Assembly: GCF_001641085.1 (NCBI RefSeq)
Contig: NZ_LXIE01000001.1
Coordinates: forward strand, 1-64,000
From: Aequorivita soesokkakensis
GTDB lineage: Bacteria > Bacteroidota > Bacteroidia > Flavobacteriales > Flavobacteriaceae
Direction: 5' to 3'
Length of the DNA stretch: 64,000 nt
Part shown: positions 1-64,000 of the stretch, piece after piece
Layout: each line of letters starts with the position of its first letter
Numbering within the stretch: the first letter of the stretch is position 1
The notes under the pieces: generated by a model
Told to the model about the DNA's origin: nothing
Databases searched by the model: none
What the model saw: the letters and a program-made list of their open reading frames with translations, nothing else
Position numbers and translations under genes: made by a program

Positions 1-44
1 AATCAATATTTTGCTGTTCGATTCTTTTCAAAAAGAAGATTTCT

Positions 45-119
45 GTTTACTTGTGTAATCATTAAGAGTTATGTTTCTTGTTTACAATTGTAAACTAGGC
101 ATTGTTTAACTTTGTAAAC
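45..119. promoter_or_regulatory. Three GTTTAC palindromes around a promoter
   Basis: Three 16-bp sites of the form GTTTAC-N4-GTAAAC lie in a row. The first, 45-60, is degenerate (right arm GTAATC). The second, 80-95, is a perfect palindrome, GTTTACAATTGTAAAC. The third, 104-119, has arms GTTTA/TAAAC. The third overlaps TAACTTTG at 107-114, which matches the Bacteroidota -7 consensus TAnnTTTG. The downstream genes are an M14 peptidase and an Lrp-type regulator, so an Lrp or other dimeric regulator is a reasonable guess for the ligand. The binding protein is not shown by the sequence. Confidence 0.55.
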
Positions 120-131
120 TTTAATTAAATT

Positions 132-1277
132 ATGAAAATAGAAAATTGGTACAGTAGTAATTATGAACTCCATTTAAAAGGAAGATATATTACATTGCAA
201 AGTATTTTCCCATTGTTGGATATGTATAAATTGGATTATGAAATTTCGGTATCTGGAATTTCAGAAATGGGAAAAGATATTCCTTTAATCAAAATTGGAA
301 ATGGACCTAAAATTGTTTTGGGATGGTCTCAAATGCATGGAAATGAATCCACGACCACGAAGGCTATTTTCGATTTTTTAAAGTTTATAAGCCAAAAAGA
401 GGTCTTTCAATCGGAAATCAGACAGTTTTTGGAAACTTATACTTTCTATATTTTTCCAATGCTTAATCCTGATGGAGCTGAGCTTTATACACGTGAGAAT
501 GCAAATGAAATTGACCTCAATCGTGATGCACAAAATCTTTCCCAAAGCGAAAGCAGATGTCTTCGCGATACTTTTGAGCGGCTGAAACCTTCACTATGCT
601 TAAATCTACACGATCAACGCTCCATTTATGGTTTTAAAAATGGGAAATCAGCCGCGGTTTCATTTTTATCTCCAGCAGCCGATGCAAATAGAAAAGTTAC
701 CGAGGCCCGTAAAATAGCAATGTCGCAAATAGCAAAAATGAGTCATTTTCTTCAAAAATACATTCCTGGACAGATAGGAAGGTATGATGATAGCTTCAAC
801 AATGCCTGTGTGGGCGATACTTTTCAAAAGGCTGGCGTGCCTACCATTCTTTTTGAGGCAGGACATTACGGACAGGATTACCAGCGGGAAAAAACACGGG
901 AATATATTTTCTATTCCTTGCTTTCCCTTTTTGATATTATTGAAGTGCAAAAGAAATCTTCAGATCATAAAGATTATTTTGATATTCCGGAAAATCTAAA
1001 AAACTATAATGATTTCATCCTTAGGAATGTAAAAATACCAAATGAAAGGAGAAATGTTTCTATAGCCATTCAGTACACAGAAGTTTTAAAAAATAATGAA
1101 ATAGATTTTGTACCTGTAATTGATGAAATTGGAAAATTGGACACAAAGTTTGGATATAAAGAGGTAGATGCGAAGGGTTCGGAAATTTTAACAGATTCGC
1201 AAGAAAATTTAACAGTAGGTCAAAATATTTTAAGAATTGTAGATAAATTTGATAAATCAACAATATATTTTCAATAA
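132..1277 (+). CDS. M14-family zinc carboxypeptidase-like protein
   Basis: This 381-residue protein looks like a cytoplasmic metallocarboxypeptidase of family M14, since no signal peptide is visible. The zinc site is readable: H69 and E72 in MHGNES, and H160 in NLHDQ. The substrate-binding segments NPDG (112-115) and DLNRD (128-132) are present. The likely catalytic glutamate is E242 in LFEAGHY. About 130 C-terminal residues lie beyond the catalytic domain and are not recognised. An Lrp-type regulator follows 54 bases downstream with its own promoter. Three palindromes lie just upstream. The substrate is unknown; members of the family act on peptides or amide-linked amino acids. Confidence 0.8.
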   Translation: MKIENWYSSNYELHLKGRYITLQSIFPLLDMYKLDYEISVSGISEMGKDIPLIKIGNGPKIVLGWSQMHGNESTTTKAIFDFLKFISQKEVFQSEIRQFLETYTFYIFPMLNPDGAELYTRENANEIDLNRDAQNLSQSESRCLRDTFERLKPSLCLNLHDQRSIYGFKNGKSAAVSFLSPAADANRKVTEARKIAMSQIAKMSHFLQKYIPGQIGRYDDSFNNACVGDTFQKAGVPTILFEAGHYGQDYQREKTREYIFYSLLSLFDIIEVQKKSSDHKDYFDIPENLKNYNDFILRNVKIPNERRNVSIAIQYTEVLKNNEIDFVPVIDEIGKLDTKFGYKEVDAKGSEILTDSQENLTVGQNILRIVDKFDKSTIYFQ

Positions 1278-1305
1278 TTCGGTTTCATTATACCATAAAA
1301 CTTCA

Positions 1306-1313
1306 TAGTTTTG
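1306..1313 (+). promoter_or_regulatory. -7 box TAGTTTTG before the Lrp gene
   Basis: TAGTTTTG fits TAnnTTTG and ends 18 bases before the ATG at 1332. An alternative TTG start at 1311 would lie inside this box, which argues for the ATG. No clear -33 TTTG is seen. Confidence 0.45.
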
Positions 1314-1331
1314 CAAAAAAAAATAAAAGTT

Positions 1332-1811
1332 ATGCCAAAGTTTAAATTAGACGATACCGATCACAAGATTCTTGATTTACTGATTGATAATACCCGAATT
1401 CCTTTTACTGATATTGCAAAAAAGTTGGAAATTTCAGCTGGAACAATACATGTTCGTGTTAAAAAAATGGAAGAGGCCGGAATAATCACAGGATCCTCGC
1501 TTCAGGTTGATTATCAAAAATTAGGGTATTCATTTATTGCCTATGTTGGGGTGTTCATTTTTAAAACATCACAAACACAATTTGTTTTGGAACGAATAAG
1601 CGAAATTCCATTTGTTACGGTAGCCAGTGTTACTACAGGGAAATTCAATATTTTCTGTAAAATAAGGGCTAGGGATACTTCGCATGCCAAGGATATAATT
1701 TACCAAATAGATGATATTGAAGGTGTTAGCCGAACAGAAACTATGATTTCTATGGAAGAAAGCATCAACGATAAAAAGCGATTGCTCCATTCCATCTTCA
1801 GCGAGATATAA
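1332..1811 (+). CDS. Lrp/AsnC family transcriptional regulator
   Basis: This is a 159-residue DNA-binding regulator. An N-terminal winged helix-turn-helix (about residues 1-60, beginning LDDTDHKILDLL) is followed by an effector-binding RAM domain (about 70-150). These proteins form dimers or octamers and usually sense an amino acid. A TTG at 1311 would add seven residues but falls in the -7 box, so the ATG at 1332 is preferred. It may regulate the adjacent M14 peptidase, whose promoter carries three palindromes; that link is inference from position only. A hairpin terminator lies 28 bases after the stop. Confidence 0.88.
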   Translation: MPKFKLDDTDHKILDLLIDNTRIPFTDIAKKLEISAGTIHVRVKKMEEAGIITGSSLQVDYQKLGYSFIAYVGVFIFKTSQTQFVLERISEIPFVTVASVTTGKFNIFCKIRARDTSHAKDIIYQIDDIEGVSRTETMISMEESINDKKRLLHSIFSEI

Positions 1812-1838
1812 TTTTTTTATTTTCAATTTAAAAAGAAG

Positions 1839-1866
1839 CCTTTGTTATTCAGCAAAGGTTTTTTTT
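1839..1866 (+). terminator. Rho-independent terminator after the Lrp gene
   Basis: CCTTTG (1839-1844) pairs with CAAAGG (1853-1858) across an 8-base loop and is followed by eight T. It ends 9 bases before the next start codon, so the DinB gene probably has a separate transcript or is reached by read-through. Confidence 0.75.
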
Positions 1867-1874
1867 ATCTTTAT

Positions 1875-2399
1875 ATGAAAACTATGAGAGTATCTGAAAT
1901 TGATCCTTCTGAATACAACCCGTATTATAAACACTATATAGATTTGGTGGAAAATATTCCTTTACTCGATGCCTTGTCGAAAGGATTAGGGAATACACAA
2001 TCATTTTTTGATAATTTGCCTAAGGAAAAATGGAACTATCGCTACGCCGAAGGAAAATGGACCCCAAAAGATATTTTGCAGCACATTACGGACACTGAAC
2101 GTGTTTTTGCATACAGAGCCTTATATTTTGCCCGAAGCAAAAACGCCGACCTCAAAGGATTTGATGAAAATATTTTTGCTGAAAATGCAATGGCCAATGA
2201 CAGGGCTGTTGAAGATCTTTTGCAGGAGCATTTAGCAGTGCGGACGTCCACCATTTGTCTTTTTAAAAACTTTAGCCAGCATCAATTTAAACAAATTGGG
2301 ATGGCCAATGGCAGTAATATGTCCGTGGCTGCTTTGGGTTTTGTAATTTGTGGTCACGAAATCCACCACAGTAATATTATTACGGAGCGCTATTTATGA
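1875..2399 (+). CDS. DinB/YfiT family putative metal-dependent protein
   Basis: This 174-residue all-helical protein belongs to the DinB/YfiT superfamily. Candidate metal-binding histidines are in LQHITDTERVF and near the C-terminus in GHEIHHSNII. The superfamily includes thiol transferases and stress-induced proteins, and the substrate here is unknown. The reading frame is open back to 1842, but that stretch overlaps the terminator hairpin. The ATG at 1875 (or the one at 1884) is therefore the more plausible start. The stop overlaps the next gene's start as ATGA, so the two are probably translated in a coupled way. Confidence 0.75.
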   Translation: MKTMRVSEIDPSEYNPYYKHYIDLVENIPLLDALSKGLGNTQSFFDNLPKEKWNYRYAEGKWTPKDILQHITDTERVFAYRALYFARSKNADLKGFDENIFAENAMANDRAVEDLLQEHLAVRTSTICLFKNFSQHQFKQIGMANGSNMSVAALGFVICGHEIHHSNIITERYL

Positions 2400-3346
2400 A
2401 GAAAACCTTAAAACTTTTAAAAGATACCTATTTAAGCTGGGATAAAAATGACCCGTGGGCAAAAAGCGCGGTAATTGCTTATTACGCCCTGTTTTCACTG
2501 CCTTCCTTACTTATTATAACCGTTCATTTTGCCGGTGTATTTTTCGGGAGGGAAGCGGTAGAGGGCAGAATAACAGGCGAAATTAGTGGCTTGATAGGGC
2601 AGGGCAGTGCTGAATTGATTCAAGCAATGATTATTAATTCAGCGCTTTCTGAAAGTTCCCTTTTGTTTATCATTTTCGGTATCGGAATGTTGGTTTTTGG
2701 TGCGACGGGAGTTTTTTTTCAGCTTCAAAAAGCATTGAATGATATATGGAGCGTCCGTTCAAAAAAGAATACAATTAAAGATACTTTAAAACGAAGGGCA
2801 GTTTCCTTCGGAATGGTTTTGATTATTGGTCTGCTGATGCTTATCTCGCTTGTTTTAAGCACTGCGATCAATGCGTTGAGTGAATTCATCGGGAGCTATT
2901 ACACCGAATTCTCTTCGCAATTTATCCAAATACTCAATTTCATTTTCTCACAGATTATTGTCACCGCGCTTTTTGCGGCAATTTTTACAATTTTACCGGA
3001 TGTGAAAATTAAATGGAAAACCAATCTCATTGGCGCTTTTATGACTTCTTTGCTCTTTTTAGCAGGAAAATATTTAATAGGATTTTATTTTGCTAAATCA
3101 GATCCAGCTTCTGTTTATGGAGCAGCCGGCAGTGTGGTCCTGCTTTTGTTGTGGGTTTATTATACCTGTCTTATTCTGTTTTTTGGAGCAGAATTTACAG
3201 TTAATTGGGCATTGCTGAGAAATATAAAAATTGAACCCACAGAGAATGCCACACTTTCCTACGAACTTGAAATGCAAGAACTTCGCGAGTATAAACGCAA
3301 AGTTGAAGAAGATAAAAAAAAAGCAGAAAAATTAAAGAATAACTGA
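2396..3346 (+). CDS. YihY/BrkB family inner-membrane protein
   Basis: This 316-residue integral membrane protein resembles the YihY/BrkB family. Six hydrophobic segments are spread over residues 20-275. The early family signature is visible as an N-terminal KSAVIAYYALFSLPSLLI segment. After the last helix come about 45 charged residues (from about 275) rich in K and E, probably a cytoplasmic coiled coil. Older 'ribonuclease BN' names for this family are a misassignment and the function is not known. The start overlaps the DinB stop by four bases. Confidence 0.85.
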   Translation: MKKTLKLLKDTYLSWDKNDPWAKSAVIAYYALFSLPSLLIITVHFAGVFFGREAVEGRITGEISGLIGQGSAELIQAMIINSALSESSLLFIIFGIGMLVFGATGVFFQLQKALNDIWSVRSKKNTIKDTLKRRAVSFGMVLIIGLLMLISLVLSTAINALSEFIGSYYTEFSSQFIQILNFIFSQIIVTALFAAIFTILPDVKIKWKTNLIGAFMTSLLFLAGKYLIGFYFAKSDPASVYGAAGSVVLLLLWVYYTCLILFFGAEFTVNWALLRNIKIEPTENATLSYELEMQELREYKRKVEEDKKKAEKLKNN

Positions 3347-3461
3347 TTCTCTTAATGTTTCTTAACAAAGATTAGTAAAACATTAGTATAAAAAAATTGA
3401 TGGAAAGCCCTATCGTTGCTATCTTCATCAAAAATTAATTGTTTAACTAAAAAGAAAGATT

Positions 3462-4010
3462 ATGAATAAGAGAATTGCAATTTTAGCCACAAACGGTTTT
3501 GAGGAATCTGAATTAAAATCACCAAAAGAGGCGATGGAAAAGGAAGGTTTTAATGTTGAAATCATTAGTGAGGAAGAAGGAAAAATTAAAGCGTGGGCAG
3601 ACGGAAACTGGAGTAATGAGTACGCCGTCAATAAAACCTTAGATAACGCCAACGCATCTGATTATAACGCATTAGTGCTTCCTGGCGGGGTGATAAACCC
3701 AGATAAACTGAGAAGAAACGAAAAGGCATTAAAATTCGTGAAACATTTCTTTGAACAAAAGAAACCAGTTGCGGCAATTTGCCATGGGCCACAGATTTTA
3801 ATATCCGCTGAAGTAGTTAAAGGAAGAAAAATGACTTCTTTTAATTCTATCAAAGTTGATTTGATAAATGCAGGAGCAAATTGGGTGGATGAAGAAGTAG
3901 TTGTTGATGAAGGTTTTGTGACCAGCAGAAATCCAAATGACTTGCCGGCATTCAATTCAAAATTGATTGAAGAAATTAAGGAAGGTAAGCACGAGTTTCA
4001 ACACGCTTAA
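3462..4010 (+). CDS. DJ-1/PfpI family type 1 glutamine amidotransferase-like protein
   Basis: This 182-residue cytoplasmic protein is of the DJ-1/PfpI superfamily, close in length to YhbO/PfpI. The nucleophile elbow is AICHGPQ with C107 and H108. The conserved glutamate pair is E14-E15 in NGFEESEL. Family members are reported as glyoxalases, deglycases or proteases under carbonyl or heat stress; which applies here cannot be read from the sequence. It is a single gene between a promoter region of about 115 bases and a strong terminator. Confidence 0.85.
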   Translation: MNKRIAILATNGFEESELKSPKEAMEKEGFNVEIISEEEGKIKAWADGNWSNEYAVNKTLDNANASDYNALVLPGGVINPDKLRRNEKALKFVKHFFEQKKPVAAICHGPQILISAEVVKGRKMTSFNSIKVDLINAGANWVDEEVVVDEGFVTSRNPNDLPAFNSKLIEEIKEGKHEFQHA

Positions 4011-4031
4011 TTTTTATAAATAGACAATAAA

Positions 4032-4061
4032 AAAGAGGCCGAAAAAGCCTCTTTTTTTTTT
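4032..4061. terminator. Terminator between convergent genes, probably bidirectional
   Basis: AAAGAGGC (4032-4039) pairs with GCCTCTTT (4047-4054), followed by a long T run on the + strand and preceded by an A run. It can therefore act in both directions, for the PfpI gene and for the unknown gene ending at 4079. Confidence 0.85.
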
Positions 4062-4078
4062 ATGCAATGGATTCGGAA

Positions 4079-4372
4079 TTATTCCTCTTCGTCCAATTTC
4101 TTTTTATCCGGAATTTCGCTTATTGGCTCATTGAAGTCTGCGTCATCATAGTCGTCTTCATCAAAATTTGCCATGGTTGTTTCCAATCGGGAACTTACTT
4201 TAACCAAATAAATAGTGTCCTCCGTTCTAACTTCAACGGCTTCTACGGTTTCGTTTTTGGCATTTTTAAAAGTTATAACATGGTCATCGTCATACCCGTC
4301 AGGATATTTTTCAACTAATAAAGAAAGTATTTCGGGGGTCAACTTTCGGTAATCTACAATGATTCGCTTCAT
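4079..4372 (-). CDS. Small acidic protein of unknown function
   Basis: This is a 97-residue soluble protein. Residues 1-60 look like a compact alpha/beta domain (MKRIIVDYRKL, then ITFKNAKNETVEAVEVRTED). The last 30 or so residues are strongly acidic (DEDDYDDADF and LDEEE). Similar small proteins next to aroB occur in flavobacteria and have sometimes carried the label DNA primase, for which I see no support here. It lies 77 bases downstream of aroB on the same strand, so co-transcription is likely. Confidence 0.7.
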   Translation of the reverse strand: MKRIIVDYRKLTPEILSLLVEKYPDGYDDDHVITFKNAKNETVEAVEVRTEDTIYLVKVSSRLETTMANFDEDDYDDADFNEPISEIPDKKKLDEEE

Positions 4373-4449
4373 TTAATATTCAATCTTTTGGTTTGTGGTT
4401 ATAAAACTATTCAAAAATTGAAGACATAAAAATATTTTCAGGAAAATTT

Positions 4450-5541
4450 TTAGAAATTTTTATAATATTCAAAAGCCTTATATATCAGCTCATTATTTAC
4501 TTCACAATTGCATTTGTGACGACCTATGTCTTCCAAGAGCACAAATAACACTTTTCCGTTTCTGTTTTTTTTGTCGAATGCCATCAAATTTATGATCGCG
4601 GCAATATCGTTTTGCGTGAATGATTGCTTTGGGAAGTAGTTAAAAATGCTATGTGTCACCTCTTCCAAAGTTTCTTTCGGAAAACTTAAAATTTCAGTTG
4701 AAATATAGGTTGCTAAAATTAAACCCACAGCAACCGCTTCGCCATGAAGCAAAGGATTTTTATTGGATGCTTCAAGAAAATGGGACTCAATTGCATGCCC
4801 TAATGTGTGTCCATAATTTAAGGTTTTGCGAAGATTTTTTTCCAAAGGATCTTTGGTTACAATTTCCTTTTTAATTTCAATTGAATCCCAAATCAAATTG
4901 TTAAATGCTGAATTATCTGAAACATCAACATTTTTAATGCGTTCCCAATATGCTTTACTGTGTATCAATCCATGTTTTAGCATTTCGGCAATACCGGAAA
5001 CTATATGTTCTTTTGGCAATGTTTTTAAAAATTCAGTATCCAAAATAACCATCTCAGGAAGCGCGATAACCCCGATCTGGTTTTTTTTGTGGCCCAGATC
5101 AACGCCGTTTTTACCGCCAACCGATGCATCAACCATTGCGAGTAGGGAAGTGGGAATATTTATAAATGAAATTCCCCGCATAAAGGTTGAAGCCACAAAA
5201 CCGCCCAAATCTGTAACTACACCGCCGCCCAGATTGATAATCATACTATTTCTGTCAGCGCCTTTATCGGAAAGTGTTTCCCATACATTCAGGCAGGTAG
5301 CGATATTTTTGTGCGCTTCCCCTTCGGGAATAATGATTGTTTCAGGAATAGTTTCAAATCCAGCTTTTTTTAAAAGATAGGGCAAACAATGGTTTTCTGT
5401 GTTTTCATCAACCAGGATGAATATTTTTGAGGGCTTTGATTTCAAAATGATTTTTGAAAATATTTCCCAAGCCATTTCATTTTTATATACCAAGCCTTTT
5501 TCTTTTCCTTCTTTTTCCATGAATTTGTTGATTGTTCTCAT
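4450..5541 (-). CDS. aroB: 3-dehydroquinate synthase
   Basis: AroB converts DAHP to 3-dehydroquinate, the second step of the shikimate pathway, using NAD+ and a divalent metal. In the 363 residues one sees the NAD-binding region GGGVVTDLGG, the substrate loop DASVGGKNG with the following GHKKNQIG, and the metal ligands in GIAEMLKHG, LNYGHTLGHA and LLHGEAVAVG. The ATG at 5541 is chosen; a TTG at 5556 is also in frame but lies inside the -7 box TAGATTTG. The ATG at 5520 is another possibility. The gene is divergent from proline dehydrogenase with nearly touching promoters. Confidence 0.92.
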   Translation of the reverse strand: MRTINKFMEKEGKEKGLVYKNEMAWEIFSKIILKSKPSKIFILVDENTENHCLPYLLKKAGFETIPETIIIPEGEAHKNIATCLNVWETLSDKGADRNSMIINLGGGVVTDLGGFVASTFMRGISFINIPTSLLAMVDASVGGKNGVDLGHKKNQIGVIALPEMVILDTEFLKTLPKEHIVSGIAEMLKHGLIHSKAYWERIKNVDVSDNSAFNNLIWDSIEIKKEIVTKDPLEKNLRKTLNYGHTLGHAIESHFLEASNKNPLLHGEAVAVGLILATYISTEILSFPKETLEEVTHSIFNYFPKQSFTQNDIAAIINLMAFDKKNRNGKVLFVLLEDIGRHKCNCEVNNELIYKAFEYYKNF

Positions 5542-5553
5542 ATATTCAGAGTT

Positions 5554-5561
5554 CAAATCTA
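5554..5561 (-). promoter_or_regulatory. -7 box for aroB (minus strand)
   Basis: On the minus strand this reads TAGATTTG, matching TAnnTTTG. It ends 12 bases before the aroB ATG at 5541, so the mRNA leader would be only a few bases long, or translation begins at the next ATG (5520). Confidence 0.45.
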
Positions 5562-5563
5562 AC

Positions 5564-5571
5564 TATATTTG
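5564..5571 (+). promoter_or_regulatory. -7 box for proline dehydrogenase
   Basis: TATATTTG matches TAnnTTTG and ends 20 bases before the ATG at 5592. It is separated by only two bases from the opposing aroB box, so the two polymerases would compete for the same DNA. Confidence 0.5.
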
Positions 5572-5591
5572 CACACTTTATTTTGAATTTT

Positions 5592-6764
5592 ATGACATCA
5601 AATTCCCTTTTCGACAATACCGAAACTGCCTTTAAACTAAAAAGTGATTCTGAGCTGGAAAGAGCTTATTTTCTTTTCAAAATGATTTCAAAGGAACCTT
5701 TGGTGAAAATAGGAACCGCCGTAACAAAATTTGCATTAAATATAAACCTTCCAGTGGAAGGCTTGATTCGTTCTACAGTGTTTGACCATTTTTGTGGTGG
5801 TGTGAACGAAAAGGACTGTATGTCCACCGTCGATAAGCTTTTTGATGCGGGAGTTGCTTCAGTTTTGGATTTTTCAGTTGAAGGAAAGGAAGAAGATGAA
5901 CAGTTTGATTCTACGGCAGAAAAGGTAATTGAGCTCACCAAATTCGCAAAGAATAAAGAGGCGATGCCTTTTTCTGTTTTTAAGCCCACAGGTTTTGGAA
6001 GATTTAAAATTTGGCAGAAAATAACTGAAAACCAACACTTGACCGATGCCGAAAAACTTGAATGGAAAAGGATAGAAGATCGTTATGATCTAGTTTCAAA
6101 GGAAGCGCATGATAGTAATATTAGGTTGTTGATTGATGGGGAAGAATCATGGATGCAGGATGCTGCAGACTCGCTTTGCGAAAAAATGATGGAAAAATAC
6201 AATACCGAGCGCCCAATTGTTTTTAACACCCTACAATGCTACAGATGGGATCGGTTGGAATATTTGAAAGAGTTGCATCAACGGGCTAAAAATAAAGGCT
6301 ACAAGCTTGGTTTTAAAATAGTTCGCGGCGCATATATGGAAAAAGAGAATGAACGCGCAGCTGAAAAAGGCTACAAAACTCCAATCTGTGAAAGCAAAAA
6401 AGCTACAGATGATAATTTTAATGAAATAATGAAATATATAATGGACAATCTCAATGATATTGAATTGTTTATTGGCACACATAACGAATCCAGCAATTAT
6501 CTTGCAATGGATTTAATGAAAGAAAAAGGAATCTCCAGAAGTGATGACCGCGTTTGGTTTGGTCAACTTTTTGGGATGAGCGATCACATTACTTTCAATC
6601 TTGGCGCTGAAGGCTATAATGTTGCAAAATATATTCCTTTTGGTCCGGTTAAGGATGTGATGCCCTATTTAATTAGACGCGCAGAGGAAAATACATCCGT
6701 TGCTGGGCAAACAAGCCGGGAACTTACACTTTTGAAAAAAGAAAAGGAGCGAAGAAAACTTTAA
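5592..6764 (+). CDS. Proline dehydrogenase
   Basis: This is a 390-residue single-domain FAD-dependent proline dehydrogenase, which oxidises proline to delta-1-pyrroline-5-carboxylate and feeds electrons to the quinone pool. Barrel motifs of the family are present: GFKIVRGAYMEKE, IGTHNESS and GQLFGMSDH, with the late RRAEENT segment. There is no fused P5C dehydrogenase, so that activity must be encoded elsewhere. The frame is open upstream to 5532, but those codons overlap the promoter and the aroB start. The ATG at 5592 gives the expected N-terminus. Confidence 0.9.
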   Translation: MTSNSLFDNTETAFKLKSDSELERAYFLFKMISKEPLVKIGTAVTKFALNINLPVEGLIRSTVFDHFCGGVNEKDCMSTVDKLFDAGVASVLDFSVEGKEEDEQFDSTAEKVIELTKFAKNKEAMPFSVFKPTGFGRFKIWQKITENQHLTDAEKLEWKRIEDRYDLVSKEAHDSNIRLLIDGEESWMQDAADSLCEKMMEKYNTERPIVFNTLQCYRWDRLEYLKELHQRAKNKGYKLGFKIVRGAYMEKENERAAEKGYKTPICESKKATDDNFNEIMKYIMDNLNDIELFIGTHNESSNYLAMDLMKEKGISRSDDRVWFGQLFGMSDHITFNLGAEGYNVAKYIPFGPVKDVMPYLIRRAEENTSVAGQTSRELTLLKKEKERRKL

Positions 6765-6777
6765 TTTTTACTGCGAT

Positions 6778-7155
6778 TTATTCTTTATTGACTTTAGCGT
6801 TGAGAACAGTTGCTTTTTCTTCACAGTTTTGAACGGTAATTTTCAGGTTTTTTTCTGAAATCACTCCTTCAATAACGTAAATTTTACAGGAATCAAGTTC
6901 GGTATTGCTCTCAGAAAATAACACATCACCATCTTCCAATAATTTTGAAACGGCAGCTGTATCTAATCTATTCTCGCGCAGTACAGTCAATGTTTGTTCT
7001 GAAAAGTCACGTTGCTTTAGCTTGATATTTTTGAGGGTTCTGGATTCTGGGCCATAGGCGCAAGATGTTTTTTTTCCGCTAAGGATAAAAAATAAAAGCG
7101 CTATTCCTATTAAAAATCCGCCTGAAAAATAGGCCAATCGGTATGCTAACTTCAT
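6778..7155 (-). CDS. Membrane-anchored protein, DUF4258-like
   Basis: This is a 125-residue protein with one N-terminal membrane helix (about residues 8-26) followed by KKTSCAYGPESR and a soluble alpha/beta domain that I recognise only as DUF4258-like. The soluble part is probably periplasmic or anchored at the inner membrane. It starts 39 bases after the alanine dehydrogenase stop on the same strand. This pairing looks familiar from flavobacteria. No enzymatic motif is visible. Confidence 0.65.
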   Translation of the reverse strand: MKLAYRLAYFSGGFLIGIALLFFILSGKKTSCAYGPESRTLKNIKLKQRDFSEQTLTVLRENRLDTAAVSKLLEDGDVLFSESNTELDSCKIYVIEGVISEKNLKITVQNCEEKATVLNAKVNKE

Positions 7156-7194
7156 TAATTTGTAATTAGGAGTTTTTGTTTCCTGGAATAAATT

Positions 7195-8394
7195 TTAAAA
7201 AATCAACAGATTGATATCGCTGTATGACATATTAAACCAATCTGCGACCGCTTTGTTTGTCAGAATTCCACGGTAAAAGTACAAACCATTTTTTAAACCA
7301 TTGTCAAAACGAATGGCATTCTCAAGTCCGCCACTTTCCGCAATTTCCAAAATATAAGGAGTGAAGATATTACTGATGGAAATAGAAGCTGTTTTAGGAT
7401 ATCTTGCCGGAATATTGGGCACCCCATAATGAATCACTTCGTGTTTTATAAATGTTGGGCAGTCGTGGCTTGTCATTTCCGTGGTTTCAAAGCAGCCACC
7501 CATATCTACGCAAACATCAATTATAACTGCACCTTTTTTCATATTCTGCACCATCTCCTCGGTAACAATAATTGGCGCTCTATTATGGCCGCGTACTGCC
7601 CCAATTGCAACATCACAGCGCAGAAGTGCTTTCATCAAATTTTTTGGCTGTACGGTTGAAGTATATAAAATGCGCCCCACATTTGTTTGAATGGTTCTTA
7701 ATTTGGTAATGGAACTATCAAAAACTTTTACATTGGCACCGAGGCCCAAGGCGGATCTAACTGCAAATTCGCCAACAGTTCCTGCGCCAATCACTACAAC
7801 CTCAATGGGAGGTACGCCACTGATATTTCCAAAAAGAAGTCCATTTCCTTTTTTTGCATTCACCATTAATTCGGCTGCAATAAGCACAGATGCGGTTCCG
7901 GCTATTTCGCTTAGCGCTTTCACGGCGGGATAGCTGTGGTCTTCATCTTTTATAAATTCAAAAGCTAAAGCAGTAATTTTCTTTTTGGCAAGAGCGTCAA
8001 AATAGGATTTTTGGCGAGTTTTTAATTGCAGTGCTGAAATCAGGACTGTTTTTGGTTTTATCATTTCCAGTTCCTCAAGGGTAGGGGGCTCTACCTTTAA
8101 AACCATCGGGCAACCGAAAACTTTTTTTGTATCCTTGGTTAATTGTGCTCCAGCTTCAGAATAATCTTTATCCGAAAATCCAGCTTCATCACCAGCGCCA
8201 TTCTCTATTAAAACTTTATGGCCGTTGTTAACAATAGCATTGACTGCATCAGGTGTGAGGCAAATTCTCTTTTCTTGGAAATAAGCTTCTTTGGGAATTC
8301 CTATATAAAGCTCTCCTTTTTGTCTTGCTATTTCAAGAGTTTCCTCCTGTGGAAGTAATTGCGCTCTTGTAAATGGTGATTTTGGTTGTGGCAT
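7195..8394 (-). CDS. ald: Alanine dehydrogenase
   Basis: This 399-residue NAD-dependent enzyme interconverts alanine and pyruvate plus ammonia. The N-terminal domain has the family start IGIPKEAYFQEKRICLTP. The central nucleotide-binding fold shows VVIGAGTVGEFAVRSA, and the segment VIIDVCVDMGGCFET matches the later conserved region. The C-terminal part returns to the catalytic domain. An NAD(P) transhydrogenase alpha subunit is the main alternative because the folds are shared, but there is no beta-subunit partner nearby. It may be read from the membrane-protein unit upstream (60-base gap) and into the DUF4258-like gene downstream. Confidence 0.88.
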   Translation of the reverse strand: MPQPKSPFTRAQLLPQEETLEIARQKGELYIGIPKEAYFQEKRICLTPDAVNAIVNNGHKVLIENGAGDEAGFSDKDYSEAGAQLTKDTKKVFGCPMVLKVEPPTLEELEMIKPKTVLISALQLKTRQKSYFDALAKKKITALAFEFIKDEDHSYPAVKALSEIAGTASVLIAAELMVNAKKGNGLLFGNISGVPPIEVVVIGAGTVGEFAVRSALGLGANVKVFDSSITKLRTIQTNVGRILYTSTVQPKNLMKALLRCDVAIGAVRGHNRAPIIVTEEMVQNMKKGAVIIDVCVDMGGCFETTEMTSHDCPTFIKHEVIHYGVPNIPARYPKTASISISNIFTPYILEIAESGGLENAIRFDNGLKNGLYFYRGILTNKAVADWFNMSYSDINLLIF

Positions 8395-8454
8395 AGTTAA
8401 ATCTTGGCAGTTTCAATTTACGGAATAATTTTCACTTTTTTAATAAAGAAAATC

Positions 8455-8988
8455 TTACCGAAATAGGTCTTTTAATTGCTGCCAAAACGATCTTTTTTGA
8501 AAAAGTTCTTCTTCATAAGATTTTAAATCGTTCTGCCTCATTTGGCTAAATATCTTGGCGCGGATTAAATAAACGAAGGGTACCAATACCATCATTATGG
8601 GGATTACGTAAATTATTTCAACTTCATCAGCATTTAAGTTTTGTTTTAAAATGTTGAAAAGCTGAAAAACATACATGGATAAAGGAACTAATATTATCCA
8701 ATGCCACCAATGTTTACAGGTAAAAAACCAGATAAGCAATAGAATTACAGGAATAACCTTGCCCATTAAAAACCAGGCATATTGATATAAAGAAAGATAT
8801 TTGGTTGTAAATGTAAAATAAGAAGTTTCCCAAACTTGTGTGTTGCTTGGGAAACTCTCATAAGCGTAATATATAAAAGGGGTGCAAGCCATTATAAAAA
8901 CAATGATGCCTCCCTGTATAAGGCTTTTCTTATCCGGCTGGCGGAACTGAAACCGTTCTAACGTCGATTTGTTGCGGGGTTTGTTCAT
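8455..8988 (-). CDS. Four-helix inner-membrane protein, copy A
   Basis: This 177-residue protein has four predicted membrane helices (about 25-42, 70-90, 95-112 and 125-142). Its C-terminal tail ends KSYEEELFQKRSFWQQLKDLF and probably forms a cytoplasmic helix. The ATG at 8988 lies inside the short lipoprotein-like ORF at 8930-9070 and in a different frame, giving a 59-base overlap. It is a clear paralogue of the protein at 9429-9941: shared KHWW motif, shared AFQLFN/VFQLFN and the same tail. An extended TTG start at 9018 is possible but less likely. Function unknown. Confidence 0.7.
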   Translation of the reverse strand: MNKPRNKSTLERFQFRQPDKKSLIQGGIIVFIMACTPFIYYAYESFPSNTQVWETSYFTFTTKYLSLYQYAWFLMGKVIPVILLLIWFFTCKHWWHWIILVPLSMYVFQLFNILKQNLNADEVEIIYVIPIMMVLVPFVYLIRAKIFSQMRQNDLKSYEEELFQKRSFWQQLKDLFR

Positions 8989-9070
8989 CTTGGATTCCTT
9001 CTGGGGTACAAGAAGCAAAAAGTCCTACGGCAAAAATAGCGGCTACGATAATCAATTTTAGGTTTTTCAT
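8930..9070 (-). CDS. 46-residue lipoprotein-like peptide, copy A
   Basis: This is a short ORF with a lysine start, a hydrophobic core and a cysteine at residue 21 in LFASC. That is close to a lipobox, with F at -3. After the cysteine come TPEGIQDEQTPQQI and a proline-rich end, PPAG. The promoter box TAAGTTTG lies 32 bases upstream. Its final 59 bases are also read in another frame as the start of the membrane protein. The paralogous copy at 9883-10023 has the same length and the same overlap, which supports it as a real gene. The mature lipopeptide would be only about 26 residues. Confidence 0.6.
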   Translation of the reverse strand: MKNLKLIIVAAIFAVGLFASCTPEGIQDEQTPQQIDVRTVSVPPAG

Positions 9071-9428
9071 AATAATAAGTTTTTGTGAGGTTAATATGGG
9101 TCAAACTTACATGCAAAAAACTTAAGTATAATAATTATGTTAATTGTACCTTTACAGGTTATAATGCAAATAAATACTTTAAAATACTCTTTTAGTGTGG
9201 CTTTAAAGTTAATATTTTAACATTGCTGCAAAACCTGTATTTTTTATTTCATATAGCCAGTATTATTAATGTTAAAGACTTCTCCTCTTTTTTGGTTTTT
9301 TAATTGTTTTGGGGACTTATTTTTTTAAAAACAAAAGCCTATATTTTACACTGTAGATGTAAAAATACTTCTGAATTTTTGACGGACTAATGTACGTATT
9401 TAATTTTAAATTATAGGGAAGGGAATAT
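9071..9428. other. Intergenic region between the two paralogous pairs
   Basis: About 360 AT-rich bases. It holds the promoter of pair A (-7 box at 9102-9109, minus strand). No convincing terminator, RNA gene or coding sequence is seen. A 63-codon frame at 9317-9508 overlaps copy B and has no coding character. Confidence 0.6.
9102..9109 (-). promoter_or_regulatory. -7 box of pair A
   Basis: On the minus strand this reads TAAGTTTG. The leader between it and the ATG at 9070 carries AACCTCACAAAAACTTAT, which is almost identical to that of pair B, so the promoter and leader were duplicated along with the genes. Confidence 0.5.
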
Positions 9429-9941
9429 TTAGAAAAGATCTTTGATTTGTTGCCAGAAGTTTTTTTGTGTCCCCAGTTCCTCTTCAAAGCTTTTAAGATC
9501 CTTGCCAATTAACTTGTTTGAAAGCTTGGCTTTTATTAGATATACTAACGGTATAATAACCAGCATAATTGGGAAAAGCCACCATATTTCAACTTCATCG
9601 GTAATGTGTACATCATCGTTAATTACATTAAAAAGTTGAAATGCAAACATCCCTGTAGGAATCAAGATTACGTGGTACCACCAATGTTTGCAAGTTATAA
9701 ACCAGATAACTAAAAGAAGCAATGGTACAAACTTCCCCATCATTGTCCATACGGAGACCTGTACCTTTTGATACCAATCAGCATCGTATGTAAATAAAAA
9801 AGTTTCCCACGTTTTGTCTTGTGGAAAACTTTCATATGAATAAAAAATATAGGGTGTTGCTGCTATTATTAGCGCAATAATACTACCCGTGACTAGGGAT
9901 GATGATGTCGCTTTTCTTGATTTGTTGGGGTGATTGCTCAT
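9429..9941 (-). CDS. Four-helix inner-membrane protein, copy B
   Basis: This 170-residue paralogue of the protein at 8455-8988 has the same four-helix layout, the CKHWW motif and the tail KSFEEELGTQKNFWQQIKDLF. The ATG at 9941 is embedded in the short lipoprotein-like ORF at 9883-10023 in a different frame, again with a 59-base overlap. The N-terminal 20 residues differ strongly from copy A, while the membrane core is well kept. This fits weaker selection on the overlapped segment in this frame. Function unknown. Confidence 0.7.
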   Translation of the reverse strand: MSNHPNKSRKATSSSLVTGSIIALIIAATPYIFYSYESFPQDKTWETFLFTYDADWYQKVQVSVWTMMGKFVPLLLLVIWFITCKHWWYHVILIPTGMFAFQLFNVINDDVHITDEVEIWWLFPIMLVIIPLVYLIKAKLSNKLIGKDLKSFEEELGTQKNFWQQIKDLF

Positions 9942-10023
9942 CTTGGATGCTTTCTGGGGTGCAAGAAGCAAAGGTTCCTAGTGAAAAAATTGCTACGATA
10001 ATAAAGTACTTTACAGTTTTCAT
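9883..10023 (-). CDS. 46-residue lipoprotein-like peptide, copy B
   Basis: This ORF has the same size and architecture as copy A: hydrophobic leader, C21 in TFASC, then TPESIQDEQSPQQI, ending in PSHG. The region around the cysteine and the DEQ-PQQI segment is kept between the copies, and the last 10 residues vary. Its end overlaps the membrane-protein start by 59 bases. It is probably an outer- or inner-membrane lipopeptide, but it could also be a leader whose translation opens the downstream start. Confidence 0.6.
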   Translation of the reverse strand: MKTVKYFIIVAIFSLGTFASCTPESIQDEQSPQQIKKSDIIIPSHG

Positions 10024-10053
10024 AATATATAAGTTTTTGTGAGGTTAATAGTT

Positions 10054-10061
10054 CAAACTTA
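10054..10061 (-). promoter_or_regulatory. -7 box of pair B
   Basis: On the minus strand this is TAAGTTTG, identical to the box of pair A and at nearly the same distance from the start codon. Confidence 0.5.
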
Positions 10062-10204
10062 ATATGAAAATAAAAAAGCACATTAATTATTTTTAACATA
10101 TATTTACTAGTTTTTTTGAAAATAGATTCCCTGCTCTATAATTTTTGCGATTTGGGGCAAACGATTAAAAAGTACTAATAAGCATATATTTTTTCGTTAC
10201 AACT

Positions 10205-10618
10205 TTATTTCACTGGCATTAGTTTTAAGGTTCTACTTCCGTTTTTATTTTTTGTAATGTATATATTATCTGTGTTGTCTGGCAAAAGCTTATCAATTTT
10301 CTCTGGCCATTCTATAAGATTATAATTTCCACTGTAAAGATAATCTTCAACCCCAATGTCATAAGCCTCTGAAATGCCTTCGATTCTATAAAAGTCAAAG
10401 TGGTATATTACGTTTTGTGGGGTATGATATTCATTCACAATTGAAAATGAAGGGCTGCTTGATATTTCATCAACGCCTAGTTGTTTGACAATCTCCTTAA
10501 TCAACGTAGTTTTTCCAACCCCCATATCGCCATAGAAAAGCAATATTTTTGAGGCTGTTGAGGCTAAGATTTGTTCAGCAACTTTGGAAATTTCGATTTG
10601 GGTATATGTAAGTTCCAT
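10205..10618 (-). CDS. tsaE: tRNA t6A biosynthesis ATPase TsaE
   Basis: This 137-residue P-loop protein is the energising partner of TsaB and TsaD in making N6-threonylcarbamoyladenosine at position 37 of ANN-decoding tRNAs. The Walker A motif is GDMGVGKTT (30-38). Other family segments are SSPSFSIVNEY, the HFDFYRI motif and LIEWPEKI near the C-terminus. It lies 86 bases downstream of porX on the same strand. Confidence 0.92.
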   Translation of the reverse strand: MELTYTQIEISKVAEQILASTASKILLFYGDMGVGKTTLIKEIVKQLGVDEISSSPSFSIVNEYHTPQNVIYHFDFYRIEGISEAYDIGVEDYLYSGNYNLIEWPEKIDKLLPDNTDNIYITKNKNGSRTLKLMPVK

Positions 10619-10704
10619 TGTAAAAACGGAACGAATATAGAAAATTTATCATTCAAAACCGAAATTATCTATCAAATCTCTAATATTCAGAGTTTTTAAA
10701 TGAA

Positions 10705-12255
10705 TTATCTCGGCACTAATACTGAAAATGGAATAATCATTTCTTCCAAAGAAACTCCTCCATGCTGATATGTATTTCTATAATAACTTACATAATGGTT
10801 GTAATTATTTGGATAGGCAAAAAAGTAATCGCCTTTGGCAAAAATAAAGGAGCTGCTCATGTTTATTGTAGGTAAATTGATAGCTTTTGGGTCCTTGGCG
10901 GCAAGCACTTCTTTATCTTCATAGGTCAAACTTTTTCCAGTCTTGTATCTTAAATTAAGACTGGTGTTTTTATCGCCTATCACTTTTGAAGGATTTTTCA
11001 CATTAATGGTTCCATGGTCTGTTGTTATTATCAATTTGAAACCCAATCGTGCTGCTTGTTGAATAATTTCAAGCAATGGTGAATTTTTGAACCAACTCTG
11101 TGTTAATGATCTATATGATTTGTCGTTTGAAGCGAGTTCTTTAATCACCTCCATCTCTGTTTTAGAGTGGGAAAGCATATCCACGAAATTATAAACCACC
11201 ACCGTTAAGTCTTCATCTTTATGGCTTCTAAAGTTTTCTACAAGTTTTTTTCCTTGTTTCAAACTTGAAATTTTATGATAACTCCAATTCAAATTTAAAC
11301 CTAAACGTTTCAGCTGTGCGGCAAGAAACTCTTCCTCTTTCATATTTTTCCCGCCATCCTCAGTATCGTTCAGCCATAAATCTGGATGCAGTTTTTCCAT
11401 CTCGCTGGGCATCAATCCTGAAAAAATGGCATTTCGCGCATACTGTGTGGCCGTGGGCAGAATGCTGCAGAAAAGTTCTTCCGAAGTCTTTTTATAAATA
11501 TTTGCAACCGTTGGCTCAAAGGCTTTCCATTGGTCAAACCTCAAATTATCAACAACTACCAATAATGTTGGCACACCCTGCTGTAATTGGGGCTGTATTT
11601 TTTCGCGAAAAAGCGTATGGGACATGGTAGGCGCGTCACTTGGGTCACTGAACCATTTTGGATAATTTTTATCAATAAACTTACAAAACTGGCTGTTGGC
11701 TTCTGTTTTCTGTGACTCCAATATCTCAAACATTCCGGAATCTTCAATGTTTTCAAGCTCCAATTCCCAATAAATCAGTTTCTGATAAAGGTCTTTCCAT
11801 TCCTCAAAACTGTTCACCATAGAAAGATCCATCGCTATCTTTCTAAATTCCTGCTGATAGTTTGAAGTGGTTTTTTCTGAAACCAACCTGCTATGGTCCA
11901 GATTTTTCTTTAGACTAAGTAGAATTTGGTTTGGGTTTACAGGCTTTATAAGGTAATCGGCTATTTTAGAACCAATGGCTTCCTCCATTATATATTCCTC
12001 TTCACTTTTAGTTATCATCACTACGGGAATGGAAGCTTGTTGCTCCTTTATTTCCGCAAGGGTTTCAAGTCCGGTAAGACCTGGCATATTTTCGTCTAAA
12101 AAAACGATATCAAAAGTTTCTTTTTTTATTTCTTCCAATGCCTCTGTACCGCTCTGTGCCGTAGTTACTTTGTAGTTTTTATTTTCAAGGAAAAGAATGT
12201 GTGGTTTAAGCAAATCTATCTCATCATCTACCCATAGTACTTTTATGTCGCTCAT
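10705..12255 (-). CDS. porX: PorX-type response regulator with PglZ domain
   Basis: This 516-residue protein has an N-terminal receiver domain with acidic pocket D10-D11, phosphoacceptor D54 and the conserved lysine in YLIKPVNP. A linker is followed by a C-terminal PglZ (alkaline-phosphatase-fold) domain with VVVDNLRFDQWKAFEP, an AIFSGLMPSEM segment and ITTDHGTI. In Bacteroidota, PorX together with the sensor PorY controls genes of the type IX secretion system, and the PglZ domain has nucleotide phosphodiesterase activity. PorY is not in this window. A type IX-sorted protein is encoded at 41425-42438. Confidence 0.9.
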   Translation of the reverse strand: MSDIKVLWVDDEIDLLKPHILFLENKNYKVTTAQSGTEALEEIKKETFDIVFLDENMPGLTGLETLAEIKEQQASIPVVMITKSEEEYIMEEAIGSKIADYLIKPVNPNQILLSLKKNLDHSRLVSEKTTSNYQQEFRKIAMDLSMVNSFEEWKDLYQKLIYWELELENIEDSGMFEILESQKTEANSQFCKFIDKNYPKWFSDPSDAPTMSHTLFREKIQPQLQQGVPTLLVVVDNLRFDQWKAFEPTVANIYKKTSEELFCSILPTATQYARNAIFSGLMPSEMEKLHPDLWLNDTEDGGKNMKEEEFLAAQLKRLGLNLNWSYHKISSLKQGKKLVENFRSHKDEDLTVVVYNFVDMLSHSKTEMEVIKELASNDKSYRSLTQSWFKNSPLLEIIQQAARLGFKLIITTDHGTINVKNPSKVIGDKNTSLNLRYKTGKSLTYEDKEVLAAKDPKAINLPTINMSSSFIFAKGDYFFAYPNNYNHYVSYYRNTYQHGGVSLEEMIIPFSVLVPR

Positions 12256-12273
12256 ATATGTATATTTGTTGTT

Positions 12274-12301
12274 ATACTCCGAAGCCTCGGCAAAGGAGTA
12301 T
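12274..12301. repeat. Hairpin between porX and the HD gene
   Basis: ATACTCC (12274-12280) pairs with GGAGTAT (12295-12301), with an inner GCC/GGC pair. There is no T run, so it is not a standard terminator. It lies between two divergent genes. Confidence 0.4.
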
Positions 12302-12410
12302 CGTTAAATTCAATTTGTAAATAATTCTACGTTGTTCCGAAGAATTTTCTTCAAAAATAGGCTTGAATTATTTCAAAAAATTTTTGAAGCTATTAATTTA
12401 AAGTTAAAGT

Positions 12411-13655
12411 TTGAAAACCCTTTCCAAGCTCAAGATCATTAACGATCCCATCTATGGTTTTATTACCATACCCAGCAAGCTGGTTTTTGATTTGATGGAG
12501 CATAAATATTTTCAAAGACTCCGCCGCATTTCGCAGATGGGCTTTTCATATATTGTTTATCCAGGGGCGCACCACACACGTTTTCATCATGCACTTGGCG
12601 CGATGTTTTTAATGCAAAAAGCCGTGCAAGCGCTTCATTCAAAAGGGGTGGTGATTTCTGAAAAGGAAGAAGAAGCGCTTTATATTGCCATTCTTTTGCA
12701 TGATATTGGGCACGGTCCCTTTTCACATGCCATGGAAAATAGCATAGTTCAAAACGTAAGCCATGAGCAGATTTCCCTGCTTTTTATGGAGGCTCTAAAC
12801 GAAAAGTTTAACAAGCAATTAACGCTTGCCATAAAGATTTTTAGGGACGAACACCCCCGAAAATTTTTACATCAATTGGTTTCAGGCCAATTGGATATGG
12901 ATCGTTTGGATTATTTAAAACGTGACAGTTTTTATACAGGCGTTCCCGAAGGCACTGTAAACGCGCAACGTTTGATCGCAATGCTTAATGTGAAAAATGA
13001 CGGATTGGTTGTAGAGGAAAAAGGAATCTATTCGGTTGAAAATTTTCTTGTTGCACGACGGTTGATGTACTGGCAAGTATATCTTCACAAAACAGGAATT
13101 GTAGCGGAACAGCTTTTGGTGCGTGTGCTGAAACGCGCAAAACAACTTTCCGAAAAAGGCATTGAGCTTCCCGCCAGTGATGGCCTGCGTTTTTTTCTTA
13201 ATCATAATATTAATATTGAAAATTTTTCAGAAGAAGTGCTTGACACCTTTTCAAAATTGGATGATTATGATATTATTTCAGCAATGAAAATGTGGGTTGG
13301 CAATAAAGATTTTGTATTGAAAAATCTTTCCAAAATGCTACTAAATAGAGATTTATTGAAAGTAAAAGTTAAAACAAAGCCTTTTCCAATTCAAAAAATA
13401 AAAGAAGAAAGGGCTAAATTGGTTGAAAAGTTCAACATTTCTGAAGAAGAAGCTTCCTATTTTGTTTTCACGGGAAAGCTTGAAAACCAAGCCTATAGTA
13501 TGGAAAAGGATACTATAAACTTGCTGAAGAAAAACGGAAATATAATAGATGTGGCAAAGGCGAGCGACCAACTGAATTTAGAGGCACTTTCAAAATCTGT
13601 TGTGAAATACTACCTGTGCTATCCAAAAAACAATAAGGATAGCTATCGAGGCTAA
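12411..13655 (+). CDS. HD-domain phosphohydrolase
   Basis: This 414-residue protein has a metal-dependent HD domain: H59-H60 in TRFHHALGA, the HD pair 97-98 in ILLHDIGHGPFSH, and the aspartate in QLDMDRLDYLKRDS. It belongs to the group related to dGTPase/SAMHD1-like hydrolases, but the nucleotide substrate is unknown. The start appears to be a TTG: translation from it gives the family-like KLKIINDPIYGFI, and the next ATG would remove that part. The gene is divergent from porX and is followed by the lipid A genes. Confidence 0.85.
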   Translation: MKTLSKLKIINDPIYGFITIPSKLVFDLMEHKYFQRLRRISQMGFSYIVYPGAHHTRFHHALGAMFLMQKAVQALHSKGVVISEKEEEALYIAILLHDIGHGPFSHAMENSIVQNVSHEQISLLFMEALNEKFNKQLTLAIKIFRDEHPRKFLHQLVSGQLDMDRLDYLKRDSFYTGVPEGTVNAQRLIAMLNVKNDGLVVEEKGIYSVENFLVARRLMYWQVYLHKTGIVAEQLLVRVLKRAKQLSEKGIELPASDGLRFFLNHNINIENFSEEVLDTFSKLDDYDIISAMKMWVGNKDFVLKNLSKMLLNRDLLKVKVKTKPFPIQKIKEERAKLVEKFNISEEEASYFVFTGKLENQAYSMEKDTINLLKKNGNIIDVAKASDQLNLEALSKSVVKYYLCYPKNNKDSYRG

Positions 13656-13667
13656 ATCCTTTTTTTC

Positions 13668-13675
13668 TATTTTTG
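13668..13675 (+). promoter_or_regulatory. -7 box upstream of lpxD
   Basis: TATTTTTG fits TAnnTTTG. An ATG only five bases later (13681) opens a 32-codon frame ending in an ATGA overlap with lpxD. The mRNA may therefore begin almost at that ATG. Confidence 0.4.
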
Positions 13676-13775
13676 CAAGAATGAAAACTTACGACCGAAA
13701 TCTACTTCTTTTAAAAAACACTCTTTTATGGTCGTCCATAATCTGTAGTTCGGTTAAAAAAAATCTACGCACCAA

Positions 13776-14801
13776 ATGAAATTTACAGCAGCTCAAATAG
13801 CAGGAATTCTGAACGGTACCGTAGATGGTGATGAAAATATAGCAGTTTCCAAACTCGCAAAAATTGAAGAGGGCAGCAAAGGCAGCTTAACCTTTCTTGC
13901 CAATCCAAAATACACTCATTATATATATTCCACCCAAGCTTCAATAACTATAGTTAATAACGATTTTGTTGCTTCAAACGATTTATCCACCACGCTTATA
14001 AGGGTAGAAAATGCCTATAAGGCTTTTTCACAGTTATTGGAATATTATAATCAAGTAAAGATGAACAAGATGGGAATTGAAAATCCTGTTTTTATTTCAG
14101 AAAGTGCAAAGTATGGCGAAAATCTGTATTTAGGCGCTTTTTCATATATAGGTGAAAATGTAAAAATTGGCGATAACGTGAAAATTTATCCCAATGTATA
14201 TATTGGAGATAATGTCACCGTTGGAAGCAATACTACATTGTTTACTGGAGCCAAAATCTATTCTGAAACCATAATTGGTGAATCTTGTGTAATAAATAGT
14301 GGCGTTGTTATTGGCGCAGATGGTTTTGGCTTCACGCCAAATGAAAAAGGTGAATACCACAAAGTTCCACAAACGGGCAATGTAATCTTGGAAGATAATG
14401 TGGATGTTGGTCCAGGAACTACCATAGATAGGGCAACCTTAGGTTCCACCCTTATTAAGAAAGGCGTAAAATTGGACAATCAAATTCAGATAGCCCATAA
14501 TGTTACCATTGGCGAAAATACAGTGATCGCGGCCCAAACCGGTATTGCAGGTTCTACCAAAATAGGTAAAAATTGCATCATTGGCGGGCAAGTAGGAATT
14601 GCTGGACATATCACTATTGGAAACAATGTAAAAATCCAAGCCCAAAGCGGAATCGGAAGAAATGTTAAAGATGATGAAACGCTTCAAGGTTCTCCAGCGC
14701 TAAATTATGGTGATTTTAATAAAAGTTATGTATATTTTAAAAACCTTCCCAAAATAATGGACAGGTTTAATATAGTTGAAAAAAAGCTCGATAATGAATG
14801 A
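13776..14801 (+). CDS. lpxD: UDP-3-O-(3-hydroxyacyl)glucosamine N-acyltransferase
   Basis: This 341-residue enzyme transfers the second hydroxyacyl chain to the UDP-glucosamine intermediate of lipid A. The N-terminal uridine-binding domain (1-100) is followed by many hexapeptide repeats of a left-handed beta helix. The likely catalytic histidine lies in [15 protein letters not shown]-terminal helix ends the protein. It overlaps lpxC by eight bases and begins the block lpxD, lpxC-fabZ, lpxA, efp. Confidence 0.93.
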
Positions 14802-16200
14802 AAGTGTTGTAAAACAGCGCACCATTGGTAAGGAAATTTCTCTTACTGGAGTCGGTCTGCATACAGGCAAAGAGGTAACGATTACCTTTAAACCTGCCCC
14901 CGAAAATCACGGATATACTTTTGTGAGAATTGATTTGGAAGGTCACCCTGTAATTGAAGCAGATGCAAATTATGTGGTTAATACCCAGCGTGGCACCAAT
15001 TTGGAAAAACGCGGCGTAAAGATCCAAACATCTGAACACGTGCTTGCGGCATTGGTTGGTCTTGAAGTTGACAACTGTATTATGGAATTGAATGCTTCCG
15101 AACCGCCTATTATGGATGGATCTTCCAAATTTTTTGTGGAAGCTATTGAAAAAGCTGGAGTTGTGGAGCAAACCGCGCCAAGATCAGAATATGTGGTGAA
15201 GGAGGTTATTTCCTATTTAGATGAAGAAACCGGAAGCGAAATAATTGTAATGCCGGCCGATGAATATCAAGTCACCACTATGGTAGATTTTGGCACAAAG
15301 GTTTTGGGTACACAAAATGCTTCCCTAAAACATATTTCAGAATTCAAGGATGAAATTGCAAACGCTAGAACTTTCAGCTTTCTTCACGAAATAGAAATGT
15401 TGCTTGAACACGGTTTAATAAAAGGTGGAGATCTTAACAATGCAATAGTTTACGTAGATAAGGAACTTTCCCCAAGCACGATGGATAAGCTTCGCACTGC
15501 TTTCGGAAAAGACACCATCTCTGTGAAACCAAATGGAATTTTGGACAACCTCACGCTTCATTATCCCAATGAGGCTGCGCGCCACAAACTTTTGGACGTT
15601 GTAGGTGATTTGGCTCTTGTCGGTACTCGCATCCGCGGAAAAGTGATTGCTAATAAGCCGGGACATTTCGTAAACACGCAGTTTGCAAAAAAACTTTCAA
15701 AAATTATAAAACTTGAAAGTAGAAATAACATTCCAAAATTCGACATCAATAAACCACCTGTAAAAGATGTTAATCAAATAATGGCGATGCTTCCGCATAG
15801 ACCGCCTTTTTTATTGGTTGATAAAATCATGGAAATGACGGATACGGGCGTAGTTGGGCTGAAAAACGTAACTATGAATGAACCTTTCTTCGTTGGTCAT
15901 TTTCCGGGAGCACCAGTAATGCCAGGAGTTTTGATAGTTGAGGCGATGGCCCAGACAGGAGGGATTTTAGCATTGAGCACTGTTCCAGACCCTGAAAATT
16001 ATCTCACATTTTTTATGAAAATAAATAATGTGAAGTTTAAACAACAAGTAAATCCAGGTGATACCTTAATTTTTGTATTGGAATTAATATCCCCAATCCG
16101 CCGTGGAATTGTGCATATGCAAGGAAATGCATACGCAAATGATAAATTGGTAACCGAAGCTGAGCTAATGGCCCAAATGGTAAAAACAAAAAACTTATAA
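14794..16200 (+). CDS. lpxC-fabZ: Bifunctional LpxC deacetylase / FabZ dehydratase
   Basis: This is a 468-residue fusion typical of Bacteroidota. Residues 1 to about 300 are LpxC, the zinc-dependent UDP-3-O-acyl-GlcNAc deacetylase that commits to lipid A; ligand motifs are TSEHVLAAL and the later [18 protein letters not shown]. Residues from about 320 are FabZ, (3R)-hydroxyacyl-ACP dehydratase, with [11 protein letters not shown] and the active-site stretch [20 protein letters not shown]. Joining the two activities places one protein at the branch between phospholipid and lipid A synthesis. The ATG at 14794 is chosen over an in-frame TTG at 14776 because it gives a short overlap with lpxD. 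Confidence 0.94.
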
Positions 16201-16289
16201 ATGAACCGAGCGTTTGTGAAAATCTGTTTTGAAAGGAATATGGTATTGCGCGAACACATTTCACCGATAAGAAATAATAAAAAAGAGAA

Positions 16290-17075
16290 ATGAACCAACC
16301 ACTTGCATACGTCCATCCGGGCGCGAAAATTGCCAAAAATGTTGTAATTGAGCCATTTACAACCATTCACAATAATGTTGTGATTGGTGAGGGAACTTGG
16401 ATTGGTAGCAATGTAACTATTATGGAAGGCGCACGAATCGGTAAAAATTGTAATATTTTTCCTGGCGCTGTTATTTCAGCAATTCCTCAGGATTTGAAAT
16501 TTAAGGATGAAGATACCACAGTTGAAATTGGGGATGGAACAACAATTAGAGAATATGTAACCATTAATCGGGGAACCATAGATCGTGGAAAAACCGTAGT
16601 TGGAAAAAACTGCTGGATAATGGCTTACTGCCACATTGCGCATGACTGTATCGTGGGGGACAATTGCATTTTTTCAAACAACAGTACACTTGCGGGCCAC
16701 ATTACTGTTGGTGACCACGTTGTTTTGGCGGGAATGACCGCTGTGCATCAATTCTGTATGATTGGAAACCACGCTTTTGTAACCGGCGGTTCTTTGGTGA
16801 GAAAAGACGTTCCGCCTTTCGTAAAAGCAGCACGCGAACCTCTTAGTTATGTGGGTATAAATAGTATAGGACTACGCAGAAGAGGTTTCAGTTCACAAAA
16901 AATTACTGAGATACAAAATATTTACAGGCTTCTCTATCAAAAGAATTACAATACTACCCAGGCTACCGAAATTATTGAAGCAGAAATGGAAGCCACCCCT
17001 GAACGCGATGAGATTCTTCAATTCATCAAAAATTCCAAACGCGGAATTATGAAAGGGTATTTCAATTCAAATTAA
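16290..17075 (+). CDS. lpxA: Acyl-ACP:UDP-N-acetylglucosamine O-acyltransferase
   Basis: This 261-residue LpxA makes the first acylation of lipid A synthesis. The left-handed beta helix is formed by hexapeptides from about residue 5 to 185. The catalytic histidine lies in CHIAHDC. A C-terminal helical domain follows, with GINSIGLRRRGFSSQKI. The 89-base gap after lpxC-fabZ holds a 30-codon frame (16201-16293) that overlaps the lpxA start as ATGA. Confidence 0.93.
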   Translation: MNQPLAYVHPGAKIAKNVVIEPFTTIHNNVVIGEGTWIGSNVTIMEGARIGKNCNIFPGAVISAIPQDLKFKDEDTTVEIGDGTTIREYVTINRGTIDRGKTVVGKNCWIMAYCHIAHDCIVGDNCIFSNNSTLAGHITVGDHVVLAGMTAVHQFCMIGNHAFVTGGSLVRKDVPPFVKAAREPLSYVGINSIGLRRRGFSSQKITEIQNIYRLLYQKNYNTTQATEIIEAEMEATPERDEILQFIKNSKRGIMKGYFNSN

Positions 17076-17112
17076 ACTATAAAAAAAAAACTATTAACTA
17101 CAAATAAATCTA

Positions 17113-17679
17113 ATGGCAACATCATCAGACATAAGAAAAGGGCTTTGCATCCGCTATAACAATGACATTTATAAAATTATTGAATTCCTTCACGTAAAAC
17201 CAGGAAAGGGTCCAGCTTTCGTACGAACCAAATTGAGAAGCGTTACCACTGGAAAAGTAATTGATAATACTTTTTCCGCAGGTCATAAAATTGACGATGT
17301 ACGCGTTGAAACCCATAAATTTCAATACCTCTACAATGAAGGAGAAACGTACCATTTTATGAATACTGACGATTATTCGCAAATTAGATTAATGAAAGAT
17401 ATTCTTGATACGCCAGAATTGATGAAGGAAGGTGAAATTGTTACAGTTTTAATCAATACAGAAGACAGCGCCCCGCTTTCTGTTGAAATGCCCGCACACG
17501 TTGTTTTACAGGTAACCTCCACAGAACCGGGCGTAAAAGGAAATACAGCTACAAATGCAACAAAGCCTGCAATTGTTGAAACAGGAGCAGAAATTAACGT
17601 TCCCCTTTTTATTAATGAAGGTGATAAAATCAGGATTGATACTGAAAAAGGTCAGTATCAGGAAAGAATGAAGGAATAA
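17113..17679 (+). CDS. efp: Translation elongation factor P
   Basis: EF-P (188 residues) relieves ribosome stalling at polyproline. The N-terminal KOW-like domain holds the loop HVKPGKGPAF, where the tip lysine is the usual modification site. Two OB-fold domains follow, ending in the signature VPLFINEGDKIRIDTEKGQY. It sits 37 bases after lpxA and is probably in the same transcript. Confidence 0.95.
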   Translation: MATSSDIRKGLCIRYNNDIYKIIEFLHVKPGKGPAFVRTKLRSVTTGKVIDNTFSAGHKIDDVRVETHKFQYLYNEGETYHFMNTDDYSQIRLMKDILDTPELMKEGEIVTVLINTEDSAPLSVEMPAHVVLQVTSTEPGVKGNTATNATKPAIVETGAEINVPLFINEGDKIRIDTEKGQYQERMKE

Positions 17680-17731
17680 TTAGAAAAATATTCTATTAGT
17701 ATAACAATCCAGTAATCTAATAACCTATAAT

Positions 17732-18670
17732 TTGAAATTTCCAATTCCCCAAACTCTAGAAAATATAGCTGTCATAATCGGTTCAGATTATGTGGGCGAA
17801 GCCAATTTTCCAGTTTTTGGAATGAATGAGATTCACGTAGTTCAGCCAGGAGATATTGTTTTTGTTGACCATCCAAAGTATTATGACAAAGCTTTACAAT
17901 CTCAAGCAACCGTAATTCTTATCAATAAAGAAGTTGAATGTCCGGTGGGAAAAGCATTGTTAATTTCTGAAGATCCTTTTCGCGATTTTAATAAACTTAC
18001 GCATCATTTTAAACCATTCCAAGGTTCCAATTCTGCTATATCCGTTTCTGCGGAAATAGGGGAAGGGACTATAATTCAACCCAATGTTTTTGTTGGAAAT
18101 AATGTGAAAATTGGTCATGATTGTGTAATACATTCCAACGTTTGTATTTATGACAATACGGTTATTGGCAACAATGTAACGATACACGCTGGAACGGTTT
18201 TGGGCGGCGATGCATTTTATTATAAAAATCGTCCAGAGAAATTCGATAAACTTTTAAGCGGCGGAAATGTGGTAATTGAAGATAATGTTGACCTTGGCGC
18301 GCTTTGTACTATAGATAAAGGTGTTACAGCTTCCACAACCATTGGCGAAGGTTCAAAGTTGGATAATCAAGTTCAGGTTGGCCACGATACCGTTATTGGG
18401 AAACGCTGCTTGATAGCTTCACAAGTTGGTATTGCAGGCTGTGTTTTGATTGAGGATTTTGTTACTATTTGGGGGCAAGTAGGTATTACCAGCGGAATTA
18501 CGATTGGTGAAAAAGCGGTAATTTCAGCACAGAGTGGTGTGAGCAAATCCTTACCGGGAAATAAAGCTTATTTCGGAACTCCTGCAGATGATTTTAGAAC
18601 AAAATACAAAGAATTGGCTTCCATAAAGCTTATTCCAGATATAATAAAAAAATTGGATGAACTGTCATGA
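17732..18670 (+). CDS. Second LpxD-like N-acyltransferase
   Basis: This is a 312-residue paralogue of LpxD with an N-terminal substrate domain and hexapeptide repeats from about residue 110. The histidine expected for catalysis is kept in NQVQVGHDTVIG. The start is TTG at 17732, giving KFPIPQTLENIAVIIG, which aligns with the LpxD N-terminus. It may acylate a different precursor or use a different acyl chain; the sequence does not decide. It overlaps the next gene by four bases and is about 50 bases after efp. Confidence 0.82.
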   Translation: MKFPIPQTLENIAVIIGSDYVGEANFPVFGMNEIHVVQPGDIVFVDHPKYYDKALQSQATVILINKEVECPVGKALLISEDPFRDFNKLTHHFKPFQGSNSAISVSAEIGEGTIIQPNVFVGNNVKIGHDCVIHSNVCIYDNTVIGNNVTIHAGTVLGGDAFYYKNRPEKFDKLLSGGNVVIEDNVDLGALCTIDKGVTASTTIGEGSKLDNQVQVGHDTVIGKRCLIASQVGIAGCVLIEDFVTIWGQVGITSGITIGEKAVISAQSGVSKSLPGNKAYFGTPADDFRTKYKELASIKLIPDIIKKLDELS

Positions 18671-19080
18671 GCAATAAAGCAAAAGAAATAATTAGGGATT
18701 TTTATAGGTCTGATATTTTAAGGGATGAAACAGTAATGAAACGCTTTTTCCATCCAGATTTGGTTCTTATTTGGAACAGTGCTAACGGTCTTTCTATTAT
18801 GCATTATGAAGATATTGTAAACTTTTTTGGCGAAATAAGAAGGTCTTACAATGATTTGAGAGTGGAAGTGAGCCATTTGTTGGCTGATGGTCCACATGTA
18901 ACCATTCGTTATAAATATTACATCCGCACAATGGAGAATCCAGACGAAGAGTTAGGAATTGCCCATTTCATTGCCATTTGGGAAGTGAAGGATGATAAAA
19001 TTTATAGAGGATATCAAGTAAGCCAGCCCGTTACCGATAAAGACGATACTAACGAGAGCTACCACCGAGTTAAGGTTTAA
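18667..19080 (+). CDS. NTF2/SnoaL-like protein
   Basis: This 137-residue protein has the cone-shaped alpha+beta fold expected for the NTF2-like superfamily: an initial helix with DFYRSDIL, then WNSANGLSIMHYEDIVNFF and strands containing VTIRYKYYI. No catalytic residues can be named with confidence. Its ATG overlaps the stop of the LpxD-like gene (ATGA), so expression is coupled to lipid A genes. Confidence 0.75.
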   Translation: MSNKAKEIIRDFYRSDILRDETVMKRFFHPDLVLIWNSANGLSIMHYEDIVNFFGEIRRSYNDLRVEVSHLLADGPHVTIRYKYYIRTMENPDEELGIAHFIAIWEVKDDKIYRGYQVSQPVTDKDDTNESYHRVKV

Positions 19081-19108
19081 TATCCTTTAAATCCACATGC
19101 AAAAGCTG

Positions 19109-19116
19109 TATCTTTG
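19109..19116 (+). promoter_or_regulatory. -7 box upstream of sucD
   Basis: TATCTTTG matches TAnnTTTG. It lies 75 bases before the sucD ATG, so sucD probably has its own transcript with a moderate leader. Confidence 0.45.
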
Positions 19117-19191
19117 CGGCGATTCTGAAAAAATCAATCATAGATGTTACTTCAATAATAAATAAAAATAAACAATAGAAAATAATTAAAA

Positions 19192-20064
19192 ATGAGCGTT
19201 TTAGTAAATAAAAATTCAAAAATAATAGTTCAAGGTTTTACAGGAAGTGAAGGTACTTTTCACGCCGAACAAATGATTGAATACGGAACCAATGTAGTAG
19301 GAGGGGTAACCCCAGGAAAAGGTGGTCAAAAACATCTTGACAAGCCGGTTTTCAATACAGTTTCTGAAGCAGTTGAAAAAACAGGCGCAGATACAACTAT
19401 TATTTTCGTTCCACCAGCATTTGCTGCAGACGCCATTATGGAAGCCGCAGATGCGGGTATTAAAGTTATTATAACTATTACTGAAGGAATTCCGGTAAAA
19501 GATATGATTACCGCTTCAGATTATATAAAAGATAGAGATTGTCGCTTAATTGGGCCAAACTGTCCGGGCGTTATAACTCCGGGCGAAGCGAAAGTTGGTA
19601 TCATGCCTGGTTTCGTTTTCAAAAAAGGAACTGTAGGCATTGTTTCAAAATCTGGAACGCTTACCTATGAAGCTGCAGATCAAGTAGTGAAACAAGGGCT
19701 CGGAATTACAACTGCAATCGGAATTGGAGGCGATCCAATCATCGGAACTACAACAAAAGAAGCTTTGGAAATGCTTATCAATGATAAAGACAGTGAGGCT
19801 GTTGTTATGATTGGTGAAATTGGTGGCCAACTTGAAATAGACGCGGCAAACTGGTATAAAAATAGTGGCATCAAAAAACCTGTAATTGGTTTTATAGCTG
19901 GCGAAACTGCTCCTGCAGGGCGCACGATGGGTCACGCCGGTGCAATTGTTGGCGGAAGCGATGACACTGCACAGGCAAAGAAAAAAGTAATGCGTGAATG
20001 TGGTATCCACGTTGTGGATTCTCCTGCTGAAATTGGAAAGAAAGTAAAGGAAGTATTAGGTTAA
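19192..20064 (+). CDS. sucD: Succinate-CoA ligase, alpha subunit
   Basis: This 290-residue subunit takes part in the reversible conversion of succinyl-CoA to succinate in the TCA cycle. The CoA-binding Rossmann part (1-130) contains GFTGSEGTFHAEQM. The ligase part contains SKSGTLTYEA, and the phosphohistidine loop is GHAGAIVGG. The beta subunit (sucC) is not in this window. A terminator follows 18 bases after the stop. Confidence 0.95.
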   Translation: MSVLVNKNSKIIVQGFTGSEGTFHAEQMIEYGTNVVGGVTPGKGGQKHLDKPVFNTVSEAVEKTGADTTIIFVPPAFAADAIMEAADAGIKVIITITEGIPVKDMITASDYIKDRDCRLIGPNCPGVITPGEAKVGIMPGFVFKKGTVGIVSKSGTLTYEAADQVVKQGLGITTAIGIGGDPIIGTTTKEALEMLINDKDSEAVVMIGEIGGQLEIDAANWYKNSGIKKPVIGFIAGETAPAGRTMGHAGAIVGGSDDTAQAKKKVMRECGIHVVDSPAEIGKKVKEVLG

Positions 20065-20082
20065 TACTCTAAAAAATTAATA

Positions 20083-20114
20083 AAAAGCTCTGTGAAATTC
20101 GCAGGGCTTTTTTT
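20083..20114 (+). terminator. Terminator after sucD
   Basis: AAAAGC and GCTTTT arms flank a CTG/CAG pair with a loop between, followed by a run of seven T. Confidence 0.75.
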
Positions 20115-20137
20115 ATGGAGAACCCGTAACCTTTTGT

Positions 20138-20170
20138 TATATTTGAATTTCCGCCTTTTGCGGTTTTTTT
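20138..20170 (+). promoter_or_regulatory. fabG promoter followed at once by a hairpin and T run
   Basis: TATATTTG (20138-20145) is a -7 match. About six bases later begins CCGC-CTTTT-GCGG, then seven T (20151-20170). The transcript would start with a short terminator-like hairpin. It may be an attenuator or 5' stabiliser, or simply a second terminator for sucD. Confidence 0.4.
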
Positions 20171-20199
20171 AATTCATAAATGTCTGGTCGAGCGTGTCA

Positions 20200-20219
20200 C
20201 ACTTAACTCAGTCTAAGTG
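20200..20219. repeat. Hairpin repeat family A, copy 1 (divergent core)
   Basis: Arms CACTT/AAGTG enclose a degenerate version of the family core (contains CAGTC). It is located in the fabG leader. It is the weakest member of the family. Confidence 0.45.
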
Positions 20220-20259
20220 CAATCGAGACCTCTTTAATTTTAATCGAAATACTTTTTAT

Positions 20260-21006
20260 ATGAAATTACTGGAAGGAAAAACAGCAATCATAACCGGCGG
20301 TAGCCGTGGAATAGGAAAAGGAATAGTAGAAATATTTGCCCAACATGGCGCCAACGTGGCTTTTACCTTTAGCTCTTCAGCAGAAGCGGCAAACGCTTTG
20401 GCAGATGAAGTTTCAAAAACTGGTGTAAAGGCAAAAGCTTATAAAAGCGACGCAGCTTCGTATGAAGAATCACAAAAACTTGCGGAAGAAGTTTTGAATG
20501 ATTTTGGCAGTATTGATATTCTCGTAAACAATGCCGGAATTACCAAAGACAACCTTTTAATGCGTATTTCCGAAGAAGATTTTGATAAGGTTATTGAAGT
20601 AAACCTGAAATCAGTTTTCAATATGACCAAAGCCGTACAGCGCGCAATGCTTAAACAACGCAAAGGCTCTATCATTAATATGAGTTCCGTTGTTGGCGTA
20701 AAAGGAAATGCTGGACAAACCAACTATGCGGCTTCAAAAGCTGGGATTATAGGTTTCACAAAATCTGTTGCTTTGGAATTAGGTTCCCGCGACATTCGCT
20801 GCAATGCCATTGCTCCCGGTTTCATCGAAACCGAAATGACAGGAAAACTTGATGAAGCCACCGTTCAAGGTTGGCGCGATGCAATTCCATTAAAACGCGG
20901 CGGCTCTCCTGAAGATATTGCAAATGCTTGTGTTTTCTTGGCTAGTGATCTTTCTGCTTACGTTACTGGGCAAGTGCTGAACGTAGATGGAGGAATGTTG
21001 ACTTAG
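20260..21006 (+). CDS. fabG: 3-oxoacyl-[ACP] reductase
   Basis: This 248-residue SDR enzyme of fatty acid elongation has the cofactor motif GGSRGIGKG near the start, NNAG with GITKDNLLMR, the catalytic serine in NMSSVVG, the YAASK tyrosine-lysine pair, and the C-terminal GQVLNVDGGM. The frame is open back to 20194, but those codons cover a repeat and have no coding character. The ATG at 20260 gives the normal FabG N-terminus. Confidence 0.93.
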   Translation: MKLLEGKTAIITGGSRGIGKGIVEIFAQHGANVAFTFSSSAEAANALADEVSKTGVKAKAYKSDAASYEESQKLAEEVLNDFGSIDILVNNAGITKDNLLMRISEEDFDKVIEVNLKSVFNMTKAVQRAMLKQRKGSIINMSSVVGVKGNAGQTNYAASKAGIIGFTKSVALELGSRDIRCNAIAPGFIETEMTGKLDEATVQGWRDAIPLKRGGSPEDIANACVFLASDLSAYVTGQVLNVDGGMLT

Positions 21007-21034
21007 TTATTGGCTGATAGTTGTAAGTAATATT

Positions 21035-21580
21035 ATGAAACACATCCTGTTCACATTTTTAATTTTATATTCAATTTGCAGTATAGCTCAAAATGAACAA
21101 TTGATTTTGACTAAAAAAGCAAATGATTTATGGTTTCAATCTCTAATTAAAACTGAGGAACTGTCTGAAAAAATTGATCTTATAAACAAACGTTTAATTG
21201 CGGATGTAGATGTTTATATCAAATGGGGATTTCCAGATGGAATTACAGTTCAAAAAATACCTAAATTGGATTCTATTCGCAAAATTAGAACGGAGGGATT
21301 TTGTAAACCACTTTATATTGTTAAATATGAATCTCAACAAATTGCTTTTCGAATTGAAAATCCCTTAAATGATGGTTTAACAAACTCGGTTGTGAAATTA
21401 TTAAACACAAATGATATTTACGATTTAGATGTTTGGATTGAAGACGAAAGACAAGTTTTATTTGGGACAAGTGCTGATTGTGGAATTATTTTTTTAAAAA
21501 CGAAAAAGCCAAAAGTATTTAGTGCTTTTAAAGAATTAGGTTTGCCCCATTTTTATATGGACGAAATTGAGAATTATTAA
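21035..21580 (+). CDS. Secreted protein of unknown function
   Basis: This 181-residue protein has a signal peptide ending near CSIAQ (about residue 18). The rest is soluble, with charged and aromatic residues and a region near YDLDVWIEDERQVLFGTSADCGI. I recognise no family. It stands alone between core genes and is followed 20 bases later by a large foldback element, an arrangement resembling an integron-type or similar gene cassette. The codon use looks more AT-rich than that of fabG by eye. Confidence 0.6.
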   Translation: MKHILFTFLILYSICSIAQNEQLILTKKANDLWFQSLIKTEELSEKIDLINKRLIADVDVYIKWGFPDGITVQKIPKLDSIRKIRTEGFCKPLYIVKYESQQIAFRIENPLNDGLTNSVVKLLNTNDIYDLDVWIEDERQVLFGTSADCGIIFLKTKKPKVFSAFKELGLPHFYMDEIENY

Positions 21581-21600
21581 TCAACTGTACGGAAAATACT

Positions 21601-21727
21601 ACTTACAACACCGCATATAAGCTATGGTTTGTCCACGCCACTTGGAAAATCCTGTGGATTTTCCAAAGTCGGTCTTTATTTAAAGAGGTCTGTACCGGAA
21701 CACGCCACAGCTCATATGCAAACCGTT
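21601..21727. repeat. Branched foldback element, attC-like
   Basis: Outer arms GCATATAAGCTATGG (21613-21627) and CCACAGCTCATATGC (21705-21719) pair with two mismatches. Inside are a perfect 11-bp hairpin (TTGGAAAATCC at 21642-21652 with its complement at 21656-21666) and a second hairpin TCTTTA/TAAAGA (21673-21686). The ends read ACAACACC and CCGTTAG, similar in style to attC core sites, though they do not match the strict consensus. It follows an orphan gene. Confidence 0.6.
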
Positions 21728-21797
21728 AGAAAAACATACTGACTTCATCATTTATAAACTTCTAAACTCATCGACTCTAAACTTTTAAACTTTTTAA

Positions 21798-23831
21798 TTG
21801 ACTACAGAAACAATACTTTATATAATCATCGCCGGAGTAATATCAATTGCTTTGGCGGTTTTTATGTATGGATATAAATCAAAACAAACGGGTCCCCTTC
21901 GTTGGGTTTTTGGAATACTTCGCTTTTTAACTTTGTTTTCCATTTTACTTTTAATCATAAATCCAAAATTCAAAAGTGAAACTTATACAATTGAAAAGCC
22001 AAAACTTCCCGTAATTATTGACAATTCATCTTCAGTAGGGGAGTTGAACCAAAAGGAAAATGTTTCGTCTTTGCTTCAAAAATTAAAAGAAAACAGCAAA
22101 TTAAATGACAAATTTGATGTTTCTTATTACTCCTTCGGAAGTGATTTCCATGAAAATGATTCACTTTCATTTGATGAAAAAAATACGAATGTTTCCAAAG
22201 CGCTTGCTTCAGCAAACGAGCTTTTCAAAAACCAAACGGCACCAACAATCCTTATTACTGACGGAAACCAAACCCTTGGGAATGATTATGAATTTTCTTC
22301 CGCAACTTTTAAAAATCCTATTTATCCTGTAATTCTGGGTGATTCCATAAAATATACCGATCTAAAAATTGAACAATTAAACACCAATCGGTACGCTTTT
22401 CTGAAAAATCAATTTCCGGTTGAAGTTATTTTAAATTACAGCGGTACAAATGCCGTGAATTCTGAGTTTATCGTTACGCAAGGCGCTGCAACAGTTTATA
22501 GAACAAACGTTTCCTTTTCGGAGAATGAAACTTCAAAAACGCTCAGTTTTACACTAAATGCTTCCAGTGTTGGGCTTCAAAAATATACTGCGCAAATATT
22601 TCCACTTGTGGATGAAAAGAATAAAATCAACAACAGCAAGCAATTCGCCGTTGAAGTGATTGATCAAGCAACAAATGTTTTGGTAATTAGTAAAATTACC
22701 CATCCAGATTTGGGTGCACTCAAAAAAGCGATTACCAGCAACGAACGGCGCACAATCACTTTTAAAAAACCAGCGGAAGCAGTAAGCATACTCAATGATT
22801 ATCAACTTGTAATCCTTTATCAGCCTGACAGAAGTTTCGCTTCGGTTTTTTCAGAAATTGAAAAATTGAACAAAAATACTTGGGTTATTTCGGGTCTTCA
22901 AACGGATTGGTATTTTCTGAATGGAGCGCAGGATAATTTTAATAAGGAAGCCTCCAATCAAAGTGATGACGTGCAAGCTGAACTAAACAGTAATTACGGA
23001 ACTTTCGCGGTGGAAAATATTGGTTTTGATAATTTTCCACCATTGCACACAGAGTTTGGCGCATTGACAATCACTGTTCCAAACGAAGTAATGCTGGAAC
23101 AAACGGTTAGCGGAATTTCCAGCGGAAATCCGTTGCTCGCCACTATGGAAATAAACGGAAAGCGCGACGCAATATGGGACGGAGAAGGTTTTTGGCGATG
23201 GCGTGCACGCAGTTTTCTGGAAACGGAAAGCTTCCAAAGTTTTGATGATTTTATAGGAAATCTTGTTCAATATTTAGCTTCAAACAAACGCCGAAGCAGA
23301 CTGGAAGTGTCTTCGGAAACGTTTTATTACAACAACAGTCCCATAAAAATTTCAGCCCAGTATTTCGACAAAAATTATGTTTTCGATAATCGCGCATCGC
23401 TGAATATAACCGTGAAAAATACGGAAACCGAAAAGCAAACCGTTTTCCCCATGCTTTTGCGAAACAATTATTACGAAGTAGATTTAAACAGTCTTCCCGC
23501 TGGGGAATATAATTATACTGTTTCGGTTTCAAACGAAGCGGTTTCCAGTAGTGGAAATTTCACGATTTTAGACTTTAACGTAGAGCAACAATTCTTAAAT
23601 GCCGATGTTTCCAAACTTCGCCGCGTTGCCCAAAACACAAAGGGAAAGGCTTATTTTGCAGCCCAGAGCGATTCTCTTATTCAATCATTGGTTGAAAATA
23701 CTAACTTCCAAAACATCGAGAAAAGCGAGCAAAAAGTGGTACCTTTGATTGATTGGAAATATCTTCTCGCACTTATCGTTCTCGCCCTTGCTGCAGAATG
23801 GTTTATCAGAAAGTATAACGGACTCATCTAA
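21798..23831 (+). CDS. Membrane protein with VWA-like domain
   Basis: This 677-residue protein has two N-terminal membrane helices (about 8-25 and 36-54). A von Willebrand A-like domain follows, with the MIDAS-type sequence DNSSS (75-79) and ITDGNQT further on. A large extracytoplasmic region and one C-terminal helix (about 655-672) complete it. The layout resembles BatA/BatB-like or glutamine-amidotransferase-like membrane proteins of Bacteroidota, but no amidotransferase motif is clear. The start is TTG; the first ATG would cut the first helix. It is probably co-transcribed with the SPFH gene 25 bases downstream. Confidence 0.7.
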   Translation: MTTETILYIIIAGVISIALAVFMYGYKSKQTGPLRWVFGILRFLTLFSILLLIINPKFKSETYTIEKPKLPVIIDNSSSVGELNQKENVSSLLQKLKENSKLNDKFDVSYYSFGSDFHENDSLSFDEKNTNVSKALASANELFKNQTAPTILITDGNQTLGNDYEFSSATFKNPIYPVILGDSIKYTDLKIEQLNTNRYAFLKNQFPVEVILNYSGTNAVNSEFIVTQGAATVYRTNVSFSENETSKTLSFTLNASSVGLQKYTAQIFPLVDEKNKINNSKQFAVEVIDQATNVLVISKITHPDLGALKKAITSNERRTITFKKPAEAVSILNDYQLVILYQPDRSFASVFSEIEKLNKNTWVISGLQTDWYFLNGAQDNFNKEASNQSDDVQAELNSNYGTFAVENIGFDNFPPLHTEFGALTITVPNEVMLEQTVSGISSGNPLLATMEINGKRDAIWDGEGFWRWRARSFLETESFQSFDDFIGNLVQYLASNKRRSRLEVSSETFYYNNSPIKISAQYFDKNYVFDNRASLNITVKNTETEKQTVFPMLLRNNYYEVDLNSLPAGEYNYTVSVSNEAVSSSGNFTILDFNVEQQFLNADVSKLRRVAQNTKGKAYFAAQSDSLIQSLVENTNFQNIEKSEQKVVPLIDWKYLLALIVLALAAEWFIRKYNGLI

Positions 23832-23856
23832 AAATTAACCCATATAAAAATATACA

Positions 23857-24672
23857 ATGGAAAAATTACCCAAACTCACAATACCCGTAATCGTAGGAAT
23901 TATTTTGCTGATAATTTTAGTTTCAAAATCTTCCGTAACTATTGGCTCCGGTCACGCTGGGGTGCTGTATCAAACTTTTGGAAACGGTGTGGTTACAGAC
24001 CAACCACCGCTTGGCGAAGGTTTTCACATTATCGCGCCTTGGAACAAGGTTTTTGTTTATGAAGTACGCCAACAGGAACTCAGTGAAAAAATGCAGGTAC
24101 TTTCCAGCAACGGACTGGAAATAAAATTGGACGCCTCTGCTTGGTATCAACCCATTTATAGTGATGTTGCCAAGTTACACCAAGAAAAAGGAGAAGATTA
24201 TCTGCAACGTGTTATTCAGCCGGCAATTAGAAGTGCGGCCAGAAGTGTTGTAGGTCGTTATACGCCCGAACAATTGTACTCTACCAAGCGAGATGCAATC
24301 CAAGAAGAAATTTTTGAGGAAACTAAAAAAATTCTTGACAAACAGTACGTGCAATTAAATGAAATTTTGGTACGCGATGTAACCCTACCGCCTACAATTA
24401 AAGATGCGATTGAAAGGAAACTAAAACAGGAACAAGAATCTTTGGAATATGAATTTAGACTCGTAACCGCAGATAAAGAAGCCCAAAAAGTTAGGATTGA
24501 GGCTCAAGGAAAAGCAGATGCCAATAAAATTTTAAGTGCTTCATTGACCGATAAAATCCTTCAGGATAAAGGGATTGACGCTACACTGGAGCTTGCAAAA
24601 TCGCCAAACTCTAAAGTAGTGGTAGTTGGTTCTGGCGATAGTGGTTTGCCTTTGATTTTGGGGAATAATTGA
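23857..24672 (+). CDS. Prohibitin-like SPFH protein
   Basis: This 271-residue protein has one N-terminal membrane anchor (about 9-27), an SPFH/band-7 domain beginning VTIGSGHAGVLYQTFG, and a long helical region (about 190-235) rich in E, K and A suited to ring assembly. Family members scaffold membrane microdomains and interact with proteases such as FtsH. No protease gene is adjacent here. Confidence 0.88.
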   Translation: MEKLPKLTIPVIVGIILLIILVSKSSVTIGSGHAGVLYQTFGNGVVTDQPPLGEGFHIIAPWNKVFVYEVRQQELSEKMQVLSSNGLEIKLDASAWYQPIYSDVAKLHQEKGEDYLQRVIQPAIRSAARSVVGRYTPEQLYSTKRDAIQEEIFEETKKILDKQYVQLNEILVRDVTLPPTIKDAIERKLKQEQESLEYEFRLVTADKEAQKVRIEAQGKADANKILSASLTDKILQDKGIDATLELAKSPNSKVVVVGSGDSGLPLILGNN

Positions 24673-24721
24673 TTTTCAGTAAATATATATTAATTTGTTA
24701 AAAAGCTATTTATAAGCTGAA

Positions 24722-25213
24722 ATGAAACAGTTTGATTTTGATGATAATACTTTAATATTAAAAGTAAAAAAGGCTCCAATTTTTATCAGAGGGATTATGT
24801 TCCTCATAGCTTTCTTATCATTTATTCTACCTTTAGTTGGTATTATTATAGCAATTTCATTAGGAAATAAATTTCATTTTGGATTTTTGATTGGTGTTGG
24901 TTTTTTCGGACTTATAGGATTTTATCTTTTAAGAATATCATTGTGGAACACATATGGGGAAGAAACCATAAAATTTAATAGTTCGGAAATTGAATATGAA
25001 GCAAATTATGGGTGGTTTAAAGATGGTAAAAAGATAATTAATATAGATAAACCTGTTTTTTCGATTAAACAAATTGGGTATGTTGAAGACAAAAAAGGGG
25101 CGTTGGTTTTAGAAGAAGGAAACGAAAAAATTGAATCAGTCGTAAAAATTCCAATAAATCAATTAGAAGAATTAATAGAAATATTAAAAAAAGTTGAAAG
25201 ACCCGAAAACTAA
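24722..25213 (+). CDS. Small membrane protein of unknown function
   Basis: This 163-residue protein has a short cytoplasmic start (KQFDFDDNTLILKVKKAP), two membrane helices (about 22-46 and 51-72) and a soluble C-terminal half with beta strands. No family is recognised; the layout is like a YcxB-type or PH-like membrane protein. It lies tail to tail with the symporter gene, with only nine bases between. Confidence 0.6.
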   Translation: MKQFDFDDNTLILKVKKAPIFIRGIMFLIAFLSFILPLVGIIIAISLGNKFHFGFLIGVGFFGLIGFYLLRISLWNTYGEETIKFNSSEIEYEANYGWFKDGKKIINIDKPVFSIKQIGYVEDKKGALVLEEGNEKIESVVKIPINQLEELIEILKKVERPEN

Positions 25214-25222
25214 TTTTAATTT

Positions 25223-26953
25223 CTACAAATCTGTCTTCCGAAAAGATCTAATAATAACCAATCCACAAACAACAGCTACAGCCGTTAAACTAAACGCTAA
25301 AATAGTGTTGCTATAGATAAAGTTTCCAATGGCAAACAAAGAGCAATAAACACCTACAACGCCAGCAAAGAACCCGAGGATTTTCATTCCAAAACCTTTA
25401 AACTTGGATTCATTTCCAAAAATTAAACTGTTGAAACTATTTAATGTTTCGGTATTTGAAGGTTGTGTCATTAAAGTTACAAGCACCCATCCAATTGTAG
25501 TTATTGCAACACTTAAGACCAATTGCCAGTGGCCAGCCATTTCAATCATTGGGGTTTCCATTTTCCCGTTTACAAAGAAAAACGCAGCGATTATAAATGA
25601 AATTAGCATTGCTGCAATTTCACTATAGGGGTTTATTCGGCTCCAAAACCAACGTAGAATAAAAAGCAAACCTGTTCCCGCTCCAATTGAAAGCAACAAA
25701 TTAAAACCATCACGCGCTTCTTCTAAAAAAAACGCCAATAAGCCAGCAAAAAGCATCATTACAACTGTTGAAATTCTACCAACAGCAACTTGTTCCTTCC
25801 CAGTTGCTTCTTTCCGAAGAAAACGCACATAAAAATCGTTTACCACATAAGAACTTCCCCAATTTAAATGTGTTGAAATAGTACTCATAAAAGCTGCGAT
25901 TAGCGATGTGATAACAATTCCCAACAATCCAGCTGGTAAAAATGTGAGCATCGCGGGATACGATAAATCGTTTTTAACAAAGGCAGGATTCAAATTTGGA
26001 AAGGCAGCTTGCAAACTTTCAATATTTGGATAAATAATAATAGAGGCCAACCCAATAATAATCCAAGGCCAAGGACGAAGCGCATAATGTGCAAAGTTGA
26101 AAAATAAAGTAGCCCAAGTTGCATGTTTTTCATCTTTTGCGGCAAGCATACGTTGCGCAATATAACCACCGCCACCTGGTTCTGCGCCTGGATACCAAAC
26201 ACTCCACCACTGTACCGCAAGTGGAACGATAAGCAATGGGATTAACAATTTTGGATCTGAAAAATCTGGCAGCATCGCAGTTTTTGCAGCAACGGCAGGG
26301 GTGGAGAGGAGGTTTTCAATTCCACCAATTTCTGGCATATTTACAATATAAATTGTTGCCCAAATGCTTCCGACCATCGCAATTATAAATTGAACAAAAT
26401 CCGTCAGCAAAACACCCTTTAAACCACCAAAAGCTGAATAAATAACGACTACCGGAGAAGCAATCAATAATACTTCAATAGAAGATAGTCCAAACATTAC
26501 ATGACCAATTTTAATTGCGGCCAAGCAAACATTAGCCATAATCACGATATTGAAGAACACGCCAAGATAAATAGCTCGAAAACCTCTTAAAAAAGCGGCG
26601 CTTTTTCCGCTGTAGCGCAATTCATAAAACTCCAAATCTGTTGTTATTCCGCTTCTTCGCCATAGTTTGGCGTAGAAAAATACGGTCAGCATTCCTGTTA
26701 ATAGAAAACTCCACCAAATCCAGTTTCCAAAAACACCATCTTCACGAATTACTCCCGCAACAAAATTGGGCGTATCAGCCGCAAAGGTTGTTGCAACCAT
26801 ACTAACGCCTAACAGCCACCACGGCATATTTCTATCGGAAAGAAAGAATGATTTTGAATCTTTCCCAGACTTTTTTGCTACTACTAATCCAATGATGATA
26901 AAAACAATAAAAAAGGAAATGATAATTACCCAATCGATGGTGCTTAACTGCAT
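25223..26953 (-). CDS. Sodium:solute symporter (SSS family)
   Basis: This 576-residue transporter has about 13-14 membrane helices. The SSS signature region is visible in GKSAAFLRGFRAIYLG and in the later sodium-site segment VVIYSAFGGLKGVLLTDFVQF. The substrate cannot be assigned; relatives in Bacteroidota are annotated for sugars, sialic acid or amino acids. It is a single gene divergent from the histidine operon. Confidence 0.85.
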   Translation of the reverse strand: MQLSTIDWVIIISFFIVFIIIGLVVAKKSGKDSKSFFLSDRNMPWWLLGVSMVATTFAADTPNFVAGVIREDGVFGNWIWWSFLLTGMLTVFFYAKLWRRSGITTDLEFYELRYSGKSAAFLRGFRAIYLGVFFNIVIMANVCLAAIKIGHVMFGLSSIEVLLIASPVVVIYSAFGGLKGVLLTDFVQFIIAMVGSIWATIYIVNMPEIGGIENLLSTPAVAAKTAMLPDFSDPKLLIPLLIVPLAVQWWSVWYPGAEPGGGGYIAQRMLAAKDEKHATWATLFFNFAHYALRPWPWIIIGLASIIIYPNIESLQAAFPNLNPAFVKNDLSYPAMLTFLPAGLLGIVITSLIAAFMSTISTHLNWGSSYVVNDFYVRFLRKEATGKEQVAVGRISTVVMMLFAGLLAFFLEEARDGFNLLLSIGAGTGLLFILRWFWSRINPYSEIAAMLISFIIAAFFFVNGKMETPMIEMAGHWQLVLSVAITTIGWVLVTLMTQPSNTETLNSFNSLIFGNESKFKGFGMKILGFFAGVVGVYCSLFAIGNFIYSNTILAFSLTAVAVVCGLVIIRSFRKTDL

Positions 26954-27066
26954 AATAATGAGTTTTGGTTCAGGTTTTTTTATGTTCGGTTAAAGTAAAT
27001 AAATAGAACCGAAAATTAATAAATCGTTAATTTTTATATTCACAGTGTTTTGAACATATTTTTGTT

Positions 27067-27074
27067 TAGATTTG
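27067..27074 (+). promoter_or_regulatory. -7 box of the histidine operon
   Basis: TAGATTTG matches TAnnTTTG and lies 11 bases before the leader-peptide ATG. A TTTG at 27049-27052 is upstream, but the spacing (14 bases) is shorter than usual for a -33 element. Confidence 0.55.
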
Positions 27075-27085
27075 CCCACACAATT

Positions 27086-27142
27086 ATGAACAGAACAATT
27101 TTACATCTACATCATATTATTTTCCACGCTCACGCGAGGTGA
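27086..27142 (+). CDS. hisL: Histidine operon leader peptide
   Basis: This is an 18-residue ORF in which five residues are histidine (positions 7, 9, 10, 14 and 16; core HLHHIIFHAH). It is placed between the promoter and an attenuator hairpin ahead of hisG. By analogy with his leaders of enteric bacteria, ribosome stalling at the His codons when charged tRNA-His is scarce would prevent formation of the terminator and allow transcription of the operon. The peptide itself probably has no other function. Confidence 0.85.
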   Translation: MNRTILHLHHIIFHAHAR

Positions 27143-27173
27143 TATGGTTATTGTGTAAAATCCAACAATATTC

Positions 27174-27206
27174 AAAACCCGTTTGAGCAATCAAGCGGGT
27201 TTTTTT
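27174..27206 (+). terminator. Histidine attenuator hairpin
   Basis: ACCCGTTTGA (27177-27186) pairs with TCAAGCGGGT (27191-27200) through one G-T wobble, with a GCAA tetraloop. Flanking A and T extend the stem, and a T run follows. It lies between the His-rich leader and hisG. The competing antiterminator fold was not resolved by eye. Confidence 0.85.
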
Positions 27207-27240
27207 ATGCCCTTAACTCAACTAAATAGTATTTCAAAAA

Positions 27241-28098
27241 ATGAAAAAATTAAAAATTGCAGTACAAAAATCGGGACGTTTGCACGATGAATCACTAGCG
27301 CTTTTAAAAGATTGCGGAATTTATATTGACAATGGCCGTGATCAGTTGAAAGCATCCGCTACTAATTTTCCTTTGGAAATTTATTACCTCCGCAACGGTG
27401 ATATTCCACAGTATTTAAAGGATGGAGTAGTGGATTGCGCCATTATTGGTGAAAATATTTTGATAGAAAAAGGAGAAGAAATTTCTATTGCTGGGCGATT
27501 GGGTTTTTCAAAATGCAGGGTTTCCCTCGCAGTTCCGAAGACTTTCAAATACAATTCCATCAAAGATTTCAATGGAAAGCGAATCGCAACTAGTTACCCG
27601 GAAACAACTCGAAATTTTTTATCTCAAAATGGAGTAGAAGCAGAGTTGCACATAATTAATGGCAGTGTGGAAATAGCTCCAAACATAGGCTTAGCGGACG
27701 CTATCTGCGATATTGTGAGCAGCGGAAGTACACTTTTTAAGAACAATTTAAAAGAAGTTGAAGTTATTTTGAAAAGTGAAGCGGTACTCGCTGTTTCCCC
27801 AAATATTTCTGAAAAACAGAATGCACTTTTAAATAAGCTGAAATTTAGAATTGAATCGGTGCTGTTGGGTCGTGATTCGCGTTATGTATTGCTGAATGCA
27901 CCAAATGAAAAAATTGAGCAGATCATTAAAATTTTACCCGGAATGAAAAGCCCCACGCTGCTTCCATTGGCAGAAGAGGGTTGGAGTAGTGTACATTCTG
28001 TAGTAAATCGTGATACTTTTTGGGAAGTAATCGAAGAGTTGAAAGAAGCGGGTGCCGAAGGAATATTGGTTTGCCCAATTGAGAAAATGATTCTTTGA
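27241..28098 (+). CDS. hisG: ATP phosphoribosyltransferase (long form)
   Basis: HisG (285 residues) joins ATP and PRPP in the first, feedback-controlled step of histidine synthesis. The two catalytic lobes include KIAVQKSGRLHDESLALL and the late GLADAICDIVSSGSTL motif. The last 70 residues form the ACT-like regulatory domain that marks the long form, so no HisZ partner is needed. It is the first structural gene after the attenuator. Dispersed repeats follow in the gap to hisD. Confidence 0.95.
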   Translation: MKKLKIAVQKSGRLHDESLALLKDCGIYIDNGRDQLKASATNFPLEIYYLRNGDIPQYLKDGVVDCAIIGENILIEKGEEISIAGRLGFSKCRVSLAVPKTFKYNSIKDFNGKRIATSYPETTRNFLSQNGVEAELHIINGSVEIAPNIGLADAICDIVSSGSTLFKNNLKEVEVILKSEAVLAVSPNISEKQNALLNKLKFRIESVLLGRDSRYVLLNAPNEKIEQIIKILPGMKSPTLLPLAEEGWSSVHSVVNRDTFWEVIEELKEAGAEGILVCPIEKMIL

Positions 28099-28130
28099 AA
28101 TACGAAATACGAGCGACGAATGACAAATTG
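28097..28130 (+). repeat. GAGCGACGA-type repeat, copy 1 (family B)
   Basis: It reads TACGAAATACGAGCGACGAA, beginning at the hisG stop codon. It belongs to a family of short words found at several his gene junctions. Confidence 0.5.
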
Positions 28131-28157
28131 AAAAATTTGAATTTTGAATCTGTCACC

Positions 28158-28179
28158 CCCCTGAGCGCAGTCGAGGGGT
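28158..28179. repeat. Hairpin repeat family A, copy 2
   Basis: The core GAGCGCAGTCGA (28163-28174) is flanked by CCCC and GGGG arms. It lies in the hisG-hisD gap. Confidence 0.65.
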
Positions 28180-28199
28180 TAAACTTTAAAATACCATAA

Positions 28200-29516
28200 A
28201 TGAAAAAAATATACAACCCAAAACCTGAAAATTGGGCGGAAATATTAAAACGTCCCACGCAAACCGTTGCGGATATTGAGGCAACTGTAAATGAAATTTT
28301 TTCTGAAATAAAATCAAAAGGGGATTTGGCCGTAAAAAAATATACTCAACTTTTTGATGGAATTTCAATCGAAAATCTGTTAGTTTCGAAAGAGGAAATA
28401 GATATTGCGGAAAAACAAGTTTCAACAGAATTGAAGGATGCAATCAATCTTGCAAAGACAAATATCGAAAAATTCCACAGTGCACAAAAAACAGAAAGAA
28501 TTACTATTGAAACCACCGAAGGGGTGGTTTGCTGGCAAGAAAAACGACCTATTCAAAAAGTGGGTCTTTATATTCCAGGAGGTTCTGCACCTCTTTTTTC
28601 AACGGTTTTAATGTTGGCTGTTCCTGCCAATATTGCGGATTGTAACGAAATTATTCTTTGCACGCCGCCCGATAAAGAAGGAAAAATTAATCCTGCAATT
28701 CTATATACCGCAAACCTTTGTGGAGTTACAAAGATTTTTAAAATCGGTGGAATACAAGCCATTGGTGCTATGACTTTTGGCACTGAAACAATTCCTTCGG
28801 TATATAAAATTTTTGGCCCCGGAAACCAATTTGTAACCGTTGCTAAACAAATAGCGACAAAGTATGGCGTTGCAATAGATATGCCCGCAGGACCTTCTGA
28901 ATTGTTGGTTTTTGCAGATGAAACTGCGAACGCTTCTTTTGTAGCTTCAGATTTATTGTCACAAGCTGAGCACGGGGCAGACAGCCAAGTGATTTTGGTT
29001 ACAACTTTAGAAAAGCTTTTGAATTCCGTTGAAAAGGAGATTCAAAAACAACTTGGAGTATTACCGCGCAAAACGATTGCCGAGAAAGCTATTGAAAATT
29101 CAAAACTTATTTTGGTTAAAACTAATTCCGAAGCAATCAATTTAATCAATGAATACGCGCCGGAACACCTTATTATGGTTTCAAAGGATGAAGATTTCTT
29201 CCTTAAAAACATTCAAAATGCAGGCTCGGTTTTTATTGGAAATTTCACGCCCGAAAGTGCTGGCGATTATGCTTCGGGTACCAATCATACTTTACCTACC
29301 AATGGGTATGCGAAGCAATACAGTGGTGTGAATTTGGACAGTTTTATGAAAAGCATGACGTTTCAGAAAATTTCAGAAAAAGGAATCCAAAATATTGGAA
29401 AAGCAATAGAAATAATGGCAGAAAACGAAGGATTGCAAGCGCACAAAAATGCCGTTACTTTAAGATTGGAAAGTTTAAAACAATGTCAGGTTGAGCGCAG
29501 TCGAAACCTTAATTAG
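28200..29516 (+). CDS. hisD: Histidinol dehydrogenase
   Basis: HisD (438 residues) oxidises histidinol to histidine in two NAD-dependent steps. Motifs seen are VGLYIPGGSAPLFSTVLMLA, GPGNQFVTVAKQ, the zinc/substrate region LLSQAEHGADSQ, and EYAPEHLI with the late GDYASGTNHTLPT. The normal protein would end soon after RLESLK. Here the last dozen residues (QCQVERSRNLN) are read through a copy of the family A repeat, so the C-terminus is repeat-derived. Confidence 0.94.
   Translation: MKKIYNPKPENWAEILKRPTQTVADIEATVNEIFSEIKSKGDLAVKKYTQLFDGISIENLLVSKEEIDIAEKQVSTELKDAINLAKTNIEKFHSAQKTERITIETTEGVVCWQEKRPIQKVGLYIPGGSAPLFSTVLMLAVPANIADCNEIILCTPPDKEGKINPAILYTANLCGVTKIFKIGGIQAIGAMTFGTETIPSVYKIFGPGNQFVTVAKQIATKYGVAIDMPAGPSELLVFADETANASFVASDLLSQAEHGADSQVILVTTLEKLLNSVEKEIQKQLGVLPRKTIAEKAIENSKLILVKTNSEAINLINEYAPEHLIMVSKDEDFFLKNIQNAGSVFIGNFTPESAGDYASGTNHTLPTNGYAKQYSGVNLDSFMKSMTFQKISEKGIQNIGKAIEIMAENEGLQAHKNAVTLRLESLKQCQVERSRNLN
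29488..29509. repeat. Hairpin repeat family A, copy 3 (inside the hisD 3' end)
   Basis: Arms AGGTT (29488-29492) and AACCT (29505-29509) pair perfectly around the core GAGCGCAGTCGA. It supplies the hisD tail codons and stops seven bases before the hisD stop codon. Confidence 0.7.
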
Positions 29517-29523
29517 TACGAAT

Positions 29524-30567
29524 ATGAAATTTGATATAAAACAATTTATTCGCCCAAACGTGGCCAAAATGAAGCCATACAGCTCCGCCCGCGATGAGTT
29601 CAAGGATTTTGATAAGGAAATGATTTTCCTCGATGCAAACGAAAATCCTTTTGAAACTAACGTAAATCGCTATCCCGATCCACAACAGCGAAAACTTAAA
29701 AGTATTCTTTCAAAACAAAAAAACATTCCAGTTGATCAAATTCTATTGGGAAATGGAAGTGATGAAGTTTTGGACCTAATTTTCAGGGCTTTTTGCGAAC
29801 CATCCAAAGACAACATAATTACGTTGCCACCAACCTACGGAATGTACAATGTTTTGGCAAGTTTAAATAATATTGAAAATAGGGAAGTATTGCTCGATTC
29901 AGATTTTCAACCAGATTTGGATGAAATTTCGAGAATTGCGGATACGCGTACAAAGCTTTTATTTTTCTGCTCTCCCAACAATCCAACGGGTAATTTAATT
30001 TCTTCCGAAGCAATTTTGAATCTGTTGAAAAATTTTAATGGTTTGGTGGTTATTGACGAAGCATATATCGATTTTTCAGAAGAAGAAAGTTGGATTACAA
30101 AATTGAACGAATTTTCAAATTTGATTATTACCCAAACACTTTCAAAAGCCTACGGTTTGGCGGGAATCCGATTGGGGATTTGTTACGCTTCCTCGGAAAT
30201 AATTTCAGTTTTAAACAAAATTAAACCTCCATATAACATTAATGAATTGACCCAACAAAAAGCAATTGAGCAACTTCAGAATGTTGAAAAAGTTCAAATG
30301 GAAATTACTTCATTAATAGAAGAAAAAAATCAATTGCTTAAAGCTTTAAATGAGAAAAAATTCATTAAAAAAATATATCCAACGGATGCGAATTTTATTC
30401 TCATAAAAGTGGACGATGCTGAAAAACGCTACAGCCAATTACTGGAAAATGGAATTGTAGTACGAAATAGAAGCTCACAGCCTCTTTGCGAAAATACTCT
30501 TCGAATAACTATTGGAACACCATCAGAAAACGAAAAATTAATCACTATTTTAAAAGAATTCAAATGA
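29524..30567 (+). CDS. hisC: Histidinol-phosphate aminotransferase
   Basis: HisC (347 residues) is a fold-type I PLP enzyme. The N-terminal [10 protein letters not shown] and LDANENPF bind substrate, and [10 protein letters not shown] and VIDEAYIDF are the cofactor region. The Schiff-base lysine is in [10 protein letters not shown], followed by the R-LGI segment. An in-frame TTG at 29491 lies in the repeat and is rejected; the ATG at 29524 gives the usual N-terminus. It overlaps hisB by four bases. Confidence 0.94.
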
Positions 30568-31700
30568 AAAAACGAGTATTGTTTATAGACCGCGACGGCA
30601 CGATTATAAAGGAAACCGTGGACGAACAGATTGATGCTTTTGAAAAAATGATTTTTTACCCGAAAGTTTTTACCTATTTGGGAAAAATTGCAAAGGAATT
30701 GGATTTTGAATTGGTAATGATTACTAACCAAGATGGATTGGGAACAGATTCTTTTCCCGAGGAAACCTTTTGGCCCGTGCATAATTTTATTATGAAATCT
30801 TTTGAAAATGAAGGTGTTGTTTTTGAAAATGTTTTGATTGATAAAACTTTTCCACACGAAAAAGCAAATACTCGAAAACCGGGCATTGGTTTGTTGCAGG
30901 AATATTTTTCAGAAGATTACGATCTTGAAAATTCGTTCGTAATAGGAGATAGGTTGACAGATATTGAACTAGCCAAAAACCTTGGCGCCAAAGGAATATT
31001 TATCGATGACAAAACCAACTTGGGCACTTCTGAAGTTTCGTTGAAATCTGAAGAATTACAAAAATATATCGCTTTGGAAACAAACGATTGGCAGCAGATT
31101 TATGAGTTTTTAAAATTAAAGCAACGCGTTTCTGAAATCCAAAGAAAAACAAATGAAACCGATATTTCAATAAAATTAAATTTAGACGGTACCGGCAAAA
31201 GCGATATAAACACAGGCATTTCCTTTTTTGATCATATGCTGGACCAATTGGCAAGACATGGTCAAATGGACTTAGAAATCACAGTAAAAGGCGATTTGGA
31301 AGTGGACGAGCATCACACTATTGAGGACACCGCCATTGCCTTAGGCGAAGTTTTCAACCAAGCCCTCGGCGATAAATTAGGGATGGAGCGCTACGGCTTC
31401 TGTTTGCCGATGGACGACTGTTTGGCGCAGGTTGCAATCGACTTTGGTGGCCGTAATTGGTTGGTTTGGGGCGCAGATTTCAAACGTGAAATGATTGGCC
31501 AAATGCCCACGGAAATGTTCTACCATTTCTTCAAAAGCTTTACCGATGGCGCAAAGGCAAATCTCAATATTAAAGCGGAAGGAACCAACGAGCACCACAA
31601 GATTGAGGCAATCTTTAAAGCTTTCGCAAAAGCGATAAAGATGGCAGTAAAGCGCGATGCCGAAAAAATGATTTTACCATCAACTAAAGGGAGATTATAG
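30564..31700 (+). CDS. hisB: Bifunctional histidinol-phosphatase / imidazoleglycerol-phosphate dehydratase
   Basis: This is a 378-residue fusion. The N-terminal HAD-type phosphatase (1 to about 165) has the nucleophile motif FIDRDGTI and the later [10 protein letters not shown]. The C-terminal dehydratase has two duplicated metal-binding halves, with [13 protein letters not shown] and [15 protein letters not shown]. It carries out steps 6 and 8 of the pathway. The ATG overlaps the hisC stop (ATGA). The reading frame is open further upstream but only within hisC. Confidence 0.95.
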
Positions 31701-31740
31701 GTTCGAGCGACGAGCGACGAAATATTAAAATACGAAATGG
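31701..31740 (+). repeat. GAGCGACGA-type repeat, copy 2 (family B)
   Basis: Two tandem GAGCGACGA words are followed by AATATTAAAATACGAAATGG, filling the hisB-hisH gap. The repeat supplies an in-frame ATG (31737) that is probably not the real hisH start. Confidence 0.55.
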
Positions 31741-31745
31741 GAAAT

Positions 31746-32327
31746 ATGAAAATTGTAATTATTGATTACGGCGCTGGGAATATTCAGAGTATCAAATTTG
31801 CTTTGAAAAGGCTTGGATATAATGCCATCTTGACGGATAGTGAAACTGAAATTCGTATTGCTGATACAGTAATTTTTCCGGGAGTTGGCGAGGCGAGTAG
31901 CGCGATGGCAAAGTTGAAAGCTTCCGGCTTGGACAAAGTCATTCCTTCATTAAAACAGCCCGTTTTGGGAATCTGTTTGGGAATGCAATTGCTATGCAAT
32001 TCTTCCGAAGAAGGAAATACGAATGGTTTAGGTGTTTTTGATGTGAATGTGATAAAATTTTCAAATGATTTAAAAGTGCCGCAAATTGGTTGGAACCAAA
32101 TATCAAATTTGAAATCCAGTCTGTTTAAAAATGTTACAGAAAACGAGTTTATGTATTTAGTGCATAGTTATTACGCACCTTTATGTGAAGAAGCCATTGC
32201 AACTTCTGAATACGGAATCCAGTACACTTCGGCATTAAAAAAAGATAATTTTTACGGCGTGCAATTTCACCCGGAAAAAAGCAGTACTGCTGGCGAACAA
32301 ATTTTAAAAAACTTCTTAGAACTATAA
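31746..32327 (+). CDS. hisH: Imidazole glycerol phosphate synthase, glutaminase subunit
   Basis: HisH (193 residues) releases ammonia from glutamine for HisF. The triad is readable: cysteine in GICLGMQLL, and histidine and glutamate in QFHPEKS. The N-terminus [14 protein letters not shown] is typical. The ATG at 31746 is preferred over 31737, which lies in repeat sequence. hisA starts two bases after the stop. Confidence 0.95.
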
Positions 32328-32328
32328 T

Positions 32329-33090
32329 ATGCGAATAATACCTGCAATAGACCTCATTGATGGTAAGTGCGTACGTCTTTCCAAAGGCGATTACAGCACC
32401 AAAAAGATTTATAATGAAAATCCGCTTGAAGTAGCGAAGCAATTTGAAGCCCACGGAATTCAGTATTTACACTTGGTGGATTTGGATGGCGCAAAAAACA
32501 AACACATTGTAAATCATAAAATTTTAGAGGGAATTGCTTCACAAACCTCATTGAAAATAGATTTCGGCGGCGGTTTAAAAACCGATGAAGATTTGCGTAT
32601 TGCCTTTGAATGCGGTGCAAAACAAATCACCGGAGGAAGTATAGCTGTGAAAAACCCTGAGATTTTTAAAAATTGGTTGCAAAAATTCGGAAGTGAAAAA
32701 ATAATTTTAGGAGCGGATGCGAAAGATGAAAAAGTGGCGATAAGCGGTTGGACTGAAGATTCAAATTTAAAATTGATTCCCTTTATTCAGAAATATATTG
32801 AAGAAGGAATTAAATACGTAATCTGCACAGATATCAGCAAAGATGGAATGTTAAAGGGGCCTTCGTTTGATTTATACAAAAAAATAATATCCGAATTTCA
32901 GTCTGAGTACAGTCGAAGACCGAATGGAAAAGAATTGAAATTGATTGCCTCGGGAGGAATTTCAACTTTTGAAGAACTTCCAAAACTTGCTGAAATAGGC
33001 TGTGAAGGAACCATCATTGGCAAAGCCATTTATGAAAATCGCATTAATCTAAAACAACTCGAAAACTATATTTTGAGCGACGAGGTTTGA
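32329..33090 (+). CDS. hisA: ProFAR isomerase, with in-frame repeat insertion
   Basis: HisA (253 residues) is a (beta-alpha)8 barrel that isomerises ProFAR to [32 protein letters not shown], the catalytic region [15 protein letters not shown] and LIASGGIS are all present. Between IISEF and LKLIASGG are about nine extra residues (within [12 protein letters not shown]). They are encoded largely by a family A repeat at 32901-32920. The position corresponds to a loop after a barrel helix, where an insertion should be tolerated. The C-terminal LSDEV is also read from repeat sequence. Confidence 0.92.
32901..32920. repeat. Hairpin repeat family A, copy 4, inside hisA
   Basis: Arms GTCT and AGAC pair around the core GAGTACAGTCGA (32905-32916). 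It is read in frame as part of HisA. Confidence 0.7.
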
Positions 33091-33120
33091 GAGACGAGCG
33101 ACGAGCTACGAACGAGTTTT
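33071..33120 (+). repeat. GAGCGACGA-type repeat, copy 3 (family B)
   Basis: It contains GAGCGACGAGG and GACGAGCGACGAGCTACGAA. It begins inside the hisA 3' end and lies upstream of the four-helix-bundle gene. Confidence 0.6.
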
Positions 33121-33210
33121 GAGTTATGTGAAAAATGAAAGGTTACTAATAATTAAATAATTGAGATAATCATTAAATTGAATTTGTCTAACATTAAAAA
33201 ATAAAAGGAT

Positions 33211-33558
33211 ATGCAGGATTTAAAAGCTAGAACCAAAAAGTTTACTTTGGATTGTTTGGCCTTGTGTACTAAAATTCCAAAGTCAAGAGAATTCGACTCC
33301 ATTGTACGCCAACTTATTCGGTCATCAAGCTCTGTTGGCGCAAATTATCGTGCTGCCAACCGTGCAAAATCTGATCGAGATTTTATAAATAAATTAAAGA
33401 TCGTAGAAGAAGAAGCAGACGAAAGTATGTTTTGGTTGGAAATATTGTTAGAAATCAATTCGAACAACACCGAAACCATCCAAAAATTAATCGATGAAAG
33501 TGATGAATTGGTCGCCATTACCGTTGCATCAATAAAAACAGCAAGAAAAAGATTATGA
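33211..33558 (+). CDS. Four-helix-bundle protein (S23/Avd-like)
   Basis: This 115-residue helical protein belongs to the S23/four-helix-bundle family found in 23S rRNA intervening sequences and, as Avd, in diversity-generating retroelements. Typical segments are FTLDCLALCTKIPKSREFDSIVRQLIRSSSSVGANYRAANRAKS (33238 onward), then EEADESMFWLEIL. It is unrelated to histidine synthesis. It is inserted between hisA and hisF and flanked by opposite-facing copies of repeat family B. No reverse transcriptase or rRNA is nearby. The function is unknown; family members bind nucleic acid or partner proteins. Confidence 0.85.
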   Translation: MQDLKARTKKFTLDCLALCTKIPKSREFDSIVRQLIRSSSSVGANYRAANRAKSDRDFINKLKIVEEEADESMFWLEILLEINSNNTETIQKLIDESDELVAITVASIKTARKRL

Positions 33559-33576
33559 GAAACATTTTCAAATCTC

Positions 33577-33634
33577 GGCATTCGTCGTCCGTATTTCGTA
33601 ATCCGGTTTCGTCGCTCGTCGTTCGTAATTCACA
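33577..33634 (-). repeat. GAGCGACGA-type repeat, copy 4 (family B, inverted)
   Basis: The + strand reads TTCGTCGTCCGTATTTCGTA and then TCGTCGCTCGTCGTTCGTAA. On the minus strand it matches the copies at 31701 and 33071, so the four-helix-bundle gene lies between inverted copies. Confidence 0.6.
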
Positions 33635-33643
33635 CCTCAAATT

Positions 33644-34432
33644 ATGTTAACTAAAAGAATCATTCCCTGTCTCGATATTAAAAACGGAAGAACCGTAAAA
33701 GGAATCAATTTCCTCGATTTACGTGATGCCGGAGATCCTGTGGAATTGGCAAAATTCTATTCAGAAAACGGGGCAGACGGACTTGTTTTTCTAGACATTT
33801 CAGCAACAGAAGAGCGTAGAAAAACTTTGGCAGATTTAGTTTTAAAAGTCGCAGAAACCATCAATATTCCGTTTACCGTTGGTGGCGGAATTTCTTCGAT
33901 TGAAGACGTTGAAATCCTATTAAATAACGGAGCAGATAAAGTTTCAATAAATTCTTCCGCAGTAAAAAATCCGCAGTTAATCAATGAACTGGCTTCAAGA
34001 TTTGGTTCACAATGTATCGTGGTTGCCATTGACGCAAAACAAATTGATGGCTGCTGGAAAGTACATTTGATGGGAGGGAAGGTGCTTACAGATTTAGATC
34101 TTTTTGAATGGGCAAAAGAAGTGGAGCAGCGTGGCGCAGGAGAAATTCTTTTTACCTCCATGGATCATGACGGTACAAAAAATGGTTTTGCGAATGAGGC
34201 TTTGGCAAAGCTTTCCACAACTTTGAATATTCCGATAATAGCTTCGGGCGGCGCGGGAACTATGCAGCATTTTACAGATACTTTTAAAAATGGAAAAGCC
34301 GATGCCGCTTTGGCCGCCAGCGTTTTTCACTTTAAGGAAATTACGATAACCGATTTAAAAAATGAATTACAAATACAGGGAATACCTATACGAGTTCCGA
34401 GGGAAGAACGACGAGGGACGAAGGGCGAATGA
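33644..34432 (+). CDS. hisF: Imidazole glycerol phosphate synthase, cyclase subunit
   Basis: HisF (262 residues) closes the imidazole ring with ammonia from HisH. Catalytic aspartates are in [14 protein letters not shown] and in [12 protein letters not shown]. The barrel signatures VGGGISS and IASGGAGT are present. The last 13 residues or so ([10 protein letters not shown]) are encoded by repeat sequence at 34390-34432 and extend past the usual end IPIRVP. Confidence 0.94.
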
Positions 34433-34440
34433 CGAAAAAT
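34390..34440 (+). repeat. GAGCGACGA-type repeat, copy 5 (family B, diverged)
   Basis: It reads GAACGACGAGGGACGAAGGG and then CGAATGACGAAAAATG, spanning the hisF stop. Confidence 0.45.
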
Positions 34441-34465
34441 GAATTATTAGAAAAAATAAGAAAAG

Positions 34466-35071
34466 ATGAAAATAGATTTTGAAAAATATACAAACAGATT
34501 GGTTCCTGCTATAATTCAGGATAACGGGACACAAAAAGTTTTGATGCTCGGCTATATGAACGAAGAGGCATTTCTTAAAACAAATGAATCTAAAAAAGTT
34601 ACGTTCTTCAGCAGAAGCAAACACAGGCTTTGGACTAAAGGCGAGGAAAGTGGCAACTTTTTGGAACTGGTTTCCATTGCCGTAGATTGTGATAACGATG
34701 CATTATTGATAAAGGTAAATCCCACAGGACCCGTTTGCCACAAAGGAACCGATACTTGTTGGATGGAAGAAAATAATTCAAATTTCGGATTTCTTTCAGA
34801 ATTGGAAAAAATCATTGAAAACAGAAAGGAAGACTTTGAAAATACGGAGTCTTATATTTCTTCACTTTTCCAAAAAGGTATCAATAAAATAGCCCAAAAA
34901 GTAGGTGAGGAGGCTGTGGAAGTGGTTATTGAGGCGAAAGAAAACAACGATGAACTTTTCTTAAATGAAAGTGCGGATTTATTGTTTCACTATATGATTT
35001 TACTTCAAGCAAAAGGTTTTAAATTAAACGATATAGAAAAAACGCTTCTAAAAAGACATAAAGTAGATTAA
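34466..35071 (+). CDS. hisIE: Phosphoribosyl-AMP cyclohydrolase / phosphoribosyl-ATP pyrophosphatase
   Basis: This 201-residue fusion carries out steps 2 and 3 of the pathway. The HisI half (1 to about 105) has LGYMNEEAFLKT, SRSKHRLWTKGEESGN and the zinc cysteines in DCDND and GPVCHKGTDTCW. The HisE half (about 110-201) has KVGEEAVEVVIEAKE. It is the last gene of the operon and completes a full set of histidine genes. Confidence 0.94.
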   Translation: MKIDFEKYTNRLVPAIIQDNGTQKVLMLGYMNEEAFLKTNESKKVTFFSRSKHRLWTKGEESGNFLELVSIAVDCDNDALLIKVNPTGPVCHKGTDTCWMEENNSNFGFLSELEKIIENRKEDFENTESYISSLFQKGINKIAQKVGEEAVEVVIEAKENNDELFLNESADLLFHYMILLQAKGFKLNDIEKTLLKRHKVD

Positions 35072-35142
35072 CATTTAATTGTATTTGTGGAATTTAAATC
35101 ATTTGTTCATTTTTCCTACCTTTAAAAACATAAATCACTTTT

Positions 35143-36231
35143 ATGGCTGCTAGAAGAAGAAAAAAACAGGAAACCACCAAAATACAACCAAAAAGAGCAA
35201 GAAATCTTTCCCCCGGAACGGTAGCCTATACAGGAAAAAAGACCACGACGGTTACACAGCTTGATATAATTGATTATTCCAAAGAGCATTACGATCGCTT
35301 TGAAACACACAATATTGAAGATGCTTTCAAATATGAAGATTCCACACATATTACGTGGATAAATGTAAATGGATTAAGCAATACGGATGATATTGTTACT
35401 CTCGGGAATCATTTCGATTTACATCCGCTAATTCAGGAAGATATAGTTACAACCAACCAACGCCCAAAGATTGATGAATATGAAGAGTATTTGTTTATCG
35501 TTTTCAAAATGTTGCATTATGATGACGCGGAACAGTTGACAAATGAACACGTAAGTTTAGTAATGGGAAAGGATTACGTGCTAACTTTTCAAGAGGCCGA
35601 AGGAGATGTTTTTGGAGATCTGCGGGAACGTTTGGCACATGGACGTGGAAGAATTCGCACAGCTGGAGCAGATTATTTAATGTTCGCCATTTTGGATGCC
35701 ATTGTAGATAACTACTTTACAGTAATTGAATTCTTGAGCAATAAAGTGGAATTGCTGGAAGACAAGCTTTTTGACGACAAAGAGGACCCAAATATCACAG
35801 AGGAAATACAAGACCTTAAAAAGGAAATTCTAAAAATCCGAAAAGCAGTCGTACCCTTGCGGGAAGTGGTTAATAGACTTGAAAAAATAGAAACCCCGCT
35901 CATTGAGGAACGTACCAACAAATACATCCGCGATTTGTACGACCACATTATTCAAGTGAATGAAAGCGTTGAAATTTATCGCGATATGATCTGGGGTTTG
36001 ATGGATATGTATATGACCACCATTAGCAACAAAATGAACGAAGTGATGAAAGTGCTAACCATTATGGCATCCATATTTATTCCCTTAACTTTTATGGCAG
36101 GAATTTATGGGATGAATTTTGACCACATCCCTGAACTGCATTTCAAGTATGGTTATTACTATCTGTGGGGCGCGATGATCTTGGTTTTCTTCGGGATGCT
36201 TTGGTATTTTAAACGGAAGAAGTGGCTATGA
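35143..36231 (+). CDS. corA: CorA-family magnesium/cobalt channel
   Basis: This 362-residue protein has a long cytoplasmic N-terminal domain, a long helix (about 215-300), and two C-terminal membrane helices separated by the selectivity loop GMN in GIYGMNFDHIPEL. The lysine-rich end KRKKW follows the last helix. The first 25 residues are strongly basic. It is monocistronic, with a terminator 22 bases after the stop. Confidence 0.92.
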   Translation: MAARRRKKQETTKIQPKRARNLSPGTVAYTGKKTTTVTQLDIIDYSKEHYDRFETHNIEDAFKYEDSTHITWINVNGLSNTDDIVTLGNHFDLHPLIQEDIVTTNQRPKIDEYEEYLFIVFKMLHYDDAEQLTNEHVSLVMGKDYVLTFQEAEGDVFGDLRERLAHGRGRIRTAGADYLMFAILDAIVDNYFTVIEFLSNKVELLEDKLFDDKEDPNITEEIQDLKKEILKIRKAVVPLREVVNRLEKIETPLIEERTNKYIRDLYDHIIQVNESVEIYRDMIWGLMDMYMTTISNKMNEVMKVLTIMASIFIPLTFMAGIYGMNFDHIPELHFKYGYYYLWGAMILVFFGMLWYFKRKKWL

Positions 36232-36252
36232 AATATTCAAATTAAATCATTC

Positions 36253-36280
36253 AAAATCACTCTTATGAGTGATTTTTTTT
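36253..36280 (+). terminator. Terminator after corA
   Basis: AAAATCACTC (36253-36262) pairs with GAGTGATTTT (36267-36276) across a TTAT loop and is followed by T. Confidence 0.85.
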
Positions 36281-36317
36281 TGGCTGTACCCATATACTTT
36301 AGCAAAAACTAAAGATT

Positions 36318-36806
36318 ATGAACAAACAGTACACTTATGAAATTCCATTTAACAATACCATTTGGAAAGCAATTGGAATTTTTATTATATGCGCAATAAT
36401 TGGAGCGGTTGTTCCTTTTGAAATCCACACTCGCAGGATACATCTTACCAACCATACCTTGTTTTTTGGAGGTTTGTTATTTACTGGATTATTTCTGCTC
36501 ATTGCCCTAATTTTAAAGACGAAATCAAAGAATTCAAAACAGAATCCGTACAAGCTTGAAATCTCAGATTCAACACTTCAAGTGCCAAACGGAAAAGCGG
36601 ATGTTGTAAAAATTCCTTTAGAAATAATCGATTCAGCCATTCAAATTGGAAACAAATTTAACGGAAGCATACTTCAAGTTAAAATGAAGAAAAGCGCCAC
36701 TAAACCACTTTATATTCAGGCAAAAGGATTCCGTTCAGAAAAGGAATATTTTGAATTTGAACAAGAATTGAACAAGCGGATTTCATCAAATTCAACAAAC
36801 CTTTAA
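36318..36806 (+). CDS. Small membrane protein of unknown function
   Basis: This 162-residue protein has two membrane helices (about 14-32 and 48-65) and a soluble C-terminal part (about 75-162) with strands, a PH-like arrangement of the kind seen in YcxB-type proteins. No family is assigned. The next gene begins immediately at the stop codon, so the two are one transcription unit. Confidence 0.6.
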   Translation: MNKQYTYEIPFNNTIWKAIGIFIICAIIGAVVPFEIHTRRIHLTNHTLFFGGLLFTGLFLLIALILKTKSKNSKQNPYKLEISDSTLQVPNGKADVVKIPLEIIDSAIQIGNKFNGSILQVKMKKSATKPLYIQAKGFRSEKEYFEFEQELNKRISSNSTNL

Positions 36807-37451
36807 GTGAAAGCCTTTTCAGTTTTCGCTTTGCTTTTTTTTGGACAAATTGGGTTTTCGCAAAATAGCATTGAATTTTTTCAAATGCTGCCGGATTCAA
36901 TTGTACTCAATTTGGGCCCTTCAGAAAGAAGTCAGATTGTAGCGCATTCAAAAAATAACAAATCATTTGAAGAAGCTTATAAAGTGATGAATTCCACCCA
37001 AGATAAATATGCGTTTGAATCTGTAAACAAAACATATCTGAAACTCATTGGCTCTCTTGAAGGGCAATTTCAAATGAAGCTTTGGAAACTTCCAAAACCT
37101 TATGTTTTAGTAGGTGTTTACAAGGAAAGCTGCGGTCCTGTGTGCGTTGCGGAACAATTGGTATTTTATAGATATTCCCCAAACACCGGATTTGAAGAAT
37201 TGAATTTGAAGAATGTTTTCCCGTTGCAGAAAATGAAGGAATTCATCTTTCCGAAAATACCTAAAAATTGCTCTTTTGAAGAAGATTGGATGGATTTTCT
37301 ATTGTATCAATTTGCAGAAAAGGGTAAATCAATTCAAGTTACTTGGAACAACGAAGCCGCAACAACTTGTGCATTTGATTTAAATTTTGAATTGAATTTA
37401 TTGACAGAAAATCTTAAAAACGAAACCTATTTTGGAATTAAAGAAAAATAA
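36807..37451 (+). CDS. Secreted protein of unknown function
   Basis: This 214-residue protein has a GTG start directly after the previous stop codon. The first 18 residues are a signal peptide ending GFSQ. The mature part has four cysteines, including SCGPVCVAEQ, which suggests a disulfide-stabilised periplasmic protein. No family is recognised. Confidence 0.6.
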   Translation: MKAFSVFALLFFGQIGFSQNSIEFFQMLPDSIVLNLGPSERSQIVAHSKNNKSFEEAYKVMNSTQDKYAFESVNKTYLKLIGSLEGQFQMKLWKLPKPYVLVGVYKESCGPVCVAEQLVFYRYSPNTGFEELNLKNVFPLQKMKEFIFPKIPKNCSFEEDWMDFLLYQFAEKGKSIQVTWNNEAATTCAFDLNFELNLLTENLKNETYFGIKEK

Positions 37452-37452
37452 A

Positions 37453-37884
37453 ATGGAGTATCAAATTGCTTTTACCGTCGGAATAATTTTGTTGGCTCTT
37501 TCGTTATTTTTAGTCTATAAAAACGTAGTATTTCTGAAAAACAGCGAACGGGCAAAGGGCGAAGTAGTCGAGTTGAAAAAAATACACCGAAGTACGAGCA
37601 AACCAACGTTCAAACCTGTTTTTAAATTCGTTACAAAAGATGGCAAAGTGATTGAACACACGTCCATTTCTTCAAGCAATCCACCAAGTTGGAAAGTGGG
37701 CGAGAAGGCAGTTTATGCTTATAAAATTGAAAATCCGTCAAAAGGAAAAGTTGTTACTTTTTTTGGCGTTTTTGGTTGGTCTGTTGCTTTGGCCTGCATT
37801 GCCCTGCCAATGCTTGTTATTGGTGGCGGTTATTATCTTTCACAATCAATGCTGAACACGATTTTTGATAATTTATACCATTAA
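37453..37884 (+). CDS. DUF3592-type membrane protein
   Basis: This 143-residue protein has an N-terminal helix (about 7-24), a soluble beta domain between them (GEVVELKKIHRSTSKPTFKPVFKF), and one further membrane helix (about 105-128). That is the DUF3592 layout of a beta domain flanked by helices. An in-frame ATG at 37432 would overlap the previous gene and is not needed. The stop overlaps the convergent gene by four bases. Confidence 0.65.
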   Translation: MEYQIAFTVGIILLALSLFLVYKNVVFLKNSERAKGEVVELKKIHRSTSKPTFKPVFKFVTKDGKVIEHTSISSSNPPSWKVGEKAVYAYKIENPSKGKVVTFFGVFGWSVALACIALPMLVIGGGYYLSQSMLNTIFDNLYH

Positions 37885-38372
37885 TGCGTATCCGCAATCC
37901 ACAAACACTGAACTACCAAAAAAGCATCTGCAGATTTGCTTGAGTATTGCTTTGCAAATGCTAAACATTCTTCATAATCATGCCATATAAATCTAGCAAG
38001 TGGGTTGTTTGGATTACTAACATTATACGTTTTTATAATAATACTTTCAGATTTCATTTCAAAAAGAAGATCTATCAATTGGCTAGACAAAATAGAATAA
38101 AACAGTTTTCCGTCGCTCGTAGTTCGCTGATAAAGGGTTTCATCTTTCTGAAAATGTTTTAAAATTACGCCTTTGCTTATAAAATCCAGGCGGTGCATAA
38201 CTAACACAGAATTTGCTGTTGACTGTTCGTAACACGAATCCAACTCTTCCGTGTTGTTGGATAAACTAGAATAATTGCCATCGAAAAAAAAGATGTTTTC
38301 CTTCGCGTCTATATCAAACGGATTCGCGTCGGAATCTTTTAATTGGTATTTAATTGTCGGAAATTCAATCAT
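37881..38372 (-). CDS. Unknown soluble protein, paralogue 1
   Basis: This 163-residue cytoplasmic protein starts MIEFPTIKYQLKDS. It shares with the gene at 38407-38916 the segments YQLKDS-ANPFD, AKENIFFFD, LKHF/LKRF and QLID. No known family was recognised. A 20-base stretch at 38110-38129, coding for QRTTSDG, resembles repeat family B in reverse and has no match in the paralogue at that position. It is downstream of its paralogue and of the two-component genes on the same strand. Confidence 0.6.
   Translation of the reverse strand: MIEFPTIKYQLKDSDANPFDIDAKENIFFFDGNYSSLSNNTEELDSCYEQSTANSVLVMHRLDFISKGVILKHFQKDETLYQRTTSDGKLFYSILSSQLIDLLFEMKSESIIIKTYNVSNPNNPLARFIWHDYEECLAFAKQYSSKSADAFLVVQCLWIADTH
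38110..38129 (-). repeat. Possible family B word inside a CDS
   Basis: On the minus strand it reads CGAACTACGAGCGACGG, resembling the family B copies of the his operon. It may be coincidence. Confidence 0.3.
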
Positions 38373-38406
38373 TTTAATGTAGTTTGAAAGAATGAATTAT
38401 TCAGCA

Positions 38407-38916
38407 TTAGTGCCTATCTTCAATTGATATACATTGAACTACCAAAACAGCACATTTAGTTTCAGCTGAAAAATGTATCGCACGATTTAATGCTTCTCCA
38501 TGATTATTCCAAATAAATGAATAAAGTCCGCCGAATGAATCGTTTTCGTGAATAACCCAATATGACATTCTTTCGATTTTTCGATCTTGGGAATGAAACG
38601 AATAATCTATTAATTGATTAGCAACTATAGCATAAACGGGGTTGTTATCTCTTATTACATAACGCTGATTTTCCCCTTTTGGAAAACGTTTCAAAACTTT
38701 ACCGTTTTCAACCAAGTTCATCCGCTCCATTTCAAAAACGACATACATATTAGAGATTTCACAAAAAGGACGTAAGTCTTGTATATTTTTACTTAAACAA
38801 GAATACTCATCATCGAAAAAAAAGATATTTTCCTTAGCTTCCATATCAAAAGGATTCGCTCCGGAATCTTTTAATTGGTATCTAATTGGTGGAAATTTGA
38901 TCGGTTTTATAGCCAT
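38407..38916 (-). CDS. Unknown soluble protein, paralogue 2
   Basis: This 169-residue relative of the protein at 37881-38372 starts MAIKPIKFPPIRYQLKDSGANPFD. It begins two bases after the stop of the LuxR-type response regulator, so it is almost certainly in the same transcript as the kinase and regulator. The duplicated pair may be targets or partners of that system; this is inference. No signal peptide or membrane helix. Confidence 0.6.
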   Translation of the reverse strand: MAIKPIKFPPIRYQLKDSGANPFDMEAKENIFFFDDEYSCLSKNIQDLRPFCEISNMYVVFEMERMNLVENGKVLKRFPKGENQRYVIRDNNPVYAIVANQLIDYSFHSQDRKIERMSYWVIHENDSFGGLYSFIWNNHGEALNRAIHFSAETKCAVLVVQCISIEDRH

Positions 38917-38918
38917 AA

Positions 38919-39527
38919 TTATTTATTAAGCTGCACAATCAACTGCCCTCGATTTTCAACCTCCATTTTTAGGAAGATGTTTTTAAGATGCGTTTTCACC
39001 GTGTTTAAACTCACAAACTGCGATTCACCGATTTCAAAATTGGTTTTGCCCTGCATTAATTCCTTCACAATCTCAAGTTCCTTTTTGGTGAGCGGGGAAT
39101 GGGAAAGTTTTTCAATCTTTTCTTCCAAACTTTCATTGCCGTTGTTCCATTTCTGAAAATTGGAGGCCCCAACTTCAATGGCAGCAACCAATCCACCTTT
39201 GCTAATGGGTTTTACCAAATATCCGGAAGGGTAGGTGGTCTTCGCTTGCGAGAGGGTTTTTTCATCAAAGAAAGATGTTATAAAGATGAAAGGAATTCCA
39301 AATTCCTCAGTAAGCTTTTTTCCGAAGATGATTCCGTCTTCATCCTTTCCCAAACGGATATCAACCAAGGCAAAGTTTGGATTTTTAATTTCAATCTGCT
39401 CCATTGCCTGCGTATACGTGTAACAAACACTAACAACCTCGTGACCTAGATCAATACAATTTTCTTTCAGATCCATAGCAATTATTGGCTCATCTTCAAG
39501 AATCAATATTTTGAGAGCTTGTTTCAT
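38919..39527 (-). CDS. Response regulator, receiver plus LuxR-type HTH
   Basis: This 202-residue regulator has an N-terminal receiver with the acidic pair E11-D12, phosphoacceptor D56 in FALVDIRLG and lysine in YLVKPISKGG. The C-terminal LuxR/GerE helix-turn-helix starts LTKKELEIVKELMQG and continues SLNTVKTHLKNIFLKM. Its ATG shares one base with the stop of the adjacent histidine kinase, so the two form a cognate pair. Confidence 0.9.
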   Translation of the reverse strand: MKQALKILILEDEPIIAMDLKENCIDLGHEVVSVCYTYTQAMEQIEIKNPNFALVDIRLGKDEDGIIFGKKLTEEFGIPFIFITSFFDEKTLSQAKTTYPSGYLVKPISKGGLVAAIEVGASNFQKWNNGNESLEEKIEKLSHSPLTKKELEIVKELMQGKTNFEIGESQFVSLNTVKTHLKNIFLKMEVENRGQLIVQLNK

Positions 39528-41347
39528 TAATTGGGATTGAAAACTAATTTGTATTTCGTTCCATTAGTATTTGTAATATTCATTTCGGCATCCAACTTTT
39601 CGCTGAAAGCGTTTATTAGTCTCATTCCCAAAGAATTTGCGGAGGCGTCCATCATTTCAATAGTTATACCCTTTCCGCTGTCCTTTACTTTTAGTTCCAC
39701 TTTATTTTGCGAAATGGTCTTCATTGAAATATCAATTTCACCTTGCTGGCTTCCGTTAAAGGCATATTTAAAAGCATTGGAAAGAATTTCATTAAGAATC
39801 AAACCAAGGCTCATAAGTTTTTCTATATCCAAATCCATATCTTCAATATCTGTAGTTATTTTGATGGATTTATCTGGGATTTGGTAAGTAATGAAAAGTT
39901 GCTGTACCAATTTTTCAATATAATCCTTCGGCTTTAATTGCTGAAGACTGGAGTGGCTATAAATGTTTTGGTGAATGAGCGACATAGCCTGAATACGTGA
40001 AATGCCGTCATCAAAAATCTTTTTGGACTGTGGATCTTCAACTTTCCGAACGTGCATATTTAGCAAACTGCTAATTACCTGTAAATTGTTCTTCACCCGA
40101 TGATGGATTTCCTTTACCAAATCTTCTTTCTGCTTCACTAAAACATTGAGTTGCTTGTTGCTTTTGTGCAATTTATAGCGTAACCAAAAAAGCCAAAAAG
40201 CCAAAATCAGAAGCACTGCAACGATAATACTTATCACCCATAGCGCTTTGTTTCGGTTTTTAATAATAGTGTTACTAACTTCTATTTCCTTTTCCTTTTC
40301 CTTCGTTTGATAAACTGTTTCCAATTTGTCCATTTCCTTTTTTCGGTCGGCTTTTTCAAACTGGTCTTTTAGTTTTATATATTCATTTAGGTGCGTATAG
40401 GCAGATTCATAATCTCCTGTTAGATTATCCAAATAAGCATAGAGTTTATAAACCGAAGACATTTCGTGGGGAAGATCCTTACGTTTCCCAACTTCTATGG
40501 ATTTTTCTATATACTCCTTACCGGCAGTAAACTTTTCTTGCTCAATGTTTAAGTTTGCTAAAGTGATGTAAGTGTTTATAAGCCTACTTTCATCATCGAG
40601 TTTTTTCTGTATAGCAAGTGATTTTAATAAATATGCTTCCGCTTCAGCATACATTTCTTTGTTTTGGTAGGCAATTCCTAGGTTAAGGAAAACGCTTGTC
40701 ATGCCTAAGCTGTCATTTACCTTTTCCTTTAATGCTAAGGCTTCATTATAGGTTTCAATGGCTTCGTCATACTTTTTTAGAAGCCGGTAAGTAGCGCCAA
40801 TATTATTGAGCGCTGCAGAAGTTCTTTTCTCATTGTTCAATTTTTTATACATTTCCAGCGATTGTTTCGCATAAAAAAGAGACTTCTCATAATCCTTTTG
40901 ATAAAAATAAAGAACGCCAATATTCAAGAGTGTTGACGCTTCCCCGTCCAAATCATTTAGCGTTCTTTTAATTTCGATGGACTTTTCATAATGAATTAGC
41001 GCGCTATCCGCAACGCCCATATAATCGTAAACAATACCGGTTACATGATTAGCATAGCCTTGCATTTTTGTGTTTTTAATTTCATTCGAAATAGCTAAAC
41101 CTTTTAAGGCAAATGATTTTGCTTGCTCATTATCAACACCAACCAATTCTGAAGACAAGCCACAATAAGCATTGACGGTAATAGTGTCTAGCTTTGGGGT
41201 TTCAATAATATGCAACAGACTATCAATCTTTTCTTTATTCTGGGAAATGACGGAAGAAGAAAGAATAAAAAAAAATAAAACCAGGAAAGAACACTTTATG
41301 CTAAAAGTTTTTGAAAAAAAAATCGAATCGAGTAATTGTTTGCGCAT
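39527..41347 (-). CDS. TPR-containing sensor histidine kinase (HisKA_2 type)
   Basis: This 606-residue protein has a signal sequence (about 20-38) and a periplasmic array of about five to six tetratricopeptide repeats (about 70-350; for example ALNNIGATYRLLKKYDEAIE). One membrane helix is at about 370-392. A cytoplasmic HisKA_2 domain follows with phosphoacceptor histidine in EIHHRVKNNLQVISSLL. The HATPase domain has the N-box LILNEILSNAFKYAF and a G-box DSGKGI. The periplasmic TPRs may bind a partner protein. It pairs with the response regulator downstream. Confidence 0.9.
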   Translation of the reverse strand: MRKQLLDSIFFSKTFSIKCSFLVLFFFILSSSVISQNKEKIDSLLHIIETPKLDTITVNAYCGLSSELVGVDNEQAKSFALKGLAISNEIKNTKMQGYANHVTGIVYDYMGVADSALIHYEKSIEIKRTLNDLDGEASTLLNIGVLYFYQKDYEKSLFYAKQSLEMYKKLNNEKRTSAALNNIGATYRLLKKYDEAIETYNEALALKEKVNDSLGMTSVFLNLGIAYQNKEMYAEAEAYLLKSLAIQKKLDDESRLINTYITLANLNIEQEKFTAGKEYIEKSIEVGKRKDLPHEMSSVYKLYAYLDNLTGDYESAYTHLNEYIKLKDQFEKADRKKEMDKLETVYQTKEKEKEIEVSNTIIKNRNKALWVISIIVAVLLILAFWLFWLRYKLHKSNKQLNVLVKQKEDLVKEIHHRVKNNLQVISSLLNMHVRKVEDPQSKKIFDDGISRIQAMSLIHQNIYSHSSLQQLKPKDYIEKLVQQLFITYQIPDKSIKITTDIEDMDLDIEKLMSLGLILNEILSNAFKYAFNGSQQGEIDISMKTISQNKVELKVKDSGKGITIEMMDASANSLGMRLINAFSEKLDAEMNITNTNGTKYKLVFNPN

Positions 41348-41424
41348 CAGCTTATTTTATGGAAAAAGTACAAATTTTATTTTAATAAAAAACTAGTGCA
41401 ACTTCCTGATTTATGAACTTTAAG

Positions 41425-42438
41425 CTATTCCTTAATTATTTTACTTCTTTGCAATACTTGTCCGTTTGAATCTGTAATTGTAATAAAATAAATTCCAGTG
41501 GTTTGTTTTGAAAGGTCTAAAAACGAAACGCTTTTTTGGCTATTAAGAATTTGTCCTGTTACGGAAGCTAATTCAATAGTTACAACTTCAGAAAAATTTA
41601 TCTGGTCTTTTGTAGGGTTTGGATAAACTGCAATTGGTGATGAATTGGTAGTGTTGAATTCAGAATTTCCTAAACTACAGTCTTCACTAAAGGAAGTTTG
41701 AGGATCAAAATTGAAAAATTGGCCATCATTCCAATTGTCGTTACTATACATTTCATCATCCACTTGAACACAACGTAAATCTGGATTGTTTGTGGCCTGT
41801 ATATTTACAAAATTCATGTTATTTCCGTTGGCAAGGTTTAAGCTTGTTAATTGGTTATCAGTAACTCCAACAGCGGTTATAGCTGGATTTATACTTAAAT
41901 CTAAGGTTTCAAATTGATTCATTTCAAGACTAATGGCGGTTAGCGCTAAATTTGTACTTAAATCAATTATACTTAATTGATTGTCATAAAGATACAGGGC
42001 GTCAAGTGAAGTGCAATTTGTAATATTTATGCTGGTTAACTGACATTGATAGGCATTCAATTCCTCTAAATTTGTGTTGTTACTTGCATCAACAAAGGTC
42101 AGTGGATTGTCGTTGCAATAAACCGTCTTCAACCCTAAATTGCTACTTAAATTTAAAGTGGTTAGTTGGTTGTGATCACAGTAGAGGTATTGAATGTTTA
42201 CGAAAGCTTCAAGCCCTGTCGTGTCTGCAATATTTAAGTCGTTGCAAGAAATGCTTCCCTGAAAATCTGTTGCTTCACTCACTTGAATTTCATTATCTCC
42301 ATTAGTATTTATGGCTGTGTTTCCTAACAAATAGGCTTTAAAGTTTACATCTGGAATGGTTACATTTTGTGCTTGTAAAGAGGAAATTGAATTTAATCCG
42401 AAAATGATAAATAAAGAAAATTGTAATAATAGTTTCAT
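41425..42438 (-). CDS. Leucine-rich-like secreted protein with type IX sorting tail
   Basis: This 337-residue protein has a signal peptide ending SLQAQ and a leucine-rich-like region (about 75-240) of short repeats with LTTLNLSSN and SLNLANG-type units. The C-terminal about 75 residues form a Por-secretion sorting domain: it starts near PIAVYPNPTKDQINF, continues ELASVTGQ, and ends TGIYFITITDSNGQVLQRSKIIKE. It should be exported by the type IX system that PorX regulates. The role is unknown; the repeats suggest protein or surface binding. Confidence 0.85.
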   Translation of the reverse strand: MKLLLQFSLFIIFGLNSISSLQAQNVTIPDVNFKAYLLGNTAINTNGDNEIQVSEATDFQGSISCNDLNIADTTGLEAFVNIQYLYCDHNQLTTLNLSSNLGLKTVYCNDNPLTFVDASNNTNLEELNAYQCQLTSINITNCTSLDALYLYDNQLSIIDLSTNLALTAISLEMNQFETLDLSINPAITAVGVTDNQLTSLNLANGNNMNFVNIQATNNPDLRCVQVDDEMYSNDNWNDGQFFNFDPQTSFSEDCSLGNSEFNTTNSSPIAVYPNPTKDQINFSEVVTIELASVTGQILNSQKSVSFLDLSKQTTGIYFITITDSNGQVLQRSKIIKE

Positions 42439-42461
42439 GTTATTGTATTTAATTAAAATGT

Positions 42462-43331
42462 TTATTTTCCAATAAATAGCAGCGATTCAGTATCAATAGC
42501 TTCATAAGTGTTGATTTTGAAATACAGCTTATCACGCTCAACAACCATATTAAGCTTACTTGCTGCAAGGCTAATAAGTGTGTTATTAACCTCAGCGATT
42601 CCAACTCTTTTCAATTCATTATCTTGAAGAAAATAGGCTAAATCTCCGGGCCGAATATCTATAGGAACAATCTGTGTAACTGTTGTTTTGGTTTTGTTCG
42701 GATATTCCACATTGTAAAAACCATCTTCACTTTTTTCCAAATAAATTGCTTCCTGCCAATAATCTGTTTCACTGTTATACGCAAGCACTGGCTGGTCGTA
42801 TTTCTGTTCTGAAAGTCCTATGCGTTTTCCACGGACTATCGCACCAATTGTGGTTTGCGTACAAGAAAAACGAGCTAACTTTTTTCTGGCTTCAGGGTTT
42901 CCCTCAATCACAATATCTAACGAAGCGATGCGTAAGAAACCATTTTCCCATTGTGCGTTTAAGGTGCTGGTCCTGGAATTGTTTTTATTATACCAAGAGT
43001 AAGTGTGGTCTGTTTGCAATCTTTCAATGGGATGGCCGCAGTATTGAAAATCGTACCCTTGATCCGATGTTTTAATTGCCTTTAGGTATGCTAAGAGATT
43101 TTCACCTTTTTGGTTTAGGTTTTTTCTGTCTTCGCCTATGTAATATTCATTGCTCAATGCATTTTTGATTTTCATCTCACAGGTTTTAGCATCATCATTG
43201 TAGAGCGTTTTGTGTGCGTAATCAAAAACTTCATAAATATTTTTAAACTGAACATTTTTAAAAGATGAATATTTTTGTGAAATAGCCATATTGGAAATTA
43301 AAAGTGGTAGGATTAAAATTGCACTTTTCAT
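42462..43331 (-). CDS. Secreted protein of unknown function
   Basis: This 289-residue protein has a signal peptide ending NMAISQ. It has a charged mature domain with several tyrosine and asparagine-rich segments and no recognised catalytic motif. Its start overlaps the stop of the upstream gene by four bases. The pair probably acts together. Confidence 0.55.
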   Translation of the reverse strand: MKSAILILPLLISNMAISQKYSSFKNVQFKNIYEVFDYAHKTLYNDDAKTCEMKIKNALSNEYYIGEDRKNLNQKGENLLAYLKAIKTSDQGYDFQYCGHPIERLQTDHTYSWYNKNNSRTSTLNAQWENGFLRIASLDIVIEGNPEARKKLARFSCTQTTIGAIVRGKRIGLSEQKYDQPVLAYNSETDYWQEAIYLEKSEDGFYNVEYPNKTKTTVTQIVPIDIRPGDLAYFLQDNELKRVGIAEVNNTLISLAASKLNMVVERDKLYFKINTYEAIDTESLLFIGK

Positions 43332-44047
43332 TCTGTTACTTGATTTAAATAGGACATACTGTTCAATTCTTCCTCGGTATATTTTTCCTCTTTCAAATCC
43401 CTCACTCGTGTAAACCCTGAAGCGTCAAGCACCCTTGTCCAGTCACTTTGCATATCGTCACGATAAAAACGGATATCCGCTTTTCCTTCAACCACATCAA
43501 GTGTAGTAGGATTACGCCATCTTTTGATGGTTAGGGTATCAATTTTAAATGAGAAAGAAGTAGGAGAGTACCAAGTGATTTTGGAGTCTTTGGTCATATA
43601 CCAATTTGAAATAGGTTGCGCAACTACACTATTACAATTGATTACCAATTTGCAGATATTATTTTTAATCATTTCGTTGATTGCATCAATATCAACAGGT
43701 GGCATCCCGGTAAGTTCTTCATAGCCTGGATTGTATTTTTTATAGACAAAATTCCCGCCTTGCTTTGTATAAACAGCTAAACCCTCCACAATAGCTCTGG
43801 ACTCTGGCAATTGTTTGTCAAAGGAAGTTTTTGAAACAACTTTTACTCTCCTACGGTGATAATACATTTTGGTACTACCTTCCCATTCCTCAGTAGTTTC
43901 ACCATTGCCAATTACTTCTATGGAAATTGCACCGGGAAATGTTTTAGTAACGTCTTTTTTTACTTGTGCTGCTGAAGGTTGCGCTATTGCTGTGCTTCCT
44001 AAAATTAGAAATAATGTACTTGCGAAAATTAGTTTTAGTGTTTTCAT
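43328..44047 (-). CDS. Secreted protein of unknown function
   Basis: This 239-residue protein starts with a signal peptide ending TAIAQ. The ATG at 44047 is chosen because the in-frame ATG at 44098 would add a charged segment ahead of the signal peptide and overlap the upstream gene. The mature part has AQVKKDVTKTFPGAISIEVIGNGET and, later, a strand-rich domain with a DSKITWYSPTSF segment. No family recognised. Confidence 0.55.
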   Translation of the reverse strand: MKTLKLIFASTLFLILGSTAIAQPSAAQVKKDVTKTFPGAISIEVIGNGETTEEWEGSTKMYYHRRRVKVVSKTSFDKQLPESRAIVEGLAVYTKQGGNFVYKKYNPGYEELTGMPPVDIDAINEMIKNNICKLVINCNSVVAQPISNWYMTKDSKITWYSPTSFSFKIDTLTIKRWRNPTTLDVVEGKADIRFYRDDMQSDWTRVLDASGFTRVRDLKEEKYTEEELNSMSYLNQVTE

Positions 44048-44066
44048 CTGTTTTATTTTAGAATGG

Positions 44067-44243
44067 TTAAACGTTTTCTTTTTTCTTTCCAAAGGCAATA
44101 AATAAACATATAAGCGCCAAAGGAAGTGGAACCCAAAAGAAGTCTTTCAGTTCAGAAAGATGGCCCGAATTGGAACCTACCATATACATAACGATTGCTG
44201 AAATGATGGCTAAGGCCGCGATAATTGCTGCTATTTTTTTCAT
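44067..44243 (-). CDS. 58-residue membrane protein
   Basis: This is a short ORF with two hydrophobic segments (about 4-21 and 37-51) separated by a polar loop GSNSGHLSELKDFF, with a basic end GKKKENV. It sits between the lipoprotein gene (44269-44895) and the secreted-protein gene (stop at 44067, next ATG at 44047) on the same strand with short gaps, so it fits an operon. No family assigned. Confidence 0.6.
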   Translation of the reverse strand: MKKIAAIIAALAIISAIVMYMVGSNSGHLSELKDFFWVPLPLALICLFIAFGKKKENV

Positions 44244-44268
44244 AATTGAATAATTTATAGTTAGTTAA

Positions 44269-44895
44269 TTATACTTTATTGATTTTAACGCTCTTCAAAA
44301 CATCATCAAAGAATCTTGAGTCGAAACCATTTATAGTCTCAAACATCCCTAAAAACATATAAAGCTCTTTCCCATCTGCGATTGCTAATATTTTATATTC
44401 ATATTGGTAAGGATTGGCTCCGCCCTCCACAAAACGCCCACTGCTTAATTTTGCGGGAAATCCATAAATAGCGCTTACATCTTCGAACTTTTGGTCTTTC
44501 ACAGAAATATTTGGATTCGTCAATACCGTACCAATCATTCCGCTTATTGCATTATCTGCATTCATGGACACAGTTCCTTTACGGTAAACCATTGTAGCCA
44601 TACTGGTATTTGCACTATAAATTGGTTTATAACCTATCTGTTCCAAAATGACAGATTTTTCCGCTGCAGGAATCTCTGAACTTCGTTGGTCTATAACCCA
44701 ATCTTGAATGGAATTTAAAGTCACAGTGTGCTCGCCCGTTTTTAGAGTTCTTAGTTTGTCGTTTCTGGTGGCATCTGTGTTTTCTGGAACAGATTGTTCA
44801 TTCACATTTTCAGTGGGTTTGCTTTCTTCATTTTTACAGGAAATAATGCTTAAAGAAGCCAAACATAGCGATGCAATAATAATTCGGTTTTTCAT
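44269..44895 (-). CDS. Lipoprotein of unknown function
   Basis: This 208-residue protein has a lipoprotein signal with cysteine 20 in LSIISCKNEESK, followed by a flexible charged linker of about 25 residues. A domain of about 150 residues follows with segments ETVTLNSI-like strands and MATMVYRKGTVSMN. It heads a minus-strand run of five secreted or membrane proteins with unknown roles. No family recognised. Confidence 0.65.
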   Translation of the reverse strand: MKNRIIIASLCLASLSIISCKNEESKPTENVNEQSVPENTDATRNDKLRTLKTGEHTVTLNSIQDWVIDQRSSEIPAAEKSVILEQIGYKPIYSANTSMATMVYRKGTVSMNADNAISGMIGTVLTNPNISVKDQKFEDVSAIYGFPAKLSSGRFVEGGANPYQYEYKILAIADGKELYMFLGMFETINGFDSRFFDDVLKSVKINKV

Positions 44896-45035
44896 AATTG
44901 ATACTTTAAAAAGTTAGTGTGCTGAAATTTATTATGTCAAAATTAGGAATACATATAAGTTCATTTTTCACCCAATGGAGTGATTTATAAGTTGATAGCG
45001 AAATATACTTTTACGAGAACCATTTAAGACTGTTT

Positions 45036-45743
45036 ATGAAAGCAACCACAACCGTATTCGCCAATCGCGCTTTTGATAAAATAAACTTGTTGACGGATGC
45101 CGTGGTGGTTTTTTTATGCTACTTCGGGTTGGATGCAATGAAACAATGGCAATCAGAAAATCTTCAACTTTCAGTAAATCTGCTGATGTTACTAAATATT
45201 ATTGCGGTTTGTTTAGGTTGTTTCAGCTATTATGCAGCTTGGAACAACAAAGAAATACCAGAAAACCAAAGTTTGGTTACCAGTGATTTCGAAAAGAAAA
45301 CTGTAGGTACGGCAGCATTCATAACCGCTTGGGGATTTGTGTGGTGGTTCGTGCCATTTGAAGCAATGACCGAAATGGGAGGGAGGGCAACACTTTTCGC
45401 TTTAGGAGTTGTAATCTATATTTTTAGTTATTTAATTGTTCTAATCAACAGTTTAAAACACAAAGAGTCCCACAAAATAGCAGGCAATCCTTTTGTGAAA
45501 ATTGGAAGTAATTTATTTATAAGTGTATTTATTTTTTTCAGTATTGCCTTTCTAACGCTCACGGTGCAAAATTGGCATCCCGAAAATGGTGGCATCCAAT
45601 TTTGGTCAATCCTTTGTCTTTGCCTGTTTTATCTTCCCTTAAGAATATTTCTACTCCTTAAACCACCTTTTGGATTTATGGAACTTGCAACCTTTTTAAT
45701 GAGCTTTCTGTTTTTGGTTTTTCAGGTTTTTGGGATGCTTTAA
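45036..45743 (+). CDS. Multi-helix membrane protein of unknown function
   Basis: This 235-residue hydrophobic protein has about six to seven membrane helices and few charged residues; a KAT-like cytoplasmic start precedes the first helix. No transporter signature is visible. It has its own promoter region divergent from the lipoprotein gene. Confidence 0.6.
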   Translation: MKATTTVFANRAFDKINLLTDAVVVFLCYFGLDAMKQWQSENLQLSVNLLMLLNIIAVCLGCFSYYAAWNNKEIPENQSLVTSDFEKKTVGTAAFITAWGFVWWFVPFEAMTEMGGRATLFALGVVIYIFSYLIVLINSLKHKESHKIAGNPFVKIGSNLFISVFIFFSIAFLTLTVQNWHPENGGIQFWSILCLCLFYLPLRIFLLLKPPFGFMELATFLMSFLFLVFQVFGML

Positions 45744-45843
45744 ATGGAAGGGCTTTTATTTCTGAAATTGTAATTTGTAAGTACCTTTAACGACAGAAGT
45801 CACCGAGCAATAGAATATAAATTAATTCAAGAAAGAAAAAAGC

Positions 45844-46302
45844 ATGTTAACTTGGAAAGAAGTAATGAATTTTACAGTAAATGGCAATCCCATTCCCGAT
45901 AAACGCGTTGAAAAAACGGATAGCGAATGGAAGGAACTATTAACTCCCGAACAATACCGAATAACACGTCTTAAAGGAACGGAAGCTCCCAATAGCGGCG
46001 CGTTGTGCAGTATTTACGACGAAGGAAAATACAATTGTATTTGCTGTGGCACGCCTTTATTCGACTCTACAATTAAATTTTCATCCAGCTCCGGCTGGCC
46101 TAGTTTTACACAGCCAATTACAGTAAACGCGATTAAATATGAAAAAGATACAGCCTACGGAATGGTTAGGGTGGAGGTGATGTGCAATACTTGTGATGCG
46201 CATTTAGGCCACGTATTTCCAGATGGTCCCGCGCCAAGCGGTTTGCGCTATTGCATCAATTCAGAATCAATGAAATTACAAAAAACAGAAAAGAAAATTT
46301 AA
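45844..46302 (+). CDS. msrB: Peptide-methionine (R)-S-oxide reductase
   Basis: MsrB (152 residues) repairs the R form of methionine sulfoxide. Zinc-binding pairs are CICCG and CNTCDAHLGHVF. The catalytic cysteine is in GLRYCINSES, and the substrate region SGWPSF is present. There is no signal peptide, so it is cytoplasmic. msrA follows after two bases, which makes a repair operon for both stereoisomers. Confidence 0.94.
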   Translation: MLTWKEVMNFTVNGNPIPDKRVEKTDSEWKELLTPEQYRITRLKGTEAPNSGALCSIYDEGKYNCICCGTPLFDSTIKFSSSSGWPSFTQPITVNAIKYEKDTAYGMVRVEVMCNTCDAHLGHVFPDGPAPSGLRYCINSESMKLQKTEKKI

Positions 46303-46304
46303 AA

Positions 46305-46856
46305 ATGACAAATACTAAAATGGAATTAGCAACAGTGGGTGGCGGATGTTTTTGGTGTATTGAAGCCGTATTGAATGAAGTTAAGGGCGTAGAAAAAGTT
46401 GTTTCTGGATATACGGGAGGAACCGTTCCAGGTAAACCAACATATCGGGAAGTTTGTTCTGGCCTCACGGGCCACGCCGAAGTAGTACAAGTAACCTTTG
46501 ATCCTTCTGTGATTTCATACGAAGATTTATTGATAATTTTCATGACCAGCCACGACCCAACATCCCTAAACCGTCAAGGTGGTGATGCGGGAACGCAGTA
46601 TCGCTCGGTTATTTATTATCACAACGAAATCCAGAAGGAAATTGCAGAATTGGTTGCAAAAGAAATGGCGCCTTATTTTGAAAAGCCGATAGTTACTGAA
46701 ATTAGTGCTTTGCAAACTTTTCATGAAGCCGAAGAGTATCATCAAGACTATTACAAAAACAATCAATCAGCGGGATACTGTAGTGCGGTGATAACTCCGA
46801 AATTGGCCAAGCTTCGTAAGATGCATGCTGATAAGCTTAAGAATATTTCAGCTTAA
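46305..46856 (+). CDS. msrA: Peptide-methionine (S)-S-oxide reductase
   Basis: MsrA (183 residues) repairs the S form of methionine sulfoxide. The active-site motif GGGCFWCIE is near the N-terminus. The family segments SGYTGG, GHAEVVQV and the HQDYYKNN region near the end are clear. The ATG at 46305 gives a standard N-terminus; an in-frame ATG at 46251 lies within msrB. Confidence 0.95.
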   Translation: MTNTKMELATVGGGCFWCIEAVLNEVKGVEKVVSGYTGGTVPGKPTYREVCSGLTGHAEVVQVTFDPSVISYEDLLIIFMTSHDPTSLNRQGGDAGTQYRSVIYYHNEIQKEIAELVAKEMAPYFEKPIVTEISALQTFHEAEEYHQDYYKNNQSAGYCSAVITPKLAKLRKMHADKLKNISA

Positions 46857-46941
46857 AAACAATGCCACCATGAATAGAATAGTAGTGTTTAATAGAGCAA
46901 TCTCATCATTAAACCTATAATTGAGATAGTATTGAAAATAA

Positions 46942-47061
46942 TTATTTTCTTTTATTCTTTCTCCTAAAATATAAGATGAGTGTTATTGGTAAAACAAAAG
47001 TTACCATAAGAATTATTAAAATCAGGATAATTTGCCAAGGGCCAATAATCGCTAGCACCAT
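46942..47061 (-). CDS. 39-residue membrane peptide
   Basis: This is a short ORF starting MVLAIIGPWQIILILI with one or two hydrophobic segments and a strongly basic end, YFRRKNKRK. The layout is that of small single-pass proteins such as TatA-like fragments or PLDc_N-type peptides, but no family is certain. It stands alone on the minus strand between msrA and the alcohol dehydrogenase. Reality is supported by its composition only. Confidence 0.45.
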   Translation of the reverse strand: MVLAIIGPWQIILILIILMVTFVLPITLILYFRRKNKRK

Positions 47062-47134
47062 AATTTAATTTATTTTTACTAAACTACATTATTTAGTTTA
47101 ACCTTTCGAATAATTAACCAAAATCTAAAACTTT

Positions 47135-47158
47135 CACACTGAGCGCAGTTGAAGAGTG
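47135..47158. repeat. Hairpin repeat family A, copy 5
   Basis: Core GAGCGCAGTTGA (47141-47152) with arms CACACT and AGAGTG, which pair except for one A-A mismatch. Confidence 0.6.
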
Positions 47159-47319
47159 ACCCATTATAGAATCATCTGATAATAAAAATAGCATCTTCGG
47201 ACAATATTTGCCGTCTTTCACACAAGTCTAATCCTTTAATTCACAATGCTTTTGTTACCTTAACGCTAAATTTTTAAAAAGTGTTCTTAATCATATAATA
47301 ATAATAAAATCAAAATGCC

Positions 47320-48375
47320 ATGAAAACAAAAAGCGTTAAAGCATTCGGCACCGAATCTACCGTTGCCGATTTAAAACAAATGAACATCAATAGGAGGGAG
47401 GTCACCCCAAAAGATGTTGAAATAGATATTCTATTTTGTGGTGTCTGCCATTCCGATTTGCATTTTGCACGCAACGATTGGGGGATGACGCAATATCCAG
47501 TGGTGCCGGGACATGAAATTGTGGGCAGGGTAACCCAAGTGGGTTCTGGAGTTTCAAAGTATAAAGTGGGCGACTTAGTGGCCGTGGGCTGTTTGGTGGA
47601 TTCCTGTAGAAACTGTGACAACTGTAATGACGACCTAGAACAATATTGTGGAAGTTGGGTTGGAACTTATGGTGGGTATGACAAACATTTAGACACCACC
47701 ACCCATGGTGGCTATTCAGAAACCATTGTTGTGGATGAAGATTTTGTACTGCGGGTTCCTGAAAACCTAGATCATGCAGGAATAGCCCCTTTATTATGTG
47801 CAGGTATTACAACTTGGTCGCCATTGCGGCACTGGAAGGTTGGTAAAAATAGTAGGGTAGCGGTAGTAGGTCTTGGCGGATTGGGCCATATGGCAATAAA
47901 ACTAGCACATGCATTGGGCGCGCACGTATCCTTATTTTCACGCTCCACCAATAAAATTGAAGATGCAAAAGCATTAGGAGCAGATGAGGTTATTATTTCC
48001 ACGGACGAAGCCCAGATGGAAAAGGCCATGGGGCGTTTTGATCTCATTATTGATACAGTACCTTATGCCCACGATTTAAATCCATATTTAGGTACATTAA
48101 CAACCAGCGGCACCTTGGTGGTGGTTGGCTATTTAGGTCCCTTGGACCCAATGTTGGTTACCGTACCAATGATTATGGGCCGAAAGTCCGTGGCAGGATC
48201 ATTGATTGGAGGCATTGCGGAAACACAGGAGTTATTGGATTTCTGTGGAAAACACAACATCACTTCAGATATCGAAGTCATAAAAATCCAAGATATAAAC
48301 AAAGCCTACGAGCGTATGCTGAAAAGTGATGTGAAATACCGCTTCGTAATTGATATGAAATCTCTTAAAAACTAA
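47320..48375 (+). CDS. Zinc-dependent alcohol dehydrogenase (MDR, CAD-like)
   Basis: This 351-residue medium-chain dehydrogenase has the catalytic zinc cysteine in CGVCHSDLH and GHEIVGRV after it. The four structural zinc cysteines are in DSCRNCDNCNDDLEQYC. The cofactor fold shows GLGGLGHMAIKLA. It is close in type to YahK/cinnamyl-alcohol dehydrogenase enzymes that reduce aldehydes with NADPH. The physiological substrate is unknown. A terminator follows. Confidence 0.88.
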   Translation: MKTKSVKAFGTESTVADLKQMNINRREVTPKDVEIDILFCGVCHSDLHFARNDWGMTQYPVVPGHEIVGRVTQVGSGVSKYKVGDLVAVGCLVDSCRNCDNCNDDLEQYCGSWVGTYGGYDKHLDTTTHGGYSETIVVDEDFVLRVPENLDHAGIAPLLCAGITTWSPLRHWKVGKNSRVAVVGLGGLGHMAIKLAHALGAHVSLFSRSTNKIEDAKALGADEVIISTDEAQMEKAMGRFDLIIDTVPYAHDLNPYLGTLTTSGTLVVVGYLGPLDPMLVTVPMIMGRKSVAGSLIGGIAETQELLDFCGKHNITSDIEVIKIQDINKAYERMLKSDVKYRFVIDMKSLKN

Positions 48376-48399
48376 GTAGAATCAATTATTAAAAATAAA

Positions 48400-48430
48400 A
48401 AATCATCTGTTTTAAGACAGGTGATTTTTT
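48400..48430 (+). terminator. Terminator after the alcohol dehydrogenase
   Basis: AAATCATCTGT pairs with ACAGGTGATTT (one T-G wobble) across a 6-base loop and is followed by T. Confidence 0.8.
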
Positions 48431-48454
48431 TATGGTTTAAATTGAAGAAGTCTG

Positions 48455-48473
48455 TACTGAGATAGTCGAAGTA
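48455..48473. repeat. Hairpin repeat family A, copy 6
   Basis: Arms TACT and AGTA pair around GAGATAGTCGA (one base shorter than the other cores). It lies between a terminator and the DEAD-like gene's stop. Confidence 0.55.
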
Positions 48474-48478
48474 AATAC

Positions 48479-49090
48479 CTAATTACTCACTACTTTACTA
48501 AACTCCATAAAATACCCCTCAAACCGTTTCAACATCGGGTGCATTTTTTCTGAATACAGCACATATTGGCATTTTTGAATACTTTGGGTAATTGACATAA
48601 TAGCCGCATAAGCCGATTTTTGGGTTAAAAATGTAGCATCGTCAATACTAAACAGCTTTAAATCGGCAATACTCACGCCATTGGTTAAAAACAACTTGTT
48701 CATACTCTTGGGAGTAGAAATAAGAATATCAACCCCCATAGCGATTTCTGATTTTTGCACATCGTTATGCAGCTCTTCATAGCCAACATATACCCTTAAC
48801 GAAGTCTCTTTGGTATAAAATAAAAAAGCATCATACAATTGGGTGGCAATTTCCTTGTTTTCCACAAGAACCAACGCCCGTGGGGCATTGCCTATGGCCC
48901 TGCATTTCAATTTTTGCAAAGTGGTAATGATAAGCGTGGTTGTTTTACCGCTATTCTTTGGAGCCACGCAATATACATTGGCGCCACTTTTTACAATAGG
49001 AATACACTCGCTCTGAAAAGGAGTAGGGGTGGTTATTTCAAGTTGCGCTAGCTTCTCTAGTATATCGGGATGTAATTTTTTAAAGGGCAT
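48479..49090 (-). CDS. Single-domain DEAD-box-like protein
   Basis: This 203-residue protein corresponds to only the first RecA-like domain of a DEAD-box helicase. The Q-like motif TPTPFQSECI and a P-loop APKNSGKTT are present. Motif II is degenerate (SIDDATFL in place of DEAD), and there is no second domain, so it is unlikely to unwind RNA alone. The ATG at 49090 is preferred because TATCTTTG, a -7 match on the minus strand (49120-49127), lies inside the longer frame that starts at 49144. Similar one-domain proteins exist in flavobacteria as far as I recall; the role is unknown. Confidence 0.7.
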   Translation of the reverse strand: MPFKKLHPDILEKLAQLEITTPTPFQSECIPIVKSGANVYCVAPKNSGKTTTLIITTLQKLKCRAIGNAPRALVLVENKEIATQLYDAFLFYTKETSLRVYVGYEELHNDVQKSEIAMGVDILISTPKSMNKLFLTNGVSIADLKLFSIDDATFLTQKSAYAAIMSITQSIQKCQYVLYSEKMHPMLKRFEGYFMEFSKVVSN

Positions 49091-49149
49091 AGGTTTTTTT
49101 ATGGATGTAGACGTATTGGCAAAGATACGGCCTATAGATGACATAGGGA

Positions 49150-49375
49150 TGTTGTGGGTTGTGAGACGGTGCAGGTTTAATGCTCAATATTCAATTCTCA
49201 ATTCTCAACTCCCAGTTCTCAATTCTAAAGCCTTCAGCTAACAGCCAACAGCTTAAAGACCTGTATTCAAATTTCAAATCCAAAATTCCAAATTCCAAAT
49301 TCCAAATCCCAATTCCAAATTCCAAGCTCCCCTTACTCACAGATTCACAGATTCACCCTATAGCCAACCTCCAAA
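49150..49375. repeat. Dispersed repeat family C, full copy
   Basis: It starts with TTGTGGGTTGTGAG and GCAGGTTTAATGC, runs through ATTCTCA tandem words, then AGCTTAAAGACC, then several AAATTCC words, and ends TATAGCCAACCTCC. The same order occurs at 52027-52135 plus 52658-52753, but split by a gene. Confidence 0.6.
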
Positions 49376-49399
49376 AAATTACAACATTTGAATTATTGC

Positions 49400-49407
49400 T
49401 ATATTTG
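49400..49407 (+). promoter_or_regulatory. -7 box of the Crp/Fnr gene
   Basis: TATATTTG matches TAnnTTTG, 36 bases before the ATG at 49444. Confidence 0.4.
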
Positions 49408-49443
49408 AAAAGAATTCCCGCCGGTTAGATGCAATCCTGAACA

Positions 49444-50004
49444 ATGAAAGAATTTTTCAATAAAATATATTCTATAGACCAAGAAATTCTTGAAGACTAC
49501 ATTGCGAATTGGACCAAATACACTGCACCTAAAAAAACCATCATGACAGCTCCGGGAGAAACGGAGCGTTATATGTATTTTGTAATAGACGGAATTCAAA
49601 AATCCTATTACCTAAACGAGGATAAACAACACGTCATTGCCTTTACCTATACTCCCTCGTTTAGCGGAATTCCGGAATCCTTTCTTACCCAAACACCTTC
49701 AAAATATTACTTGGAGACCATAACTGAAAGTTCATTTCTTCGGATCCCCTTTGAAAAGCACCAGCAACTTATGCAAGAACATCGGGATATAGAAACGCTG
49801 TTCAGAAAAGCGACCGAAGGCATATTAATTGGAATGGTGCAACGGCACTATGAATTGATGGCATTTGATATACATCAACGTTTTACATCTTTCGCCCAAA
49901 GAAGTCCACACCTCTTCAATTTAGTCTCCCACAAAGACTTGGCTTCCTATTTACGGATTGATTCAACCAACTTCAGCAAGTTGTTCAACACGATTAAAAT
50001 TTAA
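49444..50004 (+). CDS. Crp/Fnr family transcriptional regulator
   Basis: This 186-residue regulator has an N-terminal cyclic-nucleotide-binding-like beta barrel (about 25-115) including PGETERYMYFVIDGIQKSYY. The C-terminal helix-turn-helix has HKDLASYLRIDSTNFSKL. The arginine and glutamate pattern for cAMP binding is not evident, so the ligand is unknown. A perfect palindrome lies five bases after the stop, in front of a hydrolase gene, and is a natural target. Confidence 0.85.
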   Translation: MKEFFNKIYSIDQEILEDYIANWTKYTAPKKTIMTAPGETERYMYFVIDGIQKSYYLNEDKQHVIAFTYTPSFSGIPESFLTQTPSKYYLETITESSFLRIPFEKHQQLMQEHRDIETLFRKATEGILIGMVQRHYELMAFDIHQRFTSFAQRSPHLFNLVSHKDLASYLRIDSTNFSKLFNTIKI

Positions 50005-50008
50005 AATC

Positions 50009-50022
50009 TTGGTATATACCAA
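50009..50022. promoter_or_regulatory. Palindromic operator TTGGTATATACCAA
   Basis: This perfect 14-bp palindrome is just upstream of a promoter-like ATCTTTG (50045-50051) and the alpha/beta hydrolase gene. The adjacent Crp/Fnr protein is the likely binder (inference). Confidence 0.6.
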
Positions 50023-50106
50023 AAACAAACTGGTTTAAGCGCCAGATCTTTGCATCAAAATTAAAGAACAATTAATCGATCACTTAACATTTTAATTTTA
50101 TGCATT

Positions 50107-50991
50107 ATGAACACAACGACATTTTCCCAATCATGGGTAAACTCCACGCTTTATCCCTTTGAAAACAAATTTCTGCGATTGGAAGCAGGAAATATGCACT
50201 ATGTGGATGAAGGGAAGGGGGAAACCATTCTTTTCGTTCACGGCACTCCCACATGGTCATTCTTATACAGGGATTTCATAAAAGAACTATCAAAAGAATA
50301 TCGCTGCATTGCCATAGACCATTTAGGGTTTGGCCTGTCTGATAAACCGGACTCAGTCCCCGGAACGCCGGAATGGCACGCCCGGAATCTTAACGAATTT
50401 ATTAAAAAATTAGACCTTAACAACATCACTTTGGTCGTGCACGACTTTGGGGGACCCATAGGGTTGGCAGCCGGTATTGAAAATAACGCACGAATCAATA
50501 AGGTTGTATTATTCAACTCTTGGCTTTGGGCTACTGAAGAAAACAAAGAAGCTCAAAAAATTGATAGGGTTATAAATAGCCGAGTGGGAAAGTTTATGTA
50601 CTTAACCATGAATTTCTCTCCCAAGGTACTTTTGAGACAAGGTTTTTCAAACAAAAAGAACTTATCAAAAAAAGTGCATCAGCACTATATCAAACCATTT
50701 CCCGATAAAGTTTCACGCATTTCGTTGCTAAAGCTTGCAAAAGCATTGGTGGGTTCTTCTGATTGGTATCAAAAACAATGGGAACAACTGGATCTATTGG
50801 CAACTAAAGAATGGTTGATTCTTTGGGGAACCAAAGACACCTTTATTACCATGGACTCTTTAAAACGTTGGCAAGAGAAACTTCCAAATGCTAAAACGGA
50901 GGAAATAGAAAGCGGTCATTTTGTTCAGGAGGAATCGAAAGAGGAGGCTATTCGAGCAATTCGTATATTTATGCAGGAAGAAAACAAATAA
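50107..50991 (+). CDS. Alpha/beta hydrolase, haloalkane dehalogenase-like
   Basis: This 294-residue alpha/beta-fold enzyme has the oxyanion region VHGTPTWSFLYRD, then DHLGFGLSDKP, and the nucleophile elbow VHDFGGPIG, in which the nucleophile is an aspartate. That is the arrangement of haloalkane dehalogenases and epoxide hydrolases. The later WGTKDTF holds the acid region, and the catalytic histidine is in SGHFVQEE. The substrate is unknown. It follows the candidate operator and precedes an MDR oxidoreductase. Confidence 0.85.
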   Translation: MNTTTFSQSWVNSTLYPFENKFLRLEAGNMHYVDEGKGETILFVHGTPTWSFLYRDFIKELSKEYRCIAIDHLGFGLSDKPDSVPGTPEWHARNLNEFIKKLDLNNITLVVHDFGGPIGLAAGIENNARINKVVLFNSWLWATEENKEAQKIDRVINSRVGKFMYLTMNFSPKVLLRQGFSNKKNLSKKVHQHYIKPFPDKVSRISLLKLAKALVGSSDWYQKQWEQLDLLATKEWLILWGTKDTFITMDSLKRWQEKLPNAKTEEIESGHFVQEESKEEAIRAIRIFMQEENK

Positions 50992-51105
50992 ACAAGAATG
51001 CTCTGGCAAGTATAATCCACAATTTTAATTTGAAATAGAAAATCATAAAACTTAACTATAACTTCAGCACTCTACTGTTTGAATGCTGAGAATAACAATG
51101 AAATA

Positions 51106-52026
51106 ATGAAAGCAGTTACCTACCAAAAATATGGCCCACCAAGTGTTTTGAATATGGTGGATATTGAGAAGCCAACTCCAAAGCGCAACGAAGTATTGGT
51201 CAAAATTTATGCAACTTCCGTAACATCCGGTGATGTCCGGTTGCGCAGCTCGGATTTCCCCGGAATAGCCTGGCTTTTTGTTAGACTTATCTACGGTCTA
51301 TTCAAACCGAAAAAGGAAATATTGGGCCACGAATTTTCAGGTATTGTTGAAGCCATTGGTGCGGGTGTTAGCAAATATAAAGTGGGGGATGAGGTTTTAG
51401 GCACCCCAACCATGCTCCCCTCGGGCTCCTATACCGAATATCTAAGTATTCCAGAACACCGGAAGAAGGGTGTATTGGCATTAAAACCCAAGACGCTTAG
51501 TTTCAATGAAGCTGCCGCCTTGCCTGTTGGCGGAATGACTGCTTTATACCTTCTTCAAAAAGCCAAAATGGGAATAGGACAGAACATACTGGTGTATGGT
51601 GCCTCAGGAAGTGTGGGGAGCTATGCCATCCAAATTGCGAAAGCAAGTGGAGCCACCGTAACAGCAGTATGCAGCAGTTCAAATTTTGATATGGCAAAAC
51701 AACTGGGAGCTGATGTTACCATTGACTATAAGCGTCAAGACTATGCAGAACTGGAACAAAAATTTGATATTGTTTTTGATGCTGTTGGAAAAACCTCAAA
51801 ATCAAAAGCAGCAAAAGTTCTAAAAAAGGAAGGCCGTTTTGTAACTGTAAAGGCACTGACGAGTCCGGGTCAGGAGCATCTCGAGAAATTATGCCAACTA
51901 GCTGAGCAGGCAGCCCTCAAACCATTTATCGACAAAACCTTTCCCTTTTCTGATATCATTAAAGCCCATAAATATGTTGACAAAGGGCGGAAAAGAGGGA
52001 ATGTGGTGATTGTGGTGAGTAGTTAG
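51106..52026 (+). CDS. NAD(P)-dependent MDR oxidoreductase
   Basis: This 306-residue zinc-free medium-chain reductase/quinone oxidoreductase-type enzyme starts MKAVTYQKYGPPSVLN. The N-terminal GroES-like domain is followed by the cofactor fold LVYGASGSVGSYAIQIAKA. The four-cysteine structural zinc loop is absent. An in-frame TTG at 51079 gives an extra nine residues and is not preferred. It is probably co-regulated with the upstream hydrolase. Confidence 0.85.
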   Translation: MKAVTYQKYGPPSVLNMVDIEKPTPKRNEVLVKIYATSVTSGDVRLRSSDFPGIAWLFVRLIYGLFKPKKEILGHEFSGIVEAIGAGVSKYKVGDEVLGTPTMLPSGSYTEYLSIPEHRKKGVLALKPKTLSFNEAAALPVGGMTALYLLQKAKMGIGQNILVYGASGSVGSYAIQIAKASGATVTAVCSSSNFDMAKQLGADVTIDYKRQDYAELEQKFDIVFDAVGKTSKSKAAKVLKKEGRFVTVKALTSPGQEHLEKLCQLAEQAALKPFIDKTFPFSDIIKAHKYVDKGRKRGNVVIVVSS

Positions 52027-52135
52027 TAGTGAATTGTGGGTTGGGAGTTGTGGGTTGTGGGTTGTGAGAAGGTTGCAGGTTTAATGCCCAAGGTTTAATT
52101 CTCAATGTTCAATTATAAAGCTTTCAGCCCAAAAA
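52027..52135. repeat. Repeat family C, left half of a split copy
   Basis: It matches the first half of the copy at 49150: TTGTGGGTTGTGAG, then GCAGGTTTAATGC, TTCTCAATGTTCAATT and CTTTCAGCC. It stops where the DinB gene region begins. Confidence 0.55.
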
Positions 52136-52183
52136 AAATAATAATTCTAAGAACGTAAACCTATTTTCCCGAAAACTAAGAAT

Positions 52184-52651
52184 ATGACACAATCTGAACT
52201 TATCATTTTAAACCTTACGGAGATAAGGAGAAGAAGCGTAATACTTTGGAAAGGGCTTCCTGAAAGCTACTACCTTTGGAAACCCGACGCCAAAGCAATG
52301 ACTGCCATAGCAATGGTTAGACACGTCCTGGAAGCCGACTATGGATGGAATATCATAATCAATAATGGGAGTATGGCAAAGTATCAAACCCCTTGGCAAA
52401 ATCGTCCATACATCAGTGTTGCAGACGAAATTGAATTTGCTGAACCATATAGAAATGCCTTTTTGGAAAGCATTCGCCAATTTTCGGATAGGGAATTAAA
52501 CGAAACGGAAATCATTCACCCTGGAAATGGAGCCAAGAAAAACCTTGGAAAATATTTATTGCGAATTGGATATCATGAAGCTGTTCACGCCGGACAATTC
52601 CTTTCCTATTTGAGAGCCATGAAAATGAAGCCCCCAGCGATTTGGGACTAA
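52184..52651 (+). CDS. DinB family protein
   Basis: This 155-residue four-helix protein is of the DinB superfamily, with candidate metal-binding histidines in MVRHVLEADYGW and RIGYHEAVHAGQFLSYL. The substrate is unknown. The gene lies between the left and right halves of a dispersed repeat that is continuous at 49150-49375, so it may have been inserted into such an element. It is not closely similar to the DinB-type protein at 1875-2399. Confidence 0.8.
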   Translation: MTQSELIILNLTEIRRRSVILWKGLPESYYLWKPDAKAMTAIAMVRHVLEADYGWNIIINNGSMAKYQTPWQNRPYISVADEIEFAEPYRNAFLESIRQFSDRELNETEIIHPGNGAKKNLGKYLLRIGYHEAVHAGQFLSYLRAMKMKPPAIWD

Positions 52652-52657
52652 TCTAAA

Positions 52658-52753
52658 ACCTTAAGCCTACAGCTTAAAAACCTTTACTCAAATTCCAAAT
52701 TCCAAATTCCAAGTTCCCCTTACTCACATATTCACCATATAGCCAACCGCCAA
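52658..52753. repeat. Repeat family C, right half of a split copy
   Basis: It matches the second half of the copy at 49150: CTACAGCTTAAAAACC, AAATTCC words, CCCCTTACTCACA, and TATAGCCAACCGCC. Confidence 0.6.
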
Positions 52754-52815
52754 ACGACATAAGACGTAAGACCGATGCGCTGTTGTAGTATATAGGTAGT
52801 ATTCATAAAGCCTCT

Positions 52816-52924
52816 ATGAAGTATCTATGGAGTATATGTGGAGTATCTATGGAGTGTGGTCGGCATGGAGTCGGCATTGGGTCGGCTTATGATTGGCATG
52901 GAGTCGGCTTATAGTCGGCATGTA
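52816..52924. repeat. 11-bp tandem repeat array
   Basis: It has about ten units of 11 bases. The left part has ATGGAGTATCT-type units (52816 to about 52858). The right part has six units of GTCGGCATGGA or variants (52859-52924) with no phase break. The unit length equals about one helical turn of DNA. Confidence 0.75.
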
Positions 52925-53188
52925 CTACTTGTGTTTTTTGCGAAAAGGCTCTATATTTATCTAGAAACCAACAGCCTTGCCAAGGGGTGGAATTCTAACT
53001 TTATTCCAGGCTCTGCGACTTACGTTTTTATGGGGAATGGGGATAAGGTTTCGGCTACCCTAACCAAAATGGTTCATTTTAACGCCAATGAGGTGGTTTA
53101 TATTTTTACGGATACCCCCCAAGACAGTAACGTGAGGACAATTGCTGATGGCACCTACTTAAATATTGAATTGGTAAAGGCAGATTGA
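52838..53188 (+). CDS. Doubtful ORF or gene remnant
   Basis: The frame encodes 116 residues. The first 30 or so are translated from the 11-bp repeat array (MESA, GMESAY) and are unlikely to be natural protein. From about residue 38 (IYLETNSLAKGW) to the end, the sequence looks protein-like and continues to a proper stop followed by a strong terminator. It is probably the 3' end of a gene that lost its beginning, or a small gene whose true start lies further in, for example the ATG at 53030. Confidence 0.35.
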   Translation: MEYLWSVVGMESALGRLMIGMESAYSRHVLLVFFAKRLYIYLETNSLAKGWNSNFIPGSATYVFMGNGDKVSATLTKMVHFNANEVVYIFTDTPQDSNVRTIADGTYLNIELVKAD

Positions 53189-53585
53189 TAAAAAGTTTTA
53201 AACTTTATAAAAAAACTCCTGAAGAAAAATTCTCAGGAGTTTTTTTATGCACCAAGTGGTTTTAAGGACAAGTGGCCTAAATTTGAATTGGGATAGAGGG
53301 GCAGCTATTGTAATGGCCTAAAGACTATTGGTTTTAGATGAGAATTACCCAATATCTGGCCAGACCGAATAAATTAAATTTAAAAACCTGTCTTTGTCAG
53401 CGCGGCAGAGGGAAATCTTTTATTATGGAAATCGCAAAATACCCCTAACCGCACAATTCTAGTTTTAGAAAAGCATATAAGCTGATTTCCTTTACTTTTT
53501 TATATTTTTATTTTTTTCTAGGTTTGTTCAATAAAAATTAAGATTTATCAACCAAAAGTCTATTGCAGTACTACCATTCGTCAAT
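53189..53585. other. Intergenic region before the TPR/AraC regulator
   Basis: It contains the terminator at 53212-53247. Beyond it there is little recognisable sequence. In-frame codons at 53535-53585 continue the regulator's conserved N-terminus upstream of its first ATG. Confidence 0.5.
53212..53247 (+). terminator. Terminator
   Basis: ACTCCTGA (53215-53222) pairs with TCAGGAGT (53233-53240), extended by A/T pairs and followed by T. Confidence 0.85.
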
Positions 53586-55313
53586 ATGAGCAATGATATT
53601 GACAACGACTACTTTTGCGATGGAATTACCGAGGAAATTATAAATGCACTAACGGCAGTCAGCCAAATTAAGGTTATTGCAAGAACCTCATCTTTCGCCT
53701 TTAAAGGAAGAGATATTGATATTAGGGAAATTGGTAAACAATTAAACGTAAATACAATTCTTGAAGGCAGCATAAAAAAATCACAAGAGCGGGTTAGAAT
53801 AACAGCACAATTAATAGATGTTACGGATGGAACCCATTATTGGTCCAAAAGGTTTGACAGGGAACTAATTGATATATTCGATTTAGAGGATGAGATCAGT
53901 CTTGCCATAGCGGATGAAATCAGAAATAATTTTGGGCATTTTGAAGTAAAAGACCATTTAATTGAGCAACCCACTAAGAGTATTGATGCCTATCAATTAT
54001 TTTTAAAAGGACGCTTCAATCAATTACAATGGACACCAGATGCATTAAAAAAAGCCATCCAATTTTATAATGAAGCAATTTCATTAGATGTTAATTATGC
54101 AAAGGCATATTATGGCAATGTGCAATGCTATGAGTTGTTAACCACTTGGGGGTATATGGATAAAGAGGAAGGAACTGAAAAAGCTTTTCTCAACTTAATG
54201 AAAGCCAAAGAAATTGATACCCATTTACCCGAACACCCTATGTGTTATGTAAATAAATGTTTTTGGAGAGAATGGGACTTTAAATCTACATATCATTACC
54301 TCAATGATGTTCTTGCCATAAATCCTAATCATACCGATGCGTTGGATGTTATGGTGAAGTTATTTATGGCGCATGGCCATTTTAATGAAGCTATATTTTA
54401 TGGAAAAAAATTGTTGGAGATAGATCCGCTTTCAGCAAACAACCAATACATTTTCGCAAATATTTATTACTATAAAGGTGATTTTGATATTGCCTTAACC
54501 CATATCACCAAGGCTATTCAGTTGCGTCCTGATTTTGATTTGGCCTATCATAAAAAAGCGGTTTGTTTAATTGCACTTAATAAAAGGGAACAATTGGAAA
54601 ATGAATTTCAATCCAACCCTTTGTGGGAAAAGATACAATTGTTACATGAAGCTGTAAATGAAAATAGAAAGTCCTTGCCGAAAGAAGTTTTATCCAGCTT
54701 TCTTTCCAATCATTTAAAACGGGACCAACTGACCTTGTTTGAACTCTTCATTCTTGCCAATACAAATTACACAGAGGAAGCGTATGAATTATTGAAACAA
54801 TTTGTAGCACAAAAGCGCGGACAAATTCTCAATTATAAACAAGAACCCTTGTTGAAGCCTTTGAGAGCGTTCAATGATTTTTACAAGTTACATACAAGTA
54901 ATTTTTCAATTGATGAAATTGTTGATAATAAAAAAACTGTAGAAATCACCAAACCGCTTTTATTAGAGGAAGAACGAAAGGAATTACAAACCAAATTAAC
55001 TGTTTATTTTAATGAAGAGAAACCTTATCTTGATGCTTCTTTATCATTAAATACAATTTCAGAAATACTAACAATTTCAACCAATAAAGTTTCCTTTTTA
55101 ATAAATGAAGTAATTGGCATGAATTTTAATCAGTATGTTAATTCATACCGTCTAAAGCATTTTAAAACGATAGCCTTAGACCCTAAAAATTCGCACCTAA
55201 CAATTCTTGGGTTAGCCTATGATAGCGGGTTCAACTCAAAGAGTGTATTTAACACCTATTTTAAAAAAGCGGAAGGTCTTACTCCTAGGGCTTGGTTAAA
55301 AGCCAATTCGTAG
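53586..55313 (+). CDS. TolB-like/TPR/AraC-type transcriptional regulator
   Basis: This 575-residue protein has three parts. Residues 1 to about 110 form a TolB/FlgO-like domain (DNDYFCDGITEEIINAL, then VNTILEGSIKKSQERVRITAQLIDVTDGTHYWSK-like strands). A central TPR region (about 130-320) follows. A C-terminal AraC-type DNA-binding domain (about 470-575) has ISEILTISTNKVSFLINE and GFNSKSVFNTYFKK. Codons upstream of the first ATG encode SIAVLPFVN in frame, the conserved start of this domain, so the gene may be 5' truncated or use a non-standard start. It probably controls the genes that follow. Confidence 0.8.
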   Translation: MSNDIDNDYFCDGITEEIINALTAVSQIKVIARTSSFAFKGRDIDIREIGKQLNVNTILEGSIKKSQERVRITAQLIDVTDGTHYWSKRFDRELIDIFDLEDEISLAIADEIRNNFGHFEVKDHLIEQPTKSIDAYQLFLKGRFNQLQWTPDALKKAIQFYNEAISLDVNYAKAYYGNVQCYELLTTWGYMDKEEGTEKAFLNLMKAKEIDTHLPEHPMCYVNKCFWREWDFKSTYHYLNDVLAINPNHTDALDVMVKLFMAHGHFNEAIFYGKKLLEIDPLSANNQYIFANIYYYKGDFDIALTHITKAIQLRPDFDLAYHKKAVCLIALNKREQLENEFQSNPLWEKIQLLHEAVNENRKSLPKEVLSSFLSNHLKRDQLTLFELFILANTNYTEEAYELLKQFVAQKRGQILNYKQEPLLKPLRAFNDFYKLHTSNFSIDEIVDNKKTVEITKPLLLEEERKELQTKLTVYFNEEKPYLDASLSLNTISEILTISTNKVSFLINEVIGMNFNQYVNSYRLKHFKTIALDPKNSHLTILGLAYDSGFNSKSVFNTYFKKAEGLTPRAWLKANS

Positions 55314-55330
55314 CAAATTTCCATCAATTC

Positions 55331-55357
55331 GTTTCAAATTATAATTCAGGACGATTG
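55331..55357 (+). promoter_or_regulatory. Shared operator, copy 1
   Basis: This 27-bp block is the same at 25 of 27 positions as 59669-59695. Its invariant part is ATAATTCAGGACGATTG (55341-55357). Exactly 17 bases later is ATCTTTG (55375-55381), as in the other copy. It is upstream of the serine hydrolase gene. Confidence 0.65.
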
Positions 55358-55413
55358 GCTTGTCTATCCTATAAATCTTTGCACCATAATTAGTAATCAA
55401 AAAACGAACAGTT

Positions 55414-56493
55414 ATGAAAGCATTGCAAAAATTCATATTGGTATGTATTATATCCATTTTGGGGCTCTTTACGTCTTGCTCTAAGGAGGATGATACAAAC
55501 TCGCCAACAACTAACTACACAACGGTAGAGAATCTATTGAGGGAGATTGATTTTCAAGGCTATGCCATTGTTACTAAAAATGGAAATGATTTACTCCGTC
55601 AGGGTTTTGGGCTGGCAAATATTGGTACTTCCATGCCGCAAGACTACACCCTCGCTTATCGCATAGGCTCCGTTTCCAAAACCTTAACTGCCGCAGCCCT
55701 AGTGCAATTGAAACGCGAGGGCTTAATAAGCAGTTTTAATCAGACCTTAAATGAATTTGATGAAGCGTTTCCGAATGGCGATCAGATAACTATTGCGCAT
55801 TTACTTTCGCATCAATCGGGTATTCCAGAGTATCAACTGGTAGTTGAACAAGCTTTTGAGGGTGGACAAATACTGGATGAAATAGACATTTATAATGTTA
55901 TAACGGATTTAATATTAGAAGAGGGTCTCAGTTTTACACCAGGGTCAAAGAAACAATATTGTAATTCAAATTATCTTATTGCAGCCCTGTTAGTACAGCA
56001 AATATCCGGAATACCTTACCATGAGTATATTCAACAGAAAATTTTTAATCCCTTGGGAATGCTAAGCTCATTTAAAGGTACGGATGAAATAGAGGTTAAC
56101 ACACACGCACAAGGGTATTTTAACGGAAATCCAAATAGTACGTACCCTATGGCCATTCCATTTGGGGCGGGCGATTTCAGTAGTACCCCAAGAGATATGG
56201 AAATCTGGGCCAATGCAGTTAAGTCGAATTGGTTCACAGAAGCGGAAAAAGGGGAGGTGTTTGCCCAAAATGTTTACAGTGGTTTTACTGATTTTGGATT
56301 GGGTTGGTTTACGACCCAAGAAAGTAATACCACCATGTATTGGCACGCTGGCGATATTAATGGCTATTGGAGCATGATTGGTTTTATACCAGCATACAAT
56401 GCAACGATCGTACTGTTAAGCAATCGACAAGACGATAGGGGATCACAGCGAAACACGATTATTGAGCAATTATTACGCAACGAGTTTAATTAA
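55414..56493 (+). CDS. Class C beta-lactamase-like serine hydrolase (lipoprotein)
   Basis: This 359-residue protein has a lipoprotein signal (cysteine in FTSCSKEDD). The beta-lactamase/transpeptidase fold shows the nucleophile motif SVSK in GSVSKTLT, the tyrosine motif YCN in KQYCNSNY, and HAG in WHAGDING. It should act in the periplasm or at the outer membrane on peptides, esters or cell-wall fragments; a true antibiotic-resistance role is not implied. The promoter carries the operator shared with the gene at 59760. Confidence 0.85.
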   Translation: MKALQKFILVCIISILGLFTSCSKEDDTNSPTTNYTTVENLLREIDFQGYAIVTKNGNDLLRQGFGLANIGTSMPQDYTLAYRIGSVSKTLTAAALVQLKREGLISSFNQTLNEFDEAFPNGDQITIAHLLSHQSGIPEYQLVVEQAFEGGQILDEIDIYNVITDLILEEGLSFTPGSKKQYCNSNYLIAALLVQQISGIPYHEYIQQKIFNPLGMLSSFKGTDEIEVNTHAQGYFNGNPNSTYPMAIPFGAGDFSSTPRDMEIWANAVKSNWFTEAEKGEVFAQNVYSGFTDFGLGWFTTQESNTTMYWHAGDINGYWSMIGFIPAYNATIVLLSNRQDDRGSQRNTIIEQLLRNEFN

Positions 56494-56521
56494 AATTATA
56501 CAATTATTTAACTATTTACAC

Positions 56522-56992
56522 ATGAAAAAGTTAGCAACAATATTTGCATTTTACGTATTATTTATATCCCCTGTTTTTAGTCAGGAAACCACAAAGCAAG
56601 CGTTTGAAATTAAGGTGATTACAAGTGTAGAATCCATTGTTCCAAGTGGATTGGGTAGATCACGCATTATTTCTTCAAATGATGAAAGAGATTACAAACA
56701 ATTCTCTTCTGAACAAACCGATGACAACAGTGGCAGGAATAAGACCAAGAGAAAAGATATCAGGGTTAGAAACTTTGAAGAGACTAAACTGTTGAACTTT
56801 TATAATTTAGGCGGCATACGCTTTCAAAATATAGTAGCAAATGACGCAGTGATCTCATCCAAACTTACAGCCATGCTTTCAGAAGGTTGGGATTTGATTT
56901 TCATAACAAGTGCAGTAGAAAGTGATGCAGGAGATAATGATGATAATGGTATTTTTATTACACGATATATTTTTAAAAGAACATTAAACTAA
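56522..56992 (+). CDS. Secreted protein of unknown function
   Basis: This 156-residue protein starts with a signal peptide ending FSQ. The mature part is charged, with a central RSRIISSNDERDYK region and SEGWDLIFITSAVESDAGDNDDNGIF near the end, which resembles the small proteins often annotated only as DUF4177-like. It is close behind the serine hydrolase and ahead of the SDR gene, so it is probably co-transcribed. Confidence 0.6.
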   Translation: MKKLATIFAFYVLFISPVFSQETTKQAFEIKVITSVESIVPSGLGRSRIISSNDERDYKQFSSEQTDDNSGRNKTKRKDIRVRNFEETKLLNFYNLGGIRFQNIVANDAVISSKLTAMLSEGWDLIFITSAVESDAGDNDDNGIFITRYIFKRTLN

Positions 56993-57014
56993 CAAACCTT
57001 AAACGCTATTGAAA

Positions 57015-57878
57015 ATGAAAGACACCAATGTTTTATTAGCAGGTGCTACAGGTTACTTGGGTAGTTTTATATTGAAAGTGCTCATCGAGAGGAAAAACCA
57101 TGTGGTTGCTATTGTGCGCAATCCCAATAGGATAGAGAATGATTGTGAAAACTATTTGGAAATAAAAACAGCCGAGGTAACCAATCCGGAGACCCTAAGG
57201 GATATCTGTAAGGGTATTGACACGGTAATTTCTACCATTGGCATCACAAGACAAAAAGATGGATTAACCTATATGGATGTGGATTATCGGGCCAATATGA
57301 ATTTGCTTGATGAAGCTAAAAAGGCGGGTGTAAAGCATTTTGTTTATGTGTCTGCCATAAACGGTGACAAACATAGAAAGCTAAAAATTTTTGAAGCCAA
57401 GGAAAAATTTGTCGATGCTTTAAAAGCTTCTGGTTTAATCTATACTATAGTAAGACCGAATGGTTTTTTTTCAGATATGAAAGATTTTTTACAAATGGCA
57501 AAATCGGGTCGGGTCTACTTGTTTGGCGCTGGCAATCAAAAATTCAACCCTATTCACGGTGAGGATTTAGCTAAAGCCATTGTGGATACACTTGATGAGT
57601 ACAACAAAGAATTAACCATTGGAGGCCCCGATGTTTTAAGTCTTAACGAGATTAGCGGACTTGCGCTACAAGCTTTAGAAAAACCCGTAAAAATTGTTCA
57701 TTTGCCAGATTGTTTAAGAACACTAACCCTTTGGAGCTTAAGAACCTTCACAAGTGTAAAAACCTATGGCCCGCTTGAATTCTTTCTAACCTTAATGGCA
57801 GAGGATACTATTGCGCCCACTTATGGTAAGCATCATTTGGAAGATTTTTATATTGAAGAAGCTAAAAATTTAAAATAG
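57015..57878 (+). CDS. NAD(P)-binding protein, atypical SDR (NmrA-like)
   Basis: This 287-residue protein has an N-terminal dinucleotide-binding motif GATGYLGSF and an atypical SDR fold with STIGITRQKDG and FVYVSAINGDK. The usual YxxxK pair is not clear. Such proteins act as reductases, epimerases or redox sensors. A TTG at 57009 is possible but the ATG at 57015 is preferred. The gene follows the secreted-protein gene by 22 bases. Confidence 0.8.
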   Translation: MKDTNVLLAGATGYLGSFILKVLIERKNHVVAIVRNPNRIENDCENYLEIKTAEVTNPETLRDICKGIDTVISTIGITRQKDGLTYMDVDYRANMNLLDEAKKAGVKHFVYVSAINGDKHRKLKIFEAKEKFVDALKASGLIYTIVRPNGFFSDMKDFLQMAKSGRVYLFGAGNQKFNPIHGEDLAKAIVDTLDEYNKELTIGGPDVLSLNEISGLALQALEKPVKIVHLPDCLRTLTLWSLRTFTSVKTYGPLEFFLTLMAEDTIAPTYGKHHLEDFYIEEAKNLK

Positions 57879-58005
57879 ATTTATTATAAAATCCCAGCAA
57901 ATAACAAATTGCTAGTAAATGCTAATTAAAGTCAAATAAAATAGCAATAAAACTATAGGCTTTGGATAGCAGTAATAGGTTAGCATAAAATAAAAAAATA
58001 AACAA

Positions 58006-59439
58006 ATGAAAATTCTAAAACGACTTTTAAAAATTGGATTTCTCCTCTTTGGAATCATTATTCTAACGGGAATCATTATCCTCTGGATTGATTCGTTGGA
58101 GACTAATTATTTAAAGATTAATAAAAAGGACTCACTATCCAATCAATCTTACCTAATTACCAATGTCAATATCATTCCAATGAATCAAGACACCGTTTTG
58201 GTCAATAAAATGGTATTCATAAAGGAAGGAATTATACAGCGGATTGCAGATACCATTAATGTTAACGGCATCGAAATTATAGATGCCAAAAAGAAGTATT
58301 TAACCCCGGGTTTAATCGATATGCACATGCATCTGTGGGATAGATATGAACTGGGCCTATACCTTGCAAACGGTGTTACCGCTATAAGAAATGTATGGGG
58401 TATGCCAATGCATTTAAGAATTAAGGAAGATATAAAGAATGATAAGATAATTTCACCCACCTTATTTACTACAGGGCCAAAACTAACCGGACCGGAATTT
58501 ATTGGTGACGATAATTTGAATTTATTTAGCCCTGAAGAAGCGAAGGAAAAGGTGGTTTCATATAAAGAGAGAGGTTATGACTTTATCAAAATTTATGATG
58601 GATTGGATAAACCAATCTTTGATGCTGTTATTGAACAGGCTAAAATTTCTGAAATGGATATTGTTGCCCATCCTTCTAAAAAAGTGCAGTTTTCAGACCA
58701 TTTGAATCCTCAAATCAAGTCTATTGAACATGCCGAAGAAATTGTACAGCAACCCTTACAATATGATTTGGATACGCTGAAACTGCAAAAAATCATCGGT
58801 TTAATTTCCCAATCAAAACACACAAGCTATTGTCCAACTTTAACAGTATTCAATAATATCTTTCAAATGATGAACAATGATTCTATGTTAGACTCAGAAC
58901 AGCTGGATTATATAAATCCTCTCATTAAAAGAGTAGATAGTAAAAATCAATTCAACCGTTGGTTAACTGCCAAGCAAAATGATTCAACAACAGTCAGCAG
59001 AATTAAAAAACAACATGATTTTCATCTTACCATAGTGAAAAAACTGAACGAATCAGGAGTAAATATAATTTGCGGAACAGATGCTGGAATAGGTGTTACC
59101 CTACCTGGATTTTCATTACATACCGAATTGAATTTTTACAAAGAAGCTGGCCTTTCCAATTATGAAGTTTTAAAGACCGCTACCGTAAATGCTTCCAAAA
59201 CACACGCCATTATGAATTCGCTTGGGACTATTGAAGTTGGTAAAATGGCAAATTTGTTGTTAGTTGATGAAAATCCGTTAATTACGTTATCAACCCTGCA
59301 AAAACCATTCTATGTTTTTGTAGAAGGGCGAAAATTAGATAGACAAACTTTGAATACTTTCCAAGAGAAGGCAAAAAAAAGGAATAACTTAATTGCCTCT
59401 GCACTAAGGTATTTGGAAAACTTGATAGTTGAAAAATAA
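58006..59439 (+). CDS. Amidohydrolase-superfamily protein, membrane anchored
   Basis: This 477-residue protein has one N-terminal membrane helix (about 10-30). The metal-dependent hydrolase barrel has the HxH motif in LIDMHMHLWD, a histidine in VAHPSKK, a later histidine in SIEHAEEI, and the metal aspartate in CGTDAGIG. The end includes GTIEVGKMANLLLVDENP. It resembles imidazolonepropionase-like or dipeptidase-like members; the substrate is unknown. It probably works outside the cytoplasm with the neighbouring serine hydrolase and peptidase. Confidence 0.85.
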   Translation: MKILKRLLKIGFLLFGIIILTGIIILWIDSLETNYLKINKKDSLSNQSYLITNVNIIPMNQDTVLVNKMVFIKEGIIQRIADTINVNGIEIIDAKKKYLTPGLIDMHMHLWDRYELGLYLANGVTAIRNVWGMPMHLRIKEDIKNDKIISPTLFTTGPKLTGPEFIGDDNLNLFSPEEAKEKVVSYKERGYDFIKIYDGLDKPIFDAVIEQAKISEMDIVAHPSKKVQFSDHLNPQIKSIEHAEEIVQQPLQYDLDTLKLQKIIGLISQSKHTSYCPTLTVFNNIFQMMNNDSMLDSEQLDYINPLIKRVDSKNQFNRWLTAKQNDSTTVSRIKKQHDFHLTIVKKLNESGVNIICGTDAGIGVTLPGFSLHTELNFYKEAGLSNYEVLKTATVNASKTHAIMNSLGTIEVGKMANLLLVDENPLITLSTLQKPFYVFVEGRKLDRQTLNTFQEKAKKRNNLIASALRYLENLIVEK

Positions 59440-59578
59440 CTTCAGCAACCTTGTATCTTGTAAAATCTAAAAAAAATGTTTTTGGAAGCCAGCATTGGAA
59501 AGATAACTCAACACCCAGATCAATCAATCGCACATCCAGAAGCGTTACGCTAATGCAAAAAAAGCAAACGCTCACCTA

Positions 59579-59608
59579 GGCTTAACATTAAAATGTTAAG
59601 CCTTTTTT
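59579..59608 (+). terminator. Terminator after the amidohydrolase region
   Basis: GGCTTAACAT (59579-59588) pairs perfectly with ATGTTAAGCC (59593-59602), followed by six T. Confidence 0.9.
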
Positions 59609-59668
59609 GTTCATTCTAACTTACGCATTACACTTTATAATTCCCTTAAATCACTTCTAAATTAAAAG

Positions 59669-59695
59669 GTTTGAAATCATAATTCAGGACGATTG
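59669..59695 (+). promoter_or_regulatory. Shared operator, copy 2
   Basis: It matches 55331-55357 at 25 of 27 positions, with ATAATTCAGGACGATTG at 59679-59695. The promoter-like ATCTTTG is at 59713-59719, again 17 bases away. Confidence 0.65.
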
Positions 59696-59759
59696 ACCTT
59701 ATTATGAATTACATCTTTGTACCATAAAATTATCTAACATCAATTATTAAACACCAATA

Positions 59760-60368
59760 ATGAAAACAACACCTAATGTTATTCTTTATGTATTTGTAAT
59801 AGTATTTTCAACATTTACGTATGCACAAGAGAAAGAAGACTTAAAGCTAAAGTCACCTTCTGAATTTAAACACTCCATAAGTGCTTGTCCTGTAGCAGTG
59901 GCATTTGGTATTTATTCTGTGAATTATGAATTCCTGTATCAAAAAAAGCACGGTTTTGTAGCGCGATTTGATTATGAAGCAATTCCCAAAACCTACACCG
60001 AGGCACGAATAGAATCCAGTGGGTATTCTTTTATACTGAACTATCGTTACCATTTCAATAAGCAAATGAATTCGTATTTTGCTGGAGCGTATGGCAGATA
60101 CAGACAATTTAACGGGGAAGGTAAAATCAATGAAACGAATTTTGACTTTACTATGCCCGATGTGAGCTTTGGTATAAATGCAGGAAAAAAATGGGTATGG
60201 AAAAGTGGTTTTACCTTGACCTTTGCACTTGGATATGGTTTTTCAAATGAAGATTGGAATAGCAAGCCAAACACCCATGATGTCAATGAAATGATTAGGG
60301 ATTTTAGGAGTGATTATGACTTTATAGATCCATTTTATGGAGAGTTCTCCATAGGCTACTCATTCTAA
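59760..60368 (+). CDS. Outer-membrane beta-barrel protein
   Basis: This 202-residue protein has a signal peptide ending YAQ. It has alternating aromatic and polar strands (GFVARFDYEA, YSFILNYRYHFN) with a final aromatic residue (SIGYSF), as in beta-barrel outer-membrane proteins of the DUF3575 or OmpW-like type. It is the second gene with the shared operator. Confidence 0.7.
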   Translation: MKTTPNVILYVFVIVFSTFTYAQEKEDLKLKSPSEFKHSISACPVAVAFGIYSVNYEFLYQKKHGFVARFDYEAIPKTYTEARIESSGYSFILNYRYHFNKQMNSYFAGAYGRYRQFNGEGKINETNFDFTMPDVSFGINAGKKWVWKSGFTLTFALGYGFSNEDWNSKPNTHDVNEMIRDFRSDYDFIDPFYGEFSIGYSF

Positions 60369-60408
60369 AATATAGAAAAATAAGATATATGTTTATTTCA
60401 TCAGTGTT

Positions 60409-60420
60409 AACCATATGGTT
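60409..60420. promoter_or_regulatory. AACCATATGGTT palindrome
   Basis: A perfect 12-bp palindrome 46 bases upstream of the S41-type peptidase ATG. It is a possible operator, with no other copy seen. Confidence 0.3.
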
Positions 60421-60465
60421 TTACGGCTTACGATATATAAAATATAATAGAAAATAAATAGTACT

Positions 60466-61707
60466 ATGAATTCATTTCAAAAAATAATTATTCCTGTATC
60501 AATTTTTATCGTTTCGGCGTTTCAAGTCTTACTTGCACAGACGGCTAACAAAATTGACTGGAAAGAAGATTTAAAAATCTATAAGGAATCTTTGGAGCAA
60601 AAACACATAGACCTGTATCATTCGGTATCTAAAGATGCGTTTTTAAGTGAATGGAGCAAGATTTATGACAATGTTGACTCGTTAAACGATTTTGACATTA
60701 TTTTAAAATTAATGCGCTTAACAAGACGAATAAATGATGGCCATACAGCTATATCACTAAGAAATATCCCTACACATCGATTTCCATTCGAAATTGAATT
60801 TATAGAAGGACAATGGTACGTAACAAAAACCTTGAAGGAAAATGAACAGATTCTCAAAACAGCTTTGGAATCAATTAATGGTATTCCTATTGATACCGTG
60901 GCGAAAAAAATTTCAGGCGTAGCCCAATTTGTGGAAAATGAATATTCCTTAAAGGAAAGAACCAGTAGTTATTTGACCACTGCAGAATTACTCTTCCATC
61001 TCAATTTGATTGATTCTAGGGGTAACGCTAAATTTAGCTTTCGAGATAATAATAGAAAGTTACTGACTGCGGATTTGGAAGCGATTACTAATGAACAGTG
61101 GGAGGGAAGTGAGGTTTCCAAAATAGATTTAACGATACCTGAAATAAAAAAACCTACTATTGATAATGCTAATTTGTGGTATACCTCAATTTCAGGCACA
61201 AAAGCGATATATATAAATTTTGCCGGTTATCCTTCCTTTGAAGAGATGCAAGTTTTTGGTGCGCAATTAGTATCTGAGATTCAAGAAAAACAGATTAAAC
61301 AGGTAATTATTGATATGCGTGATAATGGAGGCGGAGATTTATATGTGGGTACCGTTCTGGCGTATGCGCTAAATCTGGCTGATTGTATAGATTGGAAAAA
61401 AGGCGTGTTCGTATTAACGAGTAACAAAACCTTTTCTGCAGCAACAAGTAATGCAGCGCTATTTAAGCAATTGTTAAATGCAAAAATTGTTGGGCAGCCC
61501 ACGGGTTCCAACCCAAATGGATATCAAGATATGGATAGTTTTACGCTACCTAATTCAAAATTAGTTATTACATATTCCAAGCGGTTGTTTCGTTTATCAC
61601 CTCAAGAAAATACTGCACTACAGCCTGATATAATTATAAATCAACAACAGCATGATTTCTTTATGGGAATTGATTCGGTTTTGAAGGAATTAATACATAC
61701 ATTTTAA
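60466..61707 (+). CDS. S41-family-like peptidase (C-terminal processing peptidase type)
   Basis: This 413-residue secreted protein has a signal peptide ending LLAQ. The S41 catalytic domain (about 230-400) has VIIDMRDNGGGDLYVG, then SNKTFSAATSNA with the putative nucleophile serine, and GQPTGSNPNGY. A clear PDZ domain was not seen. It should act in the periplasm or at the outer membrane. It follows the outer-membrane protein by about 97 bases. Confidence 0.82.
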   Translation: MNSFQKIIIPVSIFIVSAFQVLLAQTANKIDWKEDLKIYKESLEQKHIDLYHSVSKDAFLSEWSKIYDNVDSLNDFDIILKLMRLTRRINDGHTAISLRNIPTHRFPFEIEFIEGQWYVTKTLKENEQILKTALESINGIPIDTVAKKISGVAQFVENEYSLKERTSSYLTTAELLFHLNLIDSRGNAKFSFRDNNRKLLTADLEAITNEQWEGSEVSKIDLTIPEIKKPTIDNANLWYTSISGTKAIYINFAGYPSFEEMQVFGAQLVSEIQEKQIKQVIIDMRDNGGGDLYVGTVLAYALNLADCIDWKKGVFVLTSNKTFSAATSNAALFKQLLNAKIVGQPTGSNPNGYQDMDSFTLPNSKLVITYSKRLFRLSPQENTALQPDIIINQQQHDFFMGIDSVLKELIHTF

Positions 61708-61748
61708 GGTAGGTTATTTATTGTTTCAAGCATGTAAATATTCAAAAC

Positions 61749-61895
61749 TTTGATAAGCTCCGGGAAGTTTTTTAGAATACGACATAGCTCCACAATGATT
61801 TAATTGAAAAAAATGCCCAGTTGCCCAAGTTTGAAGAAATGCTCGCAGCCTGGACTAAACAGCTGTCTGGAGAGAAAAATGTAGAGCTATTTTAA
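61749..61895 (+). pseudogene. Remnant of a C-terminal coding region
   Basis: One frame reads FDKLREVF, a stop, NTT, a stop, then LHNDLIEKNAQLPKFEEM and a charged end VELF before a final stop. After the second internal stop it is protein-like for about 37 codons. It probably is what is left of a gene, with two internal stops and no start. The parent family is not recognised. Confidence 0.4.
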
Positions 61896-61985
61896 TGGAT
61901 TGCAAGAATTAGGTATATTATATTGCCAACAACCACGAATTTTCTATAAACTAAATTGATCACCAAATCAAAGGCTTATAAATTC

Positions 61986-62008
61986 TTATTTAGATTTATT
62001 ATAAATAA
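61986..62008. promoter_or_regulatory. Fur-like box 1
   Basis: TTATTTA-N9-TAAATAA, a 23-bp palindrome. It is 24 bases upstream of the -7 element. Confidence 0.55.
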
Positions 62009-62032
62009 TTTGGATATCCCAAAGCTGACAAA

Positions 62033-62040
62033 TATATTTG
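62033..62040 (+). promoter_or_regulatory. -7 box of the TonB receptor gene
   Basis: TATATTTG matches TAnnTTTG and lies between the two palindromic boxes. Confidence 0.5.
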
Positions 62041-62050
62041 CCGAAAATTA

Positions 62051-62073
62051 TTATTTATATATAGTCTAAATAA
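62051..62073. promoter_or_regulatory. Fur-like box 2
   Basis: TTATTTA-N9-TAAATAA with the same spacing as box 1; its right half TCTAAATAA fits a Fur-type half-site. It covers the expected transcription start. Confidence 0.55.
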
Positions 62074-62079
62074 AGAACA

Positions 62080-64000
62080 ATGAAAAGCCAACTAATCACC
62101 CTCTTTACATTTCTCATCACAACTTATGCCTTCGCACAAAATGCATCCATTTCCGGCACTATAAAAGATAATAACCAAAACCCAATTGCTGGAGTAAATG
62201 TTTTTATTAAAAATTCTACAAAAGGAACCCAATCAAATAGCAACGGAAGTTTTGAAATTGGAAACTTAACGAATGGAAATTACATCCTTTCAGTTTCCTA
62301 TTTAGGCTTTAAAACAAAGGAAATAAATTTCTCACTAGCCAAGAATCAAAATCTGGAACTAGAAACAATAACCCTTTATGAGGGTAATGAAATTCTAAAT
62401 GAAGTAGTTATAGAAGGGGAGCGCACCAATAAATTCTCAAGAAAACAAACGGCATACGTTGCCAAACTTCCTTTAAAGGACATTGAAAACACCCAAGTTT
62501 ACAGTACCATAACCACCGAACTTTTGGAATCGCAAGTGATTACAAATTTTGACGATGCCCTAAAAAATGCAACGGGCGTGGAACAGCTCTGGGCTTCCAC
62601 AGGCCGTGGGGGAGATGGGGCAGGATATTATTCGCTTCGGGGGTTTTCAGTACAACCGCAATTGGTAAATGGGCTGCCCGGCCTAACCAACGGAACTATT
62701 AATCCTGCAAACGTGGAGCGCATCGAGGTTTTAAAAGGTCCTTCTGCAACTTTATTCGGCAATGCGGTAAGCTCCTATGGCGGACTTATAAATGTAGTGA
62801 CCAAAAAACCCTATGTGGGAACAGGAGGGGAGCTTTCGTTTACCTCTGGAACTTATGGCTTAAACCAAATTATAGGCGATTTCAATACCGCCCTAAGCAA
62901 GGAAGACAATCTGTATTTCAGAATTAATACTGCCTATACCACCGAGCAAAGCTTTCAGGATGCGGGCTTTAGAAAATCCTTTTTTGTTGCGCCCTCTCTT
63001 TCCTATAAAGTGAACAACAGGCTTTCCTTTTCGCTTTATGCTGAAATTACCCAGGCCGAACAAACCAATCCGATGTTTTTGTTCCTGAACAGAAGCGCAC
63101 CAACAGAAGCAAGCAATCTGGAGGAGTTGGGCTATAACAATAAACTGTCCTTCACCAGCAACGACTTAACCCTTAAAAACCCAAACCAGAATTACCGTAT
63201 AGAAATGGATTATAAGCTTTCCGATACTTGGGAATCGCAAACCTTGCTTTCAAAAAGTACGACTTCCACAACCGGATATTATTCCTATTTGTTTGACTAT
63301 GGCATTCTTGGGAATGATACATTTTCCCGCTTTATCAACAAACAAAATGCAAATACGCAAACCACAGACATCCAGCAGAACTTTATAGGCGATTTTAAAA
63401 TTGCCTCGCTTCGAAATAGAGTAGTGATCGGCCTGGATTATTTTAATGCCACCCAAACCGATAATGGTACGGGCTATGCCTTTTACGGAAATATTACACC
63501 AGAGGGAGGGGCCAACGGGGACAATCCATTTACACCTGAGGTTGAAACCGATTCATACCCACTCTCTACAGCAGGTGTTGATGCGGTCTTGGCATCACAA
63601 CCTGTGGGCAACAACAAATCCAAATACCATATTTACAGTGTATATGCTTCAGATGTTTTAAACATTACTGATCAACTTTCCGCTATGGTAGGGTTGCGTT
63701 TGGATCGATTTGACAACGAAGGTGATTTGACCACTACCGAAGACGATTACGACCAAACAACCTTATCTCCAAAATTCGGACTTTTATACCAGCCAATAGC
63801 CGATAAGCTTTCGGTTTTTGCAAACTATCAAAACGGCTTTACCAACGTAGCGCCCCAATTGGTTGGAAACCCGGACGAAGGCCCACAAACCCTAAAGACT
63901 TTTGATCCTGAGCAGGCCAATCAATTGGAATTTGGGGTAAAAACCAACCTTTTCAACAATAGATTGAACGTTACTGCAAGTTATTACGATATAAAAGTGA
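62080..64000 (+). CDS. TonB-dependent siderophore receptor, partial (runs off the window)
   Basis: The ATG at 62080 opens a frame that continues to the window end (640 codons seen). It has a signal peptide ending AFAQ, then a carboxypeptidase-like regulatory domain (about 22-105, with NQNPIAGVNVFI and SNGSFEIGNL). A plug domain follows with SLRGFSVQPQLVNGLPG, NVERIEVLKGPSATLFG and GGLINVVTKKP. Then come beta-barrel strands. The plug resembles siderophore receptors such as FhuE/FpvA types more than SusC. Two Fur-like boxes in the promoter fit iron control. Confidence 0.9.
   Translation, partial: MKSQLITLFTFLITTYAFAQNASISGTIKDNNQNPIAGVNVFIKNSTKGTQSNSNGSFEIGNLTNGNYILSVSYLGFKTKEINFSLAKNQNLELETITLYEGNEILNEVVIEGERTNKFSRKQTAYVAKLPLKDIENTQVYSTITTELLESQVITNFDDALKNATGVEQLWASTGRGGDGAGYYSLRGFSVQPQLVNGLPGLTNGTINPANVERIEVLKGPSATLFGNAVSSYGGLINVVTKKPYVGTGGELSFTSGTYGLNQIIGDFNTALSKEDNLYFRINTAYTTEQSFQDAGFRKSFFVAPSLSYKVNNRLSFSLYAEITQAEQTNPMFLFLNRSAPTEASNLEELGYNNKLSFTSNDLTLKNPNQNYRIEMDYKLSDTWESQTLLSKSTTSTTGYYSYLFDYGILGNDTFSRFINKQNANTQTTDIQQNFIGDFKIASLRNRVVIGLDYFNATQTDNGTGYAFYGNITPEGGANGDNPFTPEVETDSYPLSTAGVDAVLASQPVGNNKSKYHIYSVYASDVLNITDQLSAMVGLRLDRFDNEGDLTTTEDDYDQTTLSPKFGLLYQPIADKLSVFANYQNGFTNVAPQLVGNPDEGPQTLKTFDPEQANQLEFGVKTNLFNNRLNVTASYYDIKV

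Follow-up and report, generated by a model that had tools for sequence, protein, structure and literature searches.

Overlapping genes for a small signal-bearing peptide and a four-helix membrane protein in Aequorivita soesokkakensis and other Flavobacteriaceae: a candidate pheromone-like signalling pair

Results

Two tandem units of one plan

The window analysed here, the first 64,000 nucleotides of contig NZ_LXIE01000001.1 of Aequorivita soesokkakensis, carries two tandem units on its minus strand, each composed of a short peptide gene and a membrane protein gene, lying by our reading of the ORFs between genes that we take to be tsaE and ald, with a presumed porX farther upstream (Table 1). 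The two units were described as sharing one plan in the first-pass annotation, and the 46-codon ORFs, the cysteine at residue 21, the TAAGTTTG boxes and the 59-nt overlaps are indeed found in both, with one cysteine in each peptide. The membrane proteins are only 49% identical over residues 14–176, so the duplication that gave rise to the units is old.

Table 1. Features of the two units and their neighbours, in positions of the window.
Feature	Position	Strand	Description
Peptide gene 1	8930..9070	(-)	46 codons; lipoprotein-type signal, Cys 21; tail QQIDVRTVSVPPAG
Membrane protein 1	8455..8988	(-)	177 aa; four predicted TM helices; ATG at 8988
59-nt overlap 1	8930..8988	(-)	One frame is the peptide C-terminal unit, the other the membrane N-terminal tail
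Box 1, TAAGTTTG	9102..9109	(-)	Fits TAnnTTTG; 39 nt before peptide ATG 1
Peptide gene 2	9883..10023	(-)	46 codons; lipoprotein-type signal, Cys 21; tail QQIKKSDIIIPSHG
Membrane protein 2	9429..9941	(-)	170 aa; paralogue of membrane protein 1; ATG at 9941
59-nt overlap 2	9883..9941	(-)	Peptide gene 2 / membrane protein 2
Box 2, TAAGTTTG	10054..10061	(-)	Fits TAnnTTTG; 38 nt before peptide ATG 2
ald	7195..8394	(-)	Presumably alanine dehydrogenase (name read from the sequence); conserved neighbour downstream; synteny across relatives
tsaE	10205..10618	(-)	Presumed tsaE (name read from the sequence); conserved neighbour upstream; synteny across relatives
porX	10705..12255	(-)	Presumed response regulator with PglZ-like domain (name read from the sequence); next gene upstream of tsaE; order repeated in extended loci of relatives

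The motif TAnnTTTG is the -7 box of Bacteroidota promoters. The boxes proposed as promoters of the two units conform to it, and in 198 of 222 pairs a TAnnTTTG is found no more than 100 nt upstream of the peptide start (median distance, 38 nt), compared with a background of 6.6% in mononucleotide shuffles and of 23/228 inside the peptide gene in an earlier set. A scan for sigma-70-type promoters gave no excess (9 vs 9.0). The simplest reading is that both genes would be carried on one transcript.

Distribution and pairing

The closest named relatives among 70 loci are those of Aequorivita, with identities of up to 91%. The membrane family was matched in 140 of 199 sampled Flavobacteriaceae genomes, in 15 of 246 genomes of an order-wide draw (four outside Flavobacteriaceae, two of those four weak), and in 10 of 345 genomes of a phylum-wide draw, all ten of them Flavobacteriaceae. 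Genus g127, with 15 genomes in the order-wide list, yielded no match to the family. Unit 1 is present in all 20 of the Aequorivita-type loci used and unit 2 in 17, some of these loci being incomplete.

A signal-like short ORF, as judged by a hydrophobicity and K/R rule on the N-terminus, lies just upstream of 222 of 223 full-type single-domain membrane members, a count that still includes close relatives, with full-type members separated from diverged ones at E 1e-33, a threshold chosen after the listing had been inspected. Members with at least 420 nt of upstream sequence were taken, and collapsing of contained or near-identical rows reduced 276 rows to 262. The same finder reported a short ORF before 5 of 183 tsaE, 3 of 67 porX and 8 of 157 ald starts (3–5%), the raw ald figure being 41/157, from which 33 pieces of the membrane ORF itself were excluded. 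The sole miss, L365, is a gene also present in L359; there, a four-unit precursor starts too far upstream (~410 nt) for the finder to reach.

Membrane homologues that lack the short ORF, which the first-pass annotation had named as evidence against its view, do occur, but only among diverged and two-domain members and not in the full type. Seven of 20 diverged members scored, five with real peptides and two with pieces of a neighbouring membrane gene, and one of 19 two-domain members scored spuriously, these three matches having been judged spurious by eye; a real peptide is absent from 15/20 diverged and 19/19 two-domain members (34 paralogues). Among 216 peptide-bearing members of an earlier count, some at incomplete loci, tsaE lies upstream of 202, ald downstream of 164, and both flank 155. 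In 11 picked genomes that lack a membrane match, neither the peptide nor the membrane gene was seen upstream of ald, with tsaE upstream of ald in 10 of the 11. In L372, one of these 10, an acetyltransferase-like ORF lies between tsaE and ald. The near-complete pairing in the full type and the joint absence from the 11 inspected genomes support, at the level of sequence, the view of the first-pass annotation that the peptide and membrane genes form one functional module.

The overlap and selection in each frame

Pairs without a usable membrane ATG (21 of 222) were left out of the overlap count, and of the 201 measurable pairs 159 overlap. The overlap spans 59 nt in 84 pairs, 56 in 23, 53 in 16 and 50 in 11, with other lengths rarer, and is 2 mod 3 in all 159; its length varies with the choice of in-frame ATG, its phase does not. 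Across the Aequorivita-type loci, counting the window, the two start codons and the stop of the short ORF lie in gap-free register in 21/21 cases for unit 1 and 18/18 for unit 2, and the 59-base overlap is conserved in both units, as had been proposed. Persistence across the family is partial, with one phase kept in 159/201 pairs but no overlap in the other 42. A programmed frameshift fusion as a general rule is ruled out by these 42 pairs. Mapped onto a tree (198 thinned rows from the earlier set, built before row collapse), the minimum number of changes is 6 for the overlap state, 14 for the lipobox and 6 for the repeat state.

Omega-like ratios, calculated from consensus-based counts over Aequorivita-type orthologues rather than from a codon model, are 0.22 (unit 1) and 0.30 (unit 2) for the short ORF ahead of the overlap, against 1.6–2.1 for wrong-frame controls, and on these counts purifying selection acts on the short ORF. 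Chance or annotation noise as the origin of the short ORF is ruled out by this selection together with the 222/223 pairing. Within the overlap, the short frame gives ratios of 0.49 (P 0.027) and 0.43 (P 0.018), whereas the membrane frame, at 1.24 (P 0.74) and 0.76 (P 0.31), displays no clear constraint by the same Aequorivita-type ratios. With the short frame constrained and the membrane frame not clearly so, the peptide tail is the conserved reading of the overlap, leaving the membrane N-terminus free to vary provided that it stays open. The first-pass annotation had taken conservation of the overlap to suggest selection for coupled expression; an overlap essential in itself is not borne out, as it is missing in 42/201 pairs, its state changes 6 or more times on the tree, and the membrane frame displays no clear constraint within it.

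The peptide and its tail unit

A lipobox is present in 139 of 222 peptides, with the remaining 83 bearing a type I-like signal without one. The earlier description of the short product as lipoprotein-like therefore holds for most of the family but is too narrow, the cysteine not being general. Most peptides retain a C-terminal unit of the form [IV][DE][KR]xxIxxPxxG, the tail ending in P-x(1-3)-G-x(0-3) in 154/222, and in many genera the unit is near-constant.

The tail unit is repeated in 14/222 precursors (12/198 thinned rows), with 2–6 copies in several lineages, among them six copies of IDKFQKPPKHG in L147, four of VDKTQLINGDKK in L239 and three of VDRTKIINGDKKS in L110. Six species of genus g94 carry differing units or copy numbers at one locus, as do three species of genus g80. 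Codon differences among repeat units are mostly silent, with a pooled pN/pS of 0.051 over 15 precursors, a value that leans low, as units were found by a 5–6 residue pattern, excluding diverged units such as those of L224 (11 silent and 19 replacement codon differences) and the first unit of L361. Unit pairs in this comparison lack independence, and L303, which has two units, by itself yields a pN of 0.14 against a pS of 0.35. In the first membrane family, all 12 thinned repeat precursors belong to non-overlapping pairs, with none among 145 overlapping ones, as expected if the overlap blocks expansion; the repeat precursors L303 and L335, which lie beside other membrane proteins, are contrary cases that do overlap.

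The membrane protein

The AlphaFold2 model of the membrane protein (mean pLDDT 72.9) contains helices at residues 21–42, 67–90, 96–114 and 125–150, a small hairpin between helices 1 and 2, and two C-terminal helices, with the basic ends suggesting that both termini lie inside. Conserved positions comprise Y41, Y43, P47 and E54 at or after the first helix, the motif W87-F88-x-T90-C91-K92-x-W94-W95, and D121/E124 in loop 3. Scans against Pfam and NCBIfam gave no match above cut-off and placed no sensor, kinase or DNA-binding family on the protein, a Foldseek search of the model against PDB and BFVD gave no E below 0.9, and PADLOC anti-phage HMMs matched 0 families at E up to 0.1 across 6 proteins.

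Distances between peptide units track those between periplasmic loops (partial Mantel r 0.20, P 0.001, with TM distance fixed, 156 pairs), whereas those between cytoplasmic parts do not (r -0.13). Partial Mantel tests are overly liberal when the sequences are related, the value of r is low, and the correlation of the periplasmic loops with the peptide tail is no more than a hint.

A second membrane family and further modules

A third pair lies elsewhere in the genome of the window, on C1 near position 465,510 (L255:1498-2176), where the gene for a 54-aa lipoprotein with QSIDKEKVCPPSDRN overlaps that for a 200-aa four-helix-like protein by 89 nt. This pair adjoins hisS-like and XerC-like genes, named by eye. 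Its membrane family was found in 9/199 genomes, and in 10/10 loci found the membrane gene is overlapped by one for a small lipoprotein whose tail is related. Homology between the first and second membrane families was undetected (hhalign probability 1.9%). The two peptide families match at E 2e-15 when signals are included, partly due to the shared signal, and trimmed to the motif alone they match with a probability of 31% and P 5e-4, compared with P 0.5 for a reversed control.

By hand tally, the overlap length is again 2 mod 3 in 16/16 modules outside the main locus, a tally that includes L283, itself a remote member of the first family, and that counts L335, L336 and L345 irrespective of membrane family. 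Of 20 regions fetched by a peptide profile search, 10 (L334–L338, L340, L345, L346, L350 and L353) hold an overlapping pair, with the other 10 holding a lone small lipoprotein or nothing clear. A second recurring locus (L334, L337, L346 and L353), beside a gene that is presumably mutS, encodes 40-aa peptides ending like QIDKDKIEIPPNG, paired with a divergent member of the first membrane family. L336 and L340 of one genome, and L345 of another, share nearly one leader with differing tails and partners.

Discussion

A putative peptide ligand and its membrane partner

We propose that the pair encodes a secreted peptide precursor and its cognate membrane partner, acting as a pheromone-like signalling pair, a reading drawn from comparative sequence data on which we find the balance about level. 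Gene 1 would produce a secreted precursor comprising a signal peptide, a short linker and, at the C-terminus, a unit of ~9–13 residues, with a type II signal and lipobox cysteine in most precursors and a type I-like signal in others. The C-terminal unit would be the functional part, present in 2–6 copies in some lineages. Gene 2, usually overlapping the end of gene 1 and perhaps coupled to it in translation, would supply a small four-helix inner-membrane partner whose periplasmic loops meet the peptide. Following export and cleavage, the peptide may serve as a ligand, released or displayed, that by binding its partner would alter the state of the membrane protein and hence of its conserved cytoplasmic tail, the most likely outcome being a pheromone-like self-sensing pair. 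More tentatively, such pairs could together form a Gram-negative peptide-hormone-like system, with prepropeptides of 1–6 near-identical units that take the Sec/lipoprotein route out and address their own four-helix receptors, mostly encoded by overlapping genes, and with several receptor families spread across Flavobacteriaceae.

Signalling would be in keeping with the pairing (222/223 against 3–5% in controls), the joint absence, the omega-like ratios of 0.22 and 0.30 and the repeat pN/pS of 0.051. Further points in its favour are the variation of units between congeneric species, the minimum of 6 repeat-state changes, the tracking of the periplasmic loops, and the existence of a second family with similar peptides. 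Against it, the membrane protein carries no recognised sensor, kinase or DNA-binding family and no fold match, and the analysis turned up neither a protease nor an exporter or response gene. Furthermore, the unit is near-constant in many genera, unlike that of a fast-changing pheromone, the lipobox precursors might stay membrane-anchored, and repeats are found in only 14/222 precursors, so that cleavage into a free peptide is not needed for most of them.

Alternative explanations

The strongest rivals to a signalling pair are an anchored subunit and a bacteriocin/immunity system. As an anchored subunit, which we consider somewhat improbable, the lipoprotein or periplasmic peptide would remain attached and regulate or stabilise the membrane protein, with repeats acting as binding sites on one tether. 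The lipobox in 139/222 peptides, the strict pairing with the membrane protein and the near-constant unit of many genera all accord with such a role. However, the lipobox is missing in 83/222 peptides, and the tree requires 14 or more changes in it, so that membrane anchoring is not needed. In addition, units differ between congeneric species, and near-identity among 3–6 units fits separate products equally well or better.

Were the unit instead to inhibit relatives, with the four-helix protein shielding the producer, the variability of units and partners would be accounted for, as would the nearly shared leader with differing tails and partners of L336, L340 and L345, the tandem module copies and lone membrane paralogues, and the patchy second membrane family (9/199 genomes). 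We nevertheless regard such a bacteriocin/immunity system as unlikely, given a main locus that is syntenic and a family present in 140/199 genomes. The precursors show no double-glycine leader, their signals ending instead by eye in a lipobox or an A-x-A-like site, and no ABC/C39-type exporter was recognised by eye among the ORFs of eight extended loci. Symporter-like and MFS-like ORFs are present in L147 and L149.

A toxin-antidote pair, with a membrane protein that is harmful unless the peptide is made, would resemble operons of this type in its order of antidote then toxin and its overlap, but seems very improbable alongside the stable synteny in most genera sampled, the 34 diverged or two-domain paralogues without a peptide, and repeat units that such a pair leaves unexplained. 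A purely translational leader, in which the short ORF only brings ribosomes to the membrane start, would suit the fixed phase in 159/159 overlapping pairs and the promoter-like box in 198/222, but is strongly disfavoured, to the point of being barely credible, by amino acid selection on the short ORF, its signal-like N-terminus, the silent divergence of repeat units (pN/pS 0.05) and the 42 non-overlapping pairs.

Comparison with known systems

Among described peptide signalling systems, the candidate signalling pair invites comparison with the RRNPP/Rap-Phr pairs of Bacillota, in which, as described in two reports, a small Sec-type propeptide is encoded beside a dedicated partner gene (PMC11343458; PMC10075063), some Phr propeptides carry tandemly duplicated pheromone units (PMC11343458), and the receptors are intracellular TPR proteins of 250–500 aa (PMC10075063). 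A small propeptide, an adjacent partner, tandem units in some precursors and several modules in some genomes are thus common to both. In contrast to the TPR receptors as reported there, the partner here is 170–180 aa in length with four predicted helices and no Pfam match above cut-off, and belongs to a Gram-negative family. The DAG-RiPPs or ChrA-type lipidated peptides of Bacteroidota are reported as short precursors that carry a signal peptide of type II or type I and conserve a C-terminal motif, CPxCGxG (PMC12636315). Our peptides resemble these in length, in signal types and in having a conserved C-terminal motif, but lack CPxCGxG, each window peptide containing one cysteine, and are partnered by a membrane protein; no MNIO enzyme was recognised adjacent, the window neighbours being read from their sequences as ald, tsaE and porX.

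Several near-identical units behind one signal peptide are also a feature of the yeast alpha-factor-like, Kex2-processed precursors, which are eukaryotic and are likened here by their shared multi-unit layout alone. Class II bacteriocin/immunity systems combine a small secreted peptide with a small multi-helix membrane protein and have shared leaders with differing cores; unlike their double-glycine leader, the signal here is Sec/lipoprotein-like and the core locus is conserved. In the NCBIfam comparisons, the window peptides scored 17.1 and 13.6 bits against the PG1828 family lipoprotein (NF050142; cut-off 50), with a short lipoprotein signal segment in common and no match past the first 31 residues; scores against the BhsA stress protein (NF047859; cut-off 90) were 18.6 and 18.5 bits.

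Multi-unit precursors with dedicated receptors belong to peptide signalling in Gram-positive bacteria and eukaryotes. If our proposal is correct, Flavobacteriaceae have a widespread counterpart made of two genes, which would make social behaviour in this family directly testable, with units of 9–13 residues that can be synthesised. Even as a bacteriocin/immunity or subunit system, the pair would represent a conserved family without a Pfam, NCBIfam or PADLOC match above cut-off, with a short gene that annotations can readily miss. No description of the pair was found in the open-access literature searched, and its recurrence, with up to six near-identical copies of the tail, hints at an undescribed bacterial peptide system.

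Additional loci

Several loci carry related genes in other arrangements. Peptide-less membrane copies, diverged and in L132 two-domain, are found in L132, L135, L136, L137 and L138. Mostly placed between ald and the main pair, they lie in the orientation opposite to that of the main pair and adjoin a short gene that is HTH-like by eye. L341, L347, L348 and L349 encode small lipoproteins whose tails are somewhat alike, with no overlapping membrane gene listed, that of L347 adjoining a regulator that is LytTR-like by eye. The four-unit precursor (VDKETMEKGSVG) of L359 (2385-2696) and L366, ~410 nt upstream of the membrane gene, adjoins several two-domain membrane copies. In L283 (1293-2178), from another family of the order, the gene for a 65-aa lipopeptide ending SGIDPRDIRIPSHG overlaps that for a 258-aa membrane protein by 89 nt.
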